A DNA stretch of 64,000 bases from Magnetococcales bacterium WMHbinv6 (GCA_002753135.1 PDZV01000019.1:1-64000); one strand, 5' to 3'; positions 1-64,000 are shown, counted from the first letter of the stretch. Notes: a model not told the origin generated them from the letters alone. Translations and numbers: made by a program.

Positions 1-452
1 CCAGACAAGGTTTGACCGGGATCCGGTTTGCCAAAAATGAACAGCAGCAGAGGGGGGAGAGCCAGCAAGGCGACGGCAATGGCAAGAAAATAGAGCAGCC
101 CCAGATATTTACCCAGAATGATTTCCATGCCGGAAAGGGGCGAGGAGGCGATGGCAGCCCAGGTGCCCCGCCGTTTTTCGTCGGCAAACAGACGCATGGT
201 AATCATGGGCATAATCAACAGCAACAGGACCGCTGCATTGCCCAGCATGGGCGAGATGGTCCAATCGGTCAAGGAGAGTTTGGCCATCTCACCATAGGCT
301 TGAAACTGGACCTGTTTGATTTGGTAATTGAAAACGGCAGCCATGAACATATAGGCGGAAATGGCGAACAGAACCGCCAGCAGGGTCCAGGCCAGCGGTG
401 ACAGGAACATGCTGCGCAGTTCCCGGTTGGCAATGGTCAAGATGGCTCTCAT
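1..452 (-). CDS. ABC-2 type transporter permease, partial
   Basis: Inner-membrane permease of an ABC exporter; only the first 150 or so codons lie in the window and the gene runs off the left edge. The start ATG (450-452) overlaps the stop of the ATPase gene as ATGA, so the two are translationally coupled. The N-terminus reads MRAILTIANRELRSMF, followed by a hydrophobic helix near residues 20-40 and another near 70-90, then the motif RLFADEKRRGT, which is typical of the GldF/NosY-like ABC-2 permease family. The substrate cannot be told from sequence; relatives act in gliding, copper-site maturation or polysaccharide export. Confidence 0.85.
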   Translation of the reverse strand, partial: MRAILTIANRELRSMFLSPLAWTLLAVLFAISAYMFMAAVFNYQIKQVQFQAYGEMAKLSLTDWTISPMLGNAAVLLLLIMPMITMRLFADEKRRGTWAAIASSPLSGMEIILGKYLGLLYFLAIAVALLALPPLLLFIFGKPDPGQTLS

Positions 453-1414
453 GCAGCTTCCTCGCTGGTGCTGGAGGGGGTGACGGCCTCTTCCTCGCGG
501 GTGGTCAGATTGAGGAAAATATCTTCCAAAGAGTTGCTGGAAGGCAACAGTTCGCGCAGATCCCACCCTTCGCTGACCGAGCGTTGCAGCAATTCGGGGA
601 TGGGATCCTGGTTGGTTTGAGGGAGTATGCTCCATCCGCCATCTTGGGCACGAATTTGCGCGATGCCGGGAATCTGTTGCAGAACTGCCGGGGAGGGTGG
701 GCGACTCCAGCGTAAAAAATAGGTGGTTTTATTGGAAGTTTTCTGTTCCAAACCCTCCAGGGTATCGTCGGCGACGATGCGTCCCTGGTTGATGACGGCC
801 ACCCGATTGCAGGTCATTCTCACTTCCGGCAAAATATGGGTGGAGAGCAGAACGGAGTGTTCACCGCCCAGTTCACGGATCAGTTGACGAATTTCCCGAA
901 TTTGGATCGGGTCCAGACCCACGGTTGGCTCATCGAGAATCACCACCTCCGGGCTGTGGACGATAGCCTGGGCAATACCGGCCCGCTGCTGGTATCCTTT
1001 GGAGAGATTGCGCAGCAGACGATTGGCGACGTGTGAGAGGCCGCAACGTTCCATGGTCTGTTCGACGGCTGCGGACAAACGATCACGACTGACCCGGCGC
1101 AAGGAGGCCAGATAGGTCAGATATTCGCGCACGGTCATATCACCGTAGATCGGGGGAGACTCCGGTAAAAATCCGATTTTGGCACGGGCTTCTACCGGGT
1201 TGGCGATCATGTCCAGGCCAGCGATATGCACGCTTCCCTCGCTGGGAGAGAGCAGACCAGCCAAAATGCGCATGGCCGTGGTTTTTCCGGCACCGTTGGG
1301 ACCCAAAAACCCCATGACTTCTCCCCGTTGCACTTGAAAGCCAATGGCATCCAACGCTTTGGTTGAGCCGTAATAGCGGGTCAGGTCAGAGATTTCAATC
1401 ATTATTTCCGGCAT
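449..1414 (-). CDS. ABC transporter ATP-binding protein (GldA-like)
   Basis: Cytoplasmic ATPase of 321 residues that powers the adjoining ABC-2 permease. Walker A GPNGAGKT lies at residues 38-45, the ABC signature LSKGYQQ at 137-143, Walker B VVILDE at 157-162 and the H-loop histidine at about 193. Roughly 100 residues follow the nucleotide-binding domain, as in GldA/CcmA-type ATPases of ABC-2 exporters. The start at 1414 is supported by GAGG eight bases upstream; MIEIS four codons on is an alternative. Its stop overlaps the permease start. Substrate unknown. Confidence 0.9.
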   Translation of the reverse strand: MPEIMIEISDLTRYYGSTKALDAIGFQVQRGEVMGFLGPNGAGKTTAMRILAGLLSPSEGSVHIAGLDMIANPVEARAKIGFLPESPPIYGDMTVREYLTYLASLRRVSRDRLSAAVEQTMERCGLSHVANRLLRNLSKGYQQRAGIAQAIVHSPEVVILDEPTVGLDPIQIREIRQLIRELGGEHSVLLSTHILPEVRMTCNRVAVINQGRIVADDTLEGLEQKTSNKTTYFLRWSRPPSPAVLQQIPGIAQIRAQDGGWSILPQTNQDPIPELLQRSVSEGWDLRELLPSSNSLEDIFLNLTTREEEAVTPSSTSEEAA

Positions 1415-1766
1415 GATGATTCCTCAATACTTTATGGTACGGATGGATCGAGCATCCAGCCGGAAATATAGGGACAACCGCTCTCTGCCGCAAGAGGGCA
1501 CGAAAGAATTCCATGGTGGCACTCGAGAGAAATGGAGAAAATGCGCAGGAATTAATCATGCAGTGATTAATTTTCAAGCATGTTGCATCGTTTTTAAGCG
1601 TGTTATTGCCTGGAAAAAGGTAGAAATCCAATAAAAAATTAATAATTATATATATTTAGTCGCTGTAATGCATTATGGCGTGTTTCTTGTAAGTTTGCAG
1701 CGACTCTTCAAGTCGGAAGAGGGGGGATTGTTAACGACCGACACACAGGAATGGCAGGTATAAGGG
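1415..1766. other. Intergenic region between divergent exporter and amt genes
   Basis: About 350 bases without a convincing gene. It becomes AT-rich at 1625-1665 and must carry divergent promoters for the ABC exporter (minus) and amt-glnA (plus). A perfect 9-bp inverted repeat is described separately. I looked for a sigma-54 element (GG-N10-GC with TGGCAC context) upstream of amt and did not find one. Confidence 0.6.
1550..1572. promoter_or_regulatory. 9-bp inverted repeat, operator-like
   Basis: AATTAATCA and TGATTAATT form a perfect dyad around the 5-base spacer TGCAG. With AT-rich arms and no T-run it looks more like a protein-binding site than a terminator. It lies between the divergent ABC exporter and amt-glnA and could control either. 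The regulator is not identifiable from sequence. Confidence 0.35.
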
Positions 1767-3065
1767 ATGAAGATTGGCATCAAATATGGAATCGGCTTGG
1801 GTGGAATGGTGTTTCCCACCTTGCTATGGGGGGCGGATGAGACGGTCAATCTGGCGAACACCGCCTGGATGTTGACCTCGACGACGTTGGTCCTGTTCAT
1901 GACCCTTCCGGGTTTGGCGCTCTTTTATGGAGGTATTGTTCGTACCAAAAATGTACTCTCCATCTTCATGCAGTGTTTTGCCATCACCTGTCTGGTCTCT
2001 GTACTCTGGTTTGCTTTTGTTTACAGTTTGGCTTTTGGTGAAGGTGGCGCGTTGCAGGATTGGATCGGCGGACTGGGAAAAGGTTTTCTCAGTGGTGTGG
2101 GGGTCGAGGCGGTCAGCAACGGTATTCCTGAGACGGTTTTTTCGGCATTTCAGATGACCTTTGCCATCATCACACCGGCGCTGGTGATTGGTGGCTTTGC
2201 GGAGCGGATGAAATTTTCGGCGGTTCTGTGGTTTGCGGTTTTGTGGCTGGTGTTGGTTTATGCGCCGGTTTGCCATTGGGTGTGGGGCGGTGGTTGGTTG
2301 GCAAAAATGGGATTTATGGATTTTGCCGGTGGGGCAGTGGTGCATGTCAATGCGGGTGCTGCCGCACTGGTGGCGGCACTGGTTCTGGGTAAACGGCGTG
2401 GTTTTCCGCATACCCTGATGTTGCCGCACAACATGACCATGGTCTTTACCGGTGCGGCCATGTTGTGGGTGGGTTGGTTTGGTTTTAACGCCGGAAGCGC
2501 CTTGGCGGCCAACGGTTCTGCCGGTATGGCCTTGTTGTCGACCCATATGGCTGCCGCCGCCGGATCCTTGGCCTGGATGGCCATGGAATGGGTGCGGCAT
2601 GGCAAACCCAGTATTTTGGGTATTGTGACCGGTATGGTCGCCGGTTTGGGTACTGTCACCCCGGCCTCCGGTTTTATCACGCCGATAGGTGCATTGTTGA
2701 TCGGCTTTTTGGCTGGTATCGTCTGTTATCTGGCGACCCAGTTCATTAAACGCACCTTGATGATCGATGATTCGTTGGACGTTTCACCGGTGCATGGGGT
2801 AGGTGGTGTGTTAGGCACTTTGTTGACAGGTGTGCTGGCGGCTCCCTTTTTGGGTGGGTTGGGCTACAGCACGCCGGAAGCAACCATGGCCAGTCAAATC
2901 GGTGTGCAGTTGATCGGTATTGCGGCTACGGCACTTTGGAGTGGTGGTTTCACCTATCTGATCTTCAAAGGTGTCGATGCCACCATCGGTTTGCGGGTCA
3001 GTGCAGAAGAAGAGACGGAAGGATTGGACCTGGTGTTCCACGATGAGAAGGGTTACAATCTCTAA
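1767..3065 (+). CDS. amt: Ammonium transporter
   Basis: Inner-membrane ammonium channel of the Amt/MEP/Rh family, 432 residues. A signal-type hydrophobic start ends near residue 22 (LLWGA), followed by the eleven helices expected for the family. The twin pore histidines are visible in VVHVNAG and PVHGVGG, and GGFAERMKF and CHWVWG are hallmark segments. The C-terminus LDLVFHDEKGYNL closely matches the second Amt in this window (31652-32974), so the two are paralogues. It lies 48 bases upstream of glnA on the same strand, so uptake and assimilation are probably co-transcribed. Unlike the second copy it has no PII gene beside it. Confidence 0.95.
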   Translation: MKIGIKYGIGLGGMVFPTLLWGADETVNLANTAWMLTSTTLVLFMTLPGLALFYGGIVRTKNVLSIFMQCFAITCLVSVLWFAFVYSLAFGEGGALQDWIGGLGKGFLSGVGVEAVSNGIPETVFSAFQMTFAIITPALVIGGFAERMKFSAVLWFAVLWLVLVYAPVCHWVWGGGWLAKMGFMDFAGGAVVHVNAGAAALVAALVLGKRRGFPHTLMLPHNMTMVFTGAAMLWVGWFGFNAGSALAANGSAGMALLSTHMAAAAGSLAWMAMEWVRHGKPSILGIVTGMVAGLGTVTPASGFITPIGALLIGFLAGIVCYLATQFIKRTLMIDDSLDVSPVHGVGGVLGTLLTGVLAAPFLGGLGYSTPEATMASQIGVQLIGIAATALWSGGFTYLIFKGVDATIGLRVSAEEETEGLDLVFHDEKGYNL

Positions 3066-3113
3066 TTTAGACAAATTTTCTATTCATCAATATCTTCGGA
3101 AGAGGAAAACGGT

Positions 3114-4535
3114 ATGTCTGACCAGGAAGCGATTCGCAAGGCTTTGGCCATGATTGACGAACACGATGTCAAGTTTGTGGACTTTCGGTTCACCGATTTT
3201 CGTGGCAAATGGCAACACATCACCACTCCCGCCCGCCGTTTGACCGAAGAGGTCTTCGAGAGCGGATTTGGTTTTGATGGCTCCTCTATTGCCGGTTGGT
3301 GCGAAATTCACCAGTCGGATATGGTGTTCAAACCAGATCCCCACACAGCAGTTCTCGATCCTTTCACCGATGCCACCACCATGATCCTGGTTTGTGATGT
3401 GGTCGATCCTTTCACGGGGGAAGGTTACAGCCGTGATCCCCGCGCTGTTGCCAAACGGGCTGCTGCCTATCTGCAATTCAGCGGTGTGGCCGATACCTGC
3501 TATTGTGGTCCGGAAGCGGAGTTTTTCATCTTCGATTCTGTGCGTTACAAAATCAGCATCAACACCGTGATGTCGACGATCGACGCGGAAGAGGGTAGCT
3601 GGAACACCGATACCGACTATGAAGAGGGCAACTCCGGCCACCGTCCGGGTGTCAAGGGTGGTTATTTCCCGGTACCGCCGGTGGACTCTTTCCAGGATTT
3701 GCGTTCCGAGATGTCGATGTTGATGGAAGAGATGGGTATTATCATCGAGTTTCATCACCACGAAGTGGCGACCGCCGGTCAGTGCGAAATCGATATGCAG
3801 TTTGGTGATCTGCTGAGCATGGCCGACAATATCCAGAAGTATAAATATGTGGTGCATAATGTTGCCCACAATGCCGGCAAGACCGTCACCTTTATGCCCA
3901 AGCCGATGGGTGGTGACAATGGTTCCGGTATGCATGTGCATATGTCTCTGTGGAAGGATGGCAAGCCGTTGTTTTCCGGCAACCGTTATGCGGATCTTTC
4001 CGACCTGGCTTTGCACTTCATCGGTGGCATCAAAAAGCATGCGCGTTCCTTGAATGCTTTCACCAACAGCACCACCAACTCTTACAAGCGTTTGATTCCC
4101 GGTTTTGAAGCGCCGGTGTTGTTGGCGCACTCTGCCCGCAACCGTTCGGCCAGCATCCGTATTCCGGCCTCTTCCTCCCCGAAAGGCAAACGGTGCGAAA
4201 TTCGTTTCCCGGATCCGGCCTCCAATCCCTATCTGGCATTTGCCGCTTTGCTGATGGCAGGTTTGGACGGTATCGAGAACAAGATTGATCCCGGTGCCCC
4301 GATGGATAAAAACCTGTATGATCTGCCACCAGAAGAGTTGAAGCAAATTCCGACCGTGTGCGGTTCACTGCGCGAAGCTCTGGCTGCTTTGGATGCCGAT
4401 CGTGAATATCTCAAGAAGGGTGATGTGTTCAGCGACGATCTGATCGATGCCTGGATCGAGTTGAAGATGAGTGAGGTGTATCGCACCGAGCATACCCCGC
4501 ATCCGGTTGAATTTGAGATGTACTATAGCGTCTAA
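3114..4535 (+). CDS. glnA: Glutamine synthetase, type I
   Basis: Condenses glutamate and ammonia to glutamine using ATP; cytoplasmic dodecamer. At 473 residues it matches the usual GSI length. Visible motifs: GFDGSSIAG near residue 50, the ATP/glutamate segment [16 protein letters not shown], and [10 protein letters not shown], which holds the tyrosine that is adenylylated in GSI-beta enzymes. The start follows GGAAGAGGAAAA. It is downstream of amt and ends in a strong hairpin terminator. In most proteobacteria glnB/glnK sits beside glnA; here the PII gene is instead with the second Amt at 33 kb. Confidence 0.97.
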
Positions 4536-4564
4536 CGCTTTGAATTTGCCGTGTTGTTTCTGAT

Positions 4565-4594
4565 TGCCGGACGGGAAACCGTCCGGCATTTTGT
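4565..4594 (+). terminator. Rho-independent terminator of glnA
   Basis: A perfect 10-bp stem (TGCCGGACGG / CCGTCCGGCA) with a GAAA tetraloop is followed by TTTTGTT, 30 bases after the glnA stop. Confidence 0.85.
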
Positions 4595-4613
4595 TGGTGG
4601 GGCATCCGGCAAG

Positions 4614-4641
4614 GGTAACCTGCTGCGCGAAGGTAACCTGC
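4614..4641. repeat. Direct repeat GGTAACCTGC, two copies 18 bp apart
   Basis: GGTAACCTGC occurs at 4614-4623 and 4632-4641, just upstream of the candidate promoter for the outer membrane factor genes. Spacing of 18 bases is not a whole number of helical turns, so it may be chance, but the position suits an activator site. Confidence 0.25.
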
Positions 4642-4649
4642 CAATAACC

Positions 4650-4678
4650 TTGTCATTGTCCTCTGTATTTTGTCTAAC
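4650..4678 (+). promoter_or_regulatory. Candidate sigma-70 promoter for the TolC-like genes
   Basis: TTGTCA and TCTAAC are separated by 17 bases, 5/6 and 4/6 matches to the -35 and -10 consensus. It lies about 245 bases before the predicted start at 4924 in a region with no other gene, which would give a long leader. Prediction only. Confidence 0.3.
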
Positions 4679-4923
4679 TTTCTGTATTATCGGATAATTT
4701 TAGAAAAATTTATTGTTTCGCGGTCATTTTTCGGGTTGCCGGAGGCAGGTTGGTGTGTTACAATCCGCAAAATTCGCTTCAGAAAAACAATCATTATTAT
4801 TTGGTATTGATATTGCATGAGTTCCGTGGAGTCGCCTTGGTTTGCTGGAAAAGCGTTGGAGCGGGGATCGATTGGACAGGAGTTCATCATTTTTTCATCG
4901 ATGACGACAGGAGTCGGGCATTC

Positions 4924-6684
4924 ATGATCACAAGTGGCAAAAAAACGGGTTTGTCTTGCAGTGTGCTGGCTTTGCTGGCGGGGATGGCAGTGGCTGCACC
5001 TGCACTGCCGGCATGGAGCATGACCATGCGTGAGGCGGTAGAGTTGGCGGTAAAAACCTACCCGGAGGTGCAGGCAGCCGAAGAGTATGGCAAGTCGTTG
5101 GATCAAAAGGTCCGACAAGCTTTTGCAGGCTATCTGCCGCGTTTGGATTTTACCGCTGGTTATGGTCGGGAACGTTCCGACAACACCACCACCCGCTCGG
5201 CCAATACGACGGCAGGCCGTTCCGGTCATTGGCTGGAGTTGGATCGGGGCGAAACTGGCGTCATGTTGAAACAAAATGTTTTCGATGGATTTGATACCAA
5301 ATCCAAGGTGGCGCAGGCCAGAGCCCAATTGCAGGGGGCGCAGGCCCGCTTGGCTTTGACCTCGGACAATGTGGCGTTACAGGCCGTGCAGTCGTATGTC
5401 GAACTGGTGATGAAGCATATCCAGCTGGAATTGATCAAGGATAATGTCCTGTTGCACCAGCGGATTTTGTCGAAGGTGCAGCGCAAATATGAAGGGGGAG
5501 CCGGGCCGCAGGCTGACGTACATCAAGCAAAAAGCCGCACCTATTTGGCCTCGGCCAATCATGCCAGCAACCAGGCAGCGTACAAAAATGCCCAGGCAAA
5601 ATTTTCCGAGATTATTGGCGTAGCGCCCTTGAAAGAGCAGGAGATGGTCCGCCCGCAGGTTCCGGAAGAGTTGCTGCCCAAATCGGTGGAAGAGGCATTG
5701 GAAGTGGCCTTGCGTGACAATCCGGAGTTGGCGGCGGCACGCATGGCGGTGAAGGCGTCCGAATCGGGTGTGGATGTTGCCAAGGCAGGTTTGATGCCTC
5801 GGGTGGATGTGGAGTTGAGTGCCAGCAACAATGCCAATGTCAGCGGGGTTGAAGGCCATTCCCAATCGGCAGCTGCCATGTTGCGGATGAATTATAACGC
5901 TTTTGCCGGTGGGGCAGACATGGCCCGTGTCGGCGAACAGCGCAATCTGCTGGAACAGGCCAGACAACTTCAGGATAAAACGCAGCGGGCTTTGGAGGAA
6001 AATACCCGTGAGTCCTGGAACAAATTGACCATGGCCCAGACCCGTATCGGCTTCATGCGTCAGCACTATGAAGTCAGCAAGCAGGTGACCGCTTCCTACC
6101 ACGATCAGTTCAAGATGGGTAAGCGGACGTTGTTGGATGTGCTGAACTCGGAAAATGAGCTGTTTGCCGCCAAAAATGGATTGTTGGTCGAAGAGTTGAC
6201 CTATATCAAGAGTGCCTACGAGCTGTTTGCCCGCATGGGTTTGTTACAGCAAGCGGTGACCAGTCAATTGCCCCCCCCTGTTGATGGGCTGATGGACAAG
6301 GAAAAGCGCGATCTTGATCCCAACCGCATGGAAGAGGATGCACCGAAGGCAAGTGGTTCTGACAACAAAAAAGCTTCCGGAAAAAACGATCTGAAGACAC
6401 AAGCCGAGCCTGCGGCAAACCCGGATGCGGCGATGGGGTCGGTGCAATTGCCGGAAGTGGCTCCGATGCGTGCTGCTTACGGCAAGCCGGGTGTCAATCG
6501 GGAGAGTGCTGCCCGGCAAGATGTGATGGATGAAACCGACGCAGAACAGGCTGTATTGGCGGCTGCCGTGATGCCAGAGGAGACAAACTCCCAGCAAGCG
6601 GTGCAGCGAAAAGCAACGGATCAGAAAGAATCGATCTTCCAGGCAGCAGTCAATGCGATTATGGGAGATTCGCCAGCGCGTTGA
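4924..6684 (+). CDS. TolC-family outer membrane efflux protein (first copy)
   Basis: Outer membrane channel-tunnel of a type I secretion or efflux system, 586 residues from this start. The reading frame is open back to 4750, but the start at 4924 gives a standard signal peptide (MITSGKKTG then a hydrophobic core ending at ALPAWS), preceded by AGGAG. The two OEP repeats span roughly residues 35-440, with long alpha-helical stretches and the DNPELAAARMAVKASESGVDVAKAG-type segment. After that comes a 130-residue low-complexity tail rich in Asp, Lys and Ala that is not part of the fold. A second TolC-like gene follows after 48 bases. No inner-membrane partner is adjacent. Confidence 0.88.
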   Translation: MITSGKKTGLSCSVLALLAGMAVAAPALPAWSMTMREAVELAVKTYPEVQAAEEYGKSLDQKVRQAFAGYLPRLDFTAGYGRERSDNTTTRSANTTAGRSGHWLELDRGETGVMLKQNVFDGFDTKSKVAQARAQLQGAQARLALTSDNVALQAVQSYVELVMKHIQLELIKDNVLLHQRILSKVQRKYEGGAGPQADVHQAKSRTYLASANHASNQAAYKNAQAKFSEIIGVAPLKEQEMVRPQVPEELLPKSVEEALEVALRDNPELAAARMAVKASESGVDVAKAGLMPRVDVELSASNNANVSGVEGHSQSAAAMLRMNYNAFAGGADMARVGEQRNLLEQARQLQDKTQRALEENTRESWNKLTMAQTRIGFMRQHYEVSKQVTASYHDQFKMGKRTLLDVLNSENELFAAKNGLLVEELTYIKSAYELFARMGLLQQAVTSQLPPPVDGLMDKEKRDLDPNRMEEDAPKASGSDNKKASGKNDLKTQAEPAANPDAAMGSVQLPEVAPMRAAYGKPGVNRESAARQDVMDETDAEQAVLAAAVMPEETNSQQAVQRKATDQKESIFQAAVNAIMGDSPAR

Positions 6685-6732
6685 TCACTGTGAATAGCGA
6701 CCGGATTTAAGCCGGTTATTCGGATAATTGGC

Positions 6733-8394
6733 ATGAAATTGACACACAAGTGGATGGCCGTACCCCCTTTTTGCAGCGTGAGGTGGCGCAAAGCAGGGGT
6801 GGCGGCCTTCATTTTTTTCCTGATGTTCTCTTCTCTGAGTCAGGCGGAGCAAACGCTCAACGGAACCCCGTTTGCGCAGGTGTTGGAGTCGGCACTGCAG
6901 AGCAATCCGAAGATTGTGGCGGCCAAGGCGACGTTGATGGCCACCAAAGAAAAGTTTGATCAAAGTCTGGCAGCCTTGTTGCCGGAGGTATCGGGCGGTG
7001 CCTCGCATACCCGTTATTCCGATACCTGGACCGATAATACCAGCTCCAGCAATCCCCCCTTTCGTTTTTTTCTCAGTTTGCAGCAACCTTTATTTCGCAG
7101 GCAGTTGTTGCTGGCTTTGCAACAGAGCAAACCGATGATTGCGGCAGCGGAGGAGGATTATCAGGCCACGGTGCAATCGGTATTGCTGGAGAGTATCCAG
7201 GCGATGGTATCCGTGCTGTTGACCGGCAATGTGGCGCGTTTGGCAGAAGATAATTTATTGTTGACCCAACACAATCTGCAAGCGGCGATGGCGAGGCGGC
7301 AGGCCGGAGATTTGACCAAGACCGATGTGGATCAGGCGACGGCGCGGGTGGCTTCGGCGGAGGCGGAATTGATTCGCGCTCGCAATGAAGCGATGGTTGC
7401 CCGGGCACGTTGTGAAGAGGTGACCGGCATGGCCGTACCGGACAATCTGACCGTACCGGATGTACCGATCTCTTTGATCAAGGGTTCCCTGGCCGAATTA
7501 TCGGAACAGAGGGAAGGCAGGCCGGATTTGAAGGCGGCCCGTTTTCGCCTGGACTCTGCCGATGTGGCGGTTGATATTGAAAAGGCGGGTCACTATCCGA
7601 TGGTGGACATGCAGGCAACGGCGTTGACCTATCGGGGGGGCAGTAACGCAAAAATCAGTGGGGAAAACCAATACAGTTTTGCGGTGCAGTTGACCGTGCC
7701 GCTCTTTTCCGGAGGCAAGATTTTTTCCCGTACCCGTGAGGCGTTGGAGATCAAAAATGCCCGGGAAGCGGATTGGCAGCGGGTGGACAGGCAGGCATTG
7801 CGGGAGATCAAACAGGCTCATTTGTTGATGTACAGTGCCAAGGCGACGGTCTCCTCTTCAGAGGCGGCCTATTCGTTCTATAAACAGGCGGTCAAGGGGA
7901 TCGAAGAGGAGTTTGCCGCAGGATTCCGCACGGTGATTCAGTTGTTGGAGTTGCAGAATCAGCTGTTTCGTTCCGAGACGGATCTGGTTAAAACGCGCTA
8001 TGAGTGGGTATCTTCCCAATATCAGTTGCTGCAGACGACTGGTCAGTTGACCCCGGAGCGTCTGGCCCTGCCGGATTGGCAGGCCTATGGTGCCGCAGAC
8101 GGCTCGGCATCGACCTCTTTGGGCATGTTGGAACAGTTATTGGAGACGATCAAGCAGGCACCTGGCAGCAAGCCGGAAGCGGCAAAAGAGGCGGCGGTGC
8201 AACCTGCCAAACCGCATGTCCAGCGCATGGCACAACCGACGGCACCTGCACCGATACAGTTGCAATGGAGTCGTCGCCTGCAGGATGATGAGACAGAGGG
8301 GAGAGTGACAGGCGACGATGGCTCGGTTTTGCCCGTTGCGCTGCCGTGGGCCAAGCTCAATCTGCAAAGCAGCAATCGTATCCAGCCCCATTAG
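6733..8394 (+). CDS. TolC-family outer membrane efflux protein (second copy)
   Basis: A second outer membrane factor of 553 residues, co-oriented with the first and only 48 bases downstream, so likely the same operon. The signal peptide core is VAAFIFFLMFSSLSQA. The family pattern of two repeats is visible: LESALQSNPKIVAAKATLMA at the start of the first and GRPDLKAARFRLDSADVAVD at the second. The tail after residue 455 is Ala/Pro/Gln-rich and probably disordered. The two copies differ strongly in sequence, so this is an old duplication or separate acquisition rather than a recent tandem repeat. Confidence 0.88.
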   Translation: MKLTHKWMAVPPFCSVRWRKAGVAAFIFFLMFSSLSQAEQTLNGTPFAQVLESALQSNPKIVAAKATLMATKEKFDQSLAALLPEVSGGASHTRYSDTWTDNTSSSNPPFRFFLSLQQPLFRRQLLLALQQSKPMIAAAEEDYQATVQSVLLESIQAMVSVLLTGNVARLAEDNLLLTQHNLQAAMARRQAGDLTKTDVDQATARVASAEAELIRARNEAMVARARCEEVTGMAVPDNLTVPDVPISLIKGSLAELSEQREGRPDLKAARFRLDSADVAVDIEKAGHYPMVDMQATALTYRGGSNAKISGENQYSFAVQLTVPLFSGGKIFSRTREALEIKNAREADWQRVDRQALREIKQAHLLMYSAKATVSSSEAAYSFYKQAVKGIEEEFAAGFRTVIQLLELQNQLFRSETDLVKTRYEWVSSQYQLLQTTGQLTPERLALPDWQAYGAADGSASTSLGMLEQLLETIKQAPGSKPEAAKEAAVQPAKPHVQRMAQPTAPAPIQLQWSRRLQDDETEGRVTGDDGSVLPVALPWAKLNLQSSNRIQPH

Positions 8395-8442
8395 GATCCT
8401 GGCGAAAATAACTTGTGCAGAGGTCAGAAAGGATAGAGGACG

Positions 8443-9201
8443 ATGGGTAACAAAGTATCGTTATGGACCGTGGCAATGGCATCATTGATGATTTTTGCCG
8501 GCACGGTTTTGGCTTGGCGCTGGATGCAAAGCTCTGCCGATGGTCCTTTGTTTCCGGCTGGTTTATCCAGTGCGGTGTTGCCGTCTCCCCGTCCCGTACA
8601 ACCGTTTACCTTGCAGGATCAGGATGAAAAGTCGTTTACTCTTGATCAGTTGCGTGGTCGGTGGACCTTTTTGTTTTTTGGCTATACCCATTGCCCCGAT
8701 ATTTGCCCGATGGCGTTGGGGGTGTTGGGTGATGTGTTCCGGCAGTTGCAGGAAAAGGCGGGCAATCATTTAACCAACAGTCAGGTGGTCTTTGTTTCGG
8801 TTGATCCCAAGCGGGACTCCGCTGCCCATATTCGGCAATATGTACAATTTTTTAATCCTGCTTTCAAGGGGTTGACCGGAACGGATGAGCAGATTCGTGC
8901 CTTTGCCTTTCAGGTGGGGGCGACCTATTTTACGGCAGCCGATTTTCGCGATGCCGATAAGGGGGAAGCGAACAAGGGGGAGCCTGGCAAAGGAGAGAAC
9001 AGTAAGGGGGAGGAAAAAGGCGACAAAGACGCTGACCTGATCAGTCACACCAGCGCCATTTTTCTCTTGGATCCGATGGCCCGTTTAACCGCCATGTTTC
9101 CCGAATACAACAATGCCGATAAAATTGTCGAGGAGTACGGCAAAATTCGGGAATATGTCCGCTCCCGCCGATTGTACGGCGAAGCGGCCTTTAATCAGTA
9201 G
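8443..9201 (+). CDS. SCO1/SenC-family copper-binding thioredoxin-like protein
   Basis: Membrane-anchored periplasmic protein of 252 residues that helps assemble the CuA site of cytochrome oxidase. One N-terminal helix (about residues 8-27) is followed by the Sco domain with the copper motif CPDICP near residue 87 and the ligand histidine in ISHTSA. Between them, near residues 170-195, is an unusual lysine/glutamate/glycine-rich insert with repeated KGE units. The conserved Cys, Cys and His are all present, so copper binding should be intact. It follows the TolC genes by 48 bases and is convergent with the MFS gene, overlapping it by 11 bases. Confidence 0.92.
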   Translation: MGNKVSLWTVAMASLMIFAGTVLAWRWMQSSADGPLFPAGLSSAVLPSPRPVQPFTLQDQDEKSFTLDQLRGRWTFLFFGYTHCPDICPMALGVLGDVFRQLQEKAGNHLTNSQVVFVSVDPKRDSAAHIRQYVQFFNPAFKGLTGTDEQIRAFAFQVGATYFTAADFRDADKGEANKGEPGKGENSKGEEKGDKDADLISHTSAIFLLDPMARLTAMFPEYNNADKIVEEYGKIREYVRSRRLYGEAAFNQ

Positions 9202-10417
9202 GCGCTGTCTGCTGATTGGTTAAATCCTTGCCGTACCAGGCAAACCATAGGGTTCCCAACAGCCCGAACAGGGCTGCCGTCTGCAAGGTGATCAGCGCTC
9301 CCCATTGCCAGAGAAAGGCACCAAACAGGGCTCCCACGGCCACAAACAGATCCCGCAGCAAATAGTACAGGCCAAAAAAGGTGGCTTTGCGCCCCTCTGG
9401 GGCCAGATCCATAATCAGCGTTTTGCGGCTCGGTTCACCGAACTCTTTCAAGCCACGGACAATAAAGGCCACGACCAAAGGCCAGAAAGAGTGCGCCTGA
9501 GCCAGCACAAGCGGGAAGGCGGTAAAGAAGAGAAAGGTGATCAAAACAAACCCTTTTTTGCCCCAACGATCCGACAACCAGCCGACCGGAATATAGAGGA
9601 GCATGGCGGTGACCATTTCCACTGCGGTCAGGATGCCAAATTCGACGGCGCTGACCGGTTCCGGGATCATTTTCATGCACCAGATGACGACAAAGGCGTA
9701 GGGAATCTGTTCGCAGAAGCGGACCAGAATGTCGGCCACCAGCAGTTGCCGGAGCGGTTGCGGCATGTCTGGCCAGAGGCGGAAAGGATTTTTTTGCAAA
9801 GAGTCGACTGCGGGAGTGGCATCCTCCTCGATCAGATGATATTGCAGCCACAAAGCGGCAGATGCCAGCAGAAAAGCGACCAGAAAAGCGACACGCACCC
9901 CCTCTTTTTCTCCCCACCAGGCAATGCACAGCCCGCCGACCAGAGGACCCAGCGCCATGGGGATGCGTTTGACCGTGGCATGGACGGCAGCACCCATGGT
10001 TCGTTTATCCATGGGCAACACCTTGTTGATCAGACTCATGGTGGCGGGCAGAGAGATGGCAGACCAGGAGAGAAACAGCATGGCACCGATAAAGACCGCT
10101 TCCCAGGTGGGGAGCAAAAAGACGAGCAGAAAGCCGGCCATGCTGAGCAGATTGAAAAACAGCAAGGAACGTTTGACCCCCCAACGGTCCGCCAGGTAGC
10201 CTCCCGGCAGAGAGTAGAGGGCAGCAAGCAAATTTTCCATGGCGTTGAGCAGTCCCACGGCCAAGGTGGAGCCGCCGACAGCCAGCAGATAGATCGGCAG
10301 AAAGCGATCAGCCATCCGTTCGCCCAGTCCGACCAGGACAACCATGGCCAACAGTCCGACCATACTGCGCCGCAGGCCAAGAAAATCGGCAATTGTGGAC
10401 CACCGGGAGGCAGACAT
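9191..10417 (-). CDS. MFS transporter, chromate-cluster associated
   Basis: Inner-membrane major facilitator of about 408 residues with twelve predicted helices; the loop motif GYLADRWGVKRSL near residue 70 and WLSDRWGKKGF in the second half are the paired MFS signatures. Two starts are possible: 10456, overlapping the end of the ChrB-domain gene, or MSASRW at 10417, chosen here since it lies just after that gene's stop; the ribosome site is weak in both cases. It is last in the chr block, and MFS genes next to ChrB-domain genes are a recurrent arrangement, so export of chromate or a related anion is a reasonable guess. Confidence 0.8.
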   Translation of the reverse strand: MSASRWSTIADFLGLRRSMVGLLAMVVLVGLGERMADRFLPIYLLAVGGSTLAVGLLNAMENLLAALYSLPGGYLADRWGVKRSLLFFNLLSMAGFLLVFLLPTWEAVFIGAMLFLSWSAISLPATMSLINKVLPMDKRTMGAAVHATVKRIPMALGPLVGGLCIAWWGEKEGVRVAFLVAFLLASAALWLQYHLIEEDATPAVDSLQKNPFRLWPDMPQPLRQLLVADILVRFCEQIPYAFVVIWCMKMIPEPVSAVEFGILTAVEMVTAMLLYIPVGWLSDRWGKKGFVLITFLFFTAFPLVLAQAHSFWPLVVAFIVRGLKEFGEPSRKTLIMDLAPEGRKATFFGLYYLLRDLFVAVGALFGAFLWQWGALITLQTAALFGLLGTLWFAWYGKDLTNQQTAPTD

Positions 10418-10428
10418 ACGCTTTGCTA

Positions 10429-10860
10429 TTACTCTTTCATGGTTTGCAAGCGGCACCAGGCATACAGGGCATCGTAGACTTCATACTGTTTTTGCAGATT
10501 GACGGCATCATCGGGAAAGCGCAGGGCAAAGCCGACGGCGATGGCCTCCAGACCACGGGCGTAAGGATCCTGATCCAACTGTCCGCTATCGGCGGCGTTG
10601 ACAATTTTGGCCAGGCGCAACAGTGCCTTGTCGGTCAGTGCATACTCGCGGATCAGCACGGAGAAGGTGCAGAGATCGCCATCGTGATGGTATTGAGCCC
10701 CGGGAGAGTCGAAGGAGATGGCACCTTCCCGTTCAGCGACAGCCAGCACCTGGCTTTTGGGGACAAAGAGAAATTTGGCCTCTGAGTCGATGAAGCGCAG
10801 AATCAACCACGGGCAGGCGACACGGTCGACGTGGACATGAGAGCGGGTAACCCATTGCAT
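10429..10860 (-). CDS. Chromate resistance protein, ChrB C-terminal domain only
   Basis: Short cytoplasmic protein of 143 residues made of the ChrB C-terminal (Chrome_Resist) domain alone. Recognisable parts are HVHVDRVACPWLILRFID at the start and SEAKFLFVP soon after, which align with the C-terminal half of the full-length ChrB at 12407 (IDRLASAWLIRRFIDPQAHF). It lacks the N-terminal DNA-binding half and so probably does not act as a repressor itself. It lies between chrA and the MFS gene on the same strand. Confidence 0.85.
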   Translation of the reverse strand: MQWVTRSHVHVDRVACPWLILRFIDSEAKFLFVPKSQVLAVAEREGAISFDSPGAQYHHDGDLCTFSVLIREYALTDKALLRLAKIVNAADSGQLDQDPYARGLEAIAVGFALRFPDDAVNLQKQYEVYDALYAWCRLQTMKE

Positions 10861-10950
10861 GGCATAACCTCAAGATGCTTGTTGTTTACGGATGCCGAAA
10901 GAGTCAAATGGTTGCGGATAGTGGCACAGTTTTTTTCTCACATAACCTTG

Positions 10951-12294
10951 TCAAACGGCAAAAGTATAGACAACGCCGATCACGGCGCTGGCGATGATGA
11001 CTCGCATAATATCCACTTTGTATTGCCACAAGGCAATAAACCCGGCCACGCTCAGGATGACAGACAGCCAATGGAAATGGCCGGCAAAAGGATTGTCCAG
11101 GGTGGCTTGTGGCCAGAAGGTGTGCCAGGCAAAAAAGAGAGCCAGATTGACGATTACACCGACGACGGCGGCACTGATTCCAGTGAGGGGGGCCGAAAAG
11201 GTAATGTCATCCCGTGATTGTTCAACGATGGGACCACCGGCCAGGATGAACAGGAAGGAGGGCAAGAAGGTAAAAAAGGTTGCAACCGTTGCACCAGCCA
11301 GTCCGGCGATAATCGGATGGACGGCAACCGATTTGCTGACACCTCCCAAATAGCCTACCCAGGTGACCACCATAATGAGTGGTCCCGGGGTGGTTTCACC
11401 AAGGGCAAGACCGTCGATCATTTGTGCGCCACTGAGCCAGCCGAAATGTTCCACTGCTCCCTGGTAAACATAGGGCAACACAGCGTAGGCACCGCCGATG
11501 GTGAGAAAAGCGGCTTTGGTAAAAAACTCTCCCATGGCCGAGAGGGTCGGTTGACCACTGATGGTCAGCATGGCCACACTCCAGAGCAATACAAAAACAA
11601 CGATCATTTGTGCCAGCCGTTTCCAAGAAAAAGCGGCATGGGCAGGGGGTGGTGTATCATCATCCAACAGGGCCGGGCCATACTGTTTGTCGCTGGACCC
11701 ATGGCCGCCTCCACCCTTGAAACGGTCTGGCAGGAATCGTCCTCCCAATGCACCGGCCAGCCCTGCTGCCAGTACGATCCAGGGAAAGTCAATTTTAAAG
11801 AAAAAAATGCCGACAAACGCCAACGCAGCAATGATAAACAGGGCACCATTGCGTACCGTCTTGGAGCCGATACGCCAGGCGGCAAACAATACGACGGCAA
11901 CCACAGCCGGTTTGATGCCGTAAAACAGACCCTGCATCAAGGGAATATCGCCAAAAGTCAAATAGAGTGCTGCCAACAGCGAGAGCAAGGCAAATGCCGG
12001 CAGAAAAAAGAGAATGCCAGCCATGACAGCGCCTGGTATGCCATGCAGCAACCAGGAAATATAGATGGCCAACTGGATCGCCTCTGGTCCTGGCAACAGC
12101 ATGCAATAATTCAGGGCGTGCAGAAAACGGTGTTCTGAGATCCACCGTCTTTTTTCCACCAGTTCCTGGTGCATCATGGCAATCTGTCCGGCAGGCCCGC
12201 CAAAGCTGATAAAACCCAGTTTCAGCCAATAAGGAAAAGCCTGGGCCAGTGTCGGATGAGCTGGCGATGCAGAATGAACGGCAGTTTCAGGCAT
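10951..12294 (-). CDS. chrA: Chromate transporter ChrA
   Basis: Inner-membrane chromate efflux protein of the CHR superfamily, 447 residues, long-chain type with two homologous halves. The first half shows the motif FGGPAGQIAMMH and PGPEAIQLA, the second FLTIGGAYAVLPYV and GETTPGPLIM, the classic CHR repeats. The halves are joined by a loop near residues 190-225. The start is supported by AAGGTG nine bases upstream. It is preceded by a candidate promoter and dyad (12347-12383) and flanked by two ChrB-domain genes, so chromate resistance is the likely role. Confidence 0.93.
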   Translation of the reverse strand: MPETAVHSASPAHPTLAQAFPYWLKLGFISFGGPAGQIAMMHQELVEKRRWISEHRFLHALNYCMLLPGPEAIQLAIYISWLLHGIPGAVMAGILFFLPAFALLSLLAALYLTFGDIPLMQGLFYGIKPAVVAVVLFAAWRIGSKTVRNGALFIIAALAFVGIFFFKIDFPWIVLAAGLAGALGGRFLPDRFKGGGGHGSSDKQYGPALLDDDTPPPAHAAFSWKRLAQMIVVFVLLWSVAMLTISGQPTLSAMGEFFTKAAFLTIGGAYAVLPYVYQGAVEHFGWLSGAQMIDGLALGETTPGPLIMVVTWVGYLGGVSKSVAVHPIIAGLAGATVATFFTFLPSFLFILAGGPIVEQSRDDITFSAPLTGISAAVVGVIVNLALFFAWHTFWPQATLDNPFAGHFHWLSVILSVAGFIALWQYKVDIMRVIIASAVIGVVYTFAV

Positions 12295-12346
12295 AATGAT
12301 TCACCTTAGGTTTGCAGAAAGGAGACCAAACAGCGTCATAATTAAT

Positions 12347-12383
12347 TGTAGTAAATGCTACATCAGTGTAATAACCATTTCAA
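12347..12383 (-). promoter_or_regulatory. Candidate chrA promoter with overlapping dyad
   Basis: On the minus strand TTGAAA (12383-12378) and TAGCAT (12360-12355) are 17 bases apart. A dyad TGTAG-N6-CTACA (12347-12362) covers the -10 element, a sensible place for a repressor such as the upstream ChrB. Prediction from sequence only. Confidence 0.35.
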
Positions 12384-12406
12384 GAAGATTATATGGCGAT
12401 ACCTTT

Positions 12407-13399
12407 TCAACGTTCGTTTGCAGCAGCACACTCCTGACCTGCTTCCAAGCGGAAGGAGTGCAAGAGGGCATCAAAAATGCGCATGGCCTCATGCAACAGT
12501 TGATCGTCATGAGCGGTCTCTTGCCGAAGACCTTCCAGGATGCGCAGCAGACCGGCAGATTCCGGCAGTTCTGTTTCCCCGGTATCAAGGGCGTGTACCA
12601 GGAGGCCAAGACGGCACAGGGAAGGGTTGCCATCCAGGGCAAAGGAGAGCAAAAGGGTTTCAAAGGTGACAAAATGGTTGGTGTGGGTAAAGGTGGCACC
12701 ATCAAAGTCAAAACCGACAGCCGCAGGCGGGCAGAGAGCAATATCCTGCAGCCAGAGAAAGTGTGCTTGTGGATCAATAAAACGGCGGATCAGCCAGGCG
12801 GAAGCCAGGCGGTCAATCCACAGATTTTGTCGAGTTGCCCAACAACGTTGTTGAAATTGTGCCGGGTCTCGGCGAGTAATCTCTTGCTGCACCGTTTCTG
12901 GTTCACCTGGGGAGAGTATCCGCTGGATTGACTGTTGCAATTCCTGCAGGGCATGGGCCGCCTGTTGCTGCGCCTTGCCGGGAAAAAAATCAATTTTTTG
13001 CAGATCAATGAAGGCCCGTTGCCAACGTTTGCCGATTTTATGGAGGTTGCCAGTTGCCTGGGCGGTAAGTGTAAGGCGTGCGTGGCGGAGATCATTATGC
13101 AACTGGCTGAATTCGGCCTGGCGGTCAAACATGGCGATAAATTGCTGTTCTTGTGCCGTAGTGCGACTGGTGGTGTACAGAAGATGCGCGATGCCGCCTT
13201 CGGCTGAGACCTGTTCAGCAACGGTCTCCAGATCGGTCTCTTTGTGGGCGTGTGCCGGCAACAAATAGACGCCATCGCGCAGGATGCCGCAACCCAACTG
13301 TTTGAGGGTGCGCCAGACACGGATGCGCACGGCAGAGTGTGTGCTGGGCAGCGTCAGGATCAAAATATACCAGTGTGTGCGTGTGTCGGATGCAGACAT
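12407..13399 (-). CDS. chrB: Chromate resistance / sensor protein ChrB
   Basis: Two-domain protein of 330 residues; ChrB proteins act as chromate-responsive regulators of chrA. The N-terminal half (LPSTHSAVRIRVWRTLKQLG, GVYLLPAH) matches the ChrB N-terminal winged-helix-like domain, and the C-terminal half from about residue 190 (WIDRLASAWLIRRFIDPQAHF, then FTHTNHFVTFETLL) matches the Chrome_Resist domain. It starts two bases after the stop of the ROK kinase gene on the same strand and ends 112 bases before chrA. Confidence 0.88.
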   Translation of the reverse strand: MSASDTRTHWYILILTLPSTHSAVRIRVWRTLKQLGCGILRDGVYLLPAHAHKETDLETVAEQVSAEGGIAHLLYTTSRTTAQEQQFIAMFDRQAEFSQLHNDLRHARLTLTAQATGNLHKIGKRWQRAFIDLQKIDFFPGKAQQQAAHALQELQQSIQRILSPGEPETVQQEITRRDPAQFQQRCWATRQNLWIDRLASAWLIRRFIDPQAHFLWLQDIALCPPAAVGFDFDGATFTHTNHFVTFETLLLSFALDGNPSLCRLGLLVHALDTGETELPESAGLLRILEGLRQETAHDDQLLHEAMRIFDALLHSFRLEAGQECAAANER

Positions 13400-13401
13400 G
13401 T

Positions 13402-14325
13402 TCAGGAGACCGGATGTTCAGGAGATGGCCACAGCCAGGCAGCGCCGCGCACGCCGCTGGAGTCGCCGTGCTGTGCTTTAAGCAGGCTGGTGGCGACAGT
13501 ATCAGAAAAGATATGGCGCTGCCATAGCTTGGGCACGGTATGATACCACCGTTCCACATTGGCCATTCCCCCACCAAGAACGATGGCAAAAGGGTCCAGC
13601 AGATTGATGACGCTGGCCAGGGCGCGAGCCAGGCGCTCTTCGTAACGGCGAAGTGAGGCCTCTGCCTGCGGGTCACCCTGTTCGGCGGTGCTGACAATTT
13701 CCAGGGGAGTCATTGTTTTTCCACTCAGTTGCTGGTGATGACGGCTCAGCGCCGGGCCGGAAAGAAAGGTTTCGATACAACCCAGACGACCGCAATAGCA
13801 GGGGTGGCCGGGCAACTCATCGCTGTCGGGCCAGGGCAGGGGATTGTGGCCCCATTCGCCGCAGATGGCGTTCACCCCTTGCAGCAGGCGACCCCGCACG
13901 GCAATGCCGCCGCCGACACCGGTGCCGAGAATGACGCCAAATACAATCGGTTGACCGGCGGCGGCCCCGTCGGTGGCCTCCGAAAGGGTAAAACAGTCGG
14001 CGTCATTGGCCAGGCGTATCGGGCGATTGGCCAGACGTTGCAGATCGCCCGCCAGATCCTTACCGATCAGACAGACCGAATTGGCATTTTTGACCCGCCC
14101 GGTCTGCAACGACAGGGCACCCGGGATGCCGATACCGACCGGCAGACCGGGCTGGCTGACCAATGGGTGGCTTTCCATGCGCCGGATCAGTGAGAGGATC
14201 CCCTGCAAGGTGGCAGCATAGTTGCCCTGTGGTGTGGCGATCCGTTCCCGCAACAGAATCTCTCCATGCGGGGCGAGCAAAATGGCTTCCATTTTGGTGC
14301 CCCCCAGGTCAATACCGATACGCAT
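13402..14325 (-). CDS. ROK-family sugar kinase
   Basis: Cytoplasmic ATP-dependent sugar kinase of 307 residues, fructokinase/N-acetylglucosamine kinase type. The start MRIGIDLGGTK is chosen because it places the phosphate motif DLGGTK at the very N-terminus, as in the family; the frame is open further up to 14547 but that part is not ROK-like. Catalytic Asp lies in ANDADCF, and the zinc site is GEWGH followed by CYCGRLGC. The exact sugar cannot be decided. The gene ends two bases before chrB, so it may share a transcript with the chromate block, with no obvious functional link. Confidence 0.92.
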   Translation of the reverse strand: MRIGIDLGGTKMEAILLAPHGEILLRERIATPQGNYAATLQGILSLIRRMESHPLVSQPGLPVGIGIPGALSLQTGRVKNANSVCLIGKDLAGDLQRLANRPIRLANDADCFTLSEATDGAAAGQPIVFGVILGTGVGGGIAVRGRLLQGVNAICGEWGHNPLPWPDSDELPGHPCYCGRLGCIETFLSGPALSRHHQQLSGKTMTPLEIVSTAEQGDPQAEASLRRYEERLARALASVINLLDPFAIVLGGGMANVERWYHTVPKLWQRHIFSDTVATSLLKAQHGDSSGVRGAAWLWPSPEHPVS

Positions 14326-14475
14326 GGCTGTTCTCCCGCAAATCCGGACAAAAAGTGACCGAATAACGCTCCATTGCCGATGGGTCAACCCATGACAGGA
14401 GGCATGGTGCAGAGTAGACTGATTGTCGGTCAATTTCGACCAAAAAGATCCTACAGGACGGGCTCGTTGATCACC

Positions 14476-16104
14476 ATGGATGCCAAAAAAACTTTTCATC
14501 GTCACCCTCAGCAACCAGGCAACGATCCGACGTTGACCATACGCCATTCGGCCCGTCTGGAAAAAAAAGTTTCGGCGGCAACGCGCATTTTAGAATTTCA
14601 CACTCTTTTTCCGGCGCGAGAGTTGCGCCGTCATTTTACCCTGTTTCTCGGGCCGACCAACTCGGGTAAAACCTATCAGGCGTTAAAAATTTTAGCCGAT
14701 GCCCGCAGTGGCAGCTATCTGGCACCGCTGCGCCTGCTGGCTTTGGAGGTGGCCGATACGCTCAATGGCTGGGGTGTGCCGTGTCACATGGTTACCGGGG
14801 AAGAGCGGATCGAAGTCGATGGTGCCCTGCACAGTGCCCGTACCATCGAAATGATGTCCACCCATTTGCGGCAGGAGGTGTGTGTCATTGATGAAGCGCA
14901 AATGTTGGGTGATGCGGATCGGGGTTGGGCCTGGACGCAGGCTATTTTGGGGGCGCGGGCAGAGCAGGTATGCGTTATCGGTGCCCCGGAGGCGCGACCG
15001 GCAATTGAAAAATTGTTGCGCCTGACCGAAGAACCTTACCAAGTGATCAACCTGGAGCGACTGGCCCCGTTGCAGTCATTGCCGGCTCCGATCATGAAAT
15101 TTCATGCCCTGGAGCCGGGAACGGCCCTGGTGGCCTTTTCCCGGGCGGCGGTTTTGGGGTTGAAAGAGAGCGTCGAACAACAGACCGGAGCCCGGGCTGC
15201 CGTGTTGTATGGAGCCCTGCCACCAGAGGTTCGGCGGCAACAGGCAGAACTGTTTGCCAGCGGACAGGCCCCGTATCTGGTGGCGACCGATGCCATCGGC
15301 ATGGGGCTGAATTTACCGATCCGCACCTTGTTGTTTGCCGAGGATCAAAAATTTATTGACCGTCGCAAACATCCTCTCACCCCGATGGAGGTGCGGCAAA
15401 TTGCCGGACGGGCCGGGCGTTATGGCAAAAATGAGGTGGGTTTTGTCGGTACCTTTCGCATTGCCGACGACCATATTCAAGCTGCTTTGCAGACGGCACC
15501 GCATCTGATTCACCGTGCCCATCTGGCCCCCAATCTGGACCATCTATTGGCTTTGGTTGCGCTGCAACGGGCGGACAAAAAACCTTCCCTGGCCCGCTTG
15601 CTGCTGTTGTTTGCCCAGGCGGTCAAACCGGATCCGCATGTCTATGAAGTGGCCGCCCTGGAGGATCAAATTTTTTTGGCCCAGATCACCGATCGTTACC
15701 CGAACCTGGAGATGGAAATTCGTTTTGTGCTGGCCAATGCGCCGGTTCCCTTGCGTGCCTTGACAGCCGTGCTGGCCTTTGAGCGCATGGTCCGTTCGGT
15801 TGCCCACAACCGGCTGTTAACCCTGGATGAAATCGTGCCCCTGTTGGATGAGAGCTTGCCGATCTCTTTGGATATGCTGGAGACGGCAACCCGTGTGGTC
15901 GATCTCTATTGCTGGCTGCATTATCGCTTTCCGGAGCAGTTTCCCGAGTTGGAACTGGCGCAGGAACGGCGTCGTCTGATCAACCGCGATATCAGCCGTC
16001 TGCTGCGCCAAACCGCCAAGGCACCCGTTGTTCCCCCTCCACGGGAGAAAAGGCCTCCCCTTCGTCGTTACGATCGTCGACCGCGACGGCAGCGCTCTTC
16101 GTAA
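14476..16104 (+). CDS. Suv3-like DEAD/DEAH-type RNA helicase
   Basis: Superfamily 2 helicase of about 542 residues related to mitochondrial Suv3. From the chosen start, motif I GPTNSGKT is at residues 59-66, motif II is DEAQ at 139-142, and the second RecA domain carries ATDAIGMGLN and QIAGRAGRYG, all as in Suv3. Suv3 unwinds RNA for degradation; the mitochondrial enzyme is thought to descend from an alphaproteobacterial ancestor. The N-terminal extension is basic and the C-terminal end (RRYDRRPRRQRSS) is very Arg-rich, suited to RNA binding. Starts at 14374 and 14476 are both open; 14476 is preferred but its ribosome site is weak. Confidence 0.85.
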   Translation: MDAKKTFHRHPQQPGNDPTLTIRHSARLEKKVSAATRILEFHTLFPARELRRHFTLFLGPTNSGKTYQALKILADARSGSYLAPLRLLALEVADTLNGWGVPCHMVTGEERIEVDGALHSARTIEMMSTHLRQEVCVIDEAQMLGDADRGWAWTQAILGARAEQVCVIGAPEARPAIEKLLRLTEEPYQVINLERLAPLQSLPAPIMKFHALEPGTALVAFSRAAVLGLKESVEQQTGARAAVLYGALPPEVRRQQAELFASGQAPYLVATDAIGMGLNLPIRTLLFAEDQKFIDRRKHPLTPMEVRQIAGRAGRYGKNEVGFVGTFRIADDHIQAALQTAPHLIHRAHLAPNLDHLLALVALQRADKKPSLARLLLLFAQAVKPDPHVYEVAALEDQIFLAQITDRYPNLEMEIRFVLANAPVPLRALTAVLAFERMVRSVAHNRLLTLDEIVPLLDESLPISLDMLETATRVVDLYCWLHYRFPEQFPELELAQERRRLINRDISRLLRQTAKAPVVPPPREKRPPLRRYDRRPRRQRSS

Positions 16105-16119
16105 AACAAGCGGATTTTC

Positions 16120-16284
16120 TTACTCTTTTTCGGCAAAACTCTCCTTGCGGGCCCCGCAATCGGGACAGAGCCAATCTTCCGGCAGATCGGCAAAGGCGGT
16201 ACCCGGTGGAATGCCGTTTTCTGGATCCCCTTTGGCGGGATCGTAGAGATAATCACAGACGGCACACAGCCATTGGTTGCTCAT
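16120..16284 (-). CDS. Rubredoxin
   Basis: Small electron carrier of 54 residues with one Fe(SCys)4 centre. Both cysteine pairs are present: CAVC near residue 6 and CPDCG near residue 39, separated by the usual [16 protein letters not shown] and FADLPEDW segments. The start MSNQW follows GGAGAG at good spacing; the frame is open 14 codons further, but that part is not rubredoxin-like. It lies 20 bases after the HD-GYP gene on the same strand and may be transcribed with it. Confidence 0.95.
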
Positions 16285-16303
16285 TATGGTCTCTCCTTGC
16301 AGG

Positions 16304-17311
16304 CTATTTGCTGAACAGCAGGACAAAATTGTGAAAAATTTCCTTGTGGAAATGGTGCAGCATTTCGTTGCGCATGATGCTCAAAGCCTGATAAGGGCTC
16401 ATCGCCTCTTTGTAGGAACGTTTTGCCGTCAAAGCGTCGTAGACATCGGCGATACAGCAGATTCGGCCATAGACATGGATCTGCTCGCCGCGCAGGCGTA
16501 ACGGGTAGCCGGTACCGTCATCCCGTTCATGGTGCTGCATGGCAATAACCCGGCACTCTTCACTCAGTTGACTGGTCTCCTGCAAAATTTTGAAACTTTG
16601 ATAGGGGTGGATGCGCATCCGTTTCATTTCGTATTCGTCGAGGCGGCCCGGTTTGTTGAGAATGGCCAACGGGACACGAATTTTACCCAGATCATGCAGA
16701 AAAAAACCGGCACCCAACTCCTGCATATCGTGCCCGGTTTCGTGTTGGAACAGTTTTTTCGCCAGGCAGATGGAGAGGGCACCCACATTCACCGAGTGGG
16801 TATAGGTATAAAAATCGTGGCTGGTCACTTTGAGCAAGGCGGTTGCCGTATCGTCATCCTCCAGCACCATATCGACCAGGGAGCCGATCGCGTTTTTGCT
16901 ATCCTTGATGAACTCTGCCGTCGGACTGGCAAACAGGGCCTGCATCAAATCACGGGCCGATTGATAGACGGCGGCGGCTTTTGCCATCGGTGTCATGCTG
17001 GGATCGGCTGCCGCTTGTTGCAGGTTAGAGACCAACCGATGGCGTGTTGCGACTGGTACCGGCTGTTGCGGTGCCATATCATTGTGCCCGTCATCCAGAT
17101 GAGAGATGGTTTCGATCGGCGAGGGGGTCCACTTTTTATCGGTATCGATATAGACTTTGCCGAAACGCAGCGACAGATTGCGAATTTGCCGCAATTGGCC
17201 AGGATCGGTGATAAAAAACTCTTTGGACAGCCCGGTGCCCTGAATCCACTCCTGGCGGAGTTTGACATACATGCCGATGGTCAAATCTTGGGCATCAATG
17301 ATTTTTTCCAT
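16304..17311 (-). CDS. HD-GYP domain cyclic-di-GMP phosphodiesterase
   Basis: Cytoplasmic protein of 335 residues. Residues 1-100 resemble the DUF3391 domain often placed before HD-GYP domains ([15 protein letters not shown]). The HD-GYP domain starts near residue 145 and shows HDLGK, the HH pair in [13 protein letters not shown] and the downstream [13 protein letters not shown], so all metal ligands and the GYP motif are intact and c-di-GMP hydrolysis is expected. No transmembrane helix. A 9-A/11-G tract lies 17 bases upstream of the start codon. Confidence 0.92.
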
Positions 17312-17327
17312 AGTGTGCCCTCATGGT

Positions 17328-17357
17328 AAAAAAAAAGGGGGGGGGGGAGATCCCCCC
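17328..17357 (-). terminator. pgk terminator built on a G11/A9 homopolymer
   Basis: Reading the minus strand, GGGGGG-ATCT-CCCCCC is followed by five more C and then nine T. It lies 18 bases after the pgk stop and so ends the pgk transcript, but it is also immediately upstream of the HD-GYP ribosome site, where tract-length changes could alter read-through. Confidence 0.65.
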
Positions 17358-17375
17358 AACGCTTGCGTGGTGCCA

Positions 17376-18560
17376 TCAGGCATCATTCAACACGGAGATA
17401 CCCGGCAACTCTTTGCCTTCCAGCAACTCCATGAACGCGCCCCCTCCGGTCGAGATGAAGGAGATACGATCAGCGACCCCGGCCTGGCGCAAGGCGGCGT
17501 CGGTATCACCGCCACCGGCAACGGAGAGGGCCTGGCAATTGGCGACACATTCGGCCAACGCCAGGGTGCCACGGGCAAAGGCAGCTTTTTCAAAGACGCC
17601 CATGGGACCATTCCAGACGATGGTTTGGGCGCTTTGCAGGGCCTCCTGGAAAAGCTTGACGGTTGCCGGACCGATATCCAGTCCCATCCAACCATCGGGA
17701 ATGGCGTCGATGGCAACGGTTTGTGTTTCGCTGGCGTTGGGTGACTGGGCGATGACGGCATCAACCGGCAACAACAGTTGCACGCCCCTTGCCTTGGCTT
17801 GCTCTTCGGCGTTGCGGGCCACCTGCAACATCTCCTCCTCGACCAGTGATGCCCCGACCGCTTGACCACGGGCCTTGAAGAAGGTAAAGGCCATGGCACC
17901 ACCGATCAAAATTTGATCCACCTGGGCCAGCAGTCGTTCGATGACGGCAATTTTGGTGGAGACTTTGGAGCCGCCAAGAATGGCAGCCACCGGTCTTTGT
18001 GGTTGGCGCACGGCCCGGTTGAAATAGTTGATCTCATCGGCCATCAGCAGACCCGCCACCGCAGGGGTGACCCGCTGGGCAATGCCCACGTTGGAGGCGT
18101 GCGCCCGGTGCGCAGCGCCGAAGGCATCATTGACCACCACATCGGCCAGGCGGGCAAAGGCATCGGCCAGTTGTGGACTGTTTTTGGTCTCTCCGGCATG
18201 AAAACGGACATTTTCCAACAGGAGAACTTCGCCCGGTTGCAGCGCGTTGACCAGATTTTCCACCTCCGGGCCGACACAATCCGGGGCCAGCGCCACCGGT
18301 TGTCCCAGCAACTGCGCAAGCCGCTCCGCCACCGGACGCAAGGAGTATTCCGGCATAACCTTGCCTTCGGGACGACCAAAATGGGAGGCAAGGATGATGC
18401 GGCCACCTTTTTCCAGGGCGCGACGGATGGTGGGAATGGCGGCGGTGATGCGTGTTTCTTCGCGAATCGTGCCGTTTTCTGTCATCGGGACGTTGAAGTC
18501 AACCCGGATGAAGACCCGTTTGCCAGCCAGATCGACCTGATCGATGGTCAATTTATTCAT
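17376..18560 (-). CDS. pgk: Phosphoglycerate kinase
   Basis: Glycolytic enzyme, 394 residues, transferring phosphate from 1,3-bisphosphoglycerate to ADP. The N-terminal substrate-binding signature RVFIRVDFNVPM is at residues 14-25, ASHFGRPEG near 60, GGSKVSTKI near 195 and the nucleotide loop GGGDTDAAL near 350. Length and motifs are normal. Neighbouring gap, tpi or fba genes are not seen. The transcript is probably ended by the hairpin at 17328-17357. Confidence 0.97.
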   Translation of the reverse strand: MNKLTIDQVDLAGKRVFIRVDFNVPMTENGTIREETRITAAIPTIRRALEKGGRIILASHFGRPEGKVMPEYSLRPVAERLAQLLGQPVALAPDCVGPEVENLVNALQPGEVLLLENVRFHAGETKNSPQLADAFARLADVVVNDAFGAAHRAHASNVGIAQRVTPAVAGLLMADEINYFNRAVRQPQRPVAAILGGSKVSTKIAVIERLLAQVDQILIGGAMAFTFFKARGQAVGASLVEEEMLQVARNAEEQAKARGVQLLLPVDAVIAQSPNASETQTVAIDAIPDGWMGLDIGPATVKLFQEALQSAQTIVWNGPMGVFEKAAFARGTLALAECVANCQALSVAGGGDTDAALRQAGVADRISFISTGGGAFMELLEGKELPGISVLNDA

Positions 18561-18633
18561 GGGAGTCTCTCCTTTGCAAAAAGAGCAGCAACATGCAGCA
18601 CAGGCCCCAACCTGTGGCTATGAGTGGAATGGA

Positions 18634-19182
18634 TTATTCGGTTCGTAGCGGCGGGTCGGCAAGAGCGACCACGGCTTGCGGAAATCCTGGCAGATTGGCC
18701 AGCAATCTGTCAATACGCGGGTCATCGCTTGTCGCTCCGTTTAAAATATTGCGGGCGATGGCCTCCCGGATGGCCTGTTTGTCCCGGTTGTCCCAGGCGG
18801 TAAGATAGGCGTTGCGCCGCCCGGTGGCATTTTGCAACAACTTGCGCATGCGCGAGGCCATGCGAATATCGGTCACCCCTCGTTCCCGCAAACTCTCTTC
18901 CAAACTTTCAAAGGTTAACTCCCACAGCGTTTGTGACAGGGGCAACTGATCGCCCAGATCGTGCAGATAACGTAACACATGGCTGACCAGCAGCATCAAA
19001 ATATCGAAGCGCAGTTCAAAATTATCGTTCAGGTGCAGATTTTCCTGCTCGATAATCAACAGCACCCGTTCGATGATGCCATCATGGATTGCCATGGCCT
19101 GGCGACGCAGAATGGCCTCTTGCGGTTCGCTGGCGGGGTGGATTGCCTGCTCTTTGACAGAGAATCTTTTAAACCATGACAT
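18634..19182 (-). CDS. Ubiquinol-cytochrome c chaperone (CBP3-like)
   Basis: Protein of 182 residues related to the CBP3 chaperone domain, needed in mitochondria for assembly of the cytochrome bc1 complex. The family pattern is visible in FELRFDILMLLVSHVLRYL, LWELTFESLEESLRERGVTDIR and RMRKLLQNATGRRNAYLTAW. It is divergent from bamE; this pairing is common in alphaproteobacteria, which supports both calls. No signal peptide or membrane helix is seen. Confidence 0.8.
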   Translation of the reverse strand: MSWFKRFSVKEQAIHPASEPQEAILRRQAMAIHDGIIERVLLIIEQENLHLNDNFELRFDILMLLVSHVLRYLHDLGDQLPLSQTLWELTFESLEESLRERGVTDIRMASRMRKLLQNATGRRNAYLTAWDNRDKQAIREAIARNILNGATSDDPRIDRLLANLPGFPQAVVALADPPLRTE

Positions 19183-19317
19183 GGAAACTTTGCTCTCGCT
19201 CTTTCAGGGGTTATCATGGAATGCGGTAACGTGTTGGCGCAACGGTGCAAGAGGCCTCCGTTTTGCCTCTACGGCGCAGATTATCAGGATTATCACTCTA
19301 TTGCACAGGGAACCACG

Positions 19318-19851
19318 ATGGTCAATTGGCCCCGCTCTCTTTTTTTGCTTTTGTCAGCCACTCTGTTGCTGCTGTTGACCTCCTGTCAGGCGACGGTTCA
19401 AGAAAAAGGCACCATACTCAACCCGCAGCTGGTCAGTCGCATTCAGCCTGGCCGCACCACCCGAGCCCAGGTCAAAGAGATGCTTGGCATTCCGACCGTC
19501 ATCAATACGGTGCGCCGGGATCGTTGGATCTATATCCAGGATCGGCAGTATCGCAATATTCAACGGACCTTTGCCCGGGTGATCAACCGGGTAGAGATTA
19601 CCTTTGACGAGCGGGGGGTGGTCAAGGATATTCAGCACAATTTTGCTGATCAACTTCTGGATCCGGAAAAATTGCCGGAAGCAAAAAATACCCAGGCCTG
19701 GTTCTCCTGGTTGTGGGACGGCGAGTATGCCCGACCAGCCACCGGTTCGGGTAGCCAACTTCTGCCTGCCAAGGAGATTCCTGTTCACACCTTGGAGGAG
19801 CAGCCGAAGAGTAATCCCTGGTGGAAATTTTGGTCGAAAGAGAAGGAGTAA
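19318..19851 (+). CDS. bamE: Outer membrane protein assembly factor BamE
   Basis: Lipoprotein subunit of the BAM complex, 177 residues from this start. The lipobox LTSC follows a hydrophobic core of leucines, giving a mature N-terminal Cys near residue 21. The SmpA/OmlA domain follows with SRIQPGRTTRAQVKEMLG and the strand region RWIYIQDR. The start is preceded by AGGGA; an upstream ATG at 19216 would only add non-signal residues. Longer than E. coli BamE because of a 65-residue C-terminal extension. The next gene begins seven bases after its stop. Confidence 0.9.
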   Translation: MVNWPRSLFLLLSATLLLLLTSCQATVQEKGTILNPQLVSRIQPGRTTRAQVKEMLGIPTVINTVRRDRWIYIQDRQYRNIQRTFARVINRVEITFDERGVVKDIQHNFADQLLDPEKLPEAKNTQAWFSWLWDGEYARPATGSGSQLLPAKEIPVHTLEEQPKSNPWWKFWSKEKE

Positions 19852-19858
19852 CCTGGCG

Positions 19859-20575
19859 GTGGCGCAGTTTGGCACTTTGGCGTTGCTTGGCGGTACCAGT
19901 CTGTTGGAGGCGGCCCCCCTGCAACGGGCCGTGCGCCGGGAGGTAGAGACCACTTATGGTGTTGTCTCTTTGTTGCAGCAAGGGGATCTCTATTTTCTGC
20001 AACGGCACGGTTTGGATGGGTATACGCCGCCGCATCGGATCAACCATCTTGCCCACCTGCTTGCTCTGCAACAGGTGGGCGTGCGGCGCATTCTGGCTGT
20101 TGGTTCGGTCGGCAGTTTGCGCTTGCCTATTGCTCCTGGCATGCTGTTGCTGCCGGATGATTTTTATGCGCCGCAGGTGAATCCGAGCTATTTTGCCGAT
20201 CAACGAGGCCATGTTCCTCCCGGTTTTCATCGCGGTTGGCGCAACGAGGTGCTGCAGGCCTGGCAAAAGAGCGGTTTGCCGCTGCCGCACGATGGGGGTG
20301 TCTATTGGCAAACCACCGGGCCCCGTTTTGAAACGGCGGCAGAGATTCGCTTCATGGCACCCCATGTCCATGTTGTCGGCATGACGATAGCTGCCGAGGC
20401 GATTCTGGCTGGCGAGTTGGCCTTGCCCTATGCGGCGGTGTGCATGGTGGATAACTATGCCAACGGTCTGGTGGCCGTGGAGCTTTCCTATCAATCCTTC
20501 AAGGCCCAGGTGGCGGCCAACAAACAAACCTTATTGATAACCTTGCAGAAATTGCTGGAGGAGTTGCTCGGATGA
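19859..20575 (+). CDS. Purine nucleoside / methylthioadenosine phosphorylase family protein
   Basis: Phosphorolytic enzyme of 238 residues in the PNP/MTAP family. Visible motifs are LALLGGTSLLE at the phosphate site, GVRRILAVGSVGSL, TTGPRFETAAEIR and HVVGMT, with CMVDNYANG near the end. GTG at 19859 is chosen because AAGGAG lies nine bases upstream and the phosphate motif starts soon after. It overlaps the following deaminase gene by four bases; MTA phosphorylase and MTA/SAH deaminase act on the same substrates in methionine salvage. MTA is the likeliest substrate, but other purine nucleosides are possible. Confidence 0.85.
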   Translation: MAQFGTLALLGGTSLLEAAPLQRAVRREVETTYGVVSLLQQGDLYFLQRHGLDGYTPPHRINHLAHLLALQQVGVRRILAVGSVGSLRLPIAPGMLLLPDDFYAPQVNPSYFADQRGHVPPGFHRGWRNEVLQAWQKSGLPLPHDGGVYWQTTGPRFETAAEIRFMAPHVHVVGMTIAAEAILAGELALPYAAVCMVDNYANGLVAVELSYQSFKAQVAANKQTLLITLQKLLEELLG

Positions 20576-21843
20576 TTCTGCAGATTGACAATGTAGAGGT
20601 GGCAGAGCAGGGGTTGCTGTCGCTGCAGGTGGCAGAAGGTCGGATTATCGCCATGGGGGCCAATCTGCTCTGTCCGCCGCAGGCGGAACGTTGGGATGGC
20701 GAAGGGATGTTATTGGTACCCGGTTTGGTCAATGGCCATACCCATGCGGCGATGACGCTGTTTCGTGGTTTTGGCGATGACATGCCGTTGATGGAGTGGT
20801 TGCAGACGCGCATTTGGCCTGCCGAAGCCCGATTAAGTGAGGAGGATGTCTATTGGGGCACCCGTCTGGCCTGTTTGGAGATGGTGCGTTCCGGGACGTT
20901 ATGTTTCACCGATATGTATTGGCATTTTCCTGGTGTGGCCCGGGCGGTGGAAGCAAGTGGTTTGCGGGCGTTGCTGGGGGCGGTGATGATTGATGTGGCC
21001 GGAGAGGATCAAGCCCGCGCCTGTCAGCGGATGGCCGAAAATTTTTTGGAACAGTCGCGGGATTTTTCCGAGCGGGTGCAATTCACCTTGACGCCGCATG
21101 CCATTTATACCGTCAGCCGCAACAGCCTGGCCTGGGTGCGCGATTTTGCCGAACGGCATGGGTTGCGGGTGCAGATCCATTTGTCGGAGACCCAGCAGGA
21201 GGTGCAACAGTCTCTGCAGCAGCATGGTCTGCGCCCGGCACTCTATCTGGATCAGCTCGGTTTGTTGCATGAGCGGATTATTTTGGCCCATGGTGTCCAT
21301 CTGGACGATGAAGAGCTGGATCGAATCGCTCTTCGTGGTGCCACTTTGGTGACCAATCCGGTTTCCAACATGAAATTGGCGGTAGGGGGTACTTTTCCCT
21401 ACCGTCGTGCCGCCAGCCGGGGCATTGCCATGGCCCTGGGTACGGATGGTGCGGCCTCCAACAACAGTCTGGATCTGTTTCAAGAGATGAAGGTCATGGC
21501 CTTGTTGCAAAAGCATGCCGAACAGGATCCGACGGTACTTCCTGCCGAAGAGGCCTGGGCCATTGCCAGTGGAGCGCGGGCGGCGGTGTTGGGGCAAAGC
21601 GGTCGGGTGGCGGTGGGAGAGGCTGCCGATTTTCTCTTGCTGCGTCAGGATATGGCGGAAACGACACCCAGGCATCATCCCATTTCCAATCTGGTTTATG
21701 CCGCCACCGGCCATTGTGTGGATAGTGCCGTTGTGGCCGGCAAAGTGGTGATGAAACACAGAAAGGTAGCAGATGAAGAGGAAATTCTGCAGCAGGTACG
21801 CAGTCGGGCGCAACAAATTTGCCATGAATCGACCACGCCATGA
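20572..21843 (+). CDS. mtaD: 5-methylthioadenosine / S-adenosylhomocysteine deaminase
   Basis: Amidohydrolase of 423 residues that deaminates MTA and SAH. The metal site is visible: VNGHTHAAMTLFRG near residue 58, the histidine of HLSETQQE, AHGVHL and the acid in LGTDGAASNN. The family-specific segment MPLMEWLQTRIWPAE follows the first metal motif. It starts by an ATGA overlap with the phosphorylase and ends by another ATGA overlap with the nucleotide cyclase, so five genes in a row appear co-translated. Confidence 0.92.
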   Translation: MILQIDNVEVAEQGLLSLQVAEGRIIAMGANLLCPPQAERWDGEGMLLVPGLVNGHTHAAMTLFRGFGDDMPLMEWLQTRIWPAEARLSEEDVYWGTRLACLEMVRSGTLCFTDMYWHFPGVARAVEASGLRALLGAVMIDVAGEDQARACQRMAENFLEQSRDFSERVQFTLTPHAIYTVSRNSLAWVRDFAERHGLRVQIHLSETQQEVQQSLQQHGLRPALYLDQLGLLHERIILAHGVHLDDEELDRIALRGATLVTNPVSNMKLAVGGTFPYRRAASRGIAMALGTDGAASNNSLDLFQEMKVMALLQKHAEQDPTVLPAEEAWAIASGARAAVLGQSGRVAVGEAADFLLLRQDMAETTPRHHPISNLVYAATGHCVDSAVVAGKVVMKHRKVADEEEILQQVRSRAQQICHESTTP

Positions 21844-23582
21844 GTGAACCCTCCCTGTTTGCCAAAGAGGAGGCGTTGCTGGCTTTCGGTAGCCGTTTTC
21901 TCAGTGAATTTGGTCCTGGGGCGGCACCCGCGACAGGGAATGAAGAGACGGCAACGGAAAATGCGGCCCAAATGGCCGAGTTGTATGATGCTTTTACGCA
22001 GATCTTCGGCAACTACAAAAAATTGCTGCAACAAACCACACGCTTGATCCGCCTGAGTGACCGGACCCAGCTGCGCCTGGATATGGTGAACAAATCCTTG
22101 CGTGAGAGTCAGGAACAGCTGGAGCGGCGCAACCAGTTCATCCGCTCCATTTTTAGCCGCTATATGTCTGATGAAGTGGTGGAAAGTCTGCTGGAGACCC
22201 CCGACGGCTTGCAGATGGGAGGCGATAAACGGCTGGTAACGGTGATGATGAGCGATCTGCGCGGTTTTACCGCGATCAGCGAAACATTACCGCCGGAAAC
22301 CGTGGTCACCATCATCAACCAGTATTTGGAGCGGATGACCGAGATCATCTTCAAACATAAAGGGACGATCAGTAATTTTCTCGGCGACGGTATCATGATT
22401 TTGTTCGGGGCTCCGATTCAGCGTGAAGATGATGCCCATCGGGCCATCGCCTGTGCCCTGGAGATGCAGTTGGCCATGCCGGCGTTGAATCAGAACAATG
22501 AACAACAGGGCTTTCCGGCCTTGCAGATGGGAATCGGCATTCATTCGGGTACGGTTGTGGCGGGCAATATCGGTTCGGTCAAGCGCAGCCAATATACGGT
22601 CATGGGGCGCACGGTCAATCTGACGGCGCGCATCGAATCCTATGCGGTGGGTGGTCAGGTGCTGATCTCGGAACAGACCCGTCAGCTTTGTGATACCCTG
22701 TTGCGTGTCGATCACACCATGGAGGTGATGCCGAAAGGGATTGATCAACCGATCACCCTGTATCAAATCGGCGGTATTGGTGGGGCCTATCCGGTTTATC
22801 TGGGTGAAAAGCAGGCGACTGAATTTCGGGAATTAAGCAGCAATATACCGGTGCGACTGGCTATGCTGACCGGTAAACATACTGATGCGATGCTCTATTC
22901 TGGTGCCATTTGTGCCCTGTCGCTGCAAGGAGCCCACTTGCTGAGCGACGCGCCATTGACCCCCTTTTGCAATATCAAGCTGACGCTGAAAGGTAAAAAC
23001 GAGACCATCCATGGTCTGCTGGCCAAAGTGATGGCTGGGGATGTGGAAGGGGATGCGCCGCTGGAGATTGTATTTACCTTTGTTCCTCCCCAAGCGCAAA
23101 CTCTGTTTCAGGCAATTCGCGAGGGACGCTGCAATGGTACCGTCTGGGTGGGAAACCCCTCCGAGGTTGCCACGGCCAGCGAGAGCGATGCGCAAGAGAG
23201 TCTTTGTGCCGAGACGGTACGCAGCGGACAGGAGGCCAGACGTTCCCTGCGTCGCTGCGGCAATCAGGGAGCTACGCTGACGTTGCAGATGGAGGATGGC
23301 AGTCAACTGACCGCTTTGGTCGGTGATTTCAGTTTAGACGGAATTTTTCTGCATACCGAACAACCTGCGACGCTGGAAAAAGGGGCGCAAGGTCGGGTTG
23401 GCTTGCTCTATCATGGTCGAGAGAGGGAATTTTCCTTTGAGATTGTCCATGTCTATCAGCATGGCATCGGCATCCGTATTGTGAGCGATCTGGATGGTTA
23501 TGCCATGGCGTTACTGGATGGCGTACTGGGTGATTTTTTTCATGCCCATCCAGAATTGTCGGAGGATGCCGAGCGGGGGTGA
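21840..23582 (+). CDS. Class III nucleotidyl cyclase with C-terminal PilZ domain
   Basis: Soluble signalling enzyme of 580 residues. A coiled coil at about residues 50-105 leads into the cyclase domain. The two metal aspartates are D139 (SDLRGFT) and D183 (LGDGIMILFG), and the VNLTAR segment gives the transition-state Asn and Arg. The adenine-specifying lysine expected at 179 is replaced by asparagine, so the product (cAMP, cGMP or other) is uncertain. Residues 467-550 form a PilZ domain with RRSLR (467-471) and DFSLDG (496-501), matching the c-di-GMP signature RxxxR...DxSxxG. The start overlaps mtaD and the stop overlaps the CHAT-like gene. Confidence 0.9.
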   Translation: MSEPSLFAKEEALLAFGSRFLSEFGPGAAPATGNEETATENAAQMAELYDAFTQIFGNYKKLLQQTTRLIRLSDRTQLRLDMVNKSLRESQEQLERRNQFIRSIFSRYMSDEVVESLLETPDGLQMGGDKRLVTVMMSDLRGFTAISETLPPETVVTIINQYLERMTEIIFKHKGTISNFLGDGIMILFGAPIQREDDAHRAIACALEMQLAMPALNQNNEQQGFPALQMGIGIHSGTVVAGNIGSVKRSQYTVMGRTVNLTARIESYAVGGQVLISEQTRQLCDTLLRVDHTMEVMPKGIDQPITLYQIGGIGGAYPVYLGEKQATEFRELSSNIPVRLAMLTGKHTDAMLYSGAICALSLQGAHLLSDAPLTPFCNIKLTLKGKNETIHGLLAKVMAGDVEGDAPLEIVFTFVPPQAQTLFQAIREGRCNGTVWVGNPSEVATASESDAQESLCAETVRSGQEARRSLRRCGNQGATLTLQMEDGSQLTALVGDFSLDGIFLHTEQPATLEKGAQGRVGLLYHGREREFSFEIVHVYQHGIGIRIVSDLDGYAMALLDGVLGDFFHAHPELSEDAERG

Positions 23583-24790
23583 AAAGCATGCCGCCTTGTA
23601 CCGTGCAGCTGACCCTGATCCGCAGCCAAGGTGCGCAGTGCGGGCCGTATCTGCTGGTTTTGGCCTGTGACGGGCAGCCGCTGGCGTGCCACGCGCCACA
23701 ACGGCATGCCTGGCATACCCTGCATCGTTTGATCGATGGCTTTCGTCGCTTGAGCAAACCAGCCAGCGATCTCCTGCAGCCGACAGCACATGCTGCGGGC
23801 ACGGAAAATCATGCGTTGTTGTTGCACAGTGTGGGCGTCGAGTTGTTTGCCTGTTATCTGGCACCGTTTTGGCCCTTTTTGCAGCGCAGGTTGCGGTCTT
23901 CTCAGCCGCTTGTTCTCTCTCTGGTGAGCAGGCATCTGGAACCACTGCTTTGGCCCTGGGAACTGCTCTGCTGGCCCGATGGGCGCTTGGCTCTCGGGCA
24001 AGAAACGCTGACCTGGCGTCGCACCTTGTCCCGAGCTGACAGAACTCTGCCGCTGCCGGGTGCGGAGCGGTCCAGGTGGCTGGGAGGGTTGCGTCTGTTG
24101 CTGGTGTTGTCCCAGCCTGCCGGTTTTGCTGCAACCTGTAGAGAAGGGGTGGCTGACCGTTTGTTGGCAGCAGAGGGAGGAGAAATAAGCTGGCGTTGCG
24201 TGCCGGGGGCCACACGTGGTCAGGTAAAGGCACAGCTTCGGGCTTTTGCGCCGCAGGTGGTCTGTCTGCTGGGGCCATTTTTGCTGCAGGGCGAAGAGGG
24301 ATTTTTTGCTTTTGCCGAAGAGGACGGCAGTGCCGAGGTTCGTTCGGCGGCGGAGGTGGCGCAGGAGTGGCAAACGGCACACGCACCAGCCTTGGTGATG
24401 CTGCTGGGACGGGAGGAGGGAAATGCGCCTCCGCTTGCCGCGATGGCCGCTTTTGGCCAGGGTCTGGTGGCGCACGGCATACCTTGGGCGTTGCTGTTGC
24501 CCGGTCGTTTGCATGATCCGGGGATGGAAGAGCTGCTGCACCATTTTTTGCGACAACTGGGCGAGGGGACCGGTATGGAGCGCGCTTTGTGGCGGGCACG
24601 GCAGGTTTGCCGGACCGCTGCCCCCACGGCCACCTATCCGGCCTGGGTGTTACCGGTGCTGCTGACTGGCACCACCCCGTCAATCTCTCGCTGTGACGAT
24701 ACGCATGCCTGTACCTACCCCATCAAATCTCTTTCCTCCGGTTGCCGGTCTGACCACGGGCTGGATCTTGCCGCAACTTGCCAATTATAG
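23579..24790 (+). CDS. CHAT-fold protein lacking catalytic His and Cys
   Basis: Protein of 403 residues with the layout of a CHAT (caspase-HetF-associated) protease. The family landmark LLWPWELL lies at 123-130, followed by TLTWRRTL, the strand LRLLLVLSQP at 171-180, and the C-terminal LVAHGIPWALLLP, MERALWRARQ and WVLPVLLTG. Where active CHAT domains have HFxGHG this protein reads VVCLLGPF (227-234), and where they have LNACES it reads LVMLLGRE (272-279). Both catalytic residues appear missing, so it is probably an adaptor. GTG at 23579 overlaps the cyclase stop (GTGA); ATG at 23588 is an alternative. Its 3-prime end overlaps the STAND gene by 98 bases. Confidence 0.72.
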   Translation: MKSMPPCTVQLTLIRSQGAQCGPYLLVLACDGQPLACHAPQRHAWHTLHRLIDGFRRLSKPASDLLQPTAHAAGTENHALLLHSVGVELFACYLAPFWPFLQRRLRSSQPLVLSLVSRHLEPLLWPWELLCWPDGRLALGQETLTWRRTLSRADRTLPLPGAERSRWLGGLRLLLVLSQPAGFAATCREGVADRLLAAEGGEISWRCVPGATRGQVKAQLRAFAPQVVCLLGPFLLQGEEGFFAFAEEDGSAEVRSAAEVAQEWQTAHAPALVMLLGREEGNAPPLAAMAAFGQGLVAHGIPWALLLPGRLHDPGMEELLHHFLRQLGEGTGMERALWRARQVCRTAAPTATYPAWVLPVLLTGTTPSISRCDDTHACTYPIKSLSSGCRSDHGLDLAATCQL

Positions 24791-26717
24791 CGGCTTCCAG
24801 CGTTTGTGTGACCAGTTGCAACAGGGCAGTTGTCGGACGCTGTTGGTCAGCGGTCCTCCCGGCAGCGGCAAAAGCCAATGGTTGGCAACCTTGACCTCCT
24901 TTCTTGTTGCGCAAAGCTGCCAACCGCTGATCTTGGCGGCAACGCCGATGCAACCGTTGAGCAGTGGTCGGTTGTTGACCGCTTTTGCCACGCTCTTGAC
25001 ACGAAACGGCTTGCGCGGTGAGGCGGCCATGCTCAACAATCCGGTGATTGGTCTGGAAGAACGGTTGGCGGTTCTCTTGTCGGTCATGCAACATAAACTG
25101 GCCTGTGTGGTGGTGCTGGATGGCTTGGAGTGTGCGCTGGAGAGTCGCAGCGGCACCTTCCTGGAGCCGGCCATGGCCTTTTTTTGGAACGGATTCCTGA
25201 GACAATCCCATTCGTTATCCCGGTTATTGCTTGCCAGCCGTTTGTTGCCCAACGGGGGCAGCACCGTTGTGGGCACCGAATCCGGTTATCGTCATCAACG
25301 ACTTGGTCCAGGCAGCCTGGAGAGACAACCTGCCTTTCAGGCGCTGATCCAGCAGCTGGATGAGTCCAGTCGTCAGGCCTTGCGGGCGATGACGCTGTTT
25401 CATTATCCGATGCCTTTGAGCGCCCACCAGGCTGTTACCCGCTGGCAGCCGCTGTTGCTGGAAAAATTATTGCAGCAGTTTGCGGGCCTGGGGTTGGCCT
25501 TTTGCTCCGCTACAGAAGGTGAGCCGCTTTGGTCGTTGCATCCGCTGTTGCGGCAGTTGTCGTGGTCGGCAAAGGAGGGTGGCGGTTCCCGTTTCGCTAA
25601 ATTGTTGGTGCGGGCCGGACGATATTTATGCCGACAGGCAGAGCAGGACTCCTCACCGCTGGGGCTGGACCGCTGGACACTGCGGGCTGAGGGGATCGGC
25701 TATTTGTTGCAGGCCCTTCCCTGGCGACGACAGGATCTGTTTGCCGAAATTCTCTCGCATGCGGAACCGCTGTGTGATTGGTTTGTACAGGGTGGATTTT
25801 ATTGGGAGTTGGAACATTTTTGTCGTGGCGTGCTGTCGGTGCGGGAGCATCCCAGAATTGTGTACTGGTTGGCCCTGGCTTTGTTGCGCCGCCAGTGCCG
25901 GGAAGAGGCCGAACCGTTATTGCATCAGGTGTTGACCTTTTCTGAGCAAACCTTTGCCAAAGAGTGTGCCCTGGCCCGTTTTGAGTTGGCTGGCATCTGG
26001 TTGCAGCAGAATCCGGAAGCGGCAAAAGATCACTTGCTGCAGGCTTTGGCGATCAACCAACGGGTGGGCGATTTGTCCGGGCAGGCGGTTTGTCATGCCC
26101 ATTTGGGTTTTTGGGGGTTGCGACAGGCGGAGATGGCGATTGCCCAGCACCATTTGGATGCGGCATTGCATGGGTGTCGGCTCTTGGACGATCAGAACGG
26201 TATCGCCAATTTATTGCCGTGGACGGGAGAGTTGCACTGGCGAGTCGGCAATGTCGTGACGGCCAGAGACCATTTTCTGGAGGCGCTGCAACGGATGAGC
26301 GACGGCAATCATACCGAAAAAGAGGCGCAATTACGGCACCGTCTGGCGATCATGGATCTGGGCGAAGAGCAGTATGATCAGGCTTTGGCTGGATTTTTGC
26401 GGGCATTGGCCTTGAACCGGCAGAGTGGTAACCGGCATGGGGAGGCGGTGATCTTTTTTCAGTTGGGACGTCTGGCCAAAGCCAAAGGAGATGATTTTGC
26501 CAGCCTGCAATTGCTGGGGCTCAGTCAACGGATTGGCCAGGAGTTGGGAGATCCCGATGCCGGGCAGTTGTTGATCCTGTTTCGTGAATTGGCGGTGACG
26601 GTATTGCATGTGAACCGCATGGCAGCGGAGTTGATTCTCGATGGGGTCTGGATGGCCTATTGTCAGGATCGAGGAGATACTTTGCTCCGTCAGGTGTTCG
26701 GCGTGGAGCTGTTGTGA
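24693..26717 (+). CDS. STAND-type NTPase with C-terminal TPR repeats
   Basis: Protein of 674 residues. Walker A GPPGSGKS is at 54-61 and Walker B VVVLDGLE near 139-146, the DG(L)E form typical of STAND ATPases; LLLASR follows as sensor 1. A winged-helix-like part near 220-290 and then helical repeats from about 390 to the end (for example LLQALAINQRVGDLSGQAVC, FLRALALNRQSGNRHGEAVI) are TPR-like. STAND proteins oligomerise on ligand binding. It overlaps the CHAT-like gene by 98 bases; GTG 24693 or ATG 24705 may be used and neither has a strong ribosome site. Its effector is not encoded in the same chain. Confidence 0.8.
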   Translation: MTIRMPVPTPSNLFPPVAGLTTGWILPQLANYSGFQRLCDQLQQGSCRTLLVSGPPGSGKSQWLATLTSFLVAQSCQPLILAATPMQPLSSGRLLTAFATLLTRNGLRGEAAMLNNPVIGLEERLAVLLSVMQHKLACVVVLDGLECALESRSGTFLEPAMAFFWNGFLRQSHSLSRLLLASRLLPNGGSTVVGTESGYRHQRLGPGSLERQPAFQALIQQLDESSRQALRAMTLFHYPMPLSAHQAVTRWQPLLLEKLLQQFAGLGLAFCSATEGEPLWSLHPLLRQLSWSAKEGGGSRFAKLLVRAGRYLCRQAEQDSSPLGLDRWTLRAEGIGYLLQALPWRRQDLFAEILSHAEPLCDWFVQGGFYWELEHFCRGVLSVREHPRIVYWLALALLRRQCREEAEPLLHQVLTFSEQTFAKECALARFELAGIWLQQNPEAAKDHLLQALAINQRVGDLSGQAVCHAHLGFWGLRQAEMAIAQHHLDAALHGCRLLDDQNGIANLLPWTGELHWRVGNVVTARDHFLEALQRMSDGNHTEKEAQLRHRLAIMDLGEEQYDQALAGFLRALALNRQSGNRHGEAVIFFQLGRLAKAKGDDFASLQLLGLSQRIGQELGDPDAGQLLILFRELAVTVLHVNRMAAELILDGVWMAYCQDRGDTLLRQVFGVELL

Positions 26718-26769
26718 GCGGAAAAGCGTCTGTTGTCAAAAAATTTTTTCAGCAATTTGTGTATGGATC

Positions 26770-26782
26770 GTGTAAAGTACAC
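26770..26782. promoter_or_regulatory. Short dyad GTGTA-N3-TACAC before pfp
   Basis: A 5-bp inverted repeat with a 3-base spacer lies 31 bases before the phosphofructokinase start, in an AT-rich promoter-like stretch. Short enough to be chance. Confidence 0.2.
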
Positions 26783-26812
26783 AGAAAAGTGGAACAGAAT
26801 GGAGGCGGATAA

Positions 26813-28027
26813 ATGAAAGCAGGGAAAGTATTGGTCGCCCAAGGGGGTGGTCCGACGGCGGTTATCAATCAATCGATGGTTGGTGCTGTTCTGGAAGCGC
26901 GCAAATTTTCCCTTGTGGACCGGGTCTACGGGGCGTTACACGGCGTGAAAGGGATTGTGAATGAAGATTTTCTCGATCTGACCCAGGAGACGACCCACAA
27001 TCTGGAGCGGGTGGCGGCCACTCCTGGATCGGCATTGGGCTCCACGCGAGACAAACCGGACGAGGCCTATTGCGCAGAAATTCTCAAAGTGCTGATGGCC
27101 CATAATATCCGTTGTTTTTTTTATATCGGTGGTAACGACAGTTCGGATACCTTGCGTATCGTGCAGGAGTTTGCCCAAAAGCAGCAGTATGAGCTGATTA
27201 CCATCCATATTCCCAAAACAATCGATAACGATTTGATGGTCAACGATCATACCCCGGGTTATCCCTCGGCTGCCCGTTTCGTGATCAGTGCCTTTGCCGG
27301 TTTGAATTTGGATAACCGTGCTTTGCCTGGGGTTTATGTTGGTGTGGTGATGGGACGTCACGCGGGCTTTTTGACGGCAGCTTCGGCTCTGGCGCGCAAA
27401 TGTCGGGATGACGGACCGCACTTGATCTATATGCCGGAGCGCAACTTTTCCGCCGATGCCTTTTTGGCAGATGTCAAAAGGGTCTATGACCGCCATGGAC
27501 GCTGTGTCATCGCCGTATCGGAAGGGATTCACGATGCCAGCGGAATACCGATCATGACCTCACTCTCGCGCCAGGTGGAGCGGGATGCGCATGGCAATGT
27601 TCAGCTTTCCGGTACCGGGGCGCTGGCCGATCTGTTGACCGATACGATCAAGCAGCGTTTGGGGATCAAGCGGGTGCGCGGTGATACTTTCGGCTATGTG
27701 CAGCGCTCATTTTTGGGCGTGGTTTCCGATGTCGATCAACGGGAAGCGCGGGAGGTCGGGGAAAAAGCCTGTCAATATGCGTTGTGGCACAGCGCCAGCG
27801 GTTCGGTCACCATCCATCGGGTTGGCAACTATTCGGTAGAGTATCGTCTGGATCCGCTGGTGGCCGTGGCAGGAAAAACCCGGGTGATGCCGGATGAGTT
27901 TATCAGCGCCTCCGGTACGGACGTGACCGATGCGTTCCAGCTTTATTTGCAGCCGTTATTGGGCTCCCGCATGCCGGAAACCTTCCGGTTGCGGGCACCT
28001 ATCGTTCCCAAGGTGATGAAAAAATAG
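26813..28027 (+). CDS. pfp: Pyrophosphate-dependent 6-phosphofructokinase
   Basis: Glycolytic enzyme of 404 residues that phosphorylates fructose 6-phosphate. Near the nucleotide site it reads FYIGGNDSSDT, with Asp where ATP-dependent enzymes have Gly, and PKTIDND, with the lysine characteristic of PPi-dependent enzymes. Substrate motifs GVVMGRHAGFL and VAVSEGIHD are present. PPi use makes the step reversible. The start follows GGAGG. It begins about 95 bases after the STAND gene and is followed 12 bases later by an HD-GYP-like gene, so these two are probably co-transcribed. Confidence 0.92.
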   Translation: MKAGKVLVAQGGGPTAVINQSMVGAVLEARKFSLVDRVYGALHGVKGIVNEDFLDLTQETTHNLERVAATPGSALGSTRDKPDEAYCAEILKVLMAHNIRCFFYIGGNDSSDTLRIVQEFAQKQQYELITIHIPKTIDNDLMVNDHTPGYPSAARFVISAFAGLNLDNRALPGVYVGVVMGRHAGFLTAASALARKCRDDGPHLIYMPERNFSADAFLADVKRVYDRHGRCVIAVSEGIHDASGIPIMTSLSRQVERDAHGNVQLSGTGALADLLTDTIKQRLGIKRVRGDTFGYVQRSFLGVVSDVDQREAREVGEKACQYALWHSASGSVTIHRVGNYSVEYRLDPLVAVAGKTRVMPDEFISASGTDVTDAFQLYLQPLLGSRMPETFRLRAPIVPKVMKK

Positions 28028-28039
28028 ATAACGAGTGCC

Positions 28040-29803
28040 ATGAACAAAGATCGCAATGAGGAGAAGGATGCCGTAAACGCCAACGGCGAACCCAAACGGA
28101 CTCGCTATGCCATCAATGATCCGCTGTTGCTGGAGGAGATGGTGTTGAGCAAATCGGTCTATCACCCCGAGACCGGGGTGGTTCTGTTGACACATGGCAG
28201 TATGTTGAGCGATCGACTGATCAGTCAACTGAAAAAAATGGGTGTGACCGAGATTGAGGCAGAACCCTTTGCTGAACAGTGTTTGTTGGAGGCGGTGGAG
28301 CAGACCAAAGTCTATTTGCACTCCATCGAACAGATCATTACCACCAAAGGCCAGTCGGTCAACAATGCGGCTGTGCTGATGCAGGAGATGAAAGAGTTTC
28401 GTGAGTTGCGTTTCCTGATGCGTTCGCAGATGCAAAAGGTGCTGCAACATTTCAATCCTCGCGCCATCGAAGGTCTGGTTCAACTAAACAATCACCATCC
28501 GAACAGTGCGCACCACAGCATCATTACCGGTTTTAATGCCATGTCCATCGCCCGTGAACTGGGTTGGCTGGAAGAAAAGGTGCTGGAACTGGTCATGGCG
28601 GCCATGGTTCACGATGTGGGCAAGAGTACGGTTCCTTTGAACACCTTGGACTGGCCAGGTCGTTTAAGTGACAGCCAATGGAAGGATATGCACCTGCATA
28701 CCCTGCTCGGAGGCAAATTGTTGCACGAAGGGGAGTTGAGCATCTCTTCCATGGTGGCCTTGAATCACCACGAATGGTACGCCTCGGTCAAGGGTAAAGG
28801 GTATGGCAGTTTGACCCTTTTTCGGGAGATGGCCAAAGAGGAGTTGGGTCTGGATGTGGAGCAGTTTCTGCAGGTGTCGGATCCGCATACCATAGAGATG
28901 ATTCAAATCAGTACCATAGCCGATATGGTTGCTGCCTTGGAGGAGATTCGTTCCTATAAAGGGGCATTGCCACCGTTCAAGGTGTTGGTGATCATGAATG
29001 AAGATGCCCGCATGGGCCATTTCAACCCGGCACTCTATCGGGCTTGGCACGCCACCTATTTGCGCAAGCACCGTCAACTGTTGCCGCGAGGCATGCGTTT
29101 TGCCTTGCCCCGTGAAAAAGAGGAACGGTTTGAGCGGGATGGCAAAAATTTTATTGTCTTGCACGCCATGGTGCGGCGATTTACCTATGAAGAGTTGAAA
29201 AAGTTGGGCTTGTTACGCCGCTTAAGCACTCACTTTTTTGATCTGGAAGCGATTCGGCAGAGCGACGGTATTGCCATAGATCGCATGTTGCGCCGAGGGA
29301 TGACCATCGACGAGGAGAAGTGCCGCACCTTGGGCATCACGCCGCACAAACCGATCAAAGTGGTTTTGCCGGCCACGGAAAAACGTCTGGATCGGGCTGA
29401 TTTGCTTGAACTGGGCTTTTCGGAAAAAAAGCTCGCCGTATCCAAAGTGGCCAAGGCGCTGGAAAGGGCCAAGAATGGTCTTTCTTTGGCAGAACTCAAC
29501 CGGGCGGGAATCACGGTCGAAAAAGAGTTGTTGCCCGCCTTGGGTGAACGGATTAACCGCAAAATCTTTTATGATTTGGTGGTGGTGGAAGAGTTGGGTT
29601 ACAGTCGCGCTCTGTTTTCCATCGTCCGGGAAGGGGATCGTCTGGAAGTATTGGAACAGGCGGACGGTTACAACGATTTGGATCCCTTGCAGGATTATCT
29701 GTTGAACAAAATCGGTCCGGTTGAGGTCGATTTCAGTGATTTGACGGTAGAGATTCCCAACATGGGCCATCTCAGCCCAGGCAGTTACTGGCAGGTGCAA
29801 TAA
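28040..29803 (+). CDS. HD-domain protein related to HD-GYP, degenerate GYP motif
   Basis: Soluble protein of 587 residues. An N-terminal PilZ-free region of about 130 residues precedes an HD domain with HHSIITG, MVHDVGKSTVPLN and NHHEWY. The GYP loop is altered: where HD-GYP proteins read DGxGYP this one reads KGKGYGS. The metal-binding HD is kept, so hydrolysis is possible, but c-di-GMP specificity is doubtful. After residue 370 comes a set of short helical units with recurring L..LG or RAGIT patterns (KKLGLLRRLS, RRGMTIDEEKCRTLGI, LELGFSEKKLAVSKVA, LNRAGITVEKELLP), which resemble a small repeat domain. It lies 12 bases after pfp. Confidence 0.8.
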   Translation: MNKDRNEEKDAVNANGEPKRTRYAINDPLLLEEMVLSKSVYHPETGVVLLTHGSMLSDRLISQLKKMGVTEIEAEPFAEQCLLEAVEQTKVYLHSIEQIITTKGQSVNNAAVLMQEMKEFRELRFLMRSQMQKVLQHFNPRAIEGLVQLNNHHPNSAHHSIITGFNAMSIARELGWLEEKVLELVMAAMVHDVGKSTVPLNTLDWPGRLSDSQWKDMHLHTLLGGKLLHEGELSISSMVALNHHEWYASVKGKGYGSLTLFREMAKEELGLDVEQFLQVSDPHTIEMIQISTIADMVAALEEIRSYKGALPPFKVLVIMNEDARMGHFNPALYRAWHATYLRKHRQLLPRGMRFALPREKEERFERDGKNFIVLHAMVRRFTYEELKKLGLLRRLSTHFFDLEAIRQSDGIAIDRMLRRGMTIDEEKCRTLGITPHKPIKVVLPATEKRLDRADLLELGFSEKKLAVSKVAKALERAKNGLSLAELNRAGITVEKELLPALGERINRKIFYDLVVVEELGYSRALFSIVREGDRLEVLEQADGYNDLDPLQDYLLNKIGPVEVDFSDLTVEIPNMGHLSPGSYWQVQ

Positions 29804-29895
29804 CAACCTGTTGCTGAAAAGGGCAGACGCTTTCAGAGCATAGAGCAGTCAATTAGCCTGCGAGCGGATCTTTATTAAAGCGATGTTCTTGTCGA

Positions 29896-31389
29896 TTATT
29901 GTTTATAAATCCGCATGATCGGGTTTAATATCTCAACCTTGTTCAGCAAAAATTGCAGGCTTTTTTCTGCTTCTGCCTGTTGCAGGAAAGGGCCGATGCA
30001 GACGCGCAGGACCGGTTTGTTTTTGACGGTCATCGCTTGCAAAAAGGAGGGTACGCCCAAGGTTTGGATGTTTTTGACCATGGCGTCGGCCTTTTCTTTG
30101 CTTTCAAAAAGACCGGTATAGACGATGTAACGCTTGGCGTGCATCTGCAGCGCCTGGGCAATGGCTTGGTTGCCGGGATGCTCTTTCTGTGCCATCTGCA
30201 ACTTGTTGAGAATGCCCTCACTCTCTGGTGGTGCTTCGCTGCGTGGCGGACGTGGCAGGCGCAGATAGCGCATGGCGCTGTGCAGAACGGCGTTGACATC
30301 CTCTCCACCCGTTGCGGTGGCAACGGCAGGGGCGGCTGTCGGCGCGGACGCTTTTTCTTCGGTCGCGACCGGAGTGGCTGGTGCCGGTGGTACTGTTGGT
30401 GGGGTCGGTGTCAGTGCCGCCGCTGACTCTTCCGGCAGCGATGGCGCAGGTGCAGAGAGCGGGGTGGCAGGCTCTTCCGTCGCCGTCTCGGTAAGGGGAT
30501 TCACGGTGGTGGCCGCTTCGCTTGCGCCAGGAGATGCAACGGTTGCCCGGTTGGCTTCGCTTTCCACAGGGGCCGGCATGGGAGCTGGCACCGGTACGGG
30601 AGCGTCGAGCGGCGGCTCTTTATTGGCCTTGTTGCGTGGTGCAACCTGTGGGGGGGGTGTCGGCACAGGGGGAAGCTCGGTGCGCAACTCTCTGACCGGT
30701 TTTTCTCCCAGAGGTTTGTCAGTCAGCAACGCTTTTTCTGGTTGAGCTTTATTGTCGCTGCCTGCCGCTTTATCGCTGCCTGCCTTGTTGTCAGCAGCAG
30801 GCGTCGACGCACGTTTGTTTTCCAGCTCTTTACGTGCATTTTCCAGCTCTCTGCGACCAGTTTCCAGCTCTTTGCGTTGTGTCTCCAAGGTTGCTTTGTT
30901 CTGTTCCAACTCTTTGAAGGAGAGTTCCAGTTTTTCCTTTTCCCGATCCAGGTTCTGCCGTGTTTTGCCGAGCTGATCTTTTTCGCGTTTGATTTTTTGC
31001 CACTCTTCTTCAATGCGTGCAGCAACGCCGTCGTCGTTTTCTTCCCCTTTGCTGGGCGGACTCATCGGCAACAAGACCACTTTACCGATCCAATCCTGAT
31101 CCGTGACATCGACAAAACCACGTTCGGTCACATGGTTGGGTGCAGAGACGGCAATATGATAACGTCCTGGCTTGAGCAGCATGTCTGCCTGATAGGGGGT
31201 TTTCAAGTTGAGAATTTCCACCTTGGCATGCGCCGGTTCCACCAGCAGGGTGAAGCGATGCGCTGTGGCATCAGCATTTTGTTTACTGGATTCAGCAGCA
31301 TGCAGGGGTAAGCCACCGCAGAACAAAACGGTGCAGAACAGAGCCATCCAACAATAAATCCACCGATGAGTGCGCGAGACGGTCAACAC
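29896..31389 (-). CDS. Secreted PEGA / coiled-coil / SPOR-domain protein
   Basis: Exported protein of about 497 residues. The start chosen is GTG at 31389, six bases after GGGAG; it gives a signal peptide with the core MALFCTVLFCGGLPLHA. A PEGA-like beta domain (LVEPAHAKVEI, LLKPGRYHIAV) occupies about residues 40-95, then a Glu/Lys/Leu coiled coil (about 120-195), a long Pro/Ala/Thr-rich linker, and a C-terminal SPOR domain (YIVYTGLFESKEKADAM, LRVCIGPFLQQAEAEKSL). SPOR domains bind denuded peptidoglycan, so a role at the septum or in the envelope is likely. Confidence 0.85.
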   Translation of the reverse strand: MLTVSRTHRWIYCWMALFCTVLFCGGLPLHAAESSKQNADATAHRFTLLVEPAHAKVEILNLKTPYQADMLLKPGRYHIAVSAPNHVTERGFVDVTDQDWIGKVVLLPMSPPSKGEENDDGVAARIEEEWQKIKREKDQLGKTRQNLDREKEKLELSFKELEQNKATLETQRKELETGRRELENARKELENKRASTPAADNKAGSDKAAGSDNKAQPEKALLTDKPLGEKPVRELRTELPPVPTPPPQVAPRNKANKEPPLDAPVPVPAPMPAPVESEANRATVASPGASEAATTVNPLTETATEEPATPLSAPAPSLPEESAAALTPTPPTVPPAPATPVATEEKASAPTAAPAVATATGGEDVNAVLHSAMRYLRLPRPPRSEAPPESEGILNKLQMAQKEHPGNQAIAQALQMHAKRYIVYTGLFESKEKADAMVKNIQTLGVPSFLQAMTVKNKPVLRVCIGPFLQQAEAEKSLQFLLNKVEILNPIMRIYKQ

Positions 31390-31600
31390 GGCATACTCCC
31401 TGAAGCCAGACGTTGAGAGACATGCATTGCGGGCTGCAAAGAGCGTGTGTTGCAGCCCGGATACAGGAGGGCAGCCTCTGCCTTCTGCCGCAGAGTTGAG
31501 CAAGGCAATATGGCTGCATCCGATATTAGTGAAGGATAGCCGATTTTTTTCCGGGTTGCTATGTTTGTCAATTCAGGAAGAAGCAGGCAGAGAAGAGAGC

Positions 31601-31634
31601 AAAAAAAACCGGGAAGAGTCTCCTCTTCCCGGTT
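31601..31634 (-). terminator. Rho-independent terminator after amtB
   Basis: A perfect 12-bp stem (AACCGGGAAGAG with CTCTTCCCGGTT) and TCTC loop is followed on the minus strand by a run of T, 18 bases after the amtB stop. Confidence 0.9.
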
Positions 31635-31651
31635 CAAGGTGGCAGGTCAGG

Positions 31652-32974
31652 TTACAGGTTATAGCCCCGTTCGTCGTGCAGGGAGAGATCAAGACCGACG
31701 GTCTCCTGTTCCAGGTCCACCCGCAGTGAGGTGAACAGTCCAATCACTTTCAGCAGGATGAAGGTAATGATGGCGCAGTAGACGATTGTGGCACCAACAC
31801 CGATCAACTGAGCCGACATCTGATCGGCCAAGGTTTCCACCCCTTTGGCAAAACCGGAACCTCCCAGGGAGGTGGCCGAGAAAGGAGCGGTCAAGATGGC
31901 CCCGATGATGCCGCCGATGCCGTGTACACCGAAGGCATCCAGGGAGTCATCATAACCCATTTTCCGTTTCAGGGTGGTTGCTCCCCAGAAGCAGCCGATA
32001 CCAGAGACCAGACCGATGGCCAGAGCCCCGGTGGGTCCGACGGTGCCGGAGGCGGGGGTAATGGCCACCAAACCGGCGACAGCCCCTGTGACGATACCTA
32101 AAGCACTTGCTTTACCATGGGTTATCCATTCAACAATCATCCAGGCCAGGGCGGCGGTAGCGGTTGCAATCTGGGTGACGGCCATGGCCATGCCGGCGAT
32201 GCCATCGGCAGCGGTTGCACTGCCGGCATTAAACCCGAACCAACCGACCCACAGCATACCGGCACCAATAACGGTAAAGGGCAGGTTGTGCGGAGGCATG
32301 TGGGTGGTCGGATAGCCTTTGCGTTTGCCGAGTACCAGGGCAGTGATCAAACCAGCGATACCGGCATTGATATGGACCACCGTGCCACCGGCAAAGTCCA
32401 AAACACCCAAGCCACTCAACCAACCGTTGCCCCAGACCCAGTGACAAACCGGAACATAGACAAGGGTGAACCACAAGGTCATGAAAATCATCATGGCGGA
32501 AAATTTCATCCGTTCGGCAAAGGCACCGATGATCAGCGCCGGGGTAATGATGGCAAAGGTCATCTGAAAGACCAGATAGACTGTTTCCGGAATGGTGTTA
32601 TTCAGGCTGTTGACATCGATTCCCAGCAAAAAGAGCTTCTGCGCCCCGCCGATGAAGGCGTTGAGACCGCCACCGTCCGTAAAAGCAAAACTGTAGCCGT
32701 AGATGGTCCAGAGAACGGTTACCAGGGCGGTAATGGCAAAACACTGCATCAGAACAGAGAGAACGTTTTTCGCTCTGACCATGCCTCCGTAAAACAGGGA
32801 GAGGCCAGGGATGGTCATGAACAGCACCAAGGCGGTTGAAGTCAGCAACCAGGCGGTATTGCCGCTGTTCAATACCGGAGCGGGCGGTTCATCGGCAGCC
32901 AGAGCGATGGCAGGTAAAAGCAGGGAAGCAGCCGAACCGGCAATGCGTTTCCAGTGGTACGAGGTCAATTTCAT
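31652..32974 (-). CDS. amtB: Ammonium transporter, GlnK-linked copy
   Basis: Inner-membrane ammonium channel, 440 residues from the start MKLTSY, which has GAGGAG seven bases upstream; a longer start at 32989 is less likely. Signal-type N-terminus ending near LLPAIALA, then eleven helices. Pore histidines are in VVHINAG and GVHGIGG; GAFAERMKF and CHWVWGNGW match the first Amt. It lies 37 bases after glnK on the same strand, the conserved glnK-amtB order, in which GlnK plugs AmtB when nitrogen is plentiful. The sigma-54 element upstream of glnK should drive both. Confidence 0.96.
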   Translation of the reverse strand: MKLTSYHWKRIAGSAASLLLPAIALAADEPPAPVLNSGNTAWLLTSTALVLFMTIPGLSLFYGGMVRAKNVLSVLMQCFAITALVTVLWTIYGYSFAFTDGGGLNAFIGGAQKLFLLGIDVNSLNNTIPETVYLVFQMTFAIITPALIIGAFAERMKFSAMMIFMTLWFTLVYVPVCHWVWGNGWLSGLGVLDFAGGTVVHINAGIAGLITALVLGKRKGYPTTHMPPHNLPFTVIGAGMLWVGWFGFNAGSATAADGIAGMAMAVTQIATATAALAWMIVEWITHGKASALGIVTGAVAGLVAITPASGTVGPTGALAIGLVSGIGCFWGATTLKRKMGYDDSLDAFGVHGIGGIIGAILTAPFSATSLGGSGFAKGVETLADQMSAQLIGVGATIVYCAIITFILLKVIGLFTSLRVDLEQETVGLDLSLHDERGYNL

Positions 32975-33011
32975 TAGTGATCTCCTCAATATCGATCCGA
33001 TTGTATGTCAG

Positions 33012-33748
<737 letters not shown>

Positions 33749-34057
33749 ATGATGCAAGGAAATCGTACAGCAACCTGTTGGAATTGCGGTGAAATGCTCG
33801 CGCTTGACCATTTTGGACGCCATGATGATTGTCCAAAGTGTCATCAGGACACACGGGTTTGCAAAAACTGCTTCATGTATGATCCACTCTGTTACAACTC
33901 CTGCAAAGAGATTCAGGCCGAGCGCGTCGTCGAAAAGGAAGAGGCCAATTTCTGCGACTTTTTCAAGGCGGTCGCACCATCTTCCCAGGCTCGACCTCGT
34001 AAACCCAGTGCGGATGCGAGTCGACAAGCTGCTGAGGCTCTATTCAAATCAAAATAG
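33749..34057 (+). CDS. Small zinc-ribbon protein
   Basis: Cytoplasmic protein of 102 residues with three CxxC knuckles (C10/C13, C28/C31, C38/C41) plus C48 and C52, enough to bind two zinc ions. The second part, CKNCFMYDPLCYNSC followed by ERVVEKEEANFCDFF, matches a conserved small protein seen in many Gram-negative bacteria that carries an ANFCDYF-type ending; its function is not known to me. The last 30 residues are Ala/Arg-rich. The start ATGATG has no clear ribosome site. It precedes the GGDEF-EAL gene by 82 bases on the same strand. Confidence 0.75.
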   Translation: MMQGNRTATCWNCGEMLALDHFGRHDDCPKCHQDTRVCKNCFMYDPLCYNSCKEIQAERVVEKEEANFCDFFKAVAPSSQARPRKPSADASRQAAEALFKSK

Positions 34058-34139
34058 TTGCTGCCAAACCTCGGAAAAGCGGAGGGGGTTCCGCGCAAGC
34101 GAGTAACGACACTCTGGAAAGATCGTGAGAGGGAAAGTG

Positions 34140-37100
34140 ATGACTGCAACAACCAGCGGACAGTATTGGCGTTATTTGGTTGCTTTTCTTCTTCCCACTT
34201 TTTTGATCATTCCGGCAGTTTTTGTTGCCTTGAACCATTTTGGCAGTGAAGAGACCTTTTTGAATCAAGAGTTGCAGGGCATCGAAGATGTGCGACGCCT
34301 CAACGAGTTGGTCGACCTGCTGCAGCAAATACGTGGCGTGAACCAAATCTGGTTGTGGGGTCGGGGCAGCGAGCCGCAAGGCAGGCTGCAGAAGCTCAAC
34401 CAGGATTTATTGGAAAAAATATCGGTACTGAACAAAGAGTTAAAAGCCGATCCCTTCCGGGTTGCCGCCGAACTGCAACATTTGCACGAGTGGGCTGAGC
34501 AAATTGTACACCCTCCTTCGGAAGCACAAATTCCTTCGATTGTTTTTGCCAAACAGAGTGAACTGATTCAACGGGTGGTCGACTTGCGGCGCACGATCAT
34601 GATCCGTTCGCACCTGGTGCTGGATGCGGATCTGAAGACCGCCTTGTTGAACAGCTTGATTGGGGCCGAATTGCCTGATCTGGAGGAGGCGATTGGTCGG
34701 GCGCGTGGGGAGGGCAGCGGCTTGCTCAGTCACTCTGTGCCAACGGCAACACAACGCAGCCAGTTTGAAAGCCGGTTAAGCGGTGTGCGTTTGCACTGGG
34801 AAAAGGTGAGGCGCAATCAATATTTGGTCCGCGACAATTTACCGGATATGGATCAATCCTTGGCTTGCGTTCAGAATCAGCTTCATCCCCATGTGCAATC
34901 TTTTCTGGATTTGAGTGCCTCGATTCTGATTGATCGCAAGGAAAATTTTGCTGCCGAACACTATTTTGCCATTGCTTCGTCCACCTTGCAGGTTTCCCGG
35001 GCGTGTGCTGAAGGGATTCGGGCCGAGTTGATTGATGCTTTGCAACAACGGATCGCGCTCCTGCGCCAGAAGCAGATGGTGCTTGTCTTGGGTGCCGGGC
35101 TGATCTGGTTGTTGGTCACCGTTTTCGTGACTTCGACCTATCTGGCCAACAAGCAGGCATTTGAACAGATTCAAGCCAGTGAACGGAAAAACCAGGCCAT
35201 TCTGGAGGCGGCGGTAGATGGCATTCTCACGATTGATTCCAAAGGAATCATTCGTTCAGCCAATGCGGCGGTGGAAAATTTGTTCGGTTACCCGGTTCAG
35301 GAGTTGATCGGGCAAAATGTCGATATTCTGGTACCAGAACCGCATCGTTCTCAGCATGATGCCTATCTGCAGAATTATCTGAAGAGCGGCGTGCGGCGCA
35401 TTATCGGCTATACGCGCGAGGTGATCGGCGTCTGCAAAGATGGTGGCCATTTTCCCATGGAGTTGGCGGTCGGAGAGTTTCGGGCTGGGGGAGAAACCTT
35501 TTTTACCGGCATCATTCACGATATTACCGAACGAAAAAAGGCCAAAGAGGCTCTGCAAGAGGCCTATAATGAGCTGGAAAGAAGGGTGTTGGTGCGGACC
35601 CAGGAGTTGCAGGAGGCCAATACCCAATTGGTTTCCAGTCTGGAGGCGCAAAAACGGGCCGAAAGCGGTTTACGTCTGGCGGCCAAGGTTTTTGAGCATG
35701 CCAGTGAAGCCATCGTTATCACCGACGTGGCAGGGACCATTGTTGAGATCAATCAGGCCTACACCAACATTACCGGTTTCAGCCGCGAGGATGTCATCGG
35801 GGCCAATCCCCGCATTGGTAAATCAGGGCGTCATCCCCCTGAATTTTATCGCAGCATGTGGGAATCGATCATCAGCCAGGGGCAATGGTCTGGAGAGGTT
35901 TGGGATCGGCGCAAGCATGGGGAGGTCTATCCGAAATGGCTGAGCATTAATGCCGTCAAAGATGACGCTGGAAACACAATGCATTTTGTCGGTATTTTTT
36001 CCGACATCAGCCATATCAAAAGTACCGAAGAGCGTTTGGAACAATTGGCCTTTTATGATCCGTTGACTCGCCTGCCCAATCGCATGCTGTTCAAGGATCG
36101 GGTCAAACGGGCCATCGACTGGAGTGGCCGCCATGGCAAAAAAGGGGCAGTCTTTTTTATCGATCTGGATCGTTTCAAGTATGTCAATGATACCTTGGGT
36201 CATGCCGCTGGCGATAAGCTATTGGTCGAGGTTGCCCGCCGATTGCTGGCCTGTGTCCGCTCTTCCGACACGGTCGCTCGTTTGGGTGGAGACGAGTTTA
36301 CTGTCATTCTGACAGACCTTAATCATGGGGATCAGGCGGCAGTCATCGCAGAAAAAATTATCGCTTCGGTTTCGCAACCGGTTGAATTGGATGGCAATCA
36401 AGCCAATATCGGTGCCAGCATTGGCATCGCCATTTTTCCCGATGATGGCAACACCTATGATCTGATTACCCAGTATGCCGATCTGGCAATGTATCACGCC
36501 AAAGAGGCTGGCAGAGGTGTCAGTCGTTTCTTTGAAGTCTCGATGAATGCCAAATCGGCCAAACGTGCCACCTTGGAACGCAGTCTGCACCGGGCGCTGC
36601 GGGATAAGGAATTTTTGTTGCATTATCAACCAAAAGTTGAATTGCTTACCGGTAAAGTGGTCGGCATGGAGGCGTTGGTGCGCTGGCGGCAGCCGGATGG
36701 GACCATGGTCTCTCCGCTGGATTTTATTCCTCTTGCTGAGGAGACCGGGCTGATTGTTCCTTTGGGGCAGGAGATTTTGCAGATGGCCTGTCGCTACAAC
36801 AAACAGCTGTTGCAGCAGGGGGTGTCGCCGGTCAAAGTGGCGGTCAACCTGTCGGGTCGTCAATTCCAGGATCGGGAACTGCACAGTCAAATCCAGGCCA
36901 TTTTGGCCGAGAGTGGTTTACCTCCGGAATGGTTGGAGGTCGAAGTTACCGAAAGCATGATGATGAAGGATGAGCGCCAGGCCATTGCCAGCCTGAAGCA
37001 GTTGCGGGAGATCGGCTTGAGTATTGCCATGGATGATTTTGGCACCGGTTACTCCTCTTTGAGCTATTTGAAACGTTTTCCGATCAACAGCCTGAAAATC

Positions 37101-37349
37101 GACCAATCGTTTGTCCGCGATCTGGTGGAAGATTCCGATGATGCGGCCATTGTTTCGGCCATTGTCTCGATGGCAAAAAGCCTGCGTTTGCGGGTGGTGG
37201 CCGAGGGGGTGGAAAATCGCCATCAGGTCGATTTTCTGCATCGTTTGGAGTGTGACGAGATCCAGGGGTATTGGTTGAGTCGTCCTTTGGTGGAAGATGC
37301 TTTTGCCACCTTCATCAAAGAGTGGCAACCAAGTCGTATGGGTTTTTAG
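34140..37349 (+). CDS. Membrane PAS-PAS-GGDEF-EAL protein (c-di-GMP turnover)
   Basis: Inner-membrane protein of 1069 residues. Helices near residues 13-33 and 310-330 bracket a mainly helical periplasmic sensor of about 280 residues. Two PAS domains follow (AILEAAVDGILTID; HASEAIVITDVAGTIVEINQAYTNITG), then GGDEF with RLGGDEF intact (so diguanylate cyclase activity possible) and EAL with EALVRW, MDDFGTGYSSL and LKIDQSFVRD (phosphodiesterase residues intact). The start ATG at 34140 is preceded by AGAGGGA. The next gene codes a periplasmic sensor-like protein 39 bases downstream. Confidence 0.93.
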   Translation: MTATTSGQYWRYLVAFLLPTFLIIPAVFVALNHFGSEETFLNQELQGIEDVRRLNELVDLLQQIRGVNQIWLWGRGSEPQGRLQKLNQDLLEKISVLNKELKADPFRVAAELQHLHEWAEQIVHPPSEAQIPSIVFAKQSELIQRVVDLRRTIMIRSHLVLDADLKTALLNSLIGAELPDLEEAIGRARGEGSGLLSHSVPTATQRSQFESRLSGVRLHWEKVRRNQYLVRDNLPDMDQSLACVQNQLHPHVQSFLDLSASILIDRKENFAAEHYFAIASSTLQVSRACAEGIRAELIDALQQRIALLRQKQMVLVLGAGLIWLLVTVFVTSTYLANKQAFEQIQASERKNQAILEAAVDGILTIDSKGIIRSANAAVENLFGYPVQELIGQNVDILVPEPHRSQHDAYLQNYLKSGVRRIIGYTREVIGVCKDGGHFPMELAVGEFRAGGETFFTGIIHDITERKKAKEALQEAYNELERRVLVRTQELQEANTQLVSSLEAQKRAESGLRLAAKVFEHASEAIVITDVAGTIVEINQAYTNITGFSREDVIGANPRIGKSGRHPPEFYRSMWESIISQGQWSGEVWDRRKHGEVYPKWLSINAVKDDAGNTMHFVGIFSDISHIKSTEERLEQLAFYDPLTRLPNRMLFKDRVKRAIDWSGRHGKKGAVFFIDLDRFKYVNDTLGHAAGDKLLVEVARRLLACVRSSDTVARLGGDEFTVILTDLNHGDQAAVIAEKIIASVSQPVELDGNQANIGASIGIAIFPDDGNTYDLITQYADLAMYHAKEAGRGVSRFFEVSMNAKSAKRATLERSLHRALRDKEFLLHYQPKVELLTGKVVGMEALVRWRQPDGTMVSPLDFIPLAEETGLIVPLGQEILQMACRYNKQLLQQGVSPVKVAVNLSGRQFQDRELHSQIQAILAESGLPPEWLEVEVTESMMMKDERQAIASLKQLREIGLSIAMDDFGTGYSSLSYLKRFPINSLKIDQSFVRDLVEDSDDAAIVSAIVSMAKSLRLRVVAEGVENRHQVDFLHRLECDEIQGYWLSRPLVEDAFATFIKEWQPSRMGF

Positions 37350-37388
37350 GGTGCTGTCCGCAACTGCCGTCCGCTCTTGGGGGAAAAA

Positions 37389-38306
37389 ATGACAAAACCG
37401 CCGATCCGTTTATGGGCAAGGGGCTGTTTTGGCCTGGTGCTGGTGCTGTTGTTCTGCCAAGAGGGGATGGCGGCCACTGCCAGTGAGATGAACACCATCA
37501 TCAATCTGGCGGGCAAGCAGCGCATGCTGAGCCAGAAAATGGGCAAAGAGATGCTTTGGGTGTTGTTGGGGGTCCGGGCAGCAGAAAACCGCTACAATCT
37601 GGAAAGCACGGCGATTTTATTCGATCGCACCTTGAAAGGGTTGTGTCATGGCGATAGCGGTTTGGGATTGGTTCAGGTGGATCATCCAGACATTCAGGGT
37701 CAGTTGCTGACGGTGCGTGAGTTGTGGGCGGCTTTCCAAAAATATGTTCATGCCGTTTTGACGGGAAAAATGAACAACGAGCTGTTGCTGCGCATGGCAG
37801 AAGAGAATCTTGTTCTCTTGGAAAATATGAACAAGGCTGTTGAAATGTATGTGGCGTTGGCTGGCAGAGGTGAAAAAAGCGGTTTTCATGCCCGCATGTA
37901 TACGGTGATCAACCTGGCCGGTCGACAGCGGATGCTCAGTCAAAAGATGACCAAGGAGTGGTTGTTGATCGGCATGGGCATTGATCCTGTGACCAATCGA
38001 AGCCGTTTGCAACAGACGATGGAGCTGTTTGAGCGCAGTCTGGAGGGGTTGTTGGAGGGAAACCCGGGCATCGCTCTGCCCGCCACACGTGACCCGACAA
38101 TTCGCCAGCAACTGCTGACCATTCGTACCATTTGGAACAGTTATCGCCCGCTGTTGGAACCCGCAGCCCTGGAAAAACAACGACCCGGTTTGGCCTCGGA
38201 GCTGGAAAAAGTGGCACAGCTGAACCTGCACTTGCTCGGCGAGGTCAATATTGCCGTCAAAATGTATGAGACGATGGCCAACCATCCACCTGCCGGGGAG
38301 AATTGA
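37389..38306 (+). CDS. Periplasmic protein with tandem PilJ-type sensor domains
   Basis: Exported protein of 305 residues with a signal peptide (core FGLVLVLLFCQEGMAATA). It holds two copies of the type IV pilus/NarX-like sensor domain: the first begins INLAGKQRMLSQKMGKE and the second INLAGRQRMLSQKMTKE about 140 residues later. In chemoreceptors and NarX this domain is membrane-bound; here there is no membrane anchor or output domain. It follows the GGDEF-EAL gene by 39 bases and may act as a soluble partner for that protein's periplasmic part. Start supported by GGGGGAA. Confidence 0.82.
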   Translation: MTKPPIRLWARGCFGLVLVLLFCQEGMAATASEMNTIINLAGKQRMLSQKMGKEMLWVLLGVRAAENRYNLESTAILFDRTLKGLCHGDSGLGLVQVDHPDIQGQLLTVRELWAAFQKYVHAVLTGKMNNELLLRMAEENLVLLENMNKAVEMYVALAGRGEKSGFHARMYTVINLAGRQRMLSQKMTKEWLLIGMGIDPVTNRSRLQQTMELFERSLEGLLEGNPGIALPATRDPTIRQQLLTIRTIWNSYRPLLEPAALEKQRPGLASELEKVAQLNLHLLGEVNIAVKMYETMANHPPAGEN

Positions 38307-38309
38307 CAT

Positions 38310-39572
38310 TCACTCATAACGCAGCGCCTCAATCGGATCAACCCGGGCTGCCCGCCAGGCAGGGTAGAGGGTTGCCAGCAGACTGATGGCCAGGCTGACG
38401 CCGGTAATCCAGGCCACATCGGAAAAGACCACCTTGGAAGGCAGATGGTCGATGTAGTAGACATCGCCCGCCAAAATTTGAATCCCGAACAGATGTTCGA
38501 TAAAGCCGAGAACCGGTTCCAGGTGAAAGGCCAGCAACAGCCCCAGCACCAGGCCAGCCAAGGTGCCGATCACCCCGACAATACCACCATTGATGATAAA
38601 GATGGTCATTACGCCACGCGCCGTGGCTCCCATGGTTTTCAGGATGGCAATTTCTTGCGCTTTTTCCATCACCGACATGATCAGGCTGGAGACAATGTTG
38701 AAGGCGGCCACCACCACGACCAGAAAAAGAATCACAAACATGGTGGCTTTTTCCATCTTCAGGGCGCGAAAAAAATTGTGATTCATCTCCATCCAGTTCT
38801 GGATCCAGTAACCCTGTTCGGCATTTTCCAGATGGGCCAGCCGTTGTTCTAAAATTTTGTGCATGCTGAGGGCGGATTCCGGATCAGGCGTTTTGATTTC
38901 TATCCCGGTGACGGTCTGATCCATGCGCAGCAGGGCCTGGGCGTCTGTCAGATGGACGTAGGCCAGAGAGGTATCGTAATCATACATGCCGGAGTTGAAA
39001 ACGCCTACCACCGTGAAACGTTTCATCCGTGGCATGGAGCCCATGGCAGTCACATTGGCGGTTGCCACCATGACAGTGACCGGATCTCCCAGGGCTACCC
39101 CTAAATTGGTGGCCAGATTTTTGCCCAGGATGATGCCAAAACCGGGCAGTTGTTCCACTTTGCCACGGATCATATTTTTTTCCAGGTCAGAGACCTCTTT
39201 TTCCCGTTGAATATCGATGCCGCGCAGAGAAATGCCCAGGGCGCGGCCACGGGATTGAATCATCGCCTGACCGGAAATAAAAGGGGAGGCACCCGAAACA
39301 CCGGCTGTTTTGCTGACCACCTCCAGCACAGTCGGATAATATTTCAATTCGCCGGAATAGGAACGGATGGTCACGTGGCTGGTGACCCCAAGAATCTGCT
39401 GTTGCAGGGTTTCGCGAAAACCGGTCATCACGGCCAGCACGACTATCAGGGCTGCCACACCCAAAGCGATGCCACCCATGGAGAGAAAGGTGATCACGCT
39501 GATAAAATGTTGGGTACGTTTGGCCCGCAGATAGCGCAAGCCGATCAGCCATTCATAACGGTTACCGAGCAT
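38310..39572 (-). CDS. Lipoprotein-releasing system permease LolC/LolE family
   Basis: Inner-membrane protein of 420 residues; extracts lipoproteins for transport to the outer membrane. The N-terminal LRYLRAKRTQHFISVITFLSMGGIALGVAALI is the family signature, with a large periplasmic domain (residues 45-270) and three C-terminal FtsX-type helices including the segment KTMGATARGVMTIF. The ATPase gene lolD, usually adjacent, is not next to it. One copy may serve as both LolC and LolE (a LolF-like homodimer). The gene ends three bases from the stop of the PilJ-type gene, convergent. Confidence 0.92.
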   Translation of the reverse strand: MLGNRYEWLIGLRYLRAKRTQHFISVITFLSMGGIALGVAALIVVLAVMTGFRETLQQQILGVTSHVTIRSYSGELKYYPTVLEVVSKTAGVSGASPFISGQAMIQSRGRALGISLRGIDIQREKEVSDLEKNMIRGKVEQLPGFGIILGKNLATNLGVALGDPVTVMVATANVTAMGSMPRMKRFTVVGVFNSGMYDYDTSLAYVHLTDAQALLRMDQTVTGIEIKTPDPESALSMHKILEQRLAHLENAEQGYWIQNWMEMNHNFFRALKMEKATMFVILFLVVVVAAFNIVSSLIMSVMEKAQEIAILKTMGATARGVMTIFIINGGIVGVIGTLAGLVLGLLLAFHLEPVLGFIEHLFGIQILAGDVYYIDHLPSKVVFSDVAWITGVSLAISLLATLYPAWRAARVDPIEALRYE

Positions 39573-39593
39573 GATGAGGTGTTCTCTTCCGCT

Positions 39594-40907
39594 TTAAGGT
39601 GTCTGCAAAGGTGCAATCAGAAAGAGTTGTGAGTCCGGTTGTTTCATCACCCCGGCCCGATACTCGATATTTTCTCCAAAGCCGGCGAACAGATCCACCC
39701 GACCGGCACCACGGATGGCCCCTCCGGTATCCTGATTGACGATCCAGCGTACATCAGGACGCCAACCGGTCAAGGTTTTCCCGTCGGCGGCCAAGAGGGG
39801 GGTGGTGGTTTCCAGAATGCCTGGTGCCCCTTTGGGAAAGAGTCGGTGATCGGTGGCAATGGAACGTTCCGCAGTCAGAGGCACGTTGATGTTGCCCACG
39901 GCGTCCCCATGCAGTTCCTGAAAAAAGACATAGGAGGGGTTGGCAAAAAAGAGTCTTTGCTGCTCTTGCGGATGGTCCAGCAGCCATTGCCGCAGGCGCG
40001 GCATGGTCATCTCTTCTTTGGCAACTTTGCCTTCATCGATCAGAATGCGACCGATGGGTACATAGGCCCGTCCATTGGCGCTCGCATAGCCGATGCGCAT
40101 CATCCGACCGTCATCGAGTTGCACCCGACCTGAACCTTGAATATGCAGGAAAAAAGCATCGATGGCACTGTCGACCCAGACCAGTTCCAGCCCCTTATTG
40201 GCCAATTTGCCCGGCAGTTTGGCGGAAAAGAGAAAACCGTCAATCTGGCTGCGCTCGTAATAGGGCACCGTTTTGCCTTTTTCGCGCCGATAAATTTTGC
40301 GTTGTCCGCCACCGCCGCTGTTTTCGATCAGGTCGGCAGGACGGCGATAAATTGGATAAAAATAGCGTTTGGAGCGGGTCAAGGAGCCGTGCAGCAACGG
40401 TTCATAATAGGCGGTGACCAGCACATCCCCTTCGCTGTTGCCGATTGCCCGATAGAGGCGATAGCGTTGTTCCAGCACCTGTTGCAACCGTTCCATGTTT
40501 TCGCTGCGAGCGATGGCGGCCAACTCCGTGCAGGCTTTGGCCATGGCGGCGGCAGTGATGTCGGAGTTGCCGAAATGAAAAATCTGTTTGGCGGGCAGAC
40601 GTTGATAATAGATGGCGCTTTGTTCCAGTGCCGTCGCCCAGGTGCGGGTGTTGCGATCCTGGAACAGAGTATCCGGTGCTTCCGACCAGGGAACCCATTC
40701 CAGGCTGGTGGTCGCCGTTGGTTCACCGATTCGGATGCGTTTTTCCCGTTTTTTCTTTTCAATGACCACCTCTTTGCTGGGTACCGTCTGGCAACCGGCA
40801 AGCGGAAACAGAAGCAACAACAGCAACAAGCCCGTTATGGCGGTGTGCCAATAACGGGTCTGTTGCCGTGAAGAAAAGCAGGGGAGTTGCAGAAGAGAGG
40901 AGGCCAT
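39594..40907 (-). CDS. mltA: Membrane-bound lytic murein transglycosylase A
   Basis: Lipoprotein of about 437 residues that cleaves peptidoglycan glycan strands. The start MASSLLQ at 40907 gives a lipobox LAGC preceded by a run of leucines. MltA motifs: VTAYYEPLLHGSL near residue 190, IQGSGRVQLDDG near 300, the 3D domain ending with VNQDTGGAIRGAGRVDLFAG with the catalytic Asp in DTGGAI. No ordinary ribosome site; a hairpin touches the start codon. It follows the Tim44-like gene by 40 bases and precedes lolC/E by 21 bases. Confidence 0.92.
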   Translation of the reverse strand: MASSLLQLPCFSSRQQTRYWHTAITGLLLLLLLFPLAGCQTVPSKEVVIEKKKREKRIRIGEPTATTSLEWVPWSEAPDTLFQDRNTRTWATALEQSAIYYQRLPAKQIFHFGNSDITAAAMAKACTELAAIARSENMERLQQVLEQRYRLYRAIGNSEGDVLVTAYYEPLLHGSLTRSKRYFYPIYRRPADLIENSGGGGQRKIYRREKGKTVPYYERSQIDGFLFSAKLPGKLANKGLELVWVDSAIDAFFLHIQGSGRVQLDDGRMMRIGYASANGRAYVPIGRILIDEGKVAKEEMTMPRLRQWLLDHPQEQQRLFFANPSYVFFQELHGDAVGNINVPLTAERSIATDHRLFPKGAPGILETTTPLLAADGKTLTGWRPDVRWIVNQDTGGAIRGAGRVDLFAGFGENIEYRAGVMKQPDSQLFLIAPLQTP

Positions 40908-40932
40908 CGGGTGGGAAAAAATTCCCCACCCG
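40908..40932 (-). other. Hairpin abutting the mltA start codon
   Basis: CGGGTGGG and CCCACCCG pair perfectly around a 9-base loop containing six T on the minus strand, ending one base before ATG. It could be the terminator of the Tim44-like gene or a translation control element. Confidence 0.45.
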
Positions 40933-40947
40933 CGCAGATTGCATGGA

Positions 40948-42180
40948 TCAGATGACACTTTTGGCAACCTCATCCGGCTGTTGAATGGCCGACAGGAACC
41001 AAGCCGGTTCCCGGCTGCCCACGGGACGGGTAAAGGTCCAGTACTCTTCAACCTGTGAGCTGACGTTAGGATCGCCTTCCAACACTTTGCCTTGTACATC
41101 GGTGGTATAATCAACCATATCGACCAGGAAATGGACGGTGATCCAGTCATCACCGGCCTCTTGCCAGACTTCGCTGATGGTGGCCTGCTGGAAACGGATT
41201 TTTTCGATAATATCGCGTTTTCCTTCGGCTTTACGTTTCATGGCCTGCGATTCGATCAATACCCACATCCGTTCGGTCAACAGGGGGCGCAGTCGGTCAA
41301 CGCTCCAGTCGCTCCAGGCACCCTGAATATGTTGAAAGGCCATTTTTGCCCCTTCCAGAAAGCGATTCTGATCGAAAGAGGGGTCCATGGCGGTGATGGT
41401 GGCCAAACCTTGTGCGACTTCATCGTTGCCGTACAGGGAGGGATAGTTGTTAAGGCTCGGATCGACGCTGCCGCTGCCGACGAACATGGGTTCCGCCATC
41501 CCCTGCCGGGCGGCAGCGAACGGTGCCGAGGCGAGAGCCTCTTGCTCCCGTTTTTGCCGATACCAGCGCAGGGCAAACCAGATCAGGCCGCCGATCAAGA
41601 GAATTTCCAACAAGCCGATACCGCCGCCACTGCTGCTGCCGGCCATGGCACCGCTGGCAACCGGCTGTCCGCTGGCAGCGACCGCCCCTTCGCTGACGCC
41701 AGCAGCCGGGGGTGTGCTATGCCCACCAAACAGGGCCGATCCGATCAGACCACCCAAGGCAAATCCTGCAATACCACTCATCAGGCTGGAACCGAAGCCG
41801 GAGGAAGCTGGCGCAGGCATGGCCGGCGGGGGCATGGCTGGCGTGGGTGCATGCGGAGCGGTTGGCGGTGTCGGTGCTGTGGCCGTCGTCGGTTTGTTTG
41901 GTGCAGCGCTGGCCGCAGCGGGGGCAGCTGTTGCCGGTTTGGCAGGCGTTGTGGTCATGGGTGCCGGAGCAACCTGTGGTGTACTCTGCCGCATCGGGGC
42001 ACTGGTGGATGGTGATGGCAGGGATTGGCGCGGCGTCGAAAAACTGCGCGAACCACGGCTGCCAACCGAGTCCCCGCCACCGATGCGCGCAGCTTCACCC
42101 GCACTGGGCCACAAGGTGACTGTTGCCAGGGTGGCAGTCAGTAGAAAAGCGGAAAAAGCAAGCAAATGCTTCTTGTTCAT
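40948..42180 (-). CDS. Tim44-like domain protein
   Basis: Exported or membrane protein of 410 residues. Signal sequence MNKKHLLAFSAFLLTATLATV; then a Ser/Pro/Ala-rich linker of 110 residues, two hydrophobic segments (glycine-rich SGIAGFALGGLIGSALFGG and LLEILLIGGLIWFAL), and a C-terminal Tim44-type domain from about residue 240 (FLEGAKMAFQHIQGAWSDWSVDRLRPLL, QVEEYWTFTRP). This architecture is common in proteobacteria, with unknown role. The start, with AAGGTG upstream, overlaps the end of the Fe-S protein gene (ATGA). Confidence 0.88.
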   Translation of the reverse strand: MNKKHLLAFSAFLLTATLATVTLWPSAGEAARIGGGDSVGSRGSRSFSTPRQSLPSPSTSAPMRQSTPQVAPAPMTTTPAKPATAAPAAASAAPNKPTTATAPTPPTAPHAPTPAMPPPAMPAPASSGFGSSLMSGIAGFALGGLIGSALFGGHSTPPAAGVSEGAVAASGQPVASGAMAGSSSGGGIGLLEILLIGGLIWFALRWYRQKREQEALASAPFAAARQGMAEPMFVGSGSVDPSLNNYPSLYGNDEVAQGLATITAMDPSFDQNRFLEGAKMAFQHIQGAWSDWSVDRLRPLLTERMWVLIESQAMKRKAEGKRDIIEKIRFQQATISEVWQEAGDDWITVHFLVDMVDYTTDVQGKVLEGDPNVSSQVEEYWTFTRPVGSREPAWFLSAIQQPDEVAKSVI

Positions 42181-43556
42181 GATGACACCTTTTCGATAGG
42201 TTGTGACAAACAATATCCTTCATAAAGCACCTCTGCCAGGTGACGCACCATTACCGGCGCATCCTCCCGTTGCAGGCCGGCGGCAAGATGCAGCAAACAG
42301 CCTGGATTTTCCCCCACCAGCAGCTCGATACCGCCCTCCTGGATGGCCTGCAGTTTACCATCGCGAATCTGTTGGCTGCGTTGCGGATAACGCAACTGGT
42401 ACTCCCCGGCTGCCCCACAACAGCCATCCGCACTGATGGAGTCGCTGCGTGGCAGTTCCTGGATCCCCTTGCTCAGACGGCCAAGCACCATTCTAGGTTC
42501 CATTATAATGCCTAATCCTTGTCGTGCTTGGCAATGGTCGTGATAGGCCAAGCGTACAAAAGGCAAATTTTGCTGCGCTGGCGGTGGCGGATGGGCGGCC
42601 AAAAACTGACTGAGTGTCTGGACCTTTTCTGCCAATTGCCGTGCCTTCTCCTCATAGATAGGATCTCCACTCATCACCCGCAAGTAGCTGCGCATGGTCA
42701 CAGCACAGATGGAACTGTCGCAGACCACAGCCTGCAACGGAGCGGCGGCATGCAAGGCATCCAAAGTGCGTTGTGCCTGGCGGCGCAGGGTTGTACGATC
42801 ACCGGATTCCCGGTAGGGGGCTCCGCAACAGCCGAAAGATTCGAGAACCACCACCTGCATGCCCCAGGCCTGCAACAGATGGGCTGCCGCCTTCGGCACG
42901 GCGGGAAAAAACAACCGTGCCATGCAACCGGCCAGCAAGGCGACACGGGGCCGCTCGGTCATCCCGGCAGTACTTGTTGGCTCTGGCAGAGGGGGAATAT
43001 CCGGCTCATGGGCTGGCAGCAAGGCTTCCAGATGGTCCAGGCCGGGCAACCAGCGCAACAGCCGCAGGCGACGCAGCAACCGTTGCAGGCCGGAGCGCCG
43101 GTACAACCGCAACAGACGGGCAGCCTGGGCGGTGGCGCGGGGATGATTGGTGATCAGATGCAACAGGTGGCTGAGTCGACTGGCAGGAAGCGGATGGTGT
43201 GCCCGCAGCTGCAGTGCCAGTTTGCCCGGTCGTACCCCGGCGGGACAGGCGGCATGGCAGGCTTGACAGAGCAGACAATGGTCCAAAACCGTGGCCGCCT
43301 CTTCGACGGAAAGATCCCCATTGCGCAAAGCCAGAATGATCGATACCCGGCCACGGGGCGAATGCAGCTCATTGTTCTCTACCCGATAGGTAGGACACAC
43401 CGGCAGACAATAGCCACACTGGGTGCATTTCTCGGCGTTGGCAAAAGGAGAGGTTGGGGCGCGGGTATGTTCCAATTGACCTGCAATCCTGACAGGTGGC
43501 TGAAGACTCGTGAAAGGGATACCGGATTGCCGCACCGTGCGGCAATCCGGTGGCAT
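42177..43556 (-). CDS. glcF: Glycolate oxidase iron-sulfur subunit (GlcF-like)
   Basis: Protein of up to 459 residues with two 4Fe-4S clusters: CTQCGYCLPVCP near 44-55 and CLLCQACHAACP near 94-105, followed by two cysteine-rich CCG domains (SFGCCGAPY, DGCCGAAGEYQ). It would carry electrons in oxidation of glycolate or a similar 2-hydroxy acid, but no glcD or glcE is next to it. The first twelve codons from ATG 43556 coincide with a strong hairpin, so the true start may be further in, for example TTG at 43475. It ends by overlapping the Tim44-like gene. Confidence 0.85.
   Translation of the reverse strand: MPPDCRTVRQSGIPFTSLQPPVRIAGQLEHTRAPTSPFANAEKCTQCGYCLPVCPTYRVENNELHSPRGRVSIILALRNGDLSVEEAATVLDHCLLCQACHAACPAGVRPGKLALQLRAHHPLPASRLSHLLHLITNHPRATAQAARLLRLYRRSGLQRLLRRLRLLRWLPGLDHLEALLPAHEPDIPPLPEPTSTAGMTERPRVALLAGCMARLFFPAVPKAAAHLLQAWGMQVVVLESFGCCGAPYRESGDRTTLRRQAQRTLDALHAAAPLQAVVCDSSICAVTMRSYLRVMSGDPIYEEKARQLAEKVQTLSQFLAAHPPPPAQQNLPFVRLAYHDHCQARQGLGIIMEPRMVLGRLSKGIQELPRSDSISADGCCGAAGEYQLRYPQRSQQIRDGKLQAIQEGGIELLVGENPGCLLHLAAGLQREDAPVMVRHLAEVLYEGYCLSQPIEKVSS
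43521..43551 (-). terminator. Hairpin after the TolA/TonB-like gene, inside the glcF 5-prime end
   Basis: A perfect 14-bp stem (ACCGGATTGCCGCA / TGCGGCAATCCGGT) with a 3-base loop, 20 bases after the tolA stop. No T-run follows, so it may be a weak terminator or a processing/stability element between tol and downstream genes. Confidence 0.5.
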
Positions 43557-43569
43557 GGTTACCCCGCAA

Positions 43570-44838
43570 CTATTGTGGTCGGAAATAGAGTTCCAACTCC
43601 CGACATTCCGGGCATCCGCTCGGTGCCTGATCGACCGTGGCGGTTTTTTGCACCGCCCGGATTACCGAACGATCATAGACCGGATTGCCGGAGGTTCGGG
43701 TGATGCGAGGGTTCATCAAACTGCCGTCTGGGGCAACCTCGACCGTCACGGTCATCACCAGACTGCTTTCATTGGGCAGTCCAGCCGGTTTGCTCCAGTT
43801 CTCATAGATTTTGCCTTGAATCTTTCGTTGCCACAGGGCAACGCTCAGACTCGAAGCGCGGGGTTCCTGAGCAGCGGCAGAAGCTTGCGCTGGTACCGGT
43901 GACGGCGGTGCTGCCGGTTGTGCGGCAGCAGCAGCCGGTTTTTGCGGTTGCCTGGGCTGCAAGTCGCTGATGGTCTTGGCGATTGAGGCCAAATCTGCCG
44001 TCTCCGGTTTTGTTTTTACCGGTTCTGTCGGTTTTTTCTCATCCGCTTTGGCCGTTGCCTTGGCGTCTGGCTTGCTGTCTGCTTTGGCCGTTGCCTTGGG
44101 ATCCGGTTTTACTTCCGGTTTGGGCGCAGGCTTCGGCTCTGCTTTTGGCTCCGGCTTGGGCGCAGGTTTGGGTTCCGGTTTCGGTTCCGGCTTGGGCGCA
44201 GGTTTGGGTTCCGGTTTCGGCTCCGGTTTGGGAGCTGGCTTGGGCTCCGGTTTCGGTTCCGGCTTGGGCTCCGGTTTCGGAATCGGTTTCGGCTCCGGCT
44301 TGGGCTCCGGCTTGGGCTCCGGTTTCGGAATCGGTTTTGGTTCCGGTTTTGGTTCTGGTTTGGGCTCTGGTTTGGGCTCAGGCTTCGGAATCGGTTTTGG
44401 TTCCGGCTTGGGCTCCGGTTTGGGCTCAGGCTTCGGAATCGGCTTGGGTTCCGGTTTTGGCTCAGGCTTCGGCTCCGGTTTATGAATCGGTTTAATCTCT
44501 GGCGGAGGTGGTTCCATGACCGGTTTCACCGGCGGCGGTGGCGGCGGTGGTGGCGGCAAAATGGGTTTGACCGGTTCAATGGGCGGGGCCACTTTGACCG
44601 GTTCCACCAGCTTGGGCAGATCTTCCGACGACTCCGGTTGCGGAGGCAGCGTCTCCTGCACCGGTTCCGGGGTCGATGGTGGTTTTGGGCTATCGCTCGG
44701 CGGCAGTTGCACCAGGCTGACCATGACCGGTGGCGTCAGCTCCTTTTCCGGTTTGGAAAAAGGAGCGAACAAGGCCATGGACAGCACCAGCAGGTGGATG
44801 ACAATCGAGCCGATCAGGGATTTATGTTTGAGTTGCAT
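43570..44838 (-). CDS. tolA: TolA/TonB-family protein with long Glu-Pro-Lys-Pro repeat
   Basis: Envelope energy-transducing protein of 422 residues. One N-terminal helix ([14 protein letters not shown]) anchors it in the inner membrane; residues 115-255 are an EPKPEPKP-type repeat able to span the periplasm; the C-terminal domain from about 330 ([42 protein letters not shown]) is the TonB/TolA fold that contacts the outer membrane, with a closing CPEC pair. Located four bases after tolR and in the order tolQ-tolR-tolA. Pal and TolB are not in view. Confidence 0.9.
44120..44495 (-). repeat. Tandem EPKP-coding repeat within tolA
   Basis: Imperfect 12-18 base units coding Glu-Pro-Lys-Pro with IPKP or APKP variants at regular places, giving about 120 residues of extended Pro-rich chain. 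Likely to vary in length between strains. Confidence 0.85.
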
Positions 44839-44842
44839 GACC

Positions 44843-45268
44843 TTATTGCGCAGGCGGCTCGGTGACTAAGCCAACCCGGTCCACTCCGGCTTGTTGCAGT
44901 TGCGACATGACAATCATGACCGATCCATAGGGGGTTTTGCGATCACCCCGGACAAAAATGGGCAGATCAGGATTGCCCTTACGGATGGCAGAAACCTTTT
45001 CGATCAATTGCGCCGCAGTTTGCGGATTTTTTTCGATATAGGTGGTGCCATCCTGAGCCACCGTGATCACCAACGGTTCTCGTTTGGATTGCAGCGGAGA
45101 AGCGTTGGTTGACGGCAGATTGACTTCAACGCCCTGGGTCAACAGTGGCGCGGTCACCATAAAGATGACCAGCAACACCAGCATGATATCCACCATCGGT
45201 GTCACGTTAATGTCGCTCATGGCCCCATGGTCGGAGCCCTGGCTGCTGAAATTGACACCCATGCTCAT
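44843..45268 (-). CDS. tolR: TolR (ExbD-family) protein
   Basis: Inner-membrane protein of 141 residues that works with TolQ to turn proton flow into motion of TolA. The single helix follows [22 protein letters not shown], with the essential Asp in PMVDIMLV. Start overlaps the tolQ stop (ATGA). The periplasmic part ends with [17 protein letters not shown], the usual TolR fold. Confidence 0.95.
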
Positions 45269-45981
45269 GAGGATTTACCTCCGGCGACGCGGCGGGCGCT
45301 TTGCCGCTCGAGAATATTGAGAAATTCAGCGCCAAAGTTATCCATTTTCTGATGGAAGCGGCGCAGATTGGTGGCATATTTGTTGTAGGCGATCACCGCC
45401 GGAATGGCGGCCACCAAACCCATGGCCGTGGCGATCAAGGCCTCGGCGATACCAGGGGCCACCATGGTCAGCGTGGTGTTTTTGGCTCCGGCCAGCCCCA
45501 GGAAAGAGTTCATGATGCCCCCCTTCGTACCGAACAGACCAATAAAGGGCGAGGTGGAGCCGGTGGTGGCCAAAAAGGTCAGACCACGCCCCAGGTTGTC
45601 CATCTCCCGATTGAGCGCCACGGTCATCGCCCGGCGAATGTTGGGTAGCAGATCGCCGGTCTCCGAGGGGACAGGGGTACCGTCTTCACCCTCCCACCGC
45701 TTCCACTCCCGAAAACCGGTGGTGAAGACGTTGACCAACGGGCTGTCTGGCCATTCGCGGGCGGCGGTCTGATAGAGCTTGGCAATGCTGCCGCCACTCC
45801 AGAAACGTTCTTCAAAGGCGGTTGCTTCACGGGTGACCCGCCGGAAAAGCATCCACTTTTCGATGATGATTTTCCATGACCAGATGGAGGCAGCCAACAG
45901 GCTCAACATCACCAGTTTAACCACCGGGCCCGCCTGGGCAACCAGTTCCAGAGGATTGTGTGATCCAAGAGTTTCGTTCAT
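45265..45981 (-). CDS. tolQ: TolQ (MotA/TolQ/ExbB-family) protein
   Basis: Proton-channel subunit of the Tol system, 238 residues with three helices. TGSTSPFIGLFGTKGGIMNSF and APGIAEALIATAMGLVAAIPAVIAYN are the TolQ/ExbB signatures. It forms the operon tolQ-tolR-tolA, with ybgC upstream by 68 bases in the usual order. Confidence 0.95.
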   Translation of the reverse strand: MNETLGSHNPLELVAQAGPVVKLVMLSLLAASIWSWKIIIEKWMLFRRVTREATAFEERFWSGGSIAKLYQTAAREWPDSPLVNVFTTGFREWKRWEGEDGTPVPSETGDLLPNIRRAMTVALNREMDNLGRGLTFLATTGSTSPFIGLFGTKGGIMNSFLGLAGAKNTTLTMVAPGIAEALIATAMGLVAAIPAVIAYNKYATNLRRFHQKMDNFGAEFLNILERQSARRVAGGKSS

Positions 45982-46049
45982 AACCAGACCATTGAATAAA
46001 AAGTTAACCTGTGCCGATCAGGGTGATCAACCAATTTGCGCATCATTCG

Positions 46050-46463
46050 TTACGCGCCATGCTGCAGGAGTTGCAGGAGTTCTCTGGGCAGACGAGTTGG
46101 CTTGAATTGACTGTTCAGGGCGGCAATCCGTACATTGGCACGGATCAACTGCCTGTGGTCAGCTTGCCGGTCAATGGTTTGCTGCAGCGACAGGCTGGCC
46201 TGTTTATGCGCCTGCAAGGTGACGCTCACCGTCAATTCGTCGTCTAATCGGGCCGGGGCCAGAAATTGAATCTCCATCCAGGTTACAGCAAAAAGCATGC
46301 CTAGTTCACGATAAAGCCGGTGCTGTTCAAAGCCAAACTGGCGTAACCATTCGGTTCTTGCCCGTTCCATGTAGTTCAGATAATGGCTATGGTAGACCAC
46401 GCCACCAGCATCGGTTGCATCATAATAGACCCGAATCGGCCAAAGGAAAGAGTTTTTTGTCAC
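46050..46463 (-). CDS. ybgC: YbgC-type acyl-CoA thioesterase
   Basis: Hotdog-fold thioesterase of 137 residues, cytoplasmic, often the first gene of the tol-pal operon. Signature VYYDATDAGGVVYHSHYLNYMERARTEW holds the catalytic Asp and the YMERART motif. The product lies upstream of tolQ on the same strand, as in E. coli. Confidence 0.92.
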   Translation of the reverse strand: MTKNSFLWPIRVYYDATDAGGVVYHSHYLNYMERARTEWLRQFGFEQHRLYRELGMLFAVTWMEIQFLAPARLDDELTVSVTLQAHKQASLSLQQTIDRQADHRQLIRANVRIAALNSQFKPTRLPRELLQLLQHGA

Positions 46464-46501
46464 GTTAACGTCAATTCTTGGCCAGAGGTGCCAAAATAGG
46501 G

Positions 46502-47539
46502 TTACAGTAATGTCTCCTGCCGACCTGGCCAGAAGGTGGCACGACCCAGGTGCTGGTAGGCGAGGTGGGTTGCGCGGCGACCACGCGGGGTGCGATCAAG
46601 GAATCCCTCCTGGAGCAGATAGGGTTCCACCACATCTTCGATGGTGTCGCGGGTTTCGCTGATGGCGGCAGCCAGGGTGTCCAAACCGACCGGACCACCG
46701 GCAAATTTGTCGATGATGGTGGTCAAAAAAAGGCGATCCATGCTGTCCAGACCGCGATGATCCACCTCCAGCAGATCCAGAGCGTGTGCCGCAACCGCCT
46801 GGTCGATGATCGGTTTATGCAACACTTCGGCAAAATCGCGCACCCGTTTGAGCAGACGGTTGGCGATACGGGGGGTTCCTCGGGCCCGGTGGGCAATTTC
46901 GCTGGCACCCGACCCATCCAGTTCCATGCGCAGCAGACGGGCGGAACGGCGCAGAATGGTGGCCAGTTCGTCCGGTTGATAAAAGAGCATGTGCCCCAAA
47001 ATGCCAAAACGGTCGCGCAGCGGATTGGTCAGCATGCCGACCCGGGTGGTGGCACCGATCAGGGTAAAGGGGGGCAGGTCAATTTTGATCGAGCGGGCGG
47101 AGGGGCCTTCGCCGATCAGAATATCCAGTTGATAATCCTCCATGGCTGGATACAAAATTTCTTCCACCGAGGGGCTGAGGCGATGAATTTCGTCGACAAA
47201 AAGTATGTCGCCTCGTTCCAGGTTGGTCAACAGGGCGGCCAGATCGCCCGCTTTTTCGATTACCGGCCCGGAAGTGGCCCGCAGGCCGACCCCCAACTCC
47301 AGGGCAACGATCCGTGCCAGGGTGGTTTTGCCCAATCCGGGGGGGCCGTGCAGCAGCAGGTGATCCATGGCATCACCCCGATTTTTGGCGGCCTGCAGAA
47401 AAACCAGCAGGTTGGCTTTCAGTTTACTTTGGCCGATAAATTCTGCCAACTGTTTCGGGCGCAGGGCCGGGTCATTGAGTGGATCACCGGCCATGCTCTC
47501 TGCCGAAAGCAGACGTTGTCCATGCAGGTCGGCACTCAT
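46502..47539 (-). CDS. ruvB: Holliday junction helicase RuvB
   Basis: Hexameric AAA+ motor of branch migration, 345 residues. Walker [13 protein letters not shown] near residue 63, Walker [11 protein letters not shown] near 115, and [12 protein letters not shown] follow, with the C-terminal winged helix ending in RTPRGRRAT. The start overlaps ruvA's end by four bases. Gene order ruvC-ruvA-ruvB is standard. Confidence 0.98.
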
Positions 47540-48183
47540 TCGCCCACCGGACGGGCCAGTTGTTTCAGCGCGGCCCGCAAGCCGTCACTCAAGGTGGTAA
47601 AGGCTGCCTGGCGCAGCAACAGACCGACCACCCGTTCCACTTCCGGACGTTTGTAGCCCAGATTGATCAGGGCCGAGATCAGCTCCGTCTGCAGGGTATT
47701 GGCCATGCTTTCACTCTCGGCGGCAGCCGGAGCAGGGGTGCTGTTGCCCTGCCCACTGGCCAGAGAAAGGTGCAACAGGTGGGGTGGCAGTCGATCTTTC
47801 AGTTCGATGACCAGCCGTTGCGCTGTTTTGCGACCTACACCGGGAATCAGGCAGAGGGTGGTCAAATCTTCGTTGCGGATGGCCTGCACCAGCGTCGCAC
47901 AGCTCAAGGCCGACAAGGAGGAGATGGCCAGGCGGGTGCCGATGCCGGTGACGTTGTTCAGCAGGGTGAAGAGCAGTTTTTCCTCCTGGGTGGCAAAGCC
48001 GTACAGGTGCAGAGCATCTTCACGCACATAGGTGATGGTCAGCAGTTGCACGCTGTTGCCGGTTTCCGGCAATTTTTCATAGGTCGACAGGGCGATAAAC
48101 AGGCGATAGCCGACGCCGTTGACATCGAGGATGATCTGGTCTGGTTGTTTGTCAACCAGAGTGCCACGCAACAGGGCGATCAT
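47536..48183 (-). CDS. ruvA: Holliday junction-binding protein RuvA
   Basis: Junction-binding subunit of 215 residues. N-terminal OB fold with [25 protein letters not shown]; two HhH segments ([29 protein letters not shown]); and a C-terminal domain that contacts RuvB. The start overlaps the ruvC stop (ATGA). Confidence 0.98.
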
Positions 48184-48689
48184 CCCGCCGCCTCGCGCGC
48201 TGACGAGGAGGGGGAGCGGGCAGGGGGCAGATGGTTGAGGTGGCAGATGGCCACCCCCAAGGCATCGGCGGCATCCTGGGCTGCCGGTTTGCTCATGTTG
48301 AGCAGTATGCGCACCATCTCCTGCATTTGCTGTTTTTCCGCCCGTCCGTAACCGACCACCGCTTTTTTGACCTGCAGGGCAGTATATTCATGAATCGGCA
48401 AGCCCTGCTGGTTGGCCGCAGCAATGACCACCCCACGGGCATGGCCAAGTTTCAAGGCGCTCTGCACGTTTTGCGAGACAAAAATCTCTTCGACAACCGC
48501 TTGTTGTGGCTGATAGGTGGTCATGATGCGGGTCAGTTCGCTGAAAATTTTTCCCAGTCGGCTGGGCAGCGGTTCACCGGCCTGGGTGCGGATACAGCCA
48601 TCGGCAATATGGCACAAACGGTTGCCCTGACTCTCCACAATACCCCAGCCGGTGGTGGTCGTGCCCGGATCGATACCGATAACGCGCAT
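48180..48689 (-). CDS. ruvC: Holliday junction resolvase RuvC
   Basis: Endonuclease of 169 residues that cuts the junction. Catalytic Asp is in VIGIDPGTTTTGWG; Glu in VVEEIFVSQN; Asp pair in KPAAQDAADALGVAI. Follows yebC by 14 bases in the transcript, as in E. coli. Confidence 0.97.
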   Translation of the reverse strand: MRVIGIDPGTTTTGWGIVESQGNRLCHIADGCIRTQAGEPLPSRLGKIFSELTRIMTTYQPQQAVVEEIFVSQNVQSALKLGHARGVVIAAANQQGLPIHEYTALQVKKAVVGYGRAEKQQMQEMVRILLNMSKPAAQDAADALGVAICHLNHLPPARSPSSSAREAAG

Positions 48690-48703
48690 GCCTGGGCCTT
48701 CGA

Positions 48704-49444
48704 CTATTCCAACCGTTCGAGAATTTCGTCGGGAATGTCAAAGTTGGCGTAGACTTTTTGCACGTCGTCGTTGTCTTCCAGCATGTCGATCAATTTGAGC
48801 ATGGAGATGGCCTGCTTTTCATCCAGGGTGATGCTGTTTTGCGGGCGCATGGTCAATTCGGCGCGGATGGGGGTGAAGCCGGCCTGGGCCAACGCCTCTT
48901 GTACCGCCTGAAAACGGTCTGGAGCGGTGATCACTTCAAAGGTGGTACCGTCCGAGGTGACATCTTCGGCACCCGCTTCCAGGGCTGCTTCCATCAGGGC
49001 ATCTTCGCTGCAGTTTTCAAAGCTCAGTTCGCCTTTGTTGTCAAACAGGTAGGCCACACAACCGGAGGTGCCCATATTGCCGCCATATTTGGTGAAGGCG
49101 TGGCGTACATCGGCCACGGTGCGGTTATAGTTGTCGGTCAGCGTTTCGACGATCACCGCCACACCACCGGGTCCATAGCCTTCGTAGCGGGCCTCTTCAT
49201 AGTTGGCCCCATCCAGCCCTCCGGCGCCCCGTTTGATCGCCCGTTCAATGGTATCTTTGGGCATGTTTTGCGTGCGCGCCGTCAGCACCGCGCCGCGCAA
49301 ACGGGCGTTGGAGGAGAGATCACTGCCGCCCATGCGGGCAGCGGTGGTGATCTCGCGGATCAGTTTGGTAAAAATTTTGCCTCTTTTGGCATCCTGGGCC
49401 CCTTTGCGAATTTTAATATTGGCCCACTTGCTATGTCCTGCCAT
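48704..49444 (-). CDS. yebC: YebC/PmpR-family DNA-binding protein
   Basis: Cytoplasmic protein of 246 residues from a family linked to transcription and, more recently, to translation of proline-rich stretches. Signature [22 protein letters not shown] at the N-terminus and [14 protein letters not shown] in the middle. Lies directly upstream of ruvC, its usual place. A long proline-rich TolA is encoded nearby, but adjacency is not evidence of a link. Confidence 0.95.
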
Positions 49445-49540
49445 ACCACTCTCCTGCCAGCTTTTTGTTCAGTCGGTGCTGTTCCATCTGGCCTTATGCC
49501 CGCTGTTGGCGTGGCAACAGGCCAGAATCGGCACAACGGA

Positions 49541-50449
49541 TCAACGATACTGCATTTTTCCTGCTTGTCCTGGCGGCGGATTGCCATCGCCGGGGCGGGG
49601 CTGACCCATTTCACCGCCGGGAGGTGGCGGCGGGGCTGGGGGTTGCACCTCTTTGTACTCCTTGGGAAGCTCAAACAGCGCTGCTGCCTGTGCTTTTTCC
49701 TGAATATTGACCAGTTCCATCAACACCTGGCCACCCTCTTCCTCACGCACCGGTACGCGCACGCCACTGTCTACCCAACGAATGTAGCTTTGTGACTTGC
49801 CTTGAAAGCTCATGGAAACTTTCCATTTTTCCGTATCGCGGCCATTGACCTTTTCAACAGCGGTCAACACCCTTTCCATGGCCGGTCCGGCTTCCGGTTG
49901 TTGGCGGATGATGATATGACGGCTGGGATCAGCCCACACCAGCACTTTTTGGCTCTCCGGTGCTTTGCCTGCTGGCGCTTGTCCGGGGGGCGGGCTGACT
50001 TTGATTTCCCACTTTTCCGTATCGACCCCGTTGAGTTTTTCGTTGCCCAACTTACTGCAGGTGATTCCTCTTTCCTGTTTGCAAGGGCCGTCGGCATCGC
50101 CGGGCAGACGTTCCACATCGGGTTTGGGAGGCACCGGGGCGTTGCCGGGTCCGGCATAATAGGTTTTTTCGTCTGGCTGCAACATCCAGACTTTATGCTC
50201 TTGGGGCAGGACGATCATCACCTTTTTTTGTCCCTGATGTACCCCTTCGGCGCGAAAACGGTCTTTGCCGACATAAAAGGTGCCGCGTGCCTTGCTGTCT
50301 GGTGTGCGCGGATCATTCATGATAATGTCGGCGGAAAATTCGCCCGTGTACCAGATGGCCGCCTGACTGACGGTTGGTATGGCCAACAGCGAGGACAAAC
50401 CAAGCAGAATGGCAAACCGGTTGCCGGTACGGTGTGGCAAGATGCGCAT
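49541..50449 (-). CDS. Exported DUF4412-like protein
   Basis: Periplasmic or outer-envelope protein of about 302 residues. Start MRILPHRT at 50449 has GGAGAGAG ten bases upstream and leads into a signal peptide ending SQAA. The mature part has two copies of a motif VDTEKWEIKV / RDTEKWKVSM, with YVGKDRFRAEG and VWMLQPDEKTYY, like the DUF4412/LolA-like beta fold used to bind hydrophobic ligands. Tail is Pro/Gly-rich. The function is not known. Confidence 0.78.
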   Translation of the reverse strand: MRILPHRTGNRFAILLGLSSLLAIPTVSQAAIWYTGEFSADIIMNDPRTPDSKARGTFYVGKDRFRAEGVHQGQKKVMIVLPQEHKVWMLQPDEKTYYAGPGNAPVPPKPDVERLPGDADGPCKQERGITCSKLGNEKLNGVDTEKWEIKVSPPPGQAPAGKAPESQKVLVWADPSRHIIIRQQPEAGPAMERVLTAVEKVNGRDTEKWKVSMSFQGKSQSYIRWVDSGVRVPVREEEGGQVLMELVNIQEKAQAAALFELPKEYKEVQPPAPPPPPGGEMGQPRPGDGNPPPGQAGKMQYR

Positions 50450-50549
50450 GGCGGGGTTCTCTCTCCGAAAAAAAGCGTTTATACTGTTCATGGCAGACAC
50501 GGGCAGCCACCCGCCGAGGACTATAAATCCTGATTGATTAAAGATCAAG

Positions 50550-50671
50550 TTATTTACAGTTAGCCACAGGTTTATCCACCGGCTACCTTTCTTTAATTTC
50601 TCTTGCCGCACACAGAGTTGCGTGCAGCAAGCGTGCGGGTTGTCTCCATTTTATCCACAGAGTTATCCACA
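50550..50671 (+). promoter_or_regulatory. Cluster of DnaA-box-like 9-mers upstream of ndk
   Basis: Two perfect boxes TTATCCACA (50651-50659 and 50663-50671) and three single-mismatch forms: TTATTTACA (50550-50558), TTAGCCACA (50560-50568), TTATCCACC (50572-50580). All point the same way, with start spacings of 10-12 bases within each group, close to a helical turn. An AT-rich stretch lies on the left. It may be a DnaA-controlled promoter for ndk or a DnaA-titrating or replication-linked site. Confidence 0.65.
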
Positions 50672-50687
50672 GCAGAAGGAGCAGCAC

Positions 50688-51110
50688 ATGGCCGTTGAAC
50701 GGACCCTTTCCATCATCAAACCCGATGCCGTTGCCAAAAATGTCATCGGACAAATTTATGCCCGTTTCGAGGCGGCGGGCCTGAAAATTGCCGCTTGTCG
50801 GATGATGCACCTGTCGGCGGTGCAGGCCGGTAATTTTTATGGGGTGCATCGTGGCAAACCTTTTTATGAGGATCTGGTCAAATACATGTGTTCCGGTCCG
50901 ATTGTGGTGCAGGTGCTGGCGGGAGAAAATGCCATTGCCCGCAACCGTGAGCTGATGGGGGCCACCAATCCGGCCAAAGCCGCGCCTGGCACCATTCGCG
51001 CCGATTTTGCCACCAGCATTGAAGCCAACGCCGTGCACGGTTCCGATGCGCCGGAAACGGCAGCGCAAGAGATTGCCTTTTTCTTCGGCGGCATGGATGT
51101 GCATGCTTAG
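50688..51110 (+). CDS. ndk: Nucleoside diphosphate kinase
   Basis: Balances nucleoside triphosphate pools; 140 residues. Start [15 protein letters not shown] follows AGAAGGAG. The catalytic histidine is in NAVHGSD near residue 117, with RxxMGATNP before it. Sits 27 bases after the DnaA-box cluster and is followed by a strong terminator. Confidence 0.97.
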
Positions 51111-51126
51111 GGGTGATCCGGTAGGC

Positions 51127-51158
51127 AAGGGGGGTTGCATGGTCAACCCTCTTTTTTT
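51127..51158 (+). terminator. Rho-independent terminator of ndk
   Basis: GGGTTG and CAACCC pair around a 6-base loop and are followed by CTTTTTTT, 20 bases after the ndk stop. Confidence 0.8.
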
Positions 51159-51171
51159 CGCGTGGTAGAGA

Positions 51172-52233
51172 ATGGAATCGTTGCGTTTGACCAGTTTGAG
51201 TTGGGAAGAGTTGAACGCCCTGCTGGCCGAGTGGGGTGAACGCCCCTTTCGTGCCAAGCAGATCTGGTCCTGGTTGTATGTCAAACTGGCCCGCTCGCTG
51301 GAGGAGATGAGCGATGTCTCGGCGGCGTTGCGGGCACGTTTGTCGGCGGTGGCTCTCCCCTTGATGCCGCAGCCTCTCGCCCATCAGATTGCTGCCGATG
51401 GCACGGAAAAATGGTTGTTGGCTCTGTTGGATGGGGCGCAGATTGAGACGGTCTATATTCCCGACGTTGACCGGGGCACCTTGTGCGTCTCCTCGCAGGT
51501 GGGCTGTACTTTGAGCTGCAGTTTCTGTCATACCGGTACCCAGCGCCTGTTGCGCAATCTGCAGGCGGGGGAGATTGTCGAACAGGTCACCTTTGCCCGC
51601 GCCGAACTGGCGGCCCGTGGTCTCAAGGTGACCAACGTGGTGCTGATGGGCATGGGGGAGCCGTTGTACAACTATGACGCGGTGGTCAAAGCGGTGCGCA
51701 TACTGCTCAACGGCAGCGGTCTGGCGATCGGCACCCGCAAAATTACCCTCTCCACGGCGGGGGTGGTGCCCAAGCTGGTGCAGGTGGGTTGGGATTTGGG
51801 CATCAACATGGCCATCTCCCTGCACAGCGTGCGCGATGCGGTGCGCGACCAGTTGATTCCCCTCAACCGCAAACACAATCTGGCCGCCCTGCAAGAGGCC
51901 ATCCGCGCCTTTCCCCTCAAACATGGCCGGGCGATCACCTGGGAATATCTGCTGCTCAAAGGGGTCAACGATTCGCTGCAGGATGCCCGCGAACTGGTGC
52001 AGTTTATCGGCGACATTCCCTCCAAGGTCAACCTGATCACCTTCAACCCCTGGCCCGGGTGCCCCTACGAGCCCACCTCCCGGGAAAACACCCTGCGCTT
52101 TCAAGAGATCATCTGCCAGGCCAAAATTGTCACCGTCATCCGTGACAGCCGCGGTGCCGACATCGCCGCCGCCTGCGGGCAGTTGCGCTCGGAGTGTGGG
52201 GGGGGTGTCAGAGAGGTTGTGGCAGGGCGATGA
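51172..52233 (+). CDS. rlmN: Dual-specificity 23S rRNA / tRNA methyltransferase RlmN
   Basis: Radical-SAM methyltransferase, 353 residues, making 2-methyladenosine in 23S rRNA and some tRNAs. The cluster motif CTLSCSFCHTG near residue 110 and GMGEPLYNYD are diagnostic; the second cysteine is near the C-terminus in ADIAAACGQLRSE. The stop overlaps the ATPase start (ATGA), which is unusual, since rlmN normally precedes housekeeping genes. Confidence 0.97.
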   Translation: MESLRLTSLSWEELNALLAEWGERPFRAKQIWSWLYVKLARSLEEMSDVSAALRARLSAVALPLMPQPLAHQIAADGTEKWLLALLDGAQIETVYIPDVDRGTLCVSSQVGCTLSCSFCHTGTQRLLRNLQAGEIVEQVTFARAELAARGLKVTNVVLMGMGEPLYNYDAVVKAVRILLNGSGLAIGTRKITLSTAGVVPKLVQVGWDLGINMAISLHSVRDAVRDQLIPLNRKHNLAALQEAIRAFPLKHGRAITWEYLLLKGVNDSLQDARELVQFIGDIPSKVNLITFNPWPGCPYEPTSRENTLRFQEIICQAKIVTVIRDSRGADIAAACGQLRSECGGGVREVVAGR

Positions 52234-53423
52234 TTACCTCCCTGACCATTCGCAATTTCAAATCGATCAAGGAGATCAAGGATCTGCGCCTGGACCATTT
52301 CCATGTACTGGTTGGCCCGAATGGTAGCGGCAAATCCACTTTCTTGGATGCGTTGCAGTTTGTGCGTGATTGTGTCGAGACAGGCCCGAAAAAGGCGGTC
52401 GAAAAGCGGTCTATTCTTGATTTTAATGATTTGACCTATCGGCGTCAGGGGGGAGTGATTGAGTTTGAAATAGTAATGAATGGTGATGATTTTTCTAAAG
52501 AGTGGTATGGTAAATTTATTAGTTATTTATTGCGTGTTGGTTATAGTAATGTTGTAGGTGTTTGTTTTGAGTTTGAAAGATTAATTTCTATTAATAAGAT
52601 TAATCAGTCAATTGATGTTTTATTCGTTAGTGAGAATGATGATAAGGTTGTTGTAAACAATTTTGATAAAGATAGTGGGTTTCTTGTTCTTTATGGGAAT
52701 TCCTTTTTCAACTATATGCTCCATGGAAAAGGCGGTGATTTTGAGGAATCTATTGGTCTGGTCAAACAACTTTTAACCCAACATTTACGCTACCTCCAAC
52801 TGGACAGCATGGCCATGCGCCTTCCTTGTCCGGTCACCCAGGGCAGCGATCTGGCCCTGGATGGCAGCAATCTGGCGCGGGTGGTGGGGCGTTTGCGTGG
52901 CGAGACCGGGCGCAAGCCGGACAAACGCAGTCGGTTTAAACAGACGCCGATCCTCAAGGCGTGGACACGTCATCTGCAGTATGCTTTACCCGATTTGCAG
53001 GCCATCGGCTGGAATCGGCGCGAGGCGGATAATGCCGAATATCTGCTGCTGAAATATGCCGACGGTCTGGAATGCCCCTCCTGGTTGTTAAGCGATGGTA
53101 CCTTGCGCATGCTGGCCCTGACCCTGATTGCCTTTTTGCCACCAACCCCCGGTGTATACCTGATTGAAGAGCCGGAAAATGGTGTGCATCCCAAGGCGGT
53201 GGAGGTGATCATCCGCGCCTTGTCGACCGTGCCCAAGGCGCAGGTGTTTGTTGCGACCCACTCCCCTCTGGTGGTGCAACAGGTGGAACCGGCGCAACTG
53301 CTTTGCTTTACTACGGGAGAGGAGGGCACAGAGATCATCCCCGGTTCGCAACACCCTGTACTGCAGGGATGGGATGGCTCCCCGGATTTGGCAACCATCT
53401 TTGCCTCCGGCATTCTGGGATGA
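52230..53423 (+). CDS. AAA family (OLD/SMC-like) ATPase
   Basis: Cytoplasmic ABC-type ATPase of 397 residues. N-terminus SLTIRNFKSIKEI and Walker A LVGPNGSGKST near residue 30; in the C-terminal half LSDGTLRML (signature), YLIEEPENGVHPK (Walker B) and VATHSPLVVQQVEP (switch His) are all intact. Such ATPases often pair with a nuclease in anti-phage systems. Residues 80-180 are encoded by an AT-rich patch unlike the flanks. Start overlaps rlmN, stop overlaps the next gene (ATGA). Confidence 0.88.
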   Translation: MITSLTIRNFKSIKEIKDLRLDHFHVLVGPNGSGKSTFLDALQFVRDCVETGPKKAVEKRSILDFNDLTYRRQGGVIEFEIVMNGDDFSKEWYGKFISYLLRVGYSNVVGVCFEFERLISINKINQSIDVLFVSENDDKVVVNNFDKDSGFLVLYGNSFFNYMLHGKGGDFEESIGLVKQLLTQHLRYLQLDSMAMRLPCPVTQGSDLALDGSNLARVVGRLRGETGRKPDKRSRFKQTPILKAWTRHLQYALPDLQAIGWNRREADNAEYLLLKYADGLECPSWLLSDGTLRMLALTLIAFLPPTPGVYLIEEPENGVHPKAVEVIIRALSTVPKAQVFVATHSPLVVQQVEPAQLLCFTTGEEGTEIIPGSQHPVLQGWDGSPDLATIFASGILG

Positions 53424-54037
53424 GAGAGCTTCTGGTGTTGACCGCCGATACCGACGCCCAGGCGGTCATGCAGGTGGTGCTGCAGGAGCGCTATCAGGCT
53501 ATCGGTCTCAACAAGGCCGTCGATGCCGAAGTGGATCGTTATCACGGACGCGATGCCGGGCTGGTCAAAGAAGGGACTGGTTTGCTCCGTTTGCGCAAGA
53601 AAGCGTTCCAACGGGTCATCCTGCTCTGGGATCATCACGGTTCTGGGAAAACAGACCCCGGGCAAGTGCAACAGCAGTTGAGCCAACAATTAAGCAACGA
53701 TAGCTGGAGTGGCAACCATTTGGCCCAGGCCATCGTCCCGGAGTTGGAGGAGTGGTTGTGGCATAGCCCGGAAGCAATCCGCAAATATTTGGCGATCAAA
53801 GACGCCACCTTACAGCAATGGCAAAACTGTTTTGCCAACCAACAGAAACGTACAGTCGACGAGTGTCAACAACAGCTACCCAAAGAGCTGTTTTTCTACT
53901 GTATGCAACAAAAAGAGAACCGTCATCCTCGACCGGAGGATTATCGAGAGATTGCCCGCAAAGCCAGCCTGAAGGCGTGGCAGAATAGTGACAGTTTTCG
54001 GGCAATCATCACGCAACTCAAGGCGTGGTTTCTCTGA
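53420..54037 (+). CDS. Putative TOPRIM-like partner of the ATPase
   Basis: Protein of 205 residues. It opens with a beta strand and acidic turn MRELLVLTADTDA, has VILLWDHHGSGKT near residue 75, and later AIVPELEEWLW. An acidic start, a D-x-H-G turn after a strand, and a PELExW helix resemble TOPRIM-fold or DUF4276-like proteins that follow AAA ATPases. The resemblance is by eye and the usual TOPRIM glutamate is not clear. Overlaps both neighbours by four bases or fewer. Confidence 0.55.
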   Translation: MRELLVLTADTDAQAVMQVVLQERYQAIGLNKAVDAEVDRYHGRDAGLVKEGTGLLRLRKKAFQRVILLWDHHGSGKTDPGQVQQQLSQQLSNDSWSGNHLAQAIVPELEEWLWHSPEAIRKYLAIKDATLQQWQNCFANQQKRTVDECQQQLPKELFFYCMQQKENRHPRPEDYREIARKASLKAWQNSDSFRAIITQLKAWFL

Positions 54038-54681
54038 TGACTCGCGCAGTCTGGCGGCCCAAGGCGGTGTTGCAGGGGGTGCAGTTGCACTGGCAGGGAG
54101 ATGTGGCCCTCTGGTTGTTGCAACCGGCGCAGGCGGATGATCTGGCGGTGCTGGGTGTGGCCGAGCGAGAGGCTTTGCGTGCTGCCATGGCACTCTTACG
54201 TGCCTGCCTGCAATGGGGGCCGCAGGAGGGGTTGCAGAGAGTCACAGAGAGGGCTGCCGCGCTGTTTGCCCCCTTGCATCAGGGGGCGACGGCGACCATC
54301 ACGCTCTGGCTGGATGGAGAAGGGGTCTCGGCCACTCACGCCCCTTATCTGTTCTGCTACAGCATGACCATCGCACCGGATGAGGCGGGCACTCCTGCCC
54401 TGCAGCAAGAGTCGTTACGGCGTTACGGCAAAGCGTGGTTGCAGGACGAGGCGTTGTTGCACTTTCCCGCCGATGTGCAGCCGCAGGTGGTGCTGGAAAA
54501 GGGCAGCGAGCTGTACTACGACTGTTTTCTCAAAGAGGGGTCCTGTCGGGGAGAGTGCGGGCGTTTTGACTCTTTCTGGTTCGGGCGGCAGCAATCGACC
54601 CTGTATCATGTGCCGCAACCACGGGATCGTTATCCCACCGCCCACGCGGTCAGGGAGTTTTTGTTGAGTTGGATCGGCTGA
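54037..54681 (+). CDS. Unknown protein, third gene of the ATPase module
   Basis: Protein of 214 residues with no family I recognise. Start ATG at 54037 shares one base with the preceding stop (TGATG), so it is likely translationally coupled. The N-terminal half is helical and Ala/Leu-rich; a notable C-terminal stretch is KEGSCRGECGRFDSFWFGR with two cysteines. No signal peptide or membrane helix. Its last 32 bases overlap the convergent dciA gene. Confidence 0.7.
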   Translation: MTRAVWRPKAVLQGVQLHWQGDVALWLLQPAQADDLAVLGVAEREALRAAMALLRACLQWGPQEGLQRVTERAAALFAPLHQGATATITLWLDGEGVSATHAPYLFCYSMTIAPDEAGTPALQQESLRRYGKAWLQDEALLHFPADVQPQVVLEKGSELYYDCFLKEGSCRGECGRFDSFWFGRQQSTLYHVPQPRDRYPTAHAVREFLLSWIG

Positions 54682-55177
54682 TCGGGTCGGTGCCGTTGCG
54701 TTTCAAGGTGAGGTAGGTCAGCAGCAGACGGTGCAAGGTGGCGCGCAGTTCTGGATCCGTGACCTGCTGCAACCAAGCGTCAGCCTGCCGCAGATCGTCG
54801 GCATGCGGGGGTGGCATGGGGATTGGTTCCGCCGCCGCTTTGTTGACACCGGGGTTATGCAGGCGCAGACTCTCCTGGCGAAAGCGCAGGGAACGGACGG
54901 TTTTGTCCGGGAGTCGTTGCTGAATTTTGTGCAACAGCTCTTCCTGCATCAGTTGCAACTGTTGCTGCCAGACCGGCGAATCGACGCGAATGGTCAACTG
55001 GCCGTTGGCCAGGCTGACCGGTTCCGAATGTTCGGCGATGCGGCTGCCCACGGCCAGAGACCAGTCACGGTAGAGCTGCATCCCCTTGCCACGGGGCTGC
55101 TCCAAAAGGTGACCGGCAACCTTTTGCACGAGGGTTGCCATCGATAACAGTGGGTATTTGGCGGCAGGCTGCTTCAT
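54650..55177 (-). CDS. dciA: DciA (DUF721) replicative helicase loader family protein
   Basis: Protein of 175 residues in the DUF721 family; DciA loads or operates DnaB in bacteria that lack DnaC. The KH-like core QLYRDWSLAVGSRIAEHSEPVSLANGQLTIRVDSPVWQQQLQLM is typical. C-terminal 75 residues are variable, ending near Ser/Thr. Divergent from the membrane-protein gene; overlaps the unknown gene at its 3-prime end. Confidence 0.85.
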   Translation of the reverse strand: MKQPAAKYPLLSMATLVQKVAGHLLEQPRGKGMQLYRDWSLAVGSRIAEHSEPVSLANGQLTIRVDSPVWQQQLQLMQEELLHKIQQRLPDKTVRSLRFRQESLRLHNPGVNKAAAEPIPMPPPHADDLRQADAWLQQVTDPELRATLHRLLLTYLTLKRNGTDPISRSNSTKTP

Positions 55178-55212
55178 CGCCGCATGCTAACCCTTTTTTT
55201 CCGGTCAAACCA

Positions 55213-56322
55213 TTGAAAAAAATTTTTCCCCAGACGCCGACCTGGTATGCGCTGGCCATTCCGCTCCTTTTTTTGCCCATGGCCAGTGGTCTGATGCCGG
55301 TCAATGCGCCGACTGTGTTGCATCTGCTGCTGGCGGTCGGTGCCTTGCCGTTGATTTTGTCGGCCATGATCTACTTTGCCCCGGTGTTGACCCGTAGCAG
55401 CGTTCCTTCCGGCTGGCTGCATGGGGTGCCGCTGTTGGCGCTGCTCTCCGGCCTGCTGGTTGTCGCGGCCTTGTGGCAGTGGTTCTGGTTGCTGGCGGTT
55501 GCCGTGCCGCTGGCCTTGCTGGCGGTGGTGGCCCTCTATGTTTGGATGCGGCAACAGGCGCGTCGTGCCCTGGGGGGGCCGCATCCCGGTCTGCGCTGGT
55601 ATCAGGATGCCTTGCTGCTGTTGCTGCTGGCCTTGGCACTCATCAGTTTGCTGCTCTTCTGGCCGGAACAGTGGTCGATCTGGCGCACCCTGCACCGTCA
55701 TCTCAATCTGTGCGGCTTTGTCGGTTTGACCGCCATCGGCACGCTGCAGGTGTTGTTGCCGACGGTCGGGAGCTATCCCGATGCCAAGGCGGGCCAACGG
55801 CTGCGCCTGGATCGTCGTTATGCTTTGCTGGCAACCCTGGCGCTGGTTGCGGGCAGCCTTGTCGGGCCGTTGCTATCCGCTGTTGGTGTGGCGCTGTGGG
55901 GTTGGTTGCTGCTGCGCCTGCTGCAACCGTGGCTGCCCCATTGGCGGCGTACGCTGCAGGCCGATGGGGCGGCACTGTTGCTGGTGGCGGCGGTCATCGG
56001 CTTTGCTTGCGCGGTGAGTTCTACGCTGTGGCAGGAGGGGCAAATTGCCCTGCCTCTGTTTATTGCCCTCTTTTTGTTGCCGCTGCTCAGCGGTGCCCTG
56101 GCCCACCTGCTGCCGCTCTGGTGGTGGCCTGGGGTGCCGACCGCCAGACGGGATCGGGCGCAACGTTTGCTGGCTAAAGGGGCTGCCTGGCGGCTGCTCT
56201 GCTGTTGGGCGGCGGCAGCGGCGCTCAGTGCCGAACTGGGTTGGGGGCTGCTGTTGCTGGCCATCCCGCCCCTGTGGCTGTTGGGATCCACGCTTTTTGT
56301 CTTGTTGACTGCGGAGCCGTAA
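55213..56322 (+). CDS. Polytopic membrane protein, possibly NnrS/oxidase-like
   Basis: Very hydrophobic protein of about 369 residues, some ten to twelve helices, with little else. Segment LHRHLNLCGFVGLTAIGTLQVLLPTVG recalls the helices of NnrS or heme-copper-oxidase-like proteins, where such His residues bind haem, but this is a weak resemblance. The start is uncertain: TTG at 55213 (MKKIFPQ) is chosen as it avoids the 5-prime end of dciA, with no clear ribosome site. It ends one base before rsmA. Confidence 0.7.
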   Translation: MKKIFPQTPTWYALAIPLLFLPMASGLMPVNAPTVLHLLLAVGALPLILSAMIYFAPVLTRSSVPSGWLHGVPLLALLSGLLVVAALWQWFWLLAVAVPLALLAVVALYVWMRQQARRALGGPHPGLRWYQDALLLLLLALALISLLLFWPEQWSIWRTLHRHLNLCGFVGLTAIGTLQVLLPTVGSYPDAKAGQRLRLDRRYALLATLALVAGSLVGPLLSAVGVALWGWLLLRLLQPWLPHWRRTLQADGAALLLVAAVIGFACAVSSTLWQEGQIALPLFIALFLLPLLSGALAHLLPLWWWPGVPTARRDRAQRLLAKGAAWRLLCCWAAAAALSAELGWGLLLLAIPPLWLLGSTLFVLLTAEP

Positions 56323-56323
56323 C

Positions 56324-57190
56324 ATGTCTTTGCTGCATCTGTTGAAACGCCATGGCCTGCACCCGAAAAAAGGGCTGGGACAAAATTTTTTGCACGATGA
56401 GCAGATTGCCCGCCAGATTGTTGCCGCCGCCATTCCCTTTGCCCCGGCACGCTTTGTCGAAATTGGACCGGGAGTTGGCAGCTTGACCCTCCCGTTGCTG
56501 GAGGCGGTGCAGCAGCTGACGGTGATTGAACAGGATGCCACCCTGTTGCCTCTTTTGCGCCAGCGTTGTGCCGGTGTCGGTAGCTTGCAGATCGAACATG
56601 CCGATGCTTTGACCTTTCCCTTTCGGCAGTGGGCCGCCGAACAGGGCGGGCCGTTGGTCATTGTTGCCAACCTGCCTTACAACATCAGCTCGCCGCTGTT
56701 GTTTCACCTGTTGCAACAAGGGGATGCCATCCGGGCGATGATTTTGATGTTTCAGAAAGAGGTGGCCGAGCGCATTGCCGCCGCCCCGGCCAGCAAAGCC
56801 TACGGCACCTTGTCGGTCCATTGCCAGTTGTGGATGGCGGTCAGCCCGCTGCTGGCCGTACCGCCCACCGCTTTTTATCCGGTGCCCAAGGTGGATTCGG
56901 CGGTAATCTGCCTGCAACGGCGCGCCGCACCCTTGGCCATGGTCAAGCAGCCATACCATTTTCAGCAAACCGTCAAAGCGGCCTTCGGGCAGCGTCGCAA
57001 AACTTTGCACAACGCCTTGAAGGTGATTACCGAGCAATCGCTTGCCTGGTTGCAAGCGGCGGGCATTGATCCGCAACGGCGTGGCGAAACTTTGTCAGTG
57101 GCCGAGTTGGCCCATTTGGCCAATCATTGGCCGTTGGTGGCAGAGGATGAGGCAGAAATTTCGGCCATCATCCCTTCGATAGAGGATTGA
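56324..57190 (+). CDS. rsmA: 16S rRNA dimethyladenosine transferase
   Basis: KsgA-type methyltransferase, 288 residues, modifying A1518 and A1519 (E. coli numbering). SAM motif VEIGPGVGSLTLPLL near 40-55, catalytic NLPYNISSPLLFHLL near 125-139, and FYPVPKVDSAVI. Start is one base after the membrane-protein stop. Its 3-prime end overlaps the convergent plsC by 67 bases. Confidence 0.97.
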   Translation: MSLLHLLKRHGLHPKKGLGQNFLHDEQIARQIVAAAIPFAPARFVEIGPGVGSLTLPLLEAVQQLTVIEQDATLLPLLRQRCAGVGSLQIEHADALTFPFRQWAAEQGGPLVIVANLPYNISSPLLFHLLQQGDAIRAMILMFQKEVAERIAAAPASKAYGTLSVHCQLWMAVSPLLAVPPTAFYPVPKVDSAVICLQRRAAPLAMVKQPYHFQQTVKAAFGQRRKTLHNALKVITEQSLAWLQAAGIDPQRRGETLSVAELAHLANHWPLVAEDEAEISAIIPSIED

Positions 57191-57867
57191 ACCTGTTGCA
57201 ACAGCTGTTTGCGGGCTGCTTTGTCCAGCCCTTGCGTCGGGATGGGTTCGCCGATGCGCAGTTGAATTTCACCCGCTTTTTTCAAAAAAGAACGGCGTGG
57301 CCAAAACTCTCCGGCATTGTGGGCCACCGGCACAATCGGCACCCCGGCGGCCATGGCCATGATGATGCCACCGGAATGATAATGGCCTACCTCTCCGGCA
57401 GCAACACGGGTACCTTCTGGAAAAATCAAGATGGAGGTTCCTTCGCCGCATTGGCGTTTGCTCTCCTCTTGCAGAATACGTAACGCTTCAATCTCCCGCT
57501 GCCGGTGGATGACAATTTGCCCGGTCGCCTTGAGCGCCCAACCAAAAAAGGGGATGTACAACAGACTTTTTTTCAACACCAGAACAAAGATGGGAAAACG
57601 GGCATGCAGCGTGACCGTCTCCCAAGCCGATTGATGTTTGCACAGGATGACGAAGGGGGGAGGAGGCAGCCGCTCCTGGCCGATGATGCGGTCGCGCAGA
57701 CCACAGCACAAAGCCAGGATACGGCGGTTGTATTGGGCCCAGGAGCAGGCAATTTTGCGCCGCCGGGCCAGGGAGGTGATCGGCCAAAGTGCAATAATCA
57801 CTGTGGCATAGCATAGAATGCCCAGGACGAATAACACAAAAAACAGGCCGGATCGGATGGCAATCAT
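57124..57867 (-). CDS. plsC: 1-acyl-sn-glycerol-3-phosphate acyltransferase
   Basis: Inner-membrane acyltransferase of 247 residues making phosphatidic acid. Hydrophobic N-terminus, catalytic motif KHQSAWE (HxxxxE form rather than HxxxxD), FPEGTR near 155, and VPIVPVAHNAGEFW. The Glu variant is known in some proteobacterial PlsC proteins. Convergent overlap of 67 bases with rsmA. Confidence 0.9.
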   Translation of the reverse strand: MIAIRSGLFFVLFVLGILCYATVIIALWPITSLARRRKIACSWAQYNRRILALCCGLRDRIIGQERLPPPPFVILCKHQSAWETVTLHARFPIFVLVLKKSLLYIPFFGWALKATGQIVIHRQREIEALRILQEESKRQCGEGTSILIFPEGTRVAAGEVGHYHSGGIIMAMAAGVPIVPVAHNAGEFWPRRSFLKKAGEIQLRIGEPIPTQGLDKAARKQLLQQVQSSIEGMMAEISASSSATNGQ

Positions 57868-57888
57868 AACGAAAGTGTCATCTCTTCG

Positions 57889-58092
57889 TCAGACAGTGCC
57901 ACGATCCATTGACGGACGGGGTGTCGTTGCTTGCTTGGCAATGCGTGTAATTGCATCTTTCAGGCTGATCAGTCGCTCGTAGATGGCCCATGCCCCACGG
58001 TAACTGGCAATCCCCGCGACCACGGTTTTGCCCTGGTCACGGTCGAATATTTTATATTCTTCCCGGTTGGCGACGATTTGTAGTGGTTCCAT
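57889..58092 (-). CDS. Small hypothetical protein, 67 residues
   Basis: Not recognised. Strong AAGGAG six bases before ATG argues that it is a real gene. Sequence begins MEPLQIVANREEYKIFDRD; it is a soluble mixed alpha/beta pattern. It lies between plsC and the 226-residue unknown protein, same strand as both. Confidence 0.65.
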   Translation of the reverse strand: MEPLQIVANREEYKIFDRDQGKTVVAGIASYRGAWAIYERLISLKDAITRIAKQATTPRPSMDRGTV

Positions 58093-58184
58093 TGCAGACT
58101 CCTTCTTTTGCTAGGTAAGATCCTTTCTGGAGTCTAGCATGCAGCATGCCATTCCTGACGGGCTGCTTCGGGCCAACTATCGAA

Positions 58185-58865
58185 TTATTGTAAGGTTTTT
58201 TCACCTGTCGGTTGGATAGAGAAGGCCTTACGTTGCGCAGGTTTACTGTTGCCATCCTGCTGCAAGGCATCCCGATCAAACCACCAGTCATCACCGACCA
58301 TAATTTCCAGCGAACGCAAGACAATCGGGATATAGTGGTTGGGGTCATCCAGATGGTGGTGTGCCACCCACTTGGCGAAGGCTTCATCGCCGACGATGCC
58401 CACGGCATCCAGAACCAGAGAGAACATTTGCTGTGATTGCGCCTGCGCCAAAGCAGCGTCGGGATGGTCCGGGGTGCGGTGTTTGGCCATCAGATGGGCC
58501 AGGGCCACGATCGGTCCGGCAATTTCGTGCCGTGGTCCCAGGGTGTTGAGCAGATGAAACAGGGCCAGAATCACGTCTGTGACAGGAACATCGCTTTTCA
58601 GGGCAACCCAGACCCGTTGTGCCAGGGCTTTATAAATTTCGTGGGTTTTTTGTTTTTTCGAGAGAGCAGTGAGAATTTCCAGCACCTCTTTCCATTGGCC
58701 GTTGCGGCTTAAACGGGCGATGGCTGCCTTGTTGAGACGCCACTCCTCTTCAGTGGAAGGGCGGTGGGAGGCGCGGCTTTCGCCACCTTCCGGGGGGCAA
58801 CCCTCTTTTTCGTGATTGGCCGGTATGGTCAGGATGGAAAGGGCCTCTTTGGGGGGATGGCTCAT
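58185..58865 (-). CDS. Hypothetical protein, 226 residues
   Basis: Not recognised. Start MSHPPK at 58865 has GGAGGAAATT just upstream. Low-complexity polar N-terminus, then helical body (LNKAAIARLSRNGQWKEVLEIL, VWVALKSDVPVTDVILALFHLL) and a Trp-containing stretch IMVGDDWWFDRDAL. No signal or membrane helix. Lies 25 bases after fabD in the transcript and may be co-transcribed. Confidence 0.75.
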   Translation of the reverse strand: MSHPPKEALSILTIPANHEKEGCPPEGGESRASHRPSTEEEWRLNKAAIARLSRNGQWKEVLEILTALSKKQKTHEIYKALAQRVWVALKSDVPVTDVILALFHLLNTLGPRHEIAGPIVALAHLMAKHRTPDHPDAALAQAQSQQMFSLVLDAVGIVGDEAFAKWVAHHHLDDPNHYIPIVLRSLEIMVGDDWWFDRDALQQDGNSKPAQRKAFSIQPTGEKTLQ

Positions 58866-58890
58866 AATTTCCTCCACAATGCAAAGTCAT

Positions 58891-59835
58891 TTAAGGGTTG
58901 AGCTGTGCCACGGCTTTGTCCACATCCTCCGGCGTATTGATCGACAGGACGCGAACCGATTCATCGATCCGTTTGATCATGCCAGACAAGACTTTGCCGT
59001 TGCCCAACTCGATAAAGGTTCCGACGCCTGCTGCCACCAGATGACGTACGGAGGCTTCCCATTGCACCGCGCCGGTCACCTGTTCCACCAGCAAACGACG
59101 GATACGCTCTCCTTCGCTGACCTCTTGGGCGGTGACGTTGGCGATCAATGGAATAGAGAGATCATGAATGGTTGTTTGTTGCAGCGCGTTGGCCATCACT
59201 TCGGCGGCGGGCTGCATCAAAGGACAATGAAAAGGGGCCGACACAGCCAACAGCATGCACCGTTTGCCACCCCGTTCTTTGGCCAGGGCAACCGCTCTTT
59301 CCACGGCATACTTGTGGCCTGAGATGACAATCTGCTGCGCGGTATTGAAGTTGGCGGCCACACAAACCCCGCCGGTTTCTGCCGCTGCCGCCTGACAAAC
59401 TTCCAGCACCTGTTCTGCGGGCATGTTGAGCATGGCGGCCATGCCTCCCTCTCCGGGGGGGACGGCCTTTTGCATCGCTTGACCACGCAGGCGCACCAGA
59501 CGGATGGCATCTTCCGGGCTGAAGCCGCCCGCCACCGCGATGGCGCTATATTCACCCAGGGAGTGGCCAGCCACATAGTCCGGTGTGATCCCGCTTCGTT
59601 GGCGAAACAGACTCGCTGCCGCCAAAGAGGTGACCACCATGGCCGGTTGGGTGTTTTCGGTCAGGGTCAGTTGATCTTCCGGGCCCTGAAACATCAGCGT
59701 GCTTAAGGCCACACCGGTCACCCGATCGGCCAGGGCAAACAGTTCGGCCAGTCTGCTGTCGTGGTCGGCAAAGGCCCGGCCCATGCCCACCGACTGGGCT
59801 CCTTGACCCGGAAATAAAAAGGCTGTTTTACTCAT
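58891..59835 (-). CDS. fabD: Malonyl-CoA-ACP transacylase
   Basis: Fatty-acid synthesis enzyme of 314 residues. MSKTAFLFPGQGAQSVGMG is the start; catalytic Ser in GHSLGEYSA near 94; catalytic His in VSAPFHCPLM near 200. Start chosen at the second ATG of ATGATG after GAGGGA. The usual fabH, fabG and acpP genes are not adjacent. Confidence 0.95.
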   Translation of the reverse strand: MSKTAFLFPGQGAQSVGMGRAFADHDSRLAELFALADRVTGVALSTLMFQGPEDQLTLTENTQPAMVVTSLAAASLFRQRSGITPDYVAGHSLGEYSAIAVAGGFSPEDAIRLVRLRGQAMQKAVPPGEGGMAAMLNMPAEQVLEVCQAAAAETGGVCVAANFNTAQQIVISGHKYAVERAVALAKERGGKRCMLLAVSAPFHCPLMQPAAEVMANALQQTTIHDLSIPLIANVTAQEVSEGERIRRLLVEQVTGAVQWEASVRHLVAAGVGTFIELGNGKVLSGMIKRIDESVRVLSINTPEDVDKAVAQLNP

Positions 59836-59862
59836 CATTCCCTCAAACAATGTCAACAGACA

Positions 59863-60396
59863 TCAAGGTGTGCTGCGAATCAACTCTTTTTTGATCGAAT
59901 CCAGTTCGATAAAATCGTCCGCCTGCCGACGCAGTTCGTCGGCGATCATCGGTGGCTGAGTCATCAGGGAGCTGATCACCGTCACATGCTTGCCCAAATC
60001 CTGCACCGCTTCAACCACGCTGCGAAAGTCGCCATCGCCAGAAAAAAGCACGGCATGGTCATAATAGGGGGCCATGCGCAACATGCCGATGGCAATTTCA
60101 ATATCCATATTGCCTTTGGTGCGCTTGATGCCGGTGGCCGGATCAACATACTCCTTGATCGGTTTGGTGACCACGGTATAACCGTTATAGGCCAACCAGT
60201 CGACCAGGGGCCGAATGGGTGAATACTCCTGCTCGTCGCCCAGGGCGGTGTAATAATAGGCCCGTACCAGGCGGCTGCGGCTCTGGAAATAGTTCAATAA
60301 TTTTTTGTAGTCAAAGTCGAAGCCCAGCGAGCGGATGGCGGCGTAGAGGTTGGAACCATCAATGAAGATGACGACACGTTCGTCCTGATAGAACAT
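59863..60396 (-). CDS. NYN-domain (LabA/DUF88-like) protein
   Basis: PIN-like predicted RNase of 177 residues. Acidic catalytic residues: FIDGSNLYAAI near residue 12, KGNMDIEIAIGML near 95 and LFSGDGDFRSVV near 115, all conserved in NYN domains. C-terminus ends with a helical tail. Lies upstream of fabD on the same strand, 27 bases away. Confidence 0.88.
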   Translation of the reverse strand: MFYQDERVVIFIDGSNLYAAIRSLGFDFDYKKLLNYFQSRSRLVRAYYYTALGDEQEYSPIRPLVDWLAYNGYTVVTKPIKEYVDPATGIKRTKGNMDIEIAIGMLRMAPYYDHAVLFSGDGDFRSVVEAVQDLGKHVTVISSLMTQPPMIADELRRQADDFIELDSIKKELIRSTP

Positions 60397-60497
60397 GACC
60401 TTTTCCTTGAAATTTTATAAAAATCGATCAGGTTCCCGGATAATAGGTCCCGCAGAGAGCAAAAATGGCCTGCCGACGGGATGGGTTCCTGTGCAAT

Positions 60498-60549
60498 AAA
60501 AAAAGCCCGACATACAAGAAAACCGGACTGCATCATCCGGTTTTCTTGT
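60498..60549 (-). terminator. Terminator of the pgsA-tRNA transcript
   Basis: A perfect 14-bp stem (ACAAGAAAACCGGA with TCCGGTTTTCTTGT) around an 8-base loop, then TGTCGGGC and seven T on the minus strand. Confidence 0.8.
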
Positions 60550-60597
60550 CTTAGATCAGGTTTGCTAAAAAAAATTCAGGGTAAAAACAAAAAAATT

Positions 60598-60676
<79 letters not shown>

Positions 60677-60699
60677 AAAGCAACCGGGGAAAGGGACAC

Positions 60700-60777
60700 T
60701 GGAGGCCGGGGTGGGATTTGAACCCACGAAATAAAGGTTTTGCAGACCTCCGCGTTAGGCCACTTCGCCACCCGGCC
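60700..60777 (-). tRNA. tRNA-Cys(GCA)
   Basis: The minus strand gives acceptor GGCCGGG, anticodon loop CTGCAAA (GCA), T-arm GGTTCAAATCC, discriminator T as expected for Cys, and encoded CCA. Confidence 0.96.
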
Positions 60778-60790
60778 TGACAGATCAAAA

Positions 60791-60865
<75 letters not shown>

Positions 60866-60984
60866 ACATTTGTGCTGCTCGGCATCCTTGCACGGTACGC
60901 GATTGCTGGCCATCTCAAGGACAAGGGGGATAGTAAAAAAAAAGCCGTCCCAAGTCAACCATTCTTGCAAAAAAATTTCCCTGA

Positions 60985-61533
60985 TCAGCTTCCGGTTTGC
61001 AATTTTGGCCAGGCATCCTGCAGGTAACGGTAGCCGGAAAAAATGGTTAATCCTGCGGAAATGTAGAGACAAAACAGCCCCGGCCATTGAAAGGGAATCT
61101 CCCAGAGTGCCTCCTGAACCAGCAACATGATGATGGCGGTCATCTGGAAGCCGGTTTTCCATTTGCCGGTGGTGGAGACGGGCAAGCGTTGTCCCAGACC
61201 GGCCAACCGTTCGCGCAGGGCCATCACGGTGACTTCGCGGGCGAGAATGATCAAAACCGGCAACAGCGGTGCCCGCTGGCTGGCTACCAGCAGCACCAGG
61301 GCAGAGATGACCAGCAGTTTATCAGCAACCGGGTCAAAAAAACGGCCAAACTGGGTGAGCAGTTGTTGTTTGCGGGCAACATAGCCGTCGGCCCAATCGG
61401 TAATGGCCGCCAAACTGAAAAATGTGGCCGACAAAATAAATCCCCAGCGGCCAGGCAGGTAGGAAAAGGCCACAAAAAAGGGAATCAATACGACGCGCGT
61501 CGCAGTCAGGGTATTGGGTAGATTCCAAACCAT
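60985..61533 (-). CDS. pgsA: CDP-diacylglycerol-glycerol-3-phosphate 3-phosphatidyltransferase
   Basis: Inner-membrane enzyme of 182 residues, first committed step to phosphatidylglycerol. The CDP-alcohol phosphotransferase signature appears as DWADGYVARKQQ, then FGRFFDPVADK, with four helices. Start follows eight bases after uvrC's end; uvrC-pgsA-glyW is a conserved order. Confidence 0.95.
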   Translation of the reverse strand: MVWNLPNTLTATRVVLIPFFVAFSYLPGRWGFILSATFFSLAAITDWADGYVARKQQLLTQFGRFFDPVADKLLVISALVLLVASQRAPLLPVLIILAREVTVMALRERLAGLGQRLPVSTTGKWKTGFQMTAIIMLLVQEALWEIPFQWPGLFCLYISAGLTIFSGYRYLQDAWPKLQTGS

Positions 61534-61540
61534 GATTTTC

Positions 61541-63460
61541 TCAGGACCCTTCCTGGAAAAACTCCACTATACGTTGTGCCAGGGATTCCGGCACACCGGA
61601 AACCTCCCGCAAGGCATCGATACCGGCTTCTCGCACCGCTTTGACCGATCCGAAATGGCGCAATAACAGGCGTTTGCGTTGTGGACCGATACCGGGGATG
61701 CTGTCAAGACCGGACTTGAGTTGAGCGCGGCCCCGTTGTGACTGGTGCATGCCGATGGCAAAGCGATGCGCCTCATCCCGGATACGTTGCAGCAGGAATA
61801 GTACCGGAGAATGTGCCGGTAAGACAATGGGTTCTGGTAAGTTTGGTAAAAACAGACGTTCTTTCCCGGCGTTACGCTCTTCTCCCTTGGCGATGGCGCA
61901 TAGGGCCAGATCGTTTAACGCCAATGTCTGCAACACCTGTTGCACCGCATGCAGTTGACCCAAGCCGCCATCGAGCAGCAGCAGATCGGGTCGGGGCAGT
62001 GCGTGGCTGTTTTCCTCCGGGTCGTCTGCCTGGCTGCCGGGGGAGAGTCGGCTTAATCGTCGGGAGAGCATGCGGGCCATGCGTGCCGTATCGTCGCTCA
62101 AGTGCGGATCGGCAAGGTTGAAATGGCGGTAGCTGCTTTTGATCCAACCGGATGGGCCGCAGACGACCATGGATCCCACCGGATGGGTATCCTGCAAATG
62201 GGAGACATCATAGGCTTCGACCCGCTGCAGCGGCTGTGGCAGTCCCAAAATTTCAGCCAATTCGTGCAACAGTTTGTCGAAGCTGGCCCGGTTTTGCTGA
62301 CGGCGCAACAGCGCCTGCTGCGCGTTCAGAGAGGCCATCTGCAGCAGCCGGTTTTTTTCGCCGCTGACCGGTCGATGCAGGCGAACCGCCTGGCCGCTTA
62401 AGCTGCTTAACGCTTCCGCCAACCATTGTCGATGGGGCAGTACCCGGTTGACAATCACTTCCGGGGGCAGGGTGGTGGCCTCCCCCTCGCGTGGGGCATA
62501 ATATTGGGCCAGAAAGGCTTCCAGGATCTCTTCCGGGCTTTGATCGTGGCTGTTTTCCGGAAAAAAGCAGCTGTTGCCCCAGTTGATGCCGTGGCGGACA
62601 GAAAAAATTTGAATGGCGCAGCCGCTCTCATCCTGGGCAATACTGACCACGTCCAGATGGGCGGAACCGGTCAGATTGACGCGCCGTTGATCCTGAATCA
62701 GCTCAATGGACTTGATCTGGTCGCGCAGGCGTGCCGCCTCTTCGTAGTGACGCCCTTCGGCGGCCTGCCACATGGCTTGCTGCAACCGTTCCAGCAGCAG
62801 GGTCGATTTGCCCTCCAGAAACAGACAGACATCGCGCACCATCTGGCCATAGGCCTCGGCGCTGATGCGTCCGCAGCAGGGGCCGCTGCACCGTTTGATC
62901 TGATAGTTCAGGCAGGGGCGCTGCCGCTGGTTGAACTGGCTATCCTCGCAATGGCGGATGGGAAACATGCCCTGCAGCCATTTGACCGTTTCACGCAGCG
63001 CCGTTACCGTCGGAAAGGGGCCGAACCACTGCCCGGGATTGCCTTCAAGCGAGGCCGGCAGGTGATCCTTGCCGGAGTGGGGCCGGGGAGGGGTGCGCAG
63101 TACCGACAGGCGGGGAAAAGGGTGCTGGGTGGAAAGGTGCAGATAGGGATGCGACTTGTCATCCTTGAGCAGAACATTATAGGGGGGGCGAAACCGTTTG
63201 ATCAGGTTGGCTTCGAGAATCAACGCCTCGTTTTCGGTATGGGTCAGGGTCACTTCCAGGCTGCGGGCCAGGGCCAGCATGGCCTGAATGCGCAACGGTT
63301 GCTGGCGTCCGGCCTGAAAATAGGAGCTGACCCGTTTCTTGAGCGATTTGGCCTTGCCGACATAGAGAACCCGCTCCTTGTCACCGATAAAACGGTAGAC
63401 CCCTGGCCGCAGTGGCAGGGTGGCGACCGTCGCCAACAAGGAGGTGTGGCTTGCACTCAT
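61541..63460 (-). CDS. uvrC: Excinuclease ABC subunit UvrC
   Basis: Nucleotide-excision repair nuclease of about 639 residues. Start MSASHTSLL at 63460 overlaps the lgt stop by four bases (ATGA). GIY-YIG domain near 15-95 ([20 protein letters not shown]), UVR motif near 210-240, RNase H-like domain with [10 protein letters not shown] and [12 protein letters not shown], and C-terminal HhH ([16 protein letters not shown]). Confidence 0.97.
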
Positions 63461-64000
63461 CGCTGACGCAGGGAATAACGCCACAGGGCCAAACCGGCCA
63501 GAATCATCGGCAAGCTCAGCCATTGTCCCATGGTCAGATCCAGGGCCAGCAGCCCCAATTGCGGATCGGGTTCACGCACAAACTCGACCACCAAGCGGCA
63601 CAGCCCGTAGCCGGCCAAAAACCAACCGAGCAGAAAACCGGGCGGTCTGGCCACCCTTCCCAGCCATTGCAACAAGAGAAAGAGGGCCAATCCTTCCAAA
63701 GCCGCTTGGTAAAGCTGGCTGGGATGGCGCGGCAACGGCCCCCCTCCGGGAAAAATCATCCCCCAGGGCAGATCGGTGACCCGTCCCCACAATTCGGCGT
63801 TGATAAAGTTGCCGAGGCGTCCCAAAAAAAAGCCGATCGGGGCAATGGGAGCCACCAGATCGGCCAAGGCCAGACAGCTGAATTGATGACGACGGGAAAA
63901 GAGCAGGCAGACGGTCAACACCCCGAGCAGACCGCCATGAAAGGCCATCCCCCCCTCCCAGATGCGAAAAACAGCCAGCGGTTCCGCAAGATAATATTCA
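63457..64000 (-). CDS. lgt: Prolipoprotein diacylglyceryl transferase, partial
   Basis: Inner-membrane enzyme that attaches diacylglycerol to the lipobox cysteine. The N-terminal part lies beyond the window. Reading continues in frame to the edge as [23 protein letters not shown]; the Lgt signature [14 protein letters not shown] follows, with helices to the end. Its stop overlaps the uvrC start, so lgt-uvrC-pgsA-tRNA appears to be one unit. Confidence 0.95.

Follow-up and report, generated by a model that had tools for sequence, protein, structure and literature searches.

We describe a three-gene module in which an ABC-type ATPase appears to have been split into two genes. The window, a 64,000-nucleotide stretch of the Magnetococcales bacterium WMHbinv6 genome (GCA_002753135.1, PDZV01000019.1:1-64000), carries directly behind rlmN a MAD3-like ATPase (P1), a MAD4-like small partner (P2), and a third gene (P3) that alignment shows to encode one half of a MAD3 ATPase in degenerate form. 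In the two genomes where P3 was found, P1 has lost the domain that P3 retains. We judge it about evenly poised whether these genes form a PARIS/MADS-like guard-and-effector pair whose ATPase is split into a motor, P1, and a second piece, P3, acting in trans. The pair itself is of an already known kind, MAD3-MAD4 or PARIS-like; the split ATPase is what is new.

Three overlapping genes behind rlmN

P1, P2, and P3 are real, tightly coupled open reading frames on the plus strand, and their run begins inside the stop codon of rlmN (51172..52233, plus strand; TGA at 52231-52233). P1 (52230..53423; 397 aa) starts with the ATG at 52230 and its stop codon ends at 53423, P2 (53420..54037; 205 aa) extends from an ATG at 53420 to a stop ending at 54037, and P3 (54037..54681; 214 aa) from an ATG at 54037 to a stop ending at 54681. 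The rlmN/P1 and P1/P2 junctions are both ATGA, a 4-base overlap, and the P2/P3 junction is TGATG, a 1-base overlap, in line with the 1- to 4-base overlaps described when this DNA was read from its sequence alone (here, the sequence-only reading). The end of P3 overlaps by 32 bp a convergent gene on the minus strand (54650..55177), which we take to be DUF721/dciA-like. The neighbors of the locus are ndk, rlmN, DUF721/dciA, a membrane protein gene, and rsmA.

The order rlmN-P1-P2-P3-dciA recurs at the same place in "Ca. Magnetaquicoccus inordinatus" UR-1 (genome G020), where the orthologues of the three proteins are 54 to 59% identical to those of the window. Because the orthologues keep both order and place, the three-gene arrangement is more than chance. 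Between the two genomes, dN/dS could be estimated for P1 and P3 and is well below 1 for both, with values that are rough because synonymous sites are near saturation; for P2, these sites are saturated.

P1, the full ATPase

P1 is an AAA_21/SMC-type ATPase (Pfam AAA_21, E = 1.4e-30). The sequence-only reading had called it an intact SMC/OLD-like ATPase, and its motifs bear this out: P1 has a Walker A (GPNGSGKST, 52314..52340), an ABC signature-like motif (LLSDGTLR, 53085..53108; S290-R295 are invariant in unsplit MAD3), and a Walker B (VYLIEEPENG, 53154..53183; E315-G320 are likewise invariant), all on the plus strand, so that by sequence it is intact as an OLD/SMC-type ABC ATPase. Its nearest named relative is MAD3 of the anti-phage system MADS (methylation-associated defense system; NCBIfam NF047739), matched at 338.9 bits, below the cut-off of 420. 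PADLOC matched P1 to HEC-01A (the best, at 1.9e-42), to AriA, whose model aligns through the ATPase domain, and to mad3.

The middle domain of P1, codons 81 to 178 (52470..52763, plus strand), has decayed, and its odd composition had escaped the sequence-only reading. This segment is 30% G+C (GC3 of 0.22) compared with 56% for the window, which places it in the lowest 0.13% of 294-bp stretches, and the low-G+C region has sharp edges. The P1 middle of UR-1 is also shortened, to a 57-codon AT-rich remnant with a GC3 of 0.11, and dN/dS for the P1 middle between the two genomes is ~0.86. A sharply bounded, AT-rich segment within a protein whose N terminus and C-lobe are still conserved might point to a domain swap, in which foreign sequence replaced the middle and conferred a new specificity, leaving P3 as an independent extra receptor. 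We consider this very improbable, as a weak positional likeness to the ordinary middle domain persists in P1 (GVCFEFERL and SFFNYMLHG) and the mere 57 codons left in UR-1 fit decay better.

P2, the small partner

The nearest named relative of P2 is MAD4 (NCBIfam NF047734), whose model spans P2 residues 2 to 204 and scores 130 bits, below the cut-off of 160; identity to canonical MAD4 is ~24 to 26%. Judged from these alignments, P2 is MAD4-like. Thirteen residues (D45, D71, G76, W96, P107, E108, E110, W112, W114, P154, K155, F193, and W203) are kept in 44/44 P2 homologues. PADLOC returned weak matches to HEC-01B (0.0025) and mad4. There is also a distant likeness to DUF4276, seen with Pfam (E = 0.004; 17.8 bits, below the cut-off of 30.2) and with hhalign, where the alignment was collinear (P = 5.7e-4) but had a probability of only 30%. 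The EGxTE motif, which served to pick the DUF4276 members in this alignment, is absent from P2.

The AF2 model of P2 (pLDDT of 94.5) has an alpha/beta core and a helical tail, and the acidic residues D10, D71, E108, and E110 lie at predicted strand ends, in agreement with the acidic strand-turns reported in the sequence-only reading. That reading had called the protein TOPRIM-like, an identity that found no support: Foldseek searches of the PDB with the model yielded no hit at E ≤ 0.001, a PDB sequence search gave none, and the DUF4276 likeness is weak. P2 also had no match to AriB/DUF4435, and these searches did not recover the TOPRIM fold with catalytic E...DxD that is required of a PARIS/OLD-pair partner. 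The strand-end acidic residues are at best suggestive of TOPRIM, and the label is a guess. We predict that P2 is an effector, probably a nuclease.

P3, the third gene

No family in the Pfam, PADLOC, or NCBIfam profiles matched P3, and the sequence-only reading had left it as an unrecognized protein that would make the module a distinct variant. The variant is distinct indeed; the protein is recognizable as one half, now degenerate, of the ATPase type seen in P1. P3 aligns with an internal part of full-length MAD3 proteins in the related genomes G022, G024, G025, and G031, and its residues 50 to 213 correspond to residues 41 to 198 of the G022 protein (E = 6e-21). It is collinear with the N-terminal half of MAD3, its Walker A is gone, and it ends where the C-lobe would start. 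Based on these alignments, P3 is homologous to MAD3 and is not an ATPase, and its candidacy as an unknown fold or a nuclease was rejected. The AF2 model (pLDDT of 81.7) had Rad50/SMC N-lobes as its best plausible matches, none of them significant, and even this weak likeness is not independent, as the alignment behind the model included MAD3 rows.

P3 comprises an N-lobe remnant without Walker A (54037..54291) and a retained middle domain (54292..54678), both on the plus strand, with dN/dS values of 0.30 and 0.20, respectively, and an overall value of 0.25 between the window and UR-1. Could P3 be a decaying, functionless relic of a MAD3 duplication, next to a P1 middle that is merely fast-evolving? 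It is truncated and without Walker A, it sits on a long tree branch (2.3 changes per site, with its placement among MAD3 not fixed), and fragments of MAD3 exist elsewhere, in G042 and G044. This explanation is nonetheless improbable. The P3 frame is open in both genomes, its dN/dS is near that of dciA (0.20), differences at the three codon positions are 0.34/0.28/0.51, residues 160 to 214 are almost identical between the two genomes, and GC3 is 0.74, similar to rlmN. By these sequence measures, P3 is under purifying selection.

The retained middle domain also contains a conserved cysteine cluster, DCFLKEGxCxGECGRFD. Cysteines C163, C170, and C174, as well as C107, are common to the window and UR-1 and absent from unsplit MAD3. 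The cluster (54517-54588, residues 161 to 184) could possibly be a metal site gained after the split.

Complementary loss between P1 and P3

From 11 unsplit MAD3 proteins, we defined 17 invariant residues in the N-terminal region, 19 in the middle domain, and 72 in the C-lobe. P1 of the window keeps 17/17 of the N-terminal invariants and 69/72 of those in the C-lobe, against 3/17 and 0/72 for P3, whereas in the middle domain the relation is reversed, with 5/19 left in P1 and 15/19 in P3. UR-1 shows the same pattern: 16/17 versus 5/17 in the N-terminal region, 3/19 versus 15/19 in the middle, and 66/72 versus 0/72 in the C-lobe for P1 and P3, respectively. The loss of invariants from P1 is confined to the middle domain (Fisher P = 6e-11 in the window and 2e-10 in UR-1).

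A decayed P1 middle is seen in exactly the genomes that carry P3; as P3 was found only in these two genomes of one genus, they probably reflect one evolutionary event, and the association is unreplicated. At the rlmN-MAD3-MAD4 loci without P3 (G022 and G025), the MAD3 middle is intact. The P3 of UR-1, 55% identical to that of the window, is the only other free-standing copy found, and 398 genomes drawn from the phylum yielded no further P3. In an Acidobacteria MAD3 (locus L041) that is not accompanied by P3, the middle domain is shortened, and because of this case the MAD3 middle domain may be dispensable.

Dead paralogues are often dominant-negative partners. P3, which keeps the surface used by unsplit MAD3 while its catalysis is lost and which is translationally coupled to P2, might then be a regulatory decoy or immunity-like inhibitor that binds P1 or P2, restraining the effector or baiting a phage trigger, instead of a component that sensing requires. 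We hold this to be rather unlikely, since a decoy or inhibitor alone leaves the loss of the P1 middle in both P3 genomes unexplained.

Distribution and neighborhoods of MAD3-MAD4 pairs

The rlmN site holds a MAD3-MAD4 pair in the genome of the window, UR-1, G022, and G025. Among relatives, G021, whose rlmN is 92% identical to that of the window, lacks MAD3 and any long open reading frame in the 479 bp that follow rlmN up to the contig end (L093 1-479), and G023 has a different gene after rlmN. Elsewhere in the class, copies in G025 and G028 that exceed the MAD4 cut-off lie in canonical MADS loci; the others belong to a divergent short group or are partial. Short N-terminal fragments of MAD3, likely remnants, were seen in other genomes of the order at G042:C11:103773-104099 (open frame of 124 aa) and G044:C27:52425-52688 (open frame of 99 aa).

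Several phyla have short MAD3-MAD4 pairs that are not part of MADS. A genome-wide scan found them in Stygiobacter, Rhodospirillaceae, Bryobacterales, Thiodictyon, Acetobacteraceae, Spirochaetes, Acidobacteria, and Methyloversatilis; a Chthonomonadaceae metagenome-assembled genome (MAG) had a MAD4-like gene alone, with no pair. In the Rhodospirillaceae MAG (L034 1046-2905), MAD3 is frameshifted near the C-lobe, and the pair is apparently broken. In the Thiodictyon MAG, the end of a 925-aa open reading frame lying upstream overlaps the pair, and pglZ comes after the pair; in the Spirochaetes MAG, the pair lies between pglX-type fragments and brxHI/pglZ-like genes; and in Methyloversatilis, it stands behind pglX fragments. 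Judged by gene content, these three are methylation-based, BREX-like defense loci. Where pairs adjoin pglX, brxHI, and pglZ (loci L040, L037, and L042), the loci are BREX-like with a MAD3-MAD4 insert. According to a 2026 survey, OLD-ABC/nuclease modules are frequent backup effectors recruited to BREX loci (PMC12839542).

No match to the BREX protein PglZ was found in the window's own genome. This genome has N6-methylases, and because these occur in most genomes, no partner restriction system could be singled out. Viral contigs were searched together with phages for P3 and together with plasmids for P2, and none was found.

The link to phage defense that we infer for the module comes from the matches to the MAD3 and MAD4 models and from relatives beside pglX, brxHI, and pglZ. 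Alternatively, P1-P2-P3 could be a housekeeping or repair ATPase pair linked to rlmN. The locus sits between housekeeping genes in Magnetaquicoccaceae, and a cell-cycle role is reported for some archaeal OLD ATPases (PMC12796447). We give this little credence, given the MAD3/MAD4 homology, the relatives embedded in BREX-like loci, the different sites used among relatives, and the patchy distribution, with a MAD4-like gene in 10/48 genomes of the class. The anti-phage connection made in the sequence-only reading is therefore kept, with MAD3/MAD4 of MADS, and not PARIS or Gabija, as the nearest named kin. Two outcomes had been named there as counting against it, the absence of a nuclease or TOPRIM fold and the absence of any association with defense islands. 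At the level of PDB and Foldseek searches, no TOPRIM fold was found; an association with defense is present, because relatives sit in BREX-like loci.

Comparison with known systems

As in the MAD3-MAD4 portion of MADS, the ATPase gene directly precedes that of the small partner and their frames overlap; the profile matches are strong, and P1 and P2 have the full-length homology and ordered adjacency that define a pair of the MAD3/MAD4 superfamily. Unlike MADS, both fall below the curated cut-offs and an extra gene, P3, is present. No methylase, HsdS-like gene, or further MAD gene was found beside P1-P2-P3, and at the same-locus orthologue L029, MAD3 was the sole canonical MADS protein matched. 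Membership in a complete eight-gene MADS was rejected on account of the missed cut-offs and the absent MADS genes. The closest homologues outside the class are the short pairs described above (mostly 45 to 49% identity for P1 and ~32 to 43% for P2), which differ from the window locus in that their MAD3 is unsplit, its middle is mostly intact, and P3 is missing.

The module is also like PARIS (AriA/AriB) in having an ABC ATPase and a separate small effector, for which we propose the same logic, and unlike it in that P2 has no AriB/DUF4435 match and no TOPRIM structure match. HEC-01, a candidate system in PADLOC, and ATPase-DUF4276 pairs are a further point of reference, as HEC-01A is the best PADLOC match of P1, P2 has weak likeness to HEC-01B and DUF4276, and DUF4276 partners adjoin related ATPases in the same genomes. 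The window's genome has a separate ATPase-DUF4276 pair (G000:C24:117181-119074). To our knowledge, neither a half-ATPase subunit for PARIS nor a third gene of the P3 kind for HEC-01 or ATPase-DUF4276 pairs has been described.

A putative split motor and sensor

All function that we assign to the three genes is predicted. In the reading we prefer, that of a guard-and-effector pair with a split ATPase, a duplicate of MAD3 would have become P3, losing Walker A and the entire C-lobe and keeping the middle (insertion) domain, and P1 would have kept the motor and lost the middle domain, a case of complementary degeneration. P3 would most likely bind P1 and supply in trans the missing domain, presumably a surface for recognizing a trigger or partner, so that P3 would be a dead, probably sensing, subunit. 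P1 would act as an ATP-driven scaffold holding the effector P2, probably a nuclease, which would be freed or switched on once infection is sensed. This downstream mechanism is borrowed by analogy from PARIS, in which AriA sequesters AriB until a viral trigger protein binds (PMC11455837).

A stronger form of this proposal, to which we assign a little less than an even chance, is that an active motor works with a dead half-ATPase in trans as an exchangeable sensor or adaptor, which would be a third, obligate subunit. We know of no such subunit for pairs of the OLD, PARIS, or MAD3 type.

The MAD3-MAD4 pair emerges as a free-standing module outside MADS, set within BREX-like loci in some genomes and forming an island linked to rlmN in others. 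The ATPase of ABC/OLD-type defense pairs, PARIS among them, serves as motor and sensor alike; in P1 and P3, motor and sensing seem to have been parted onto two genes. If so, sensing could be mapped by gene deletion and by swaps of P3 between hosts.
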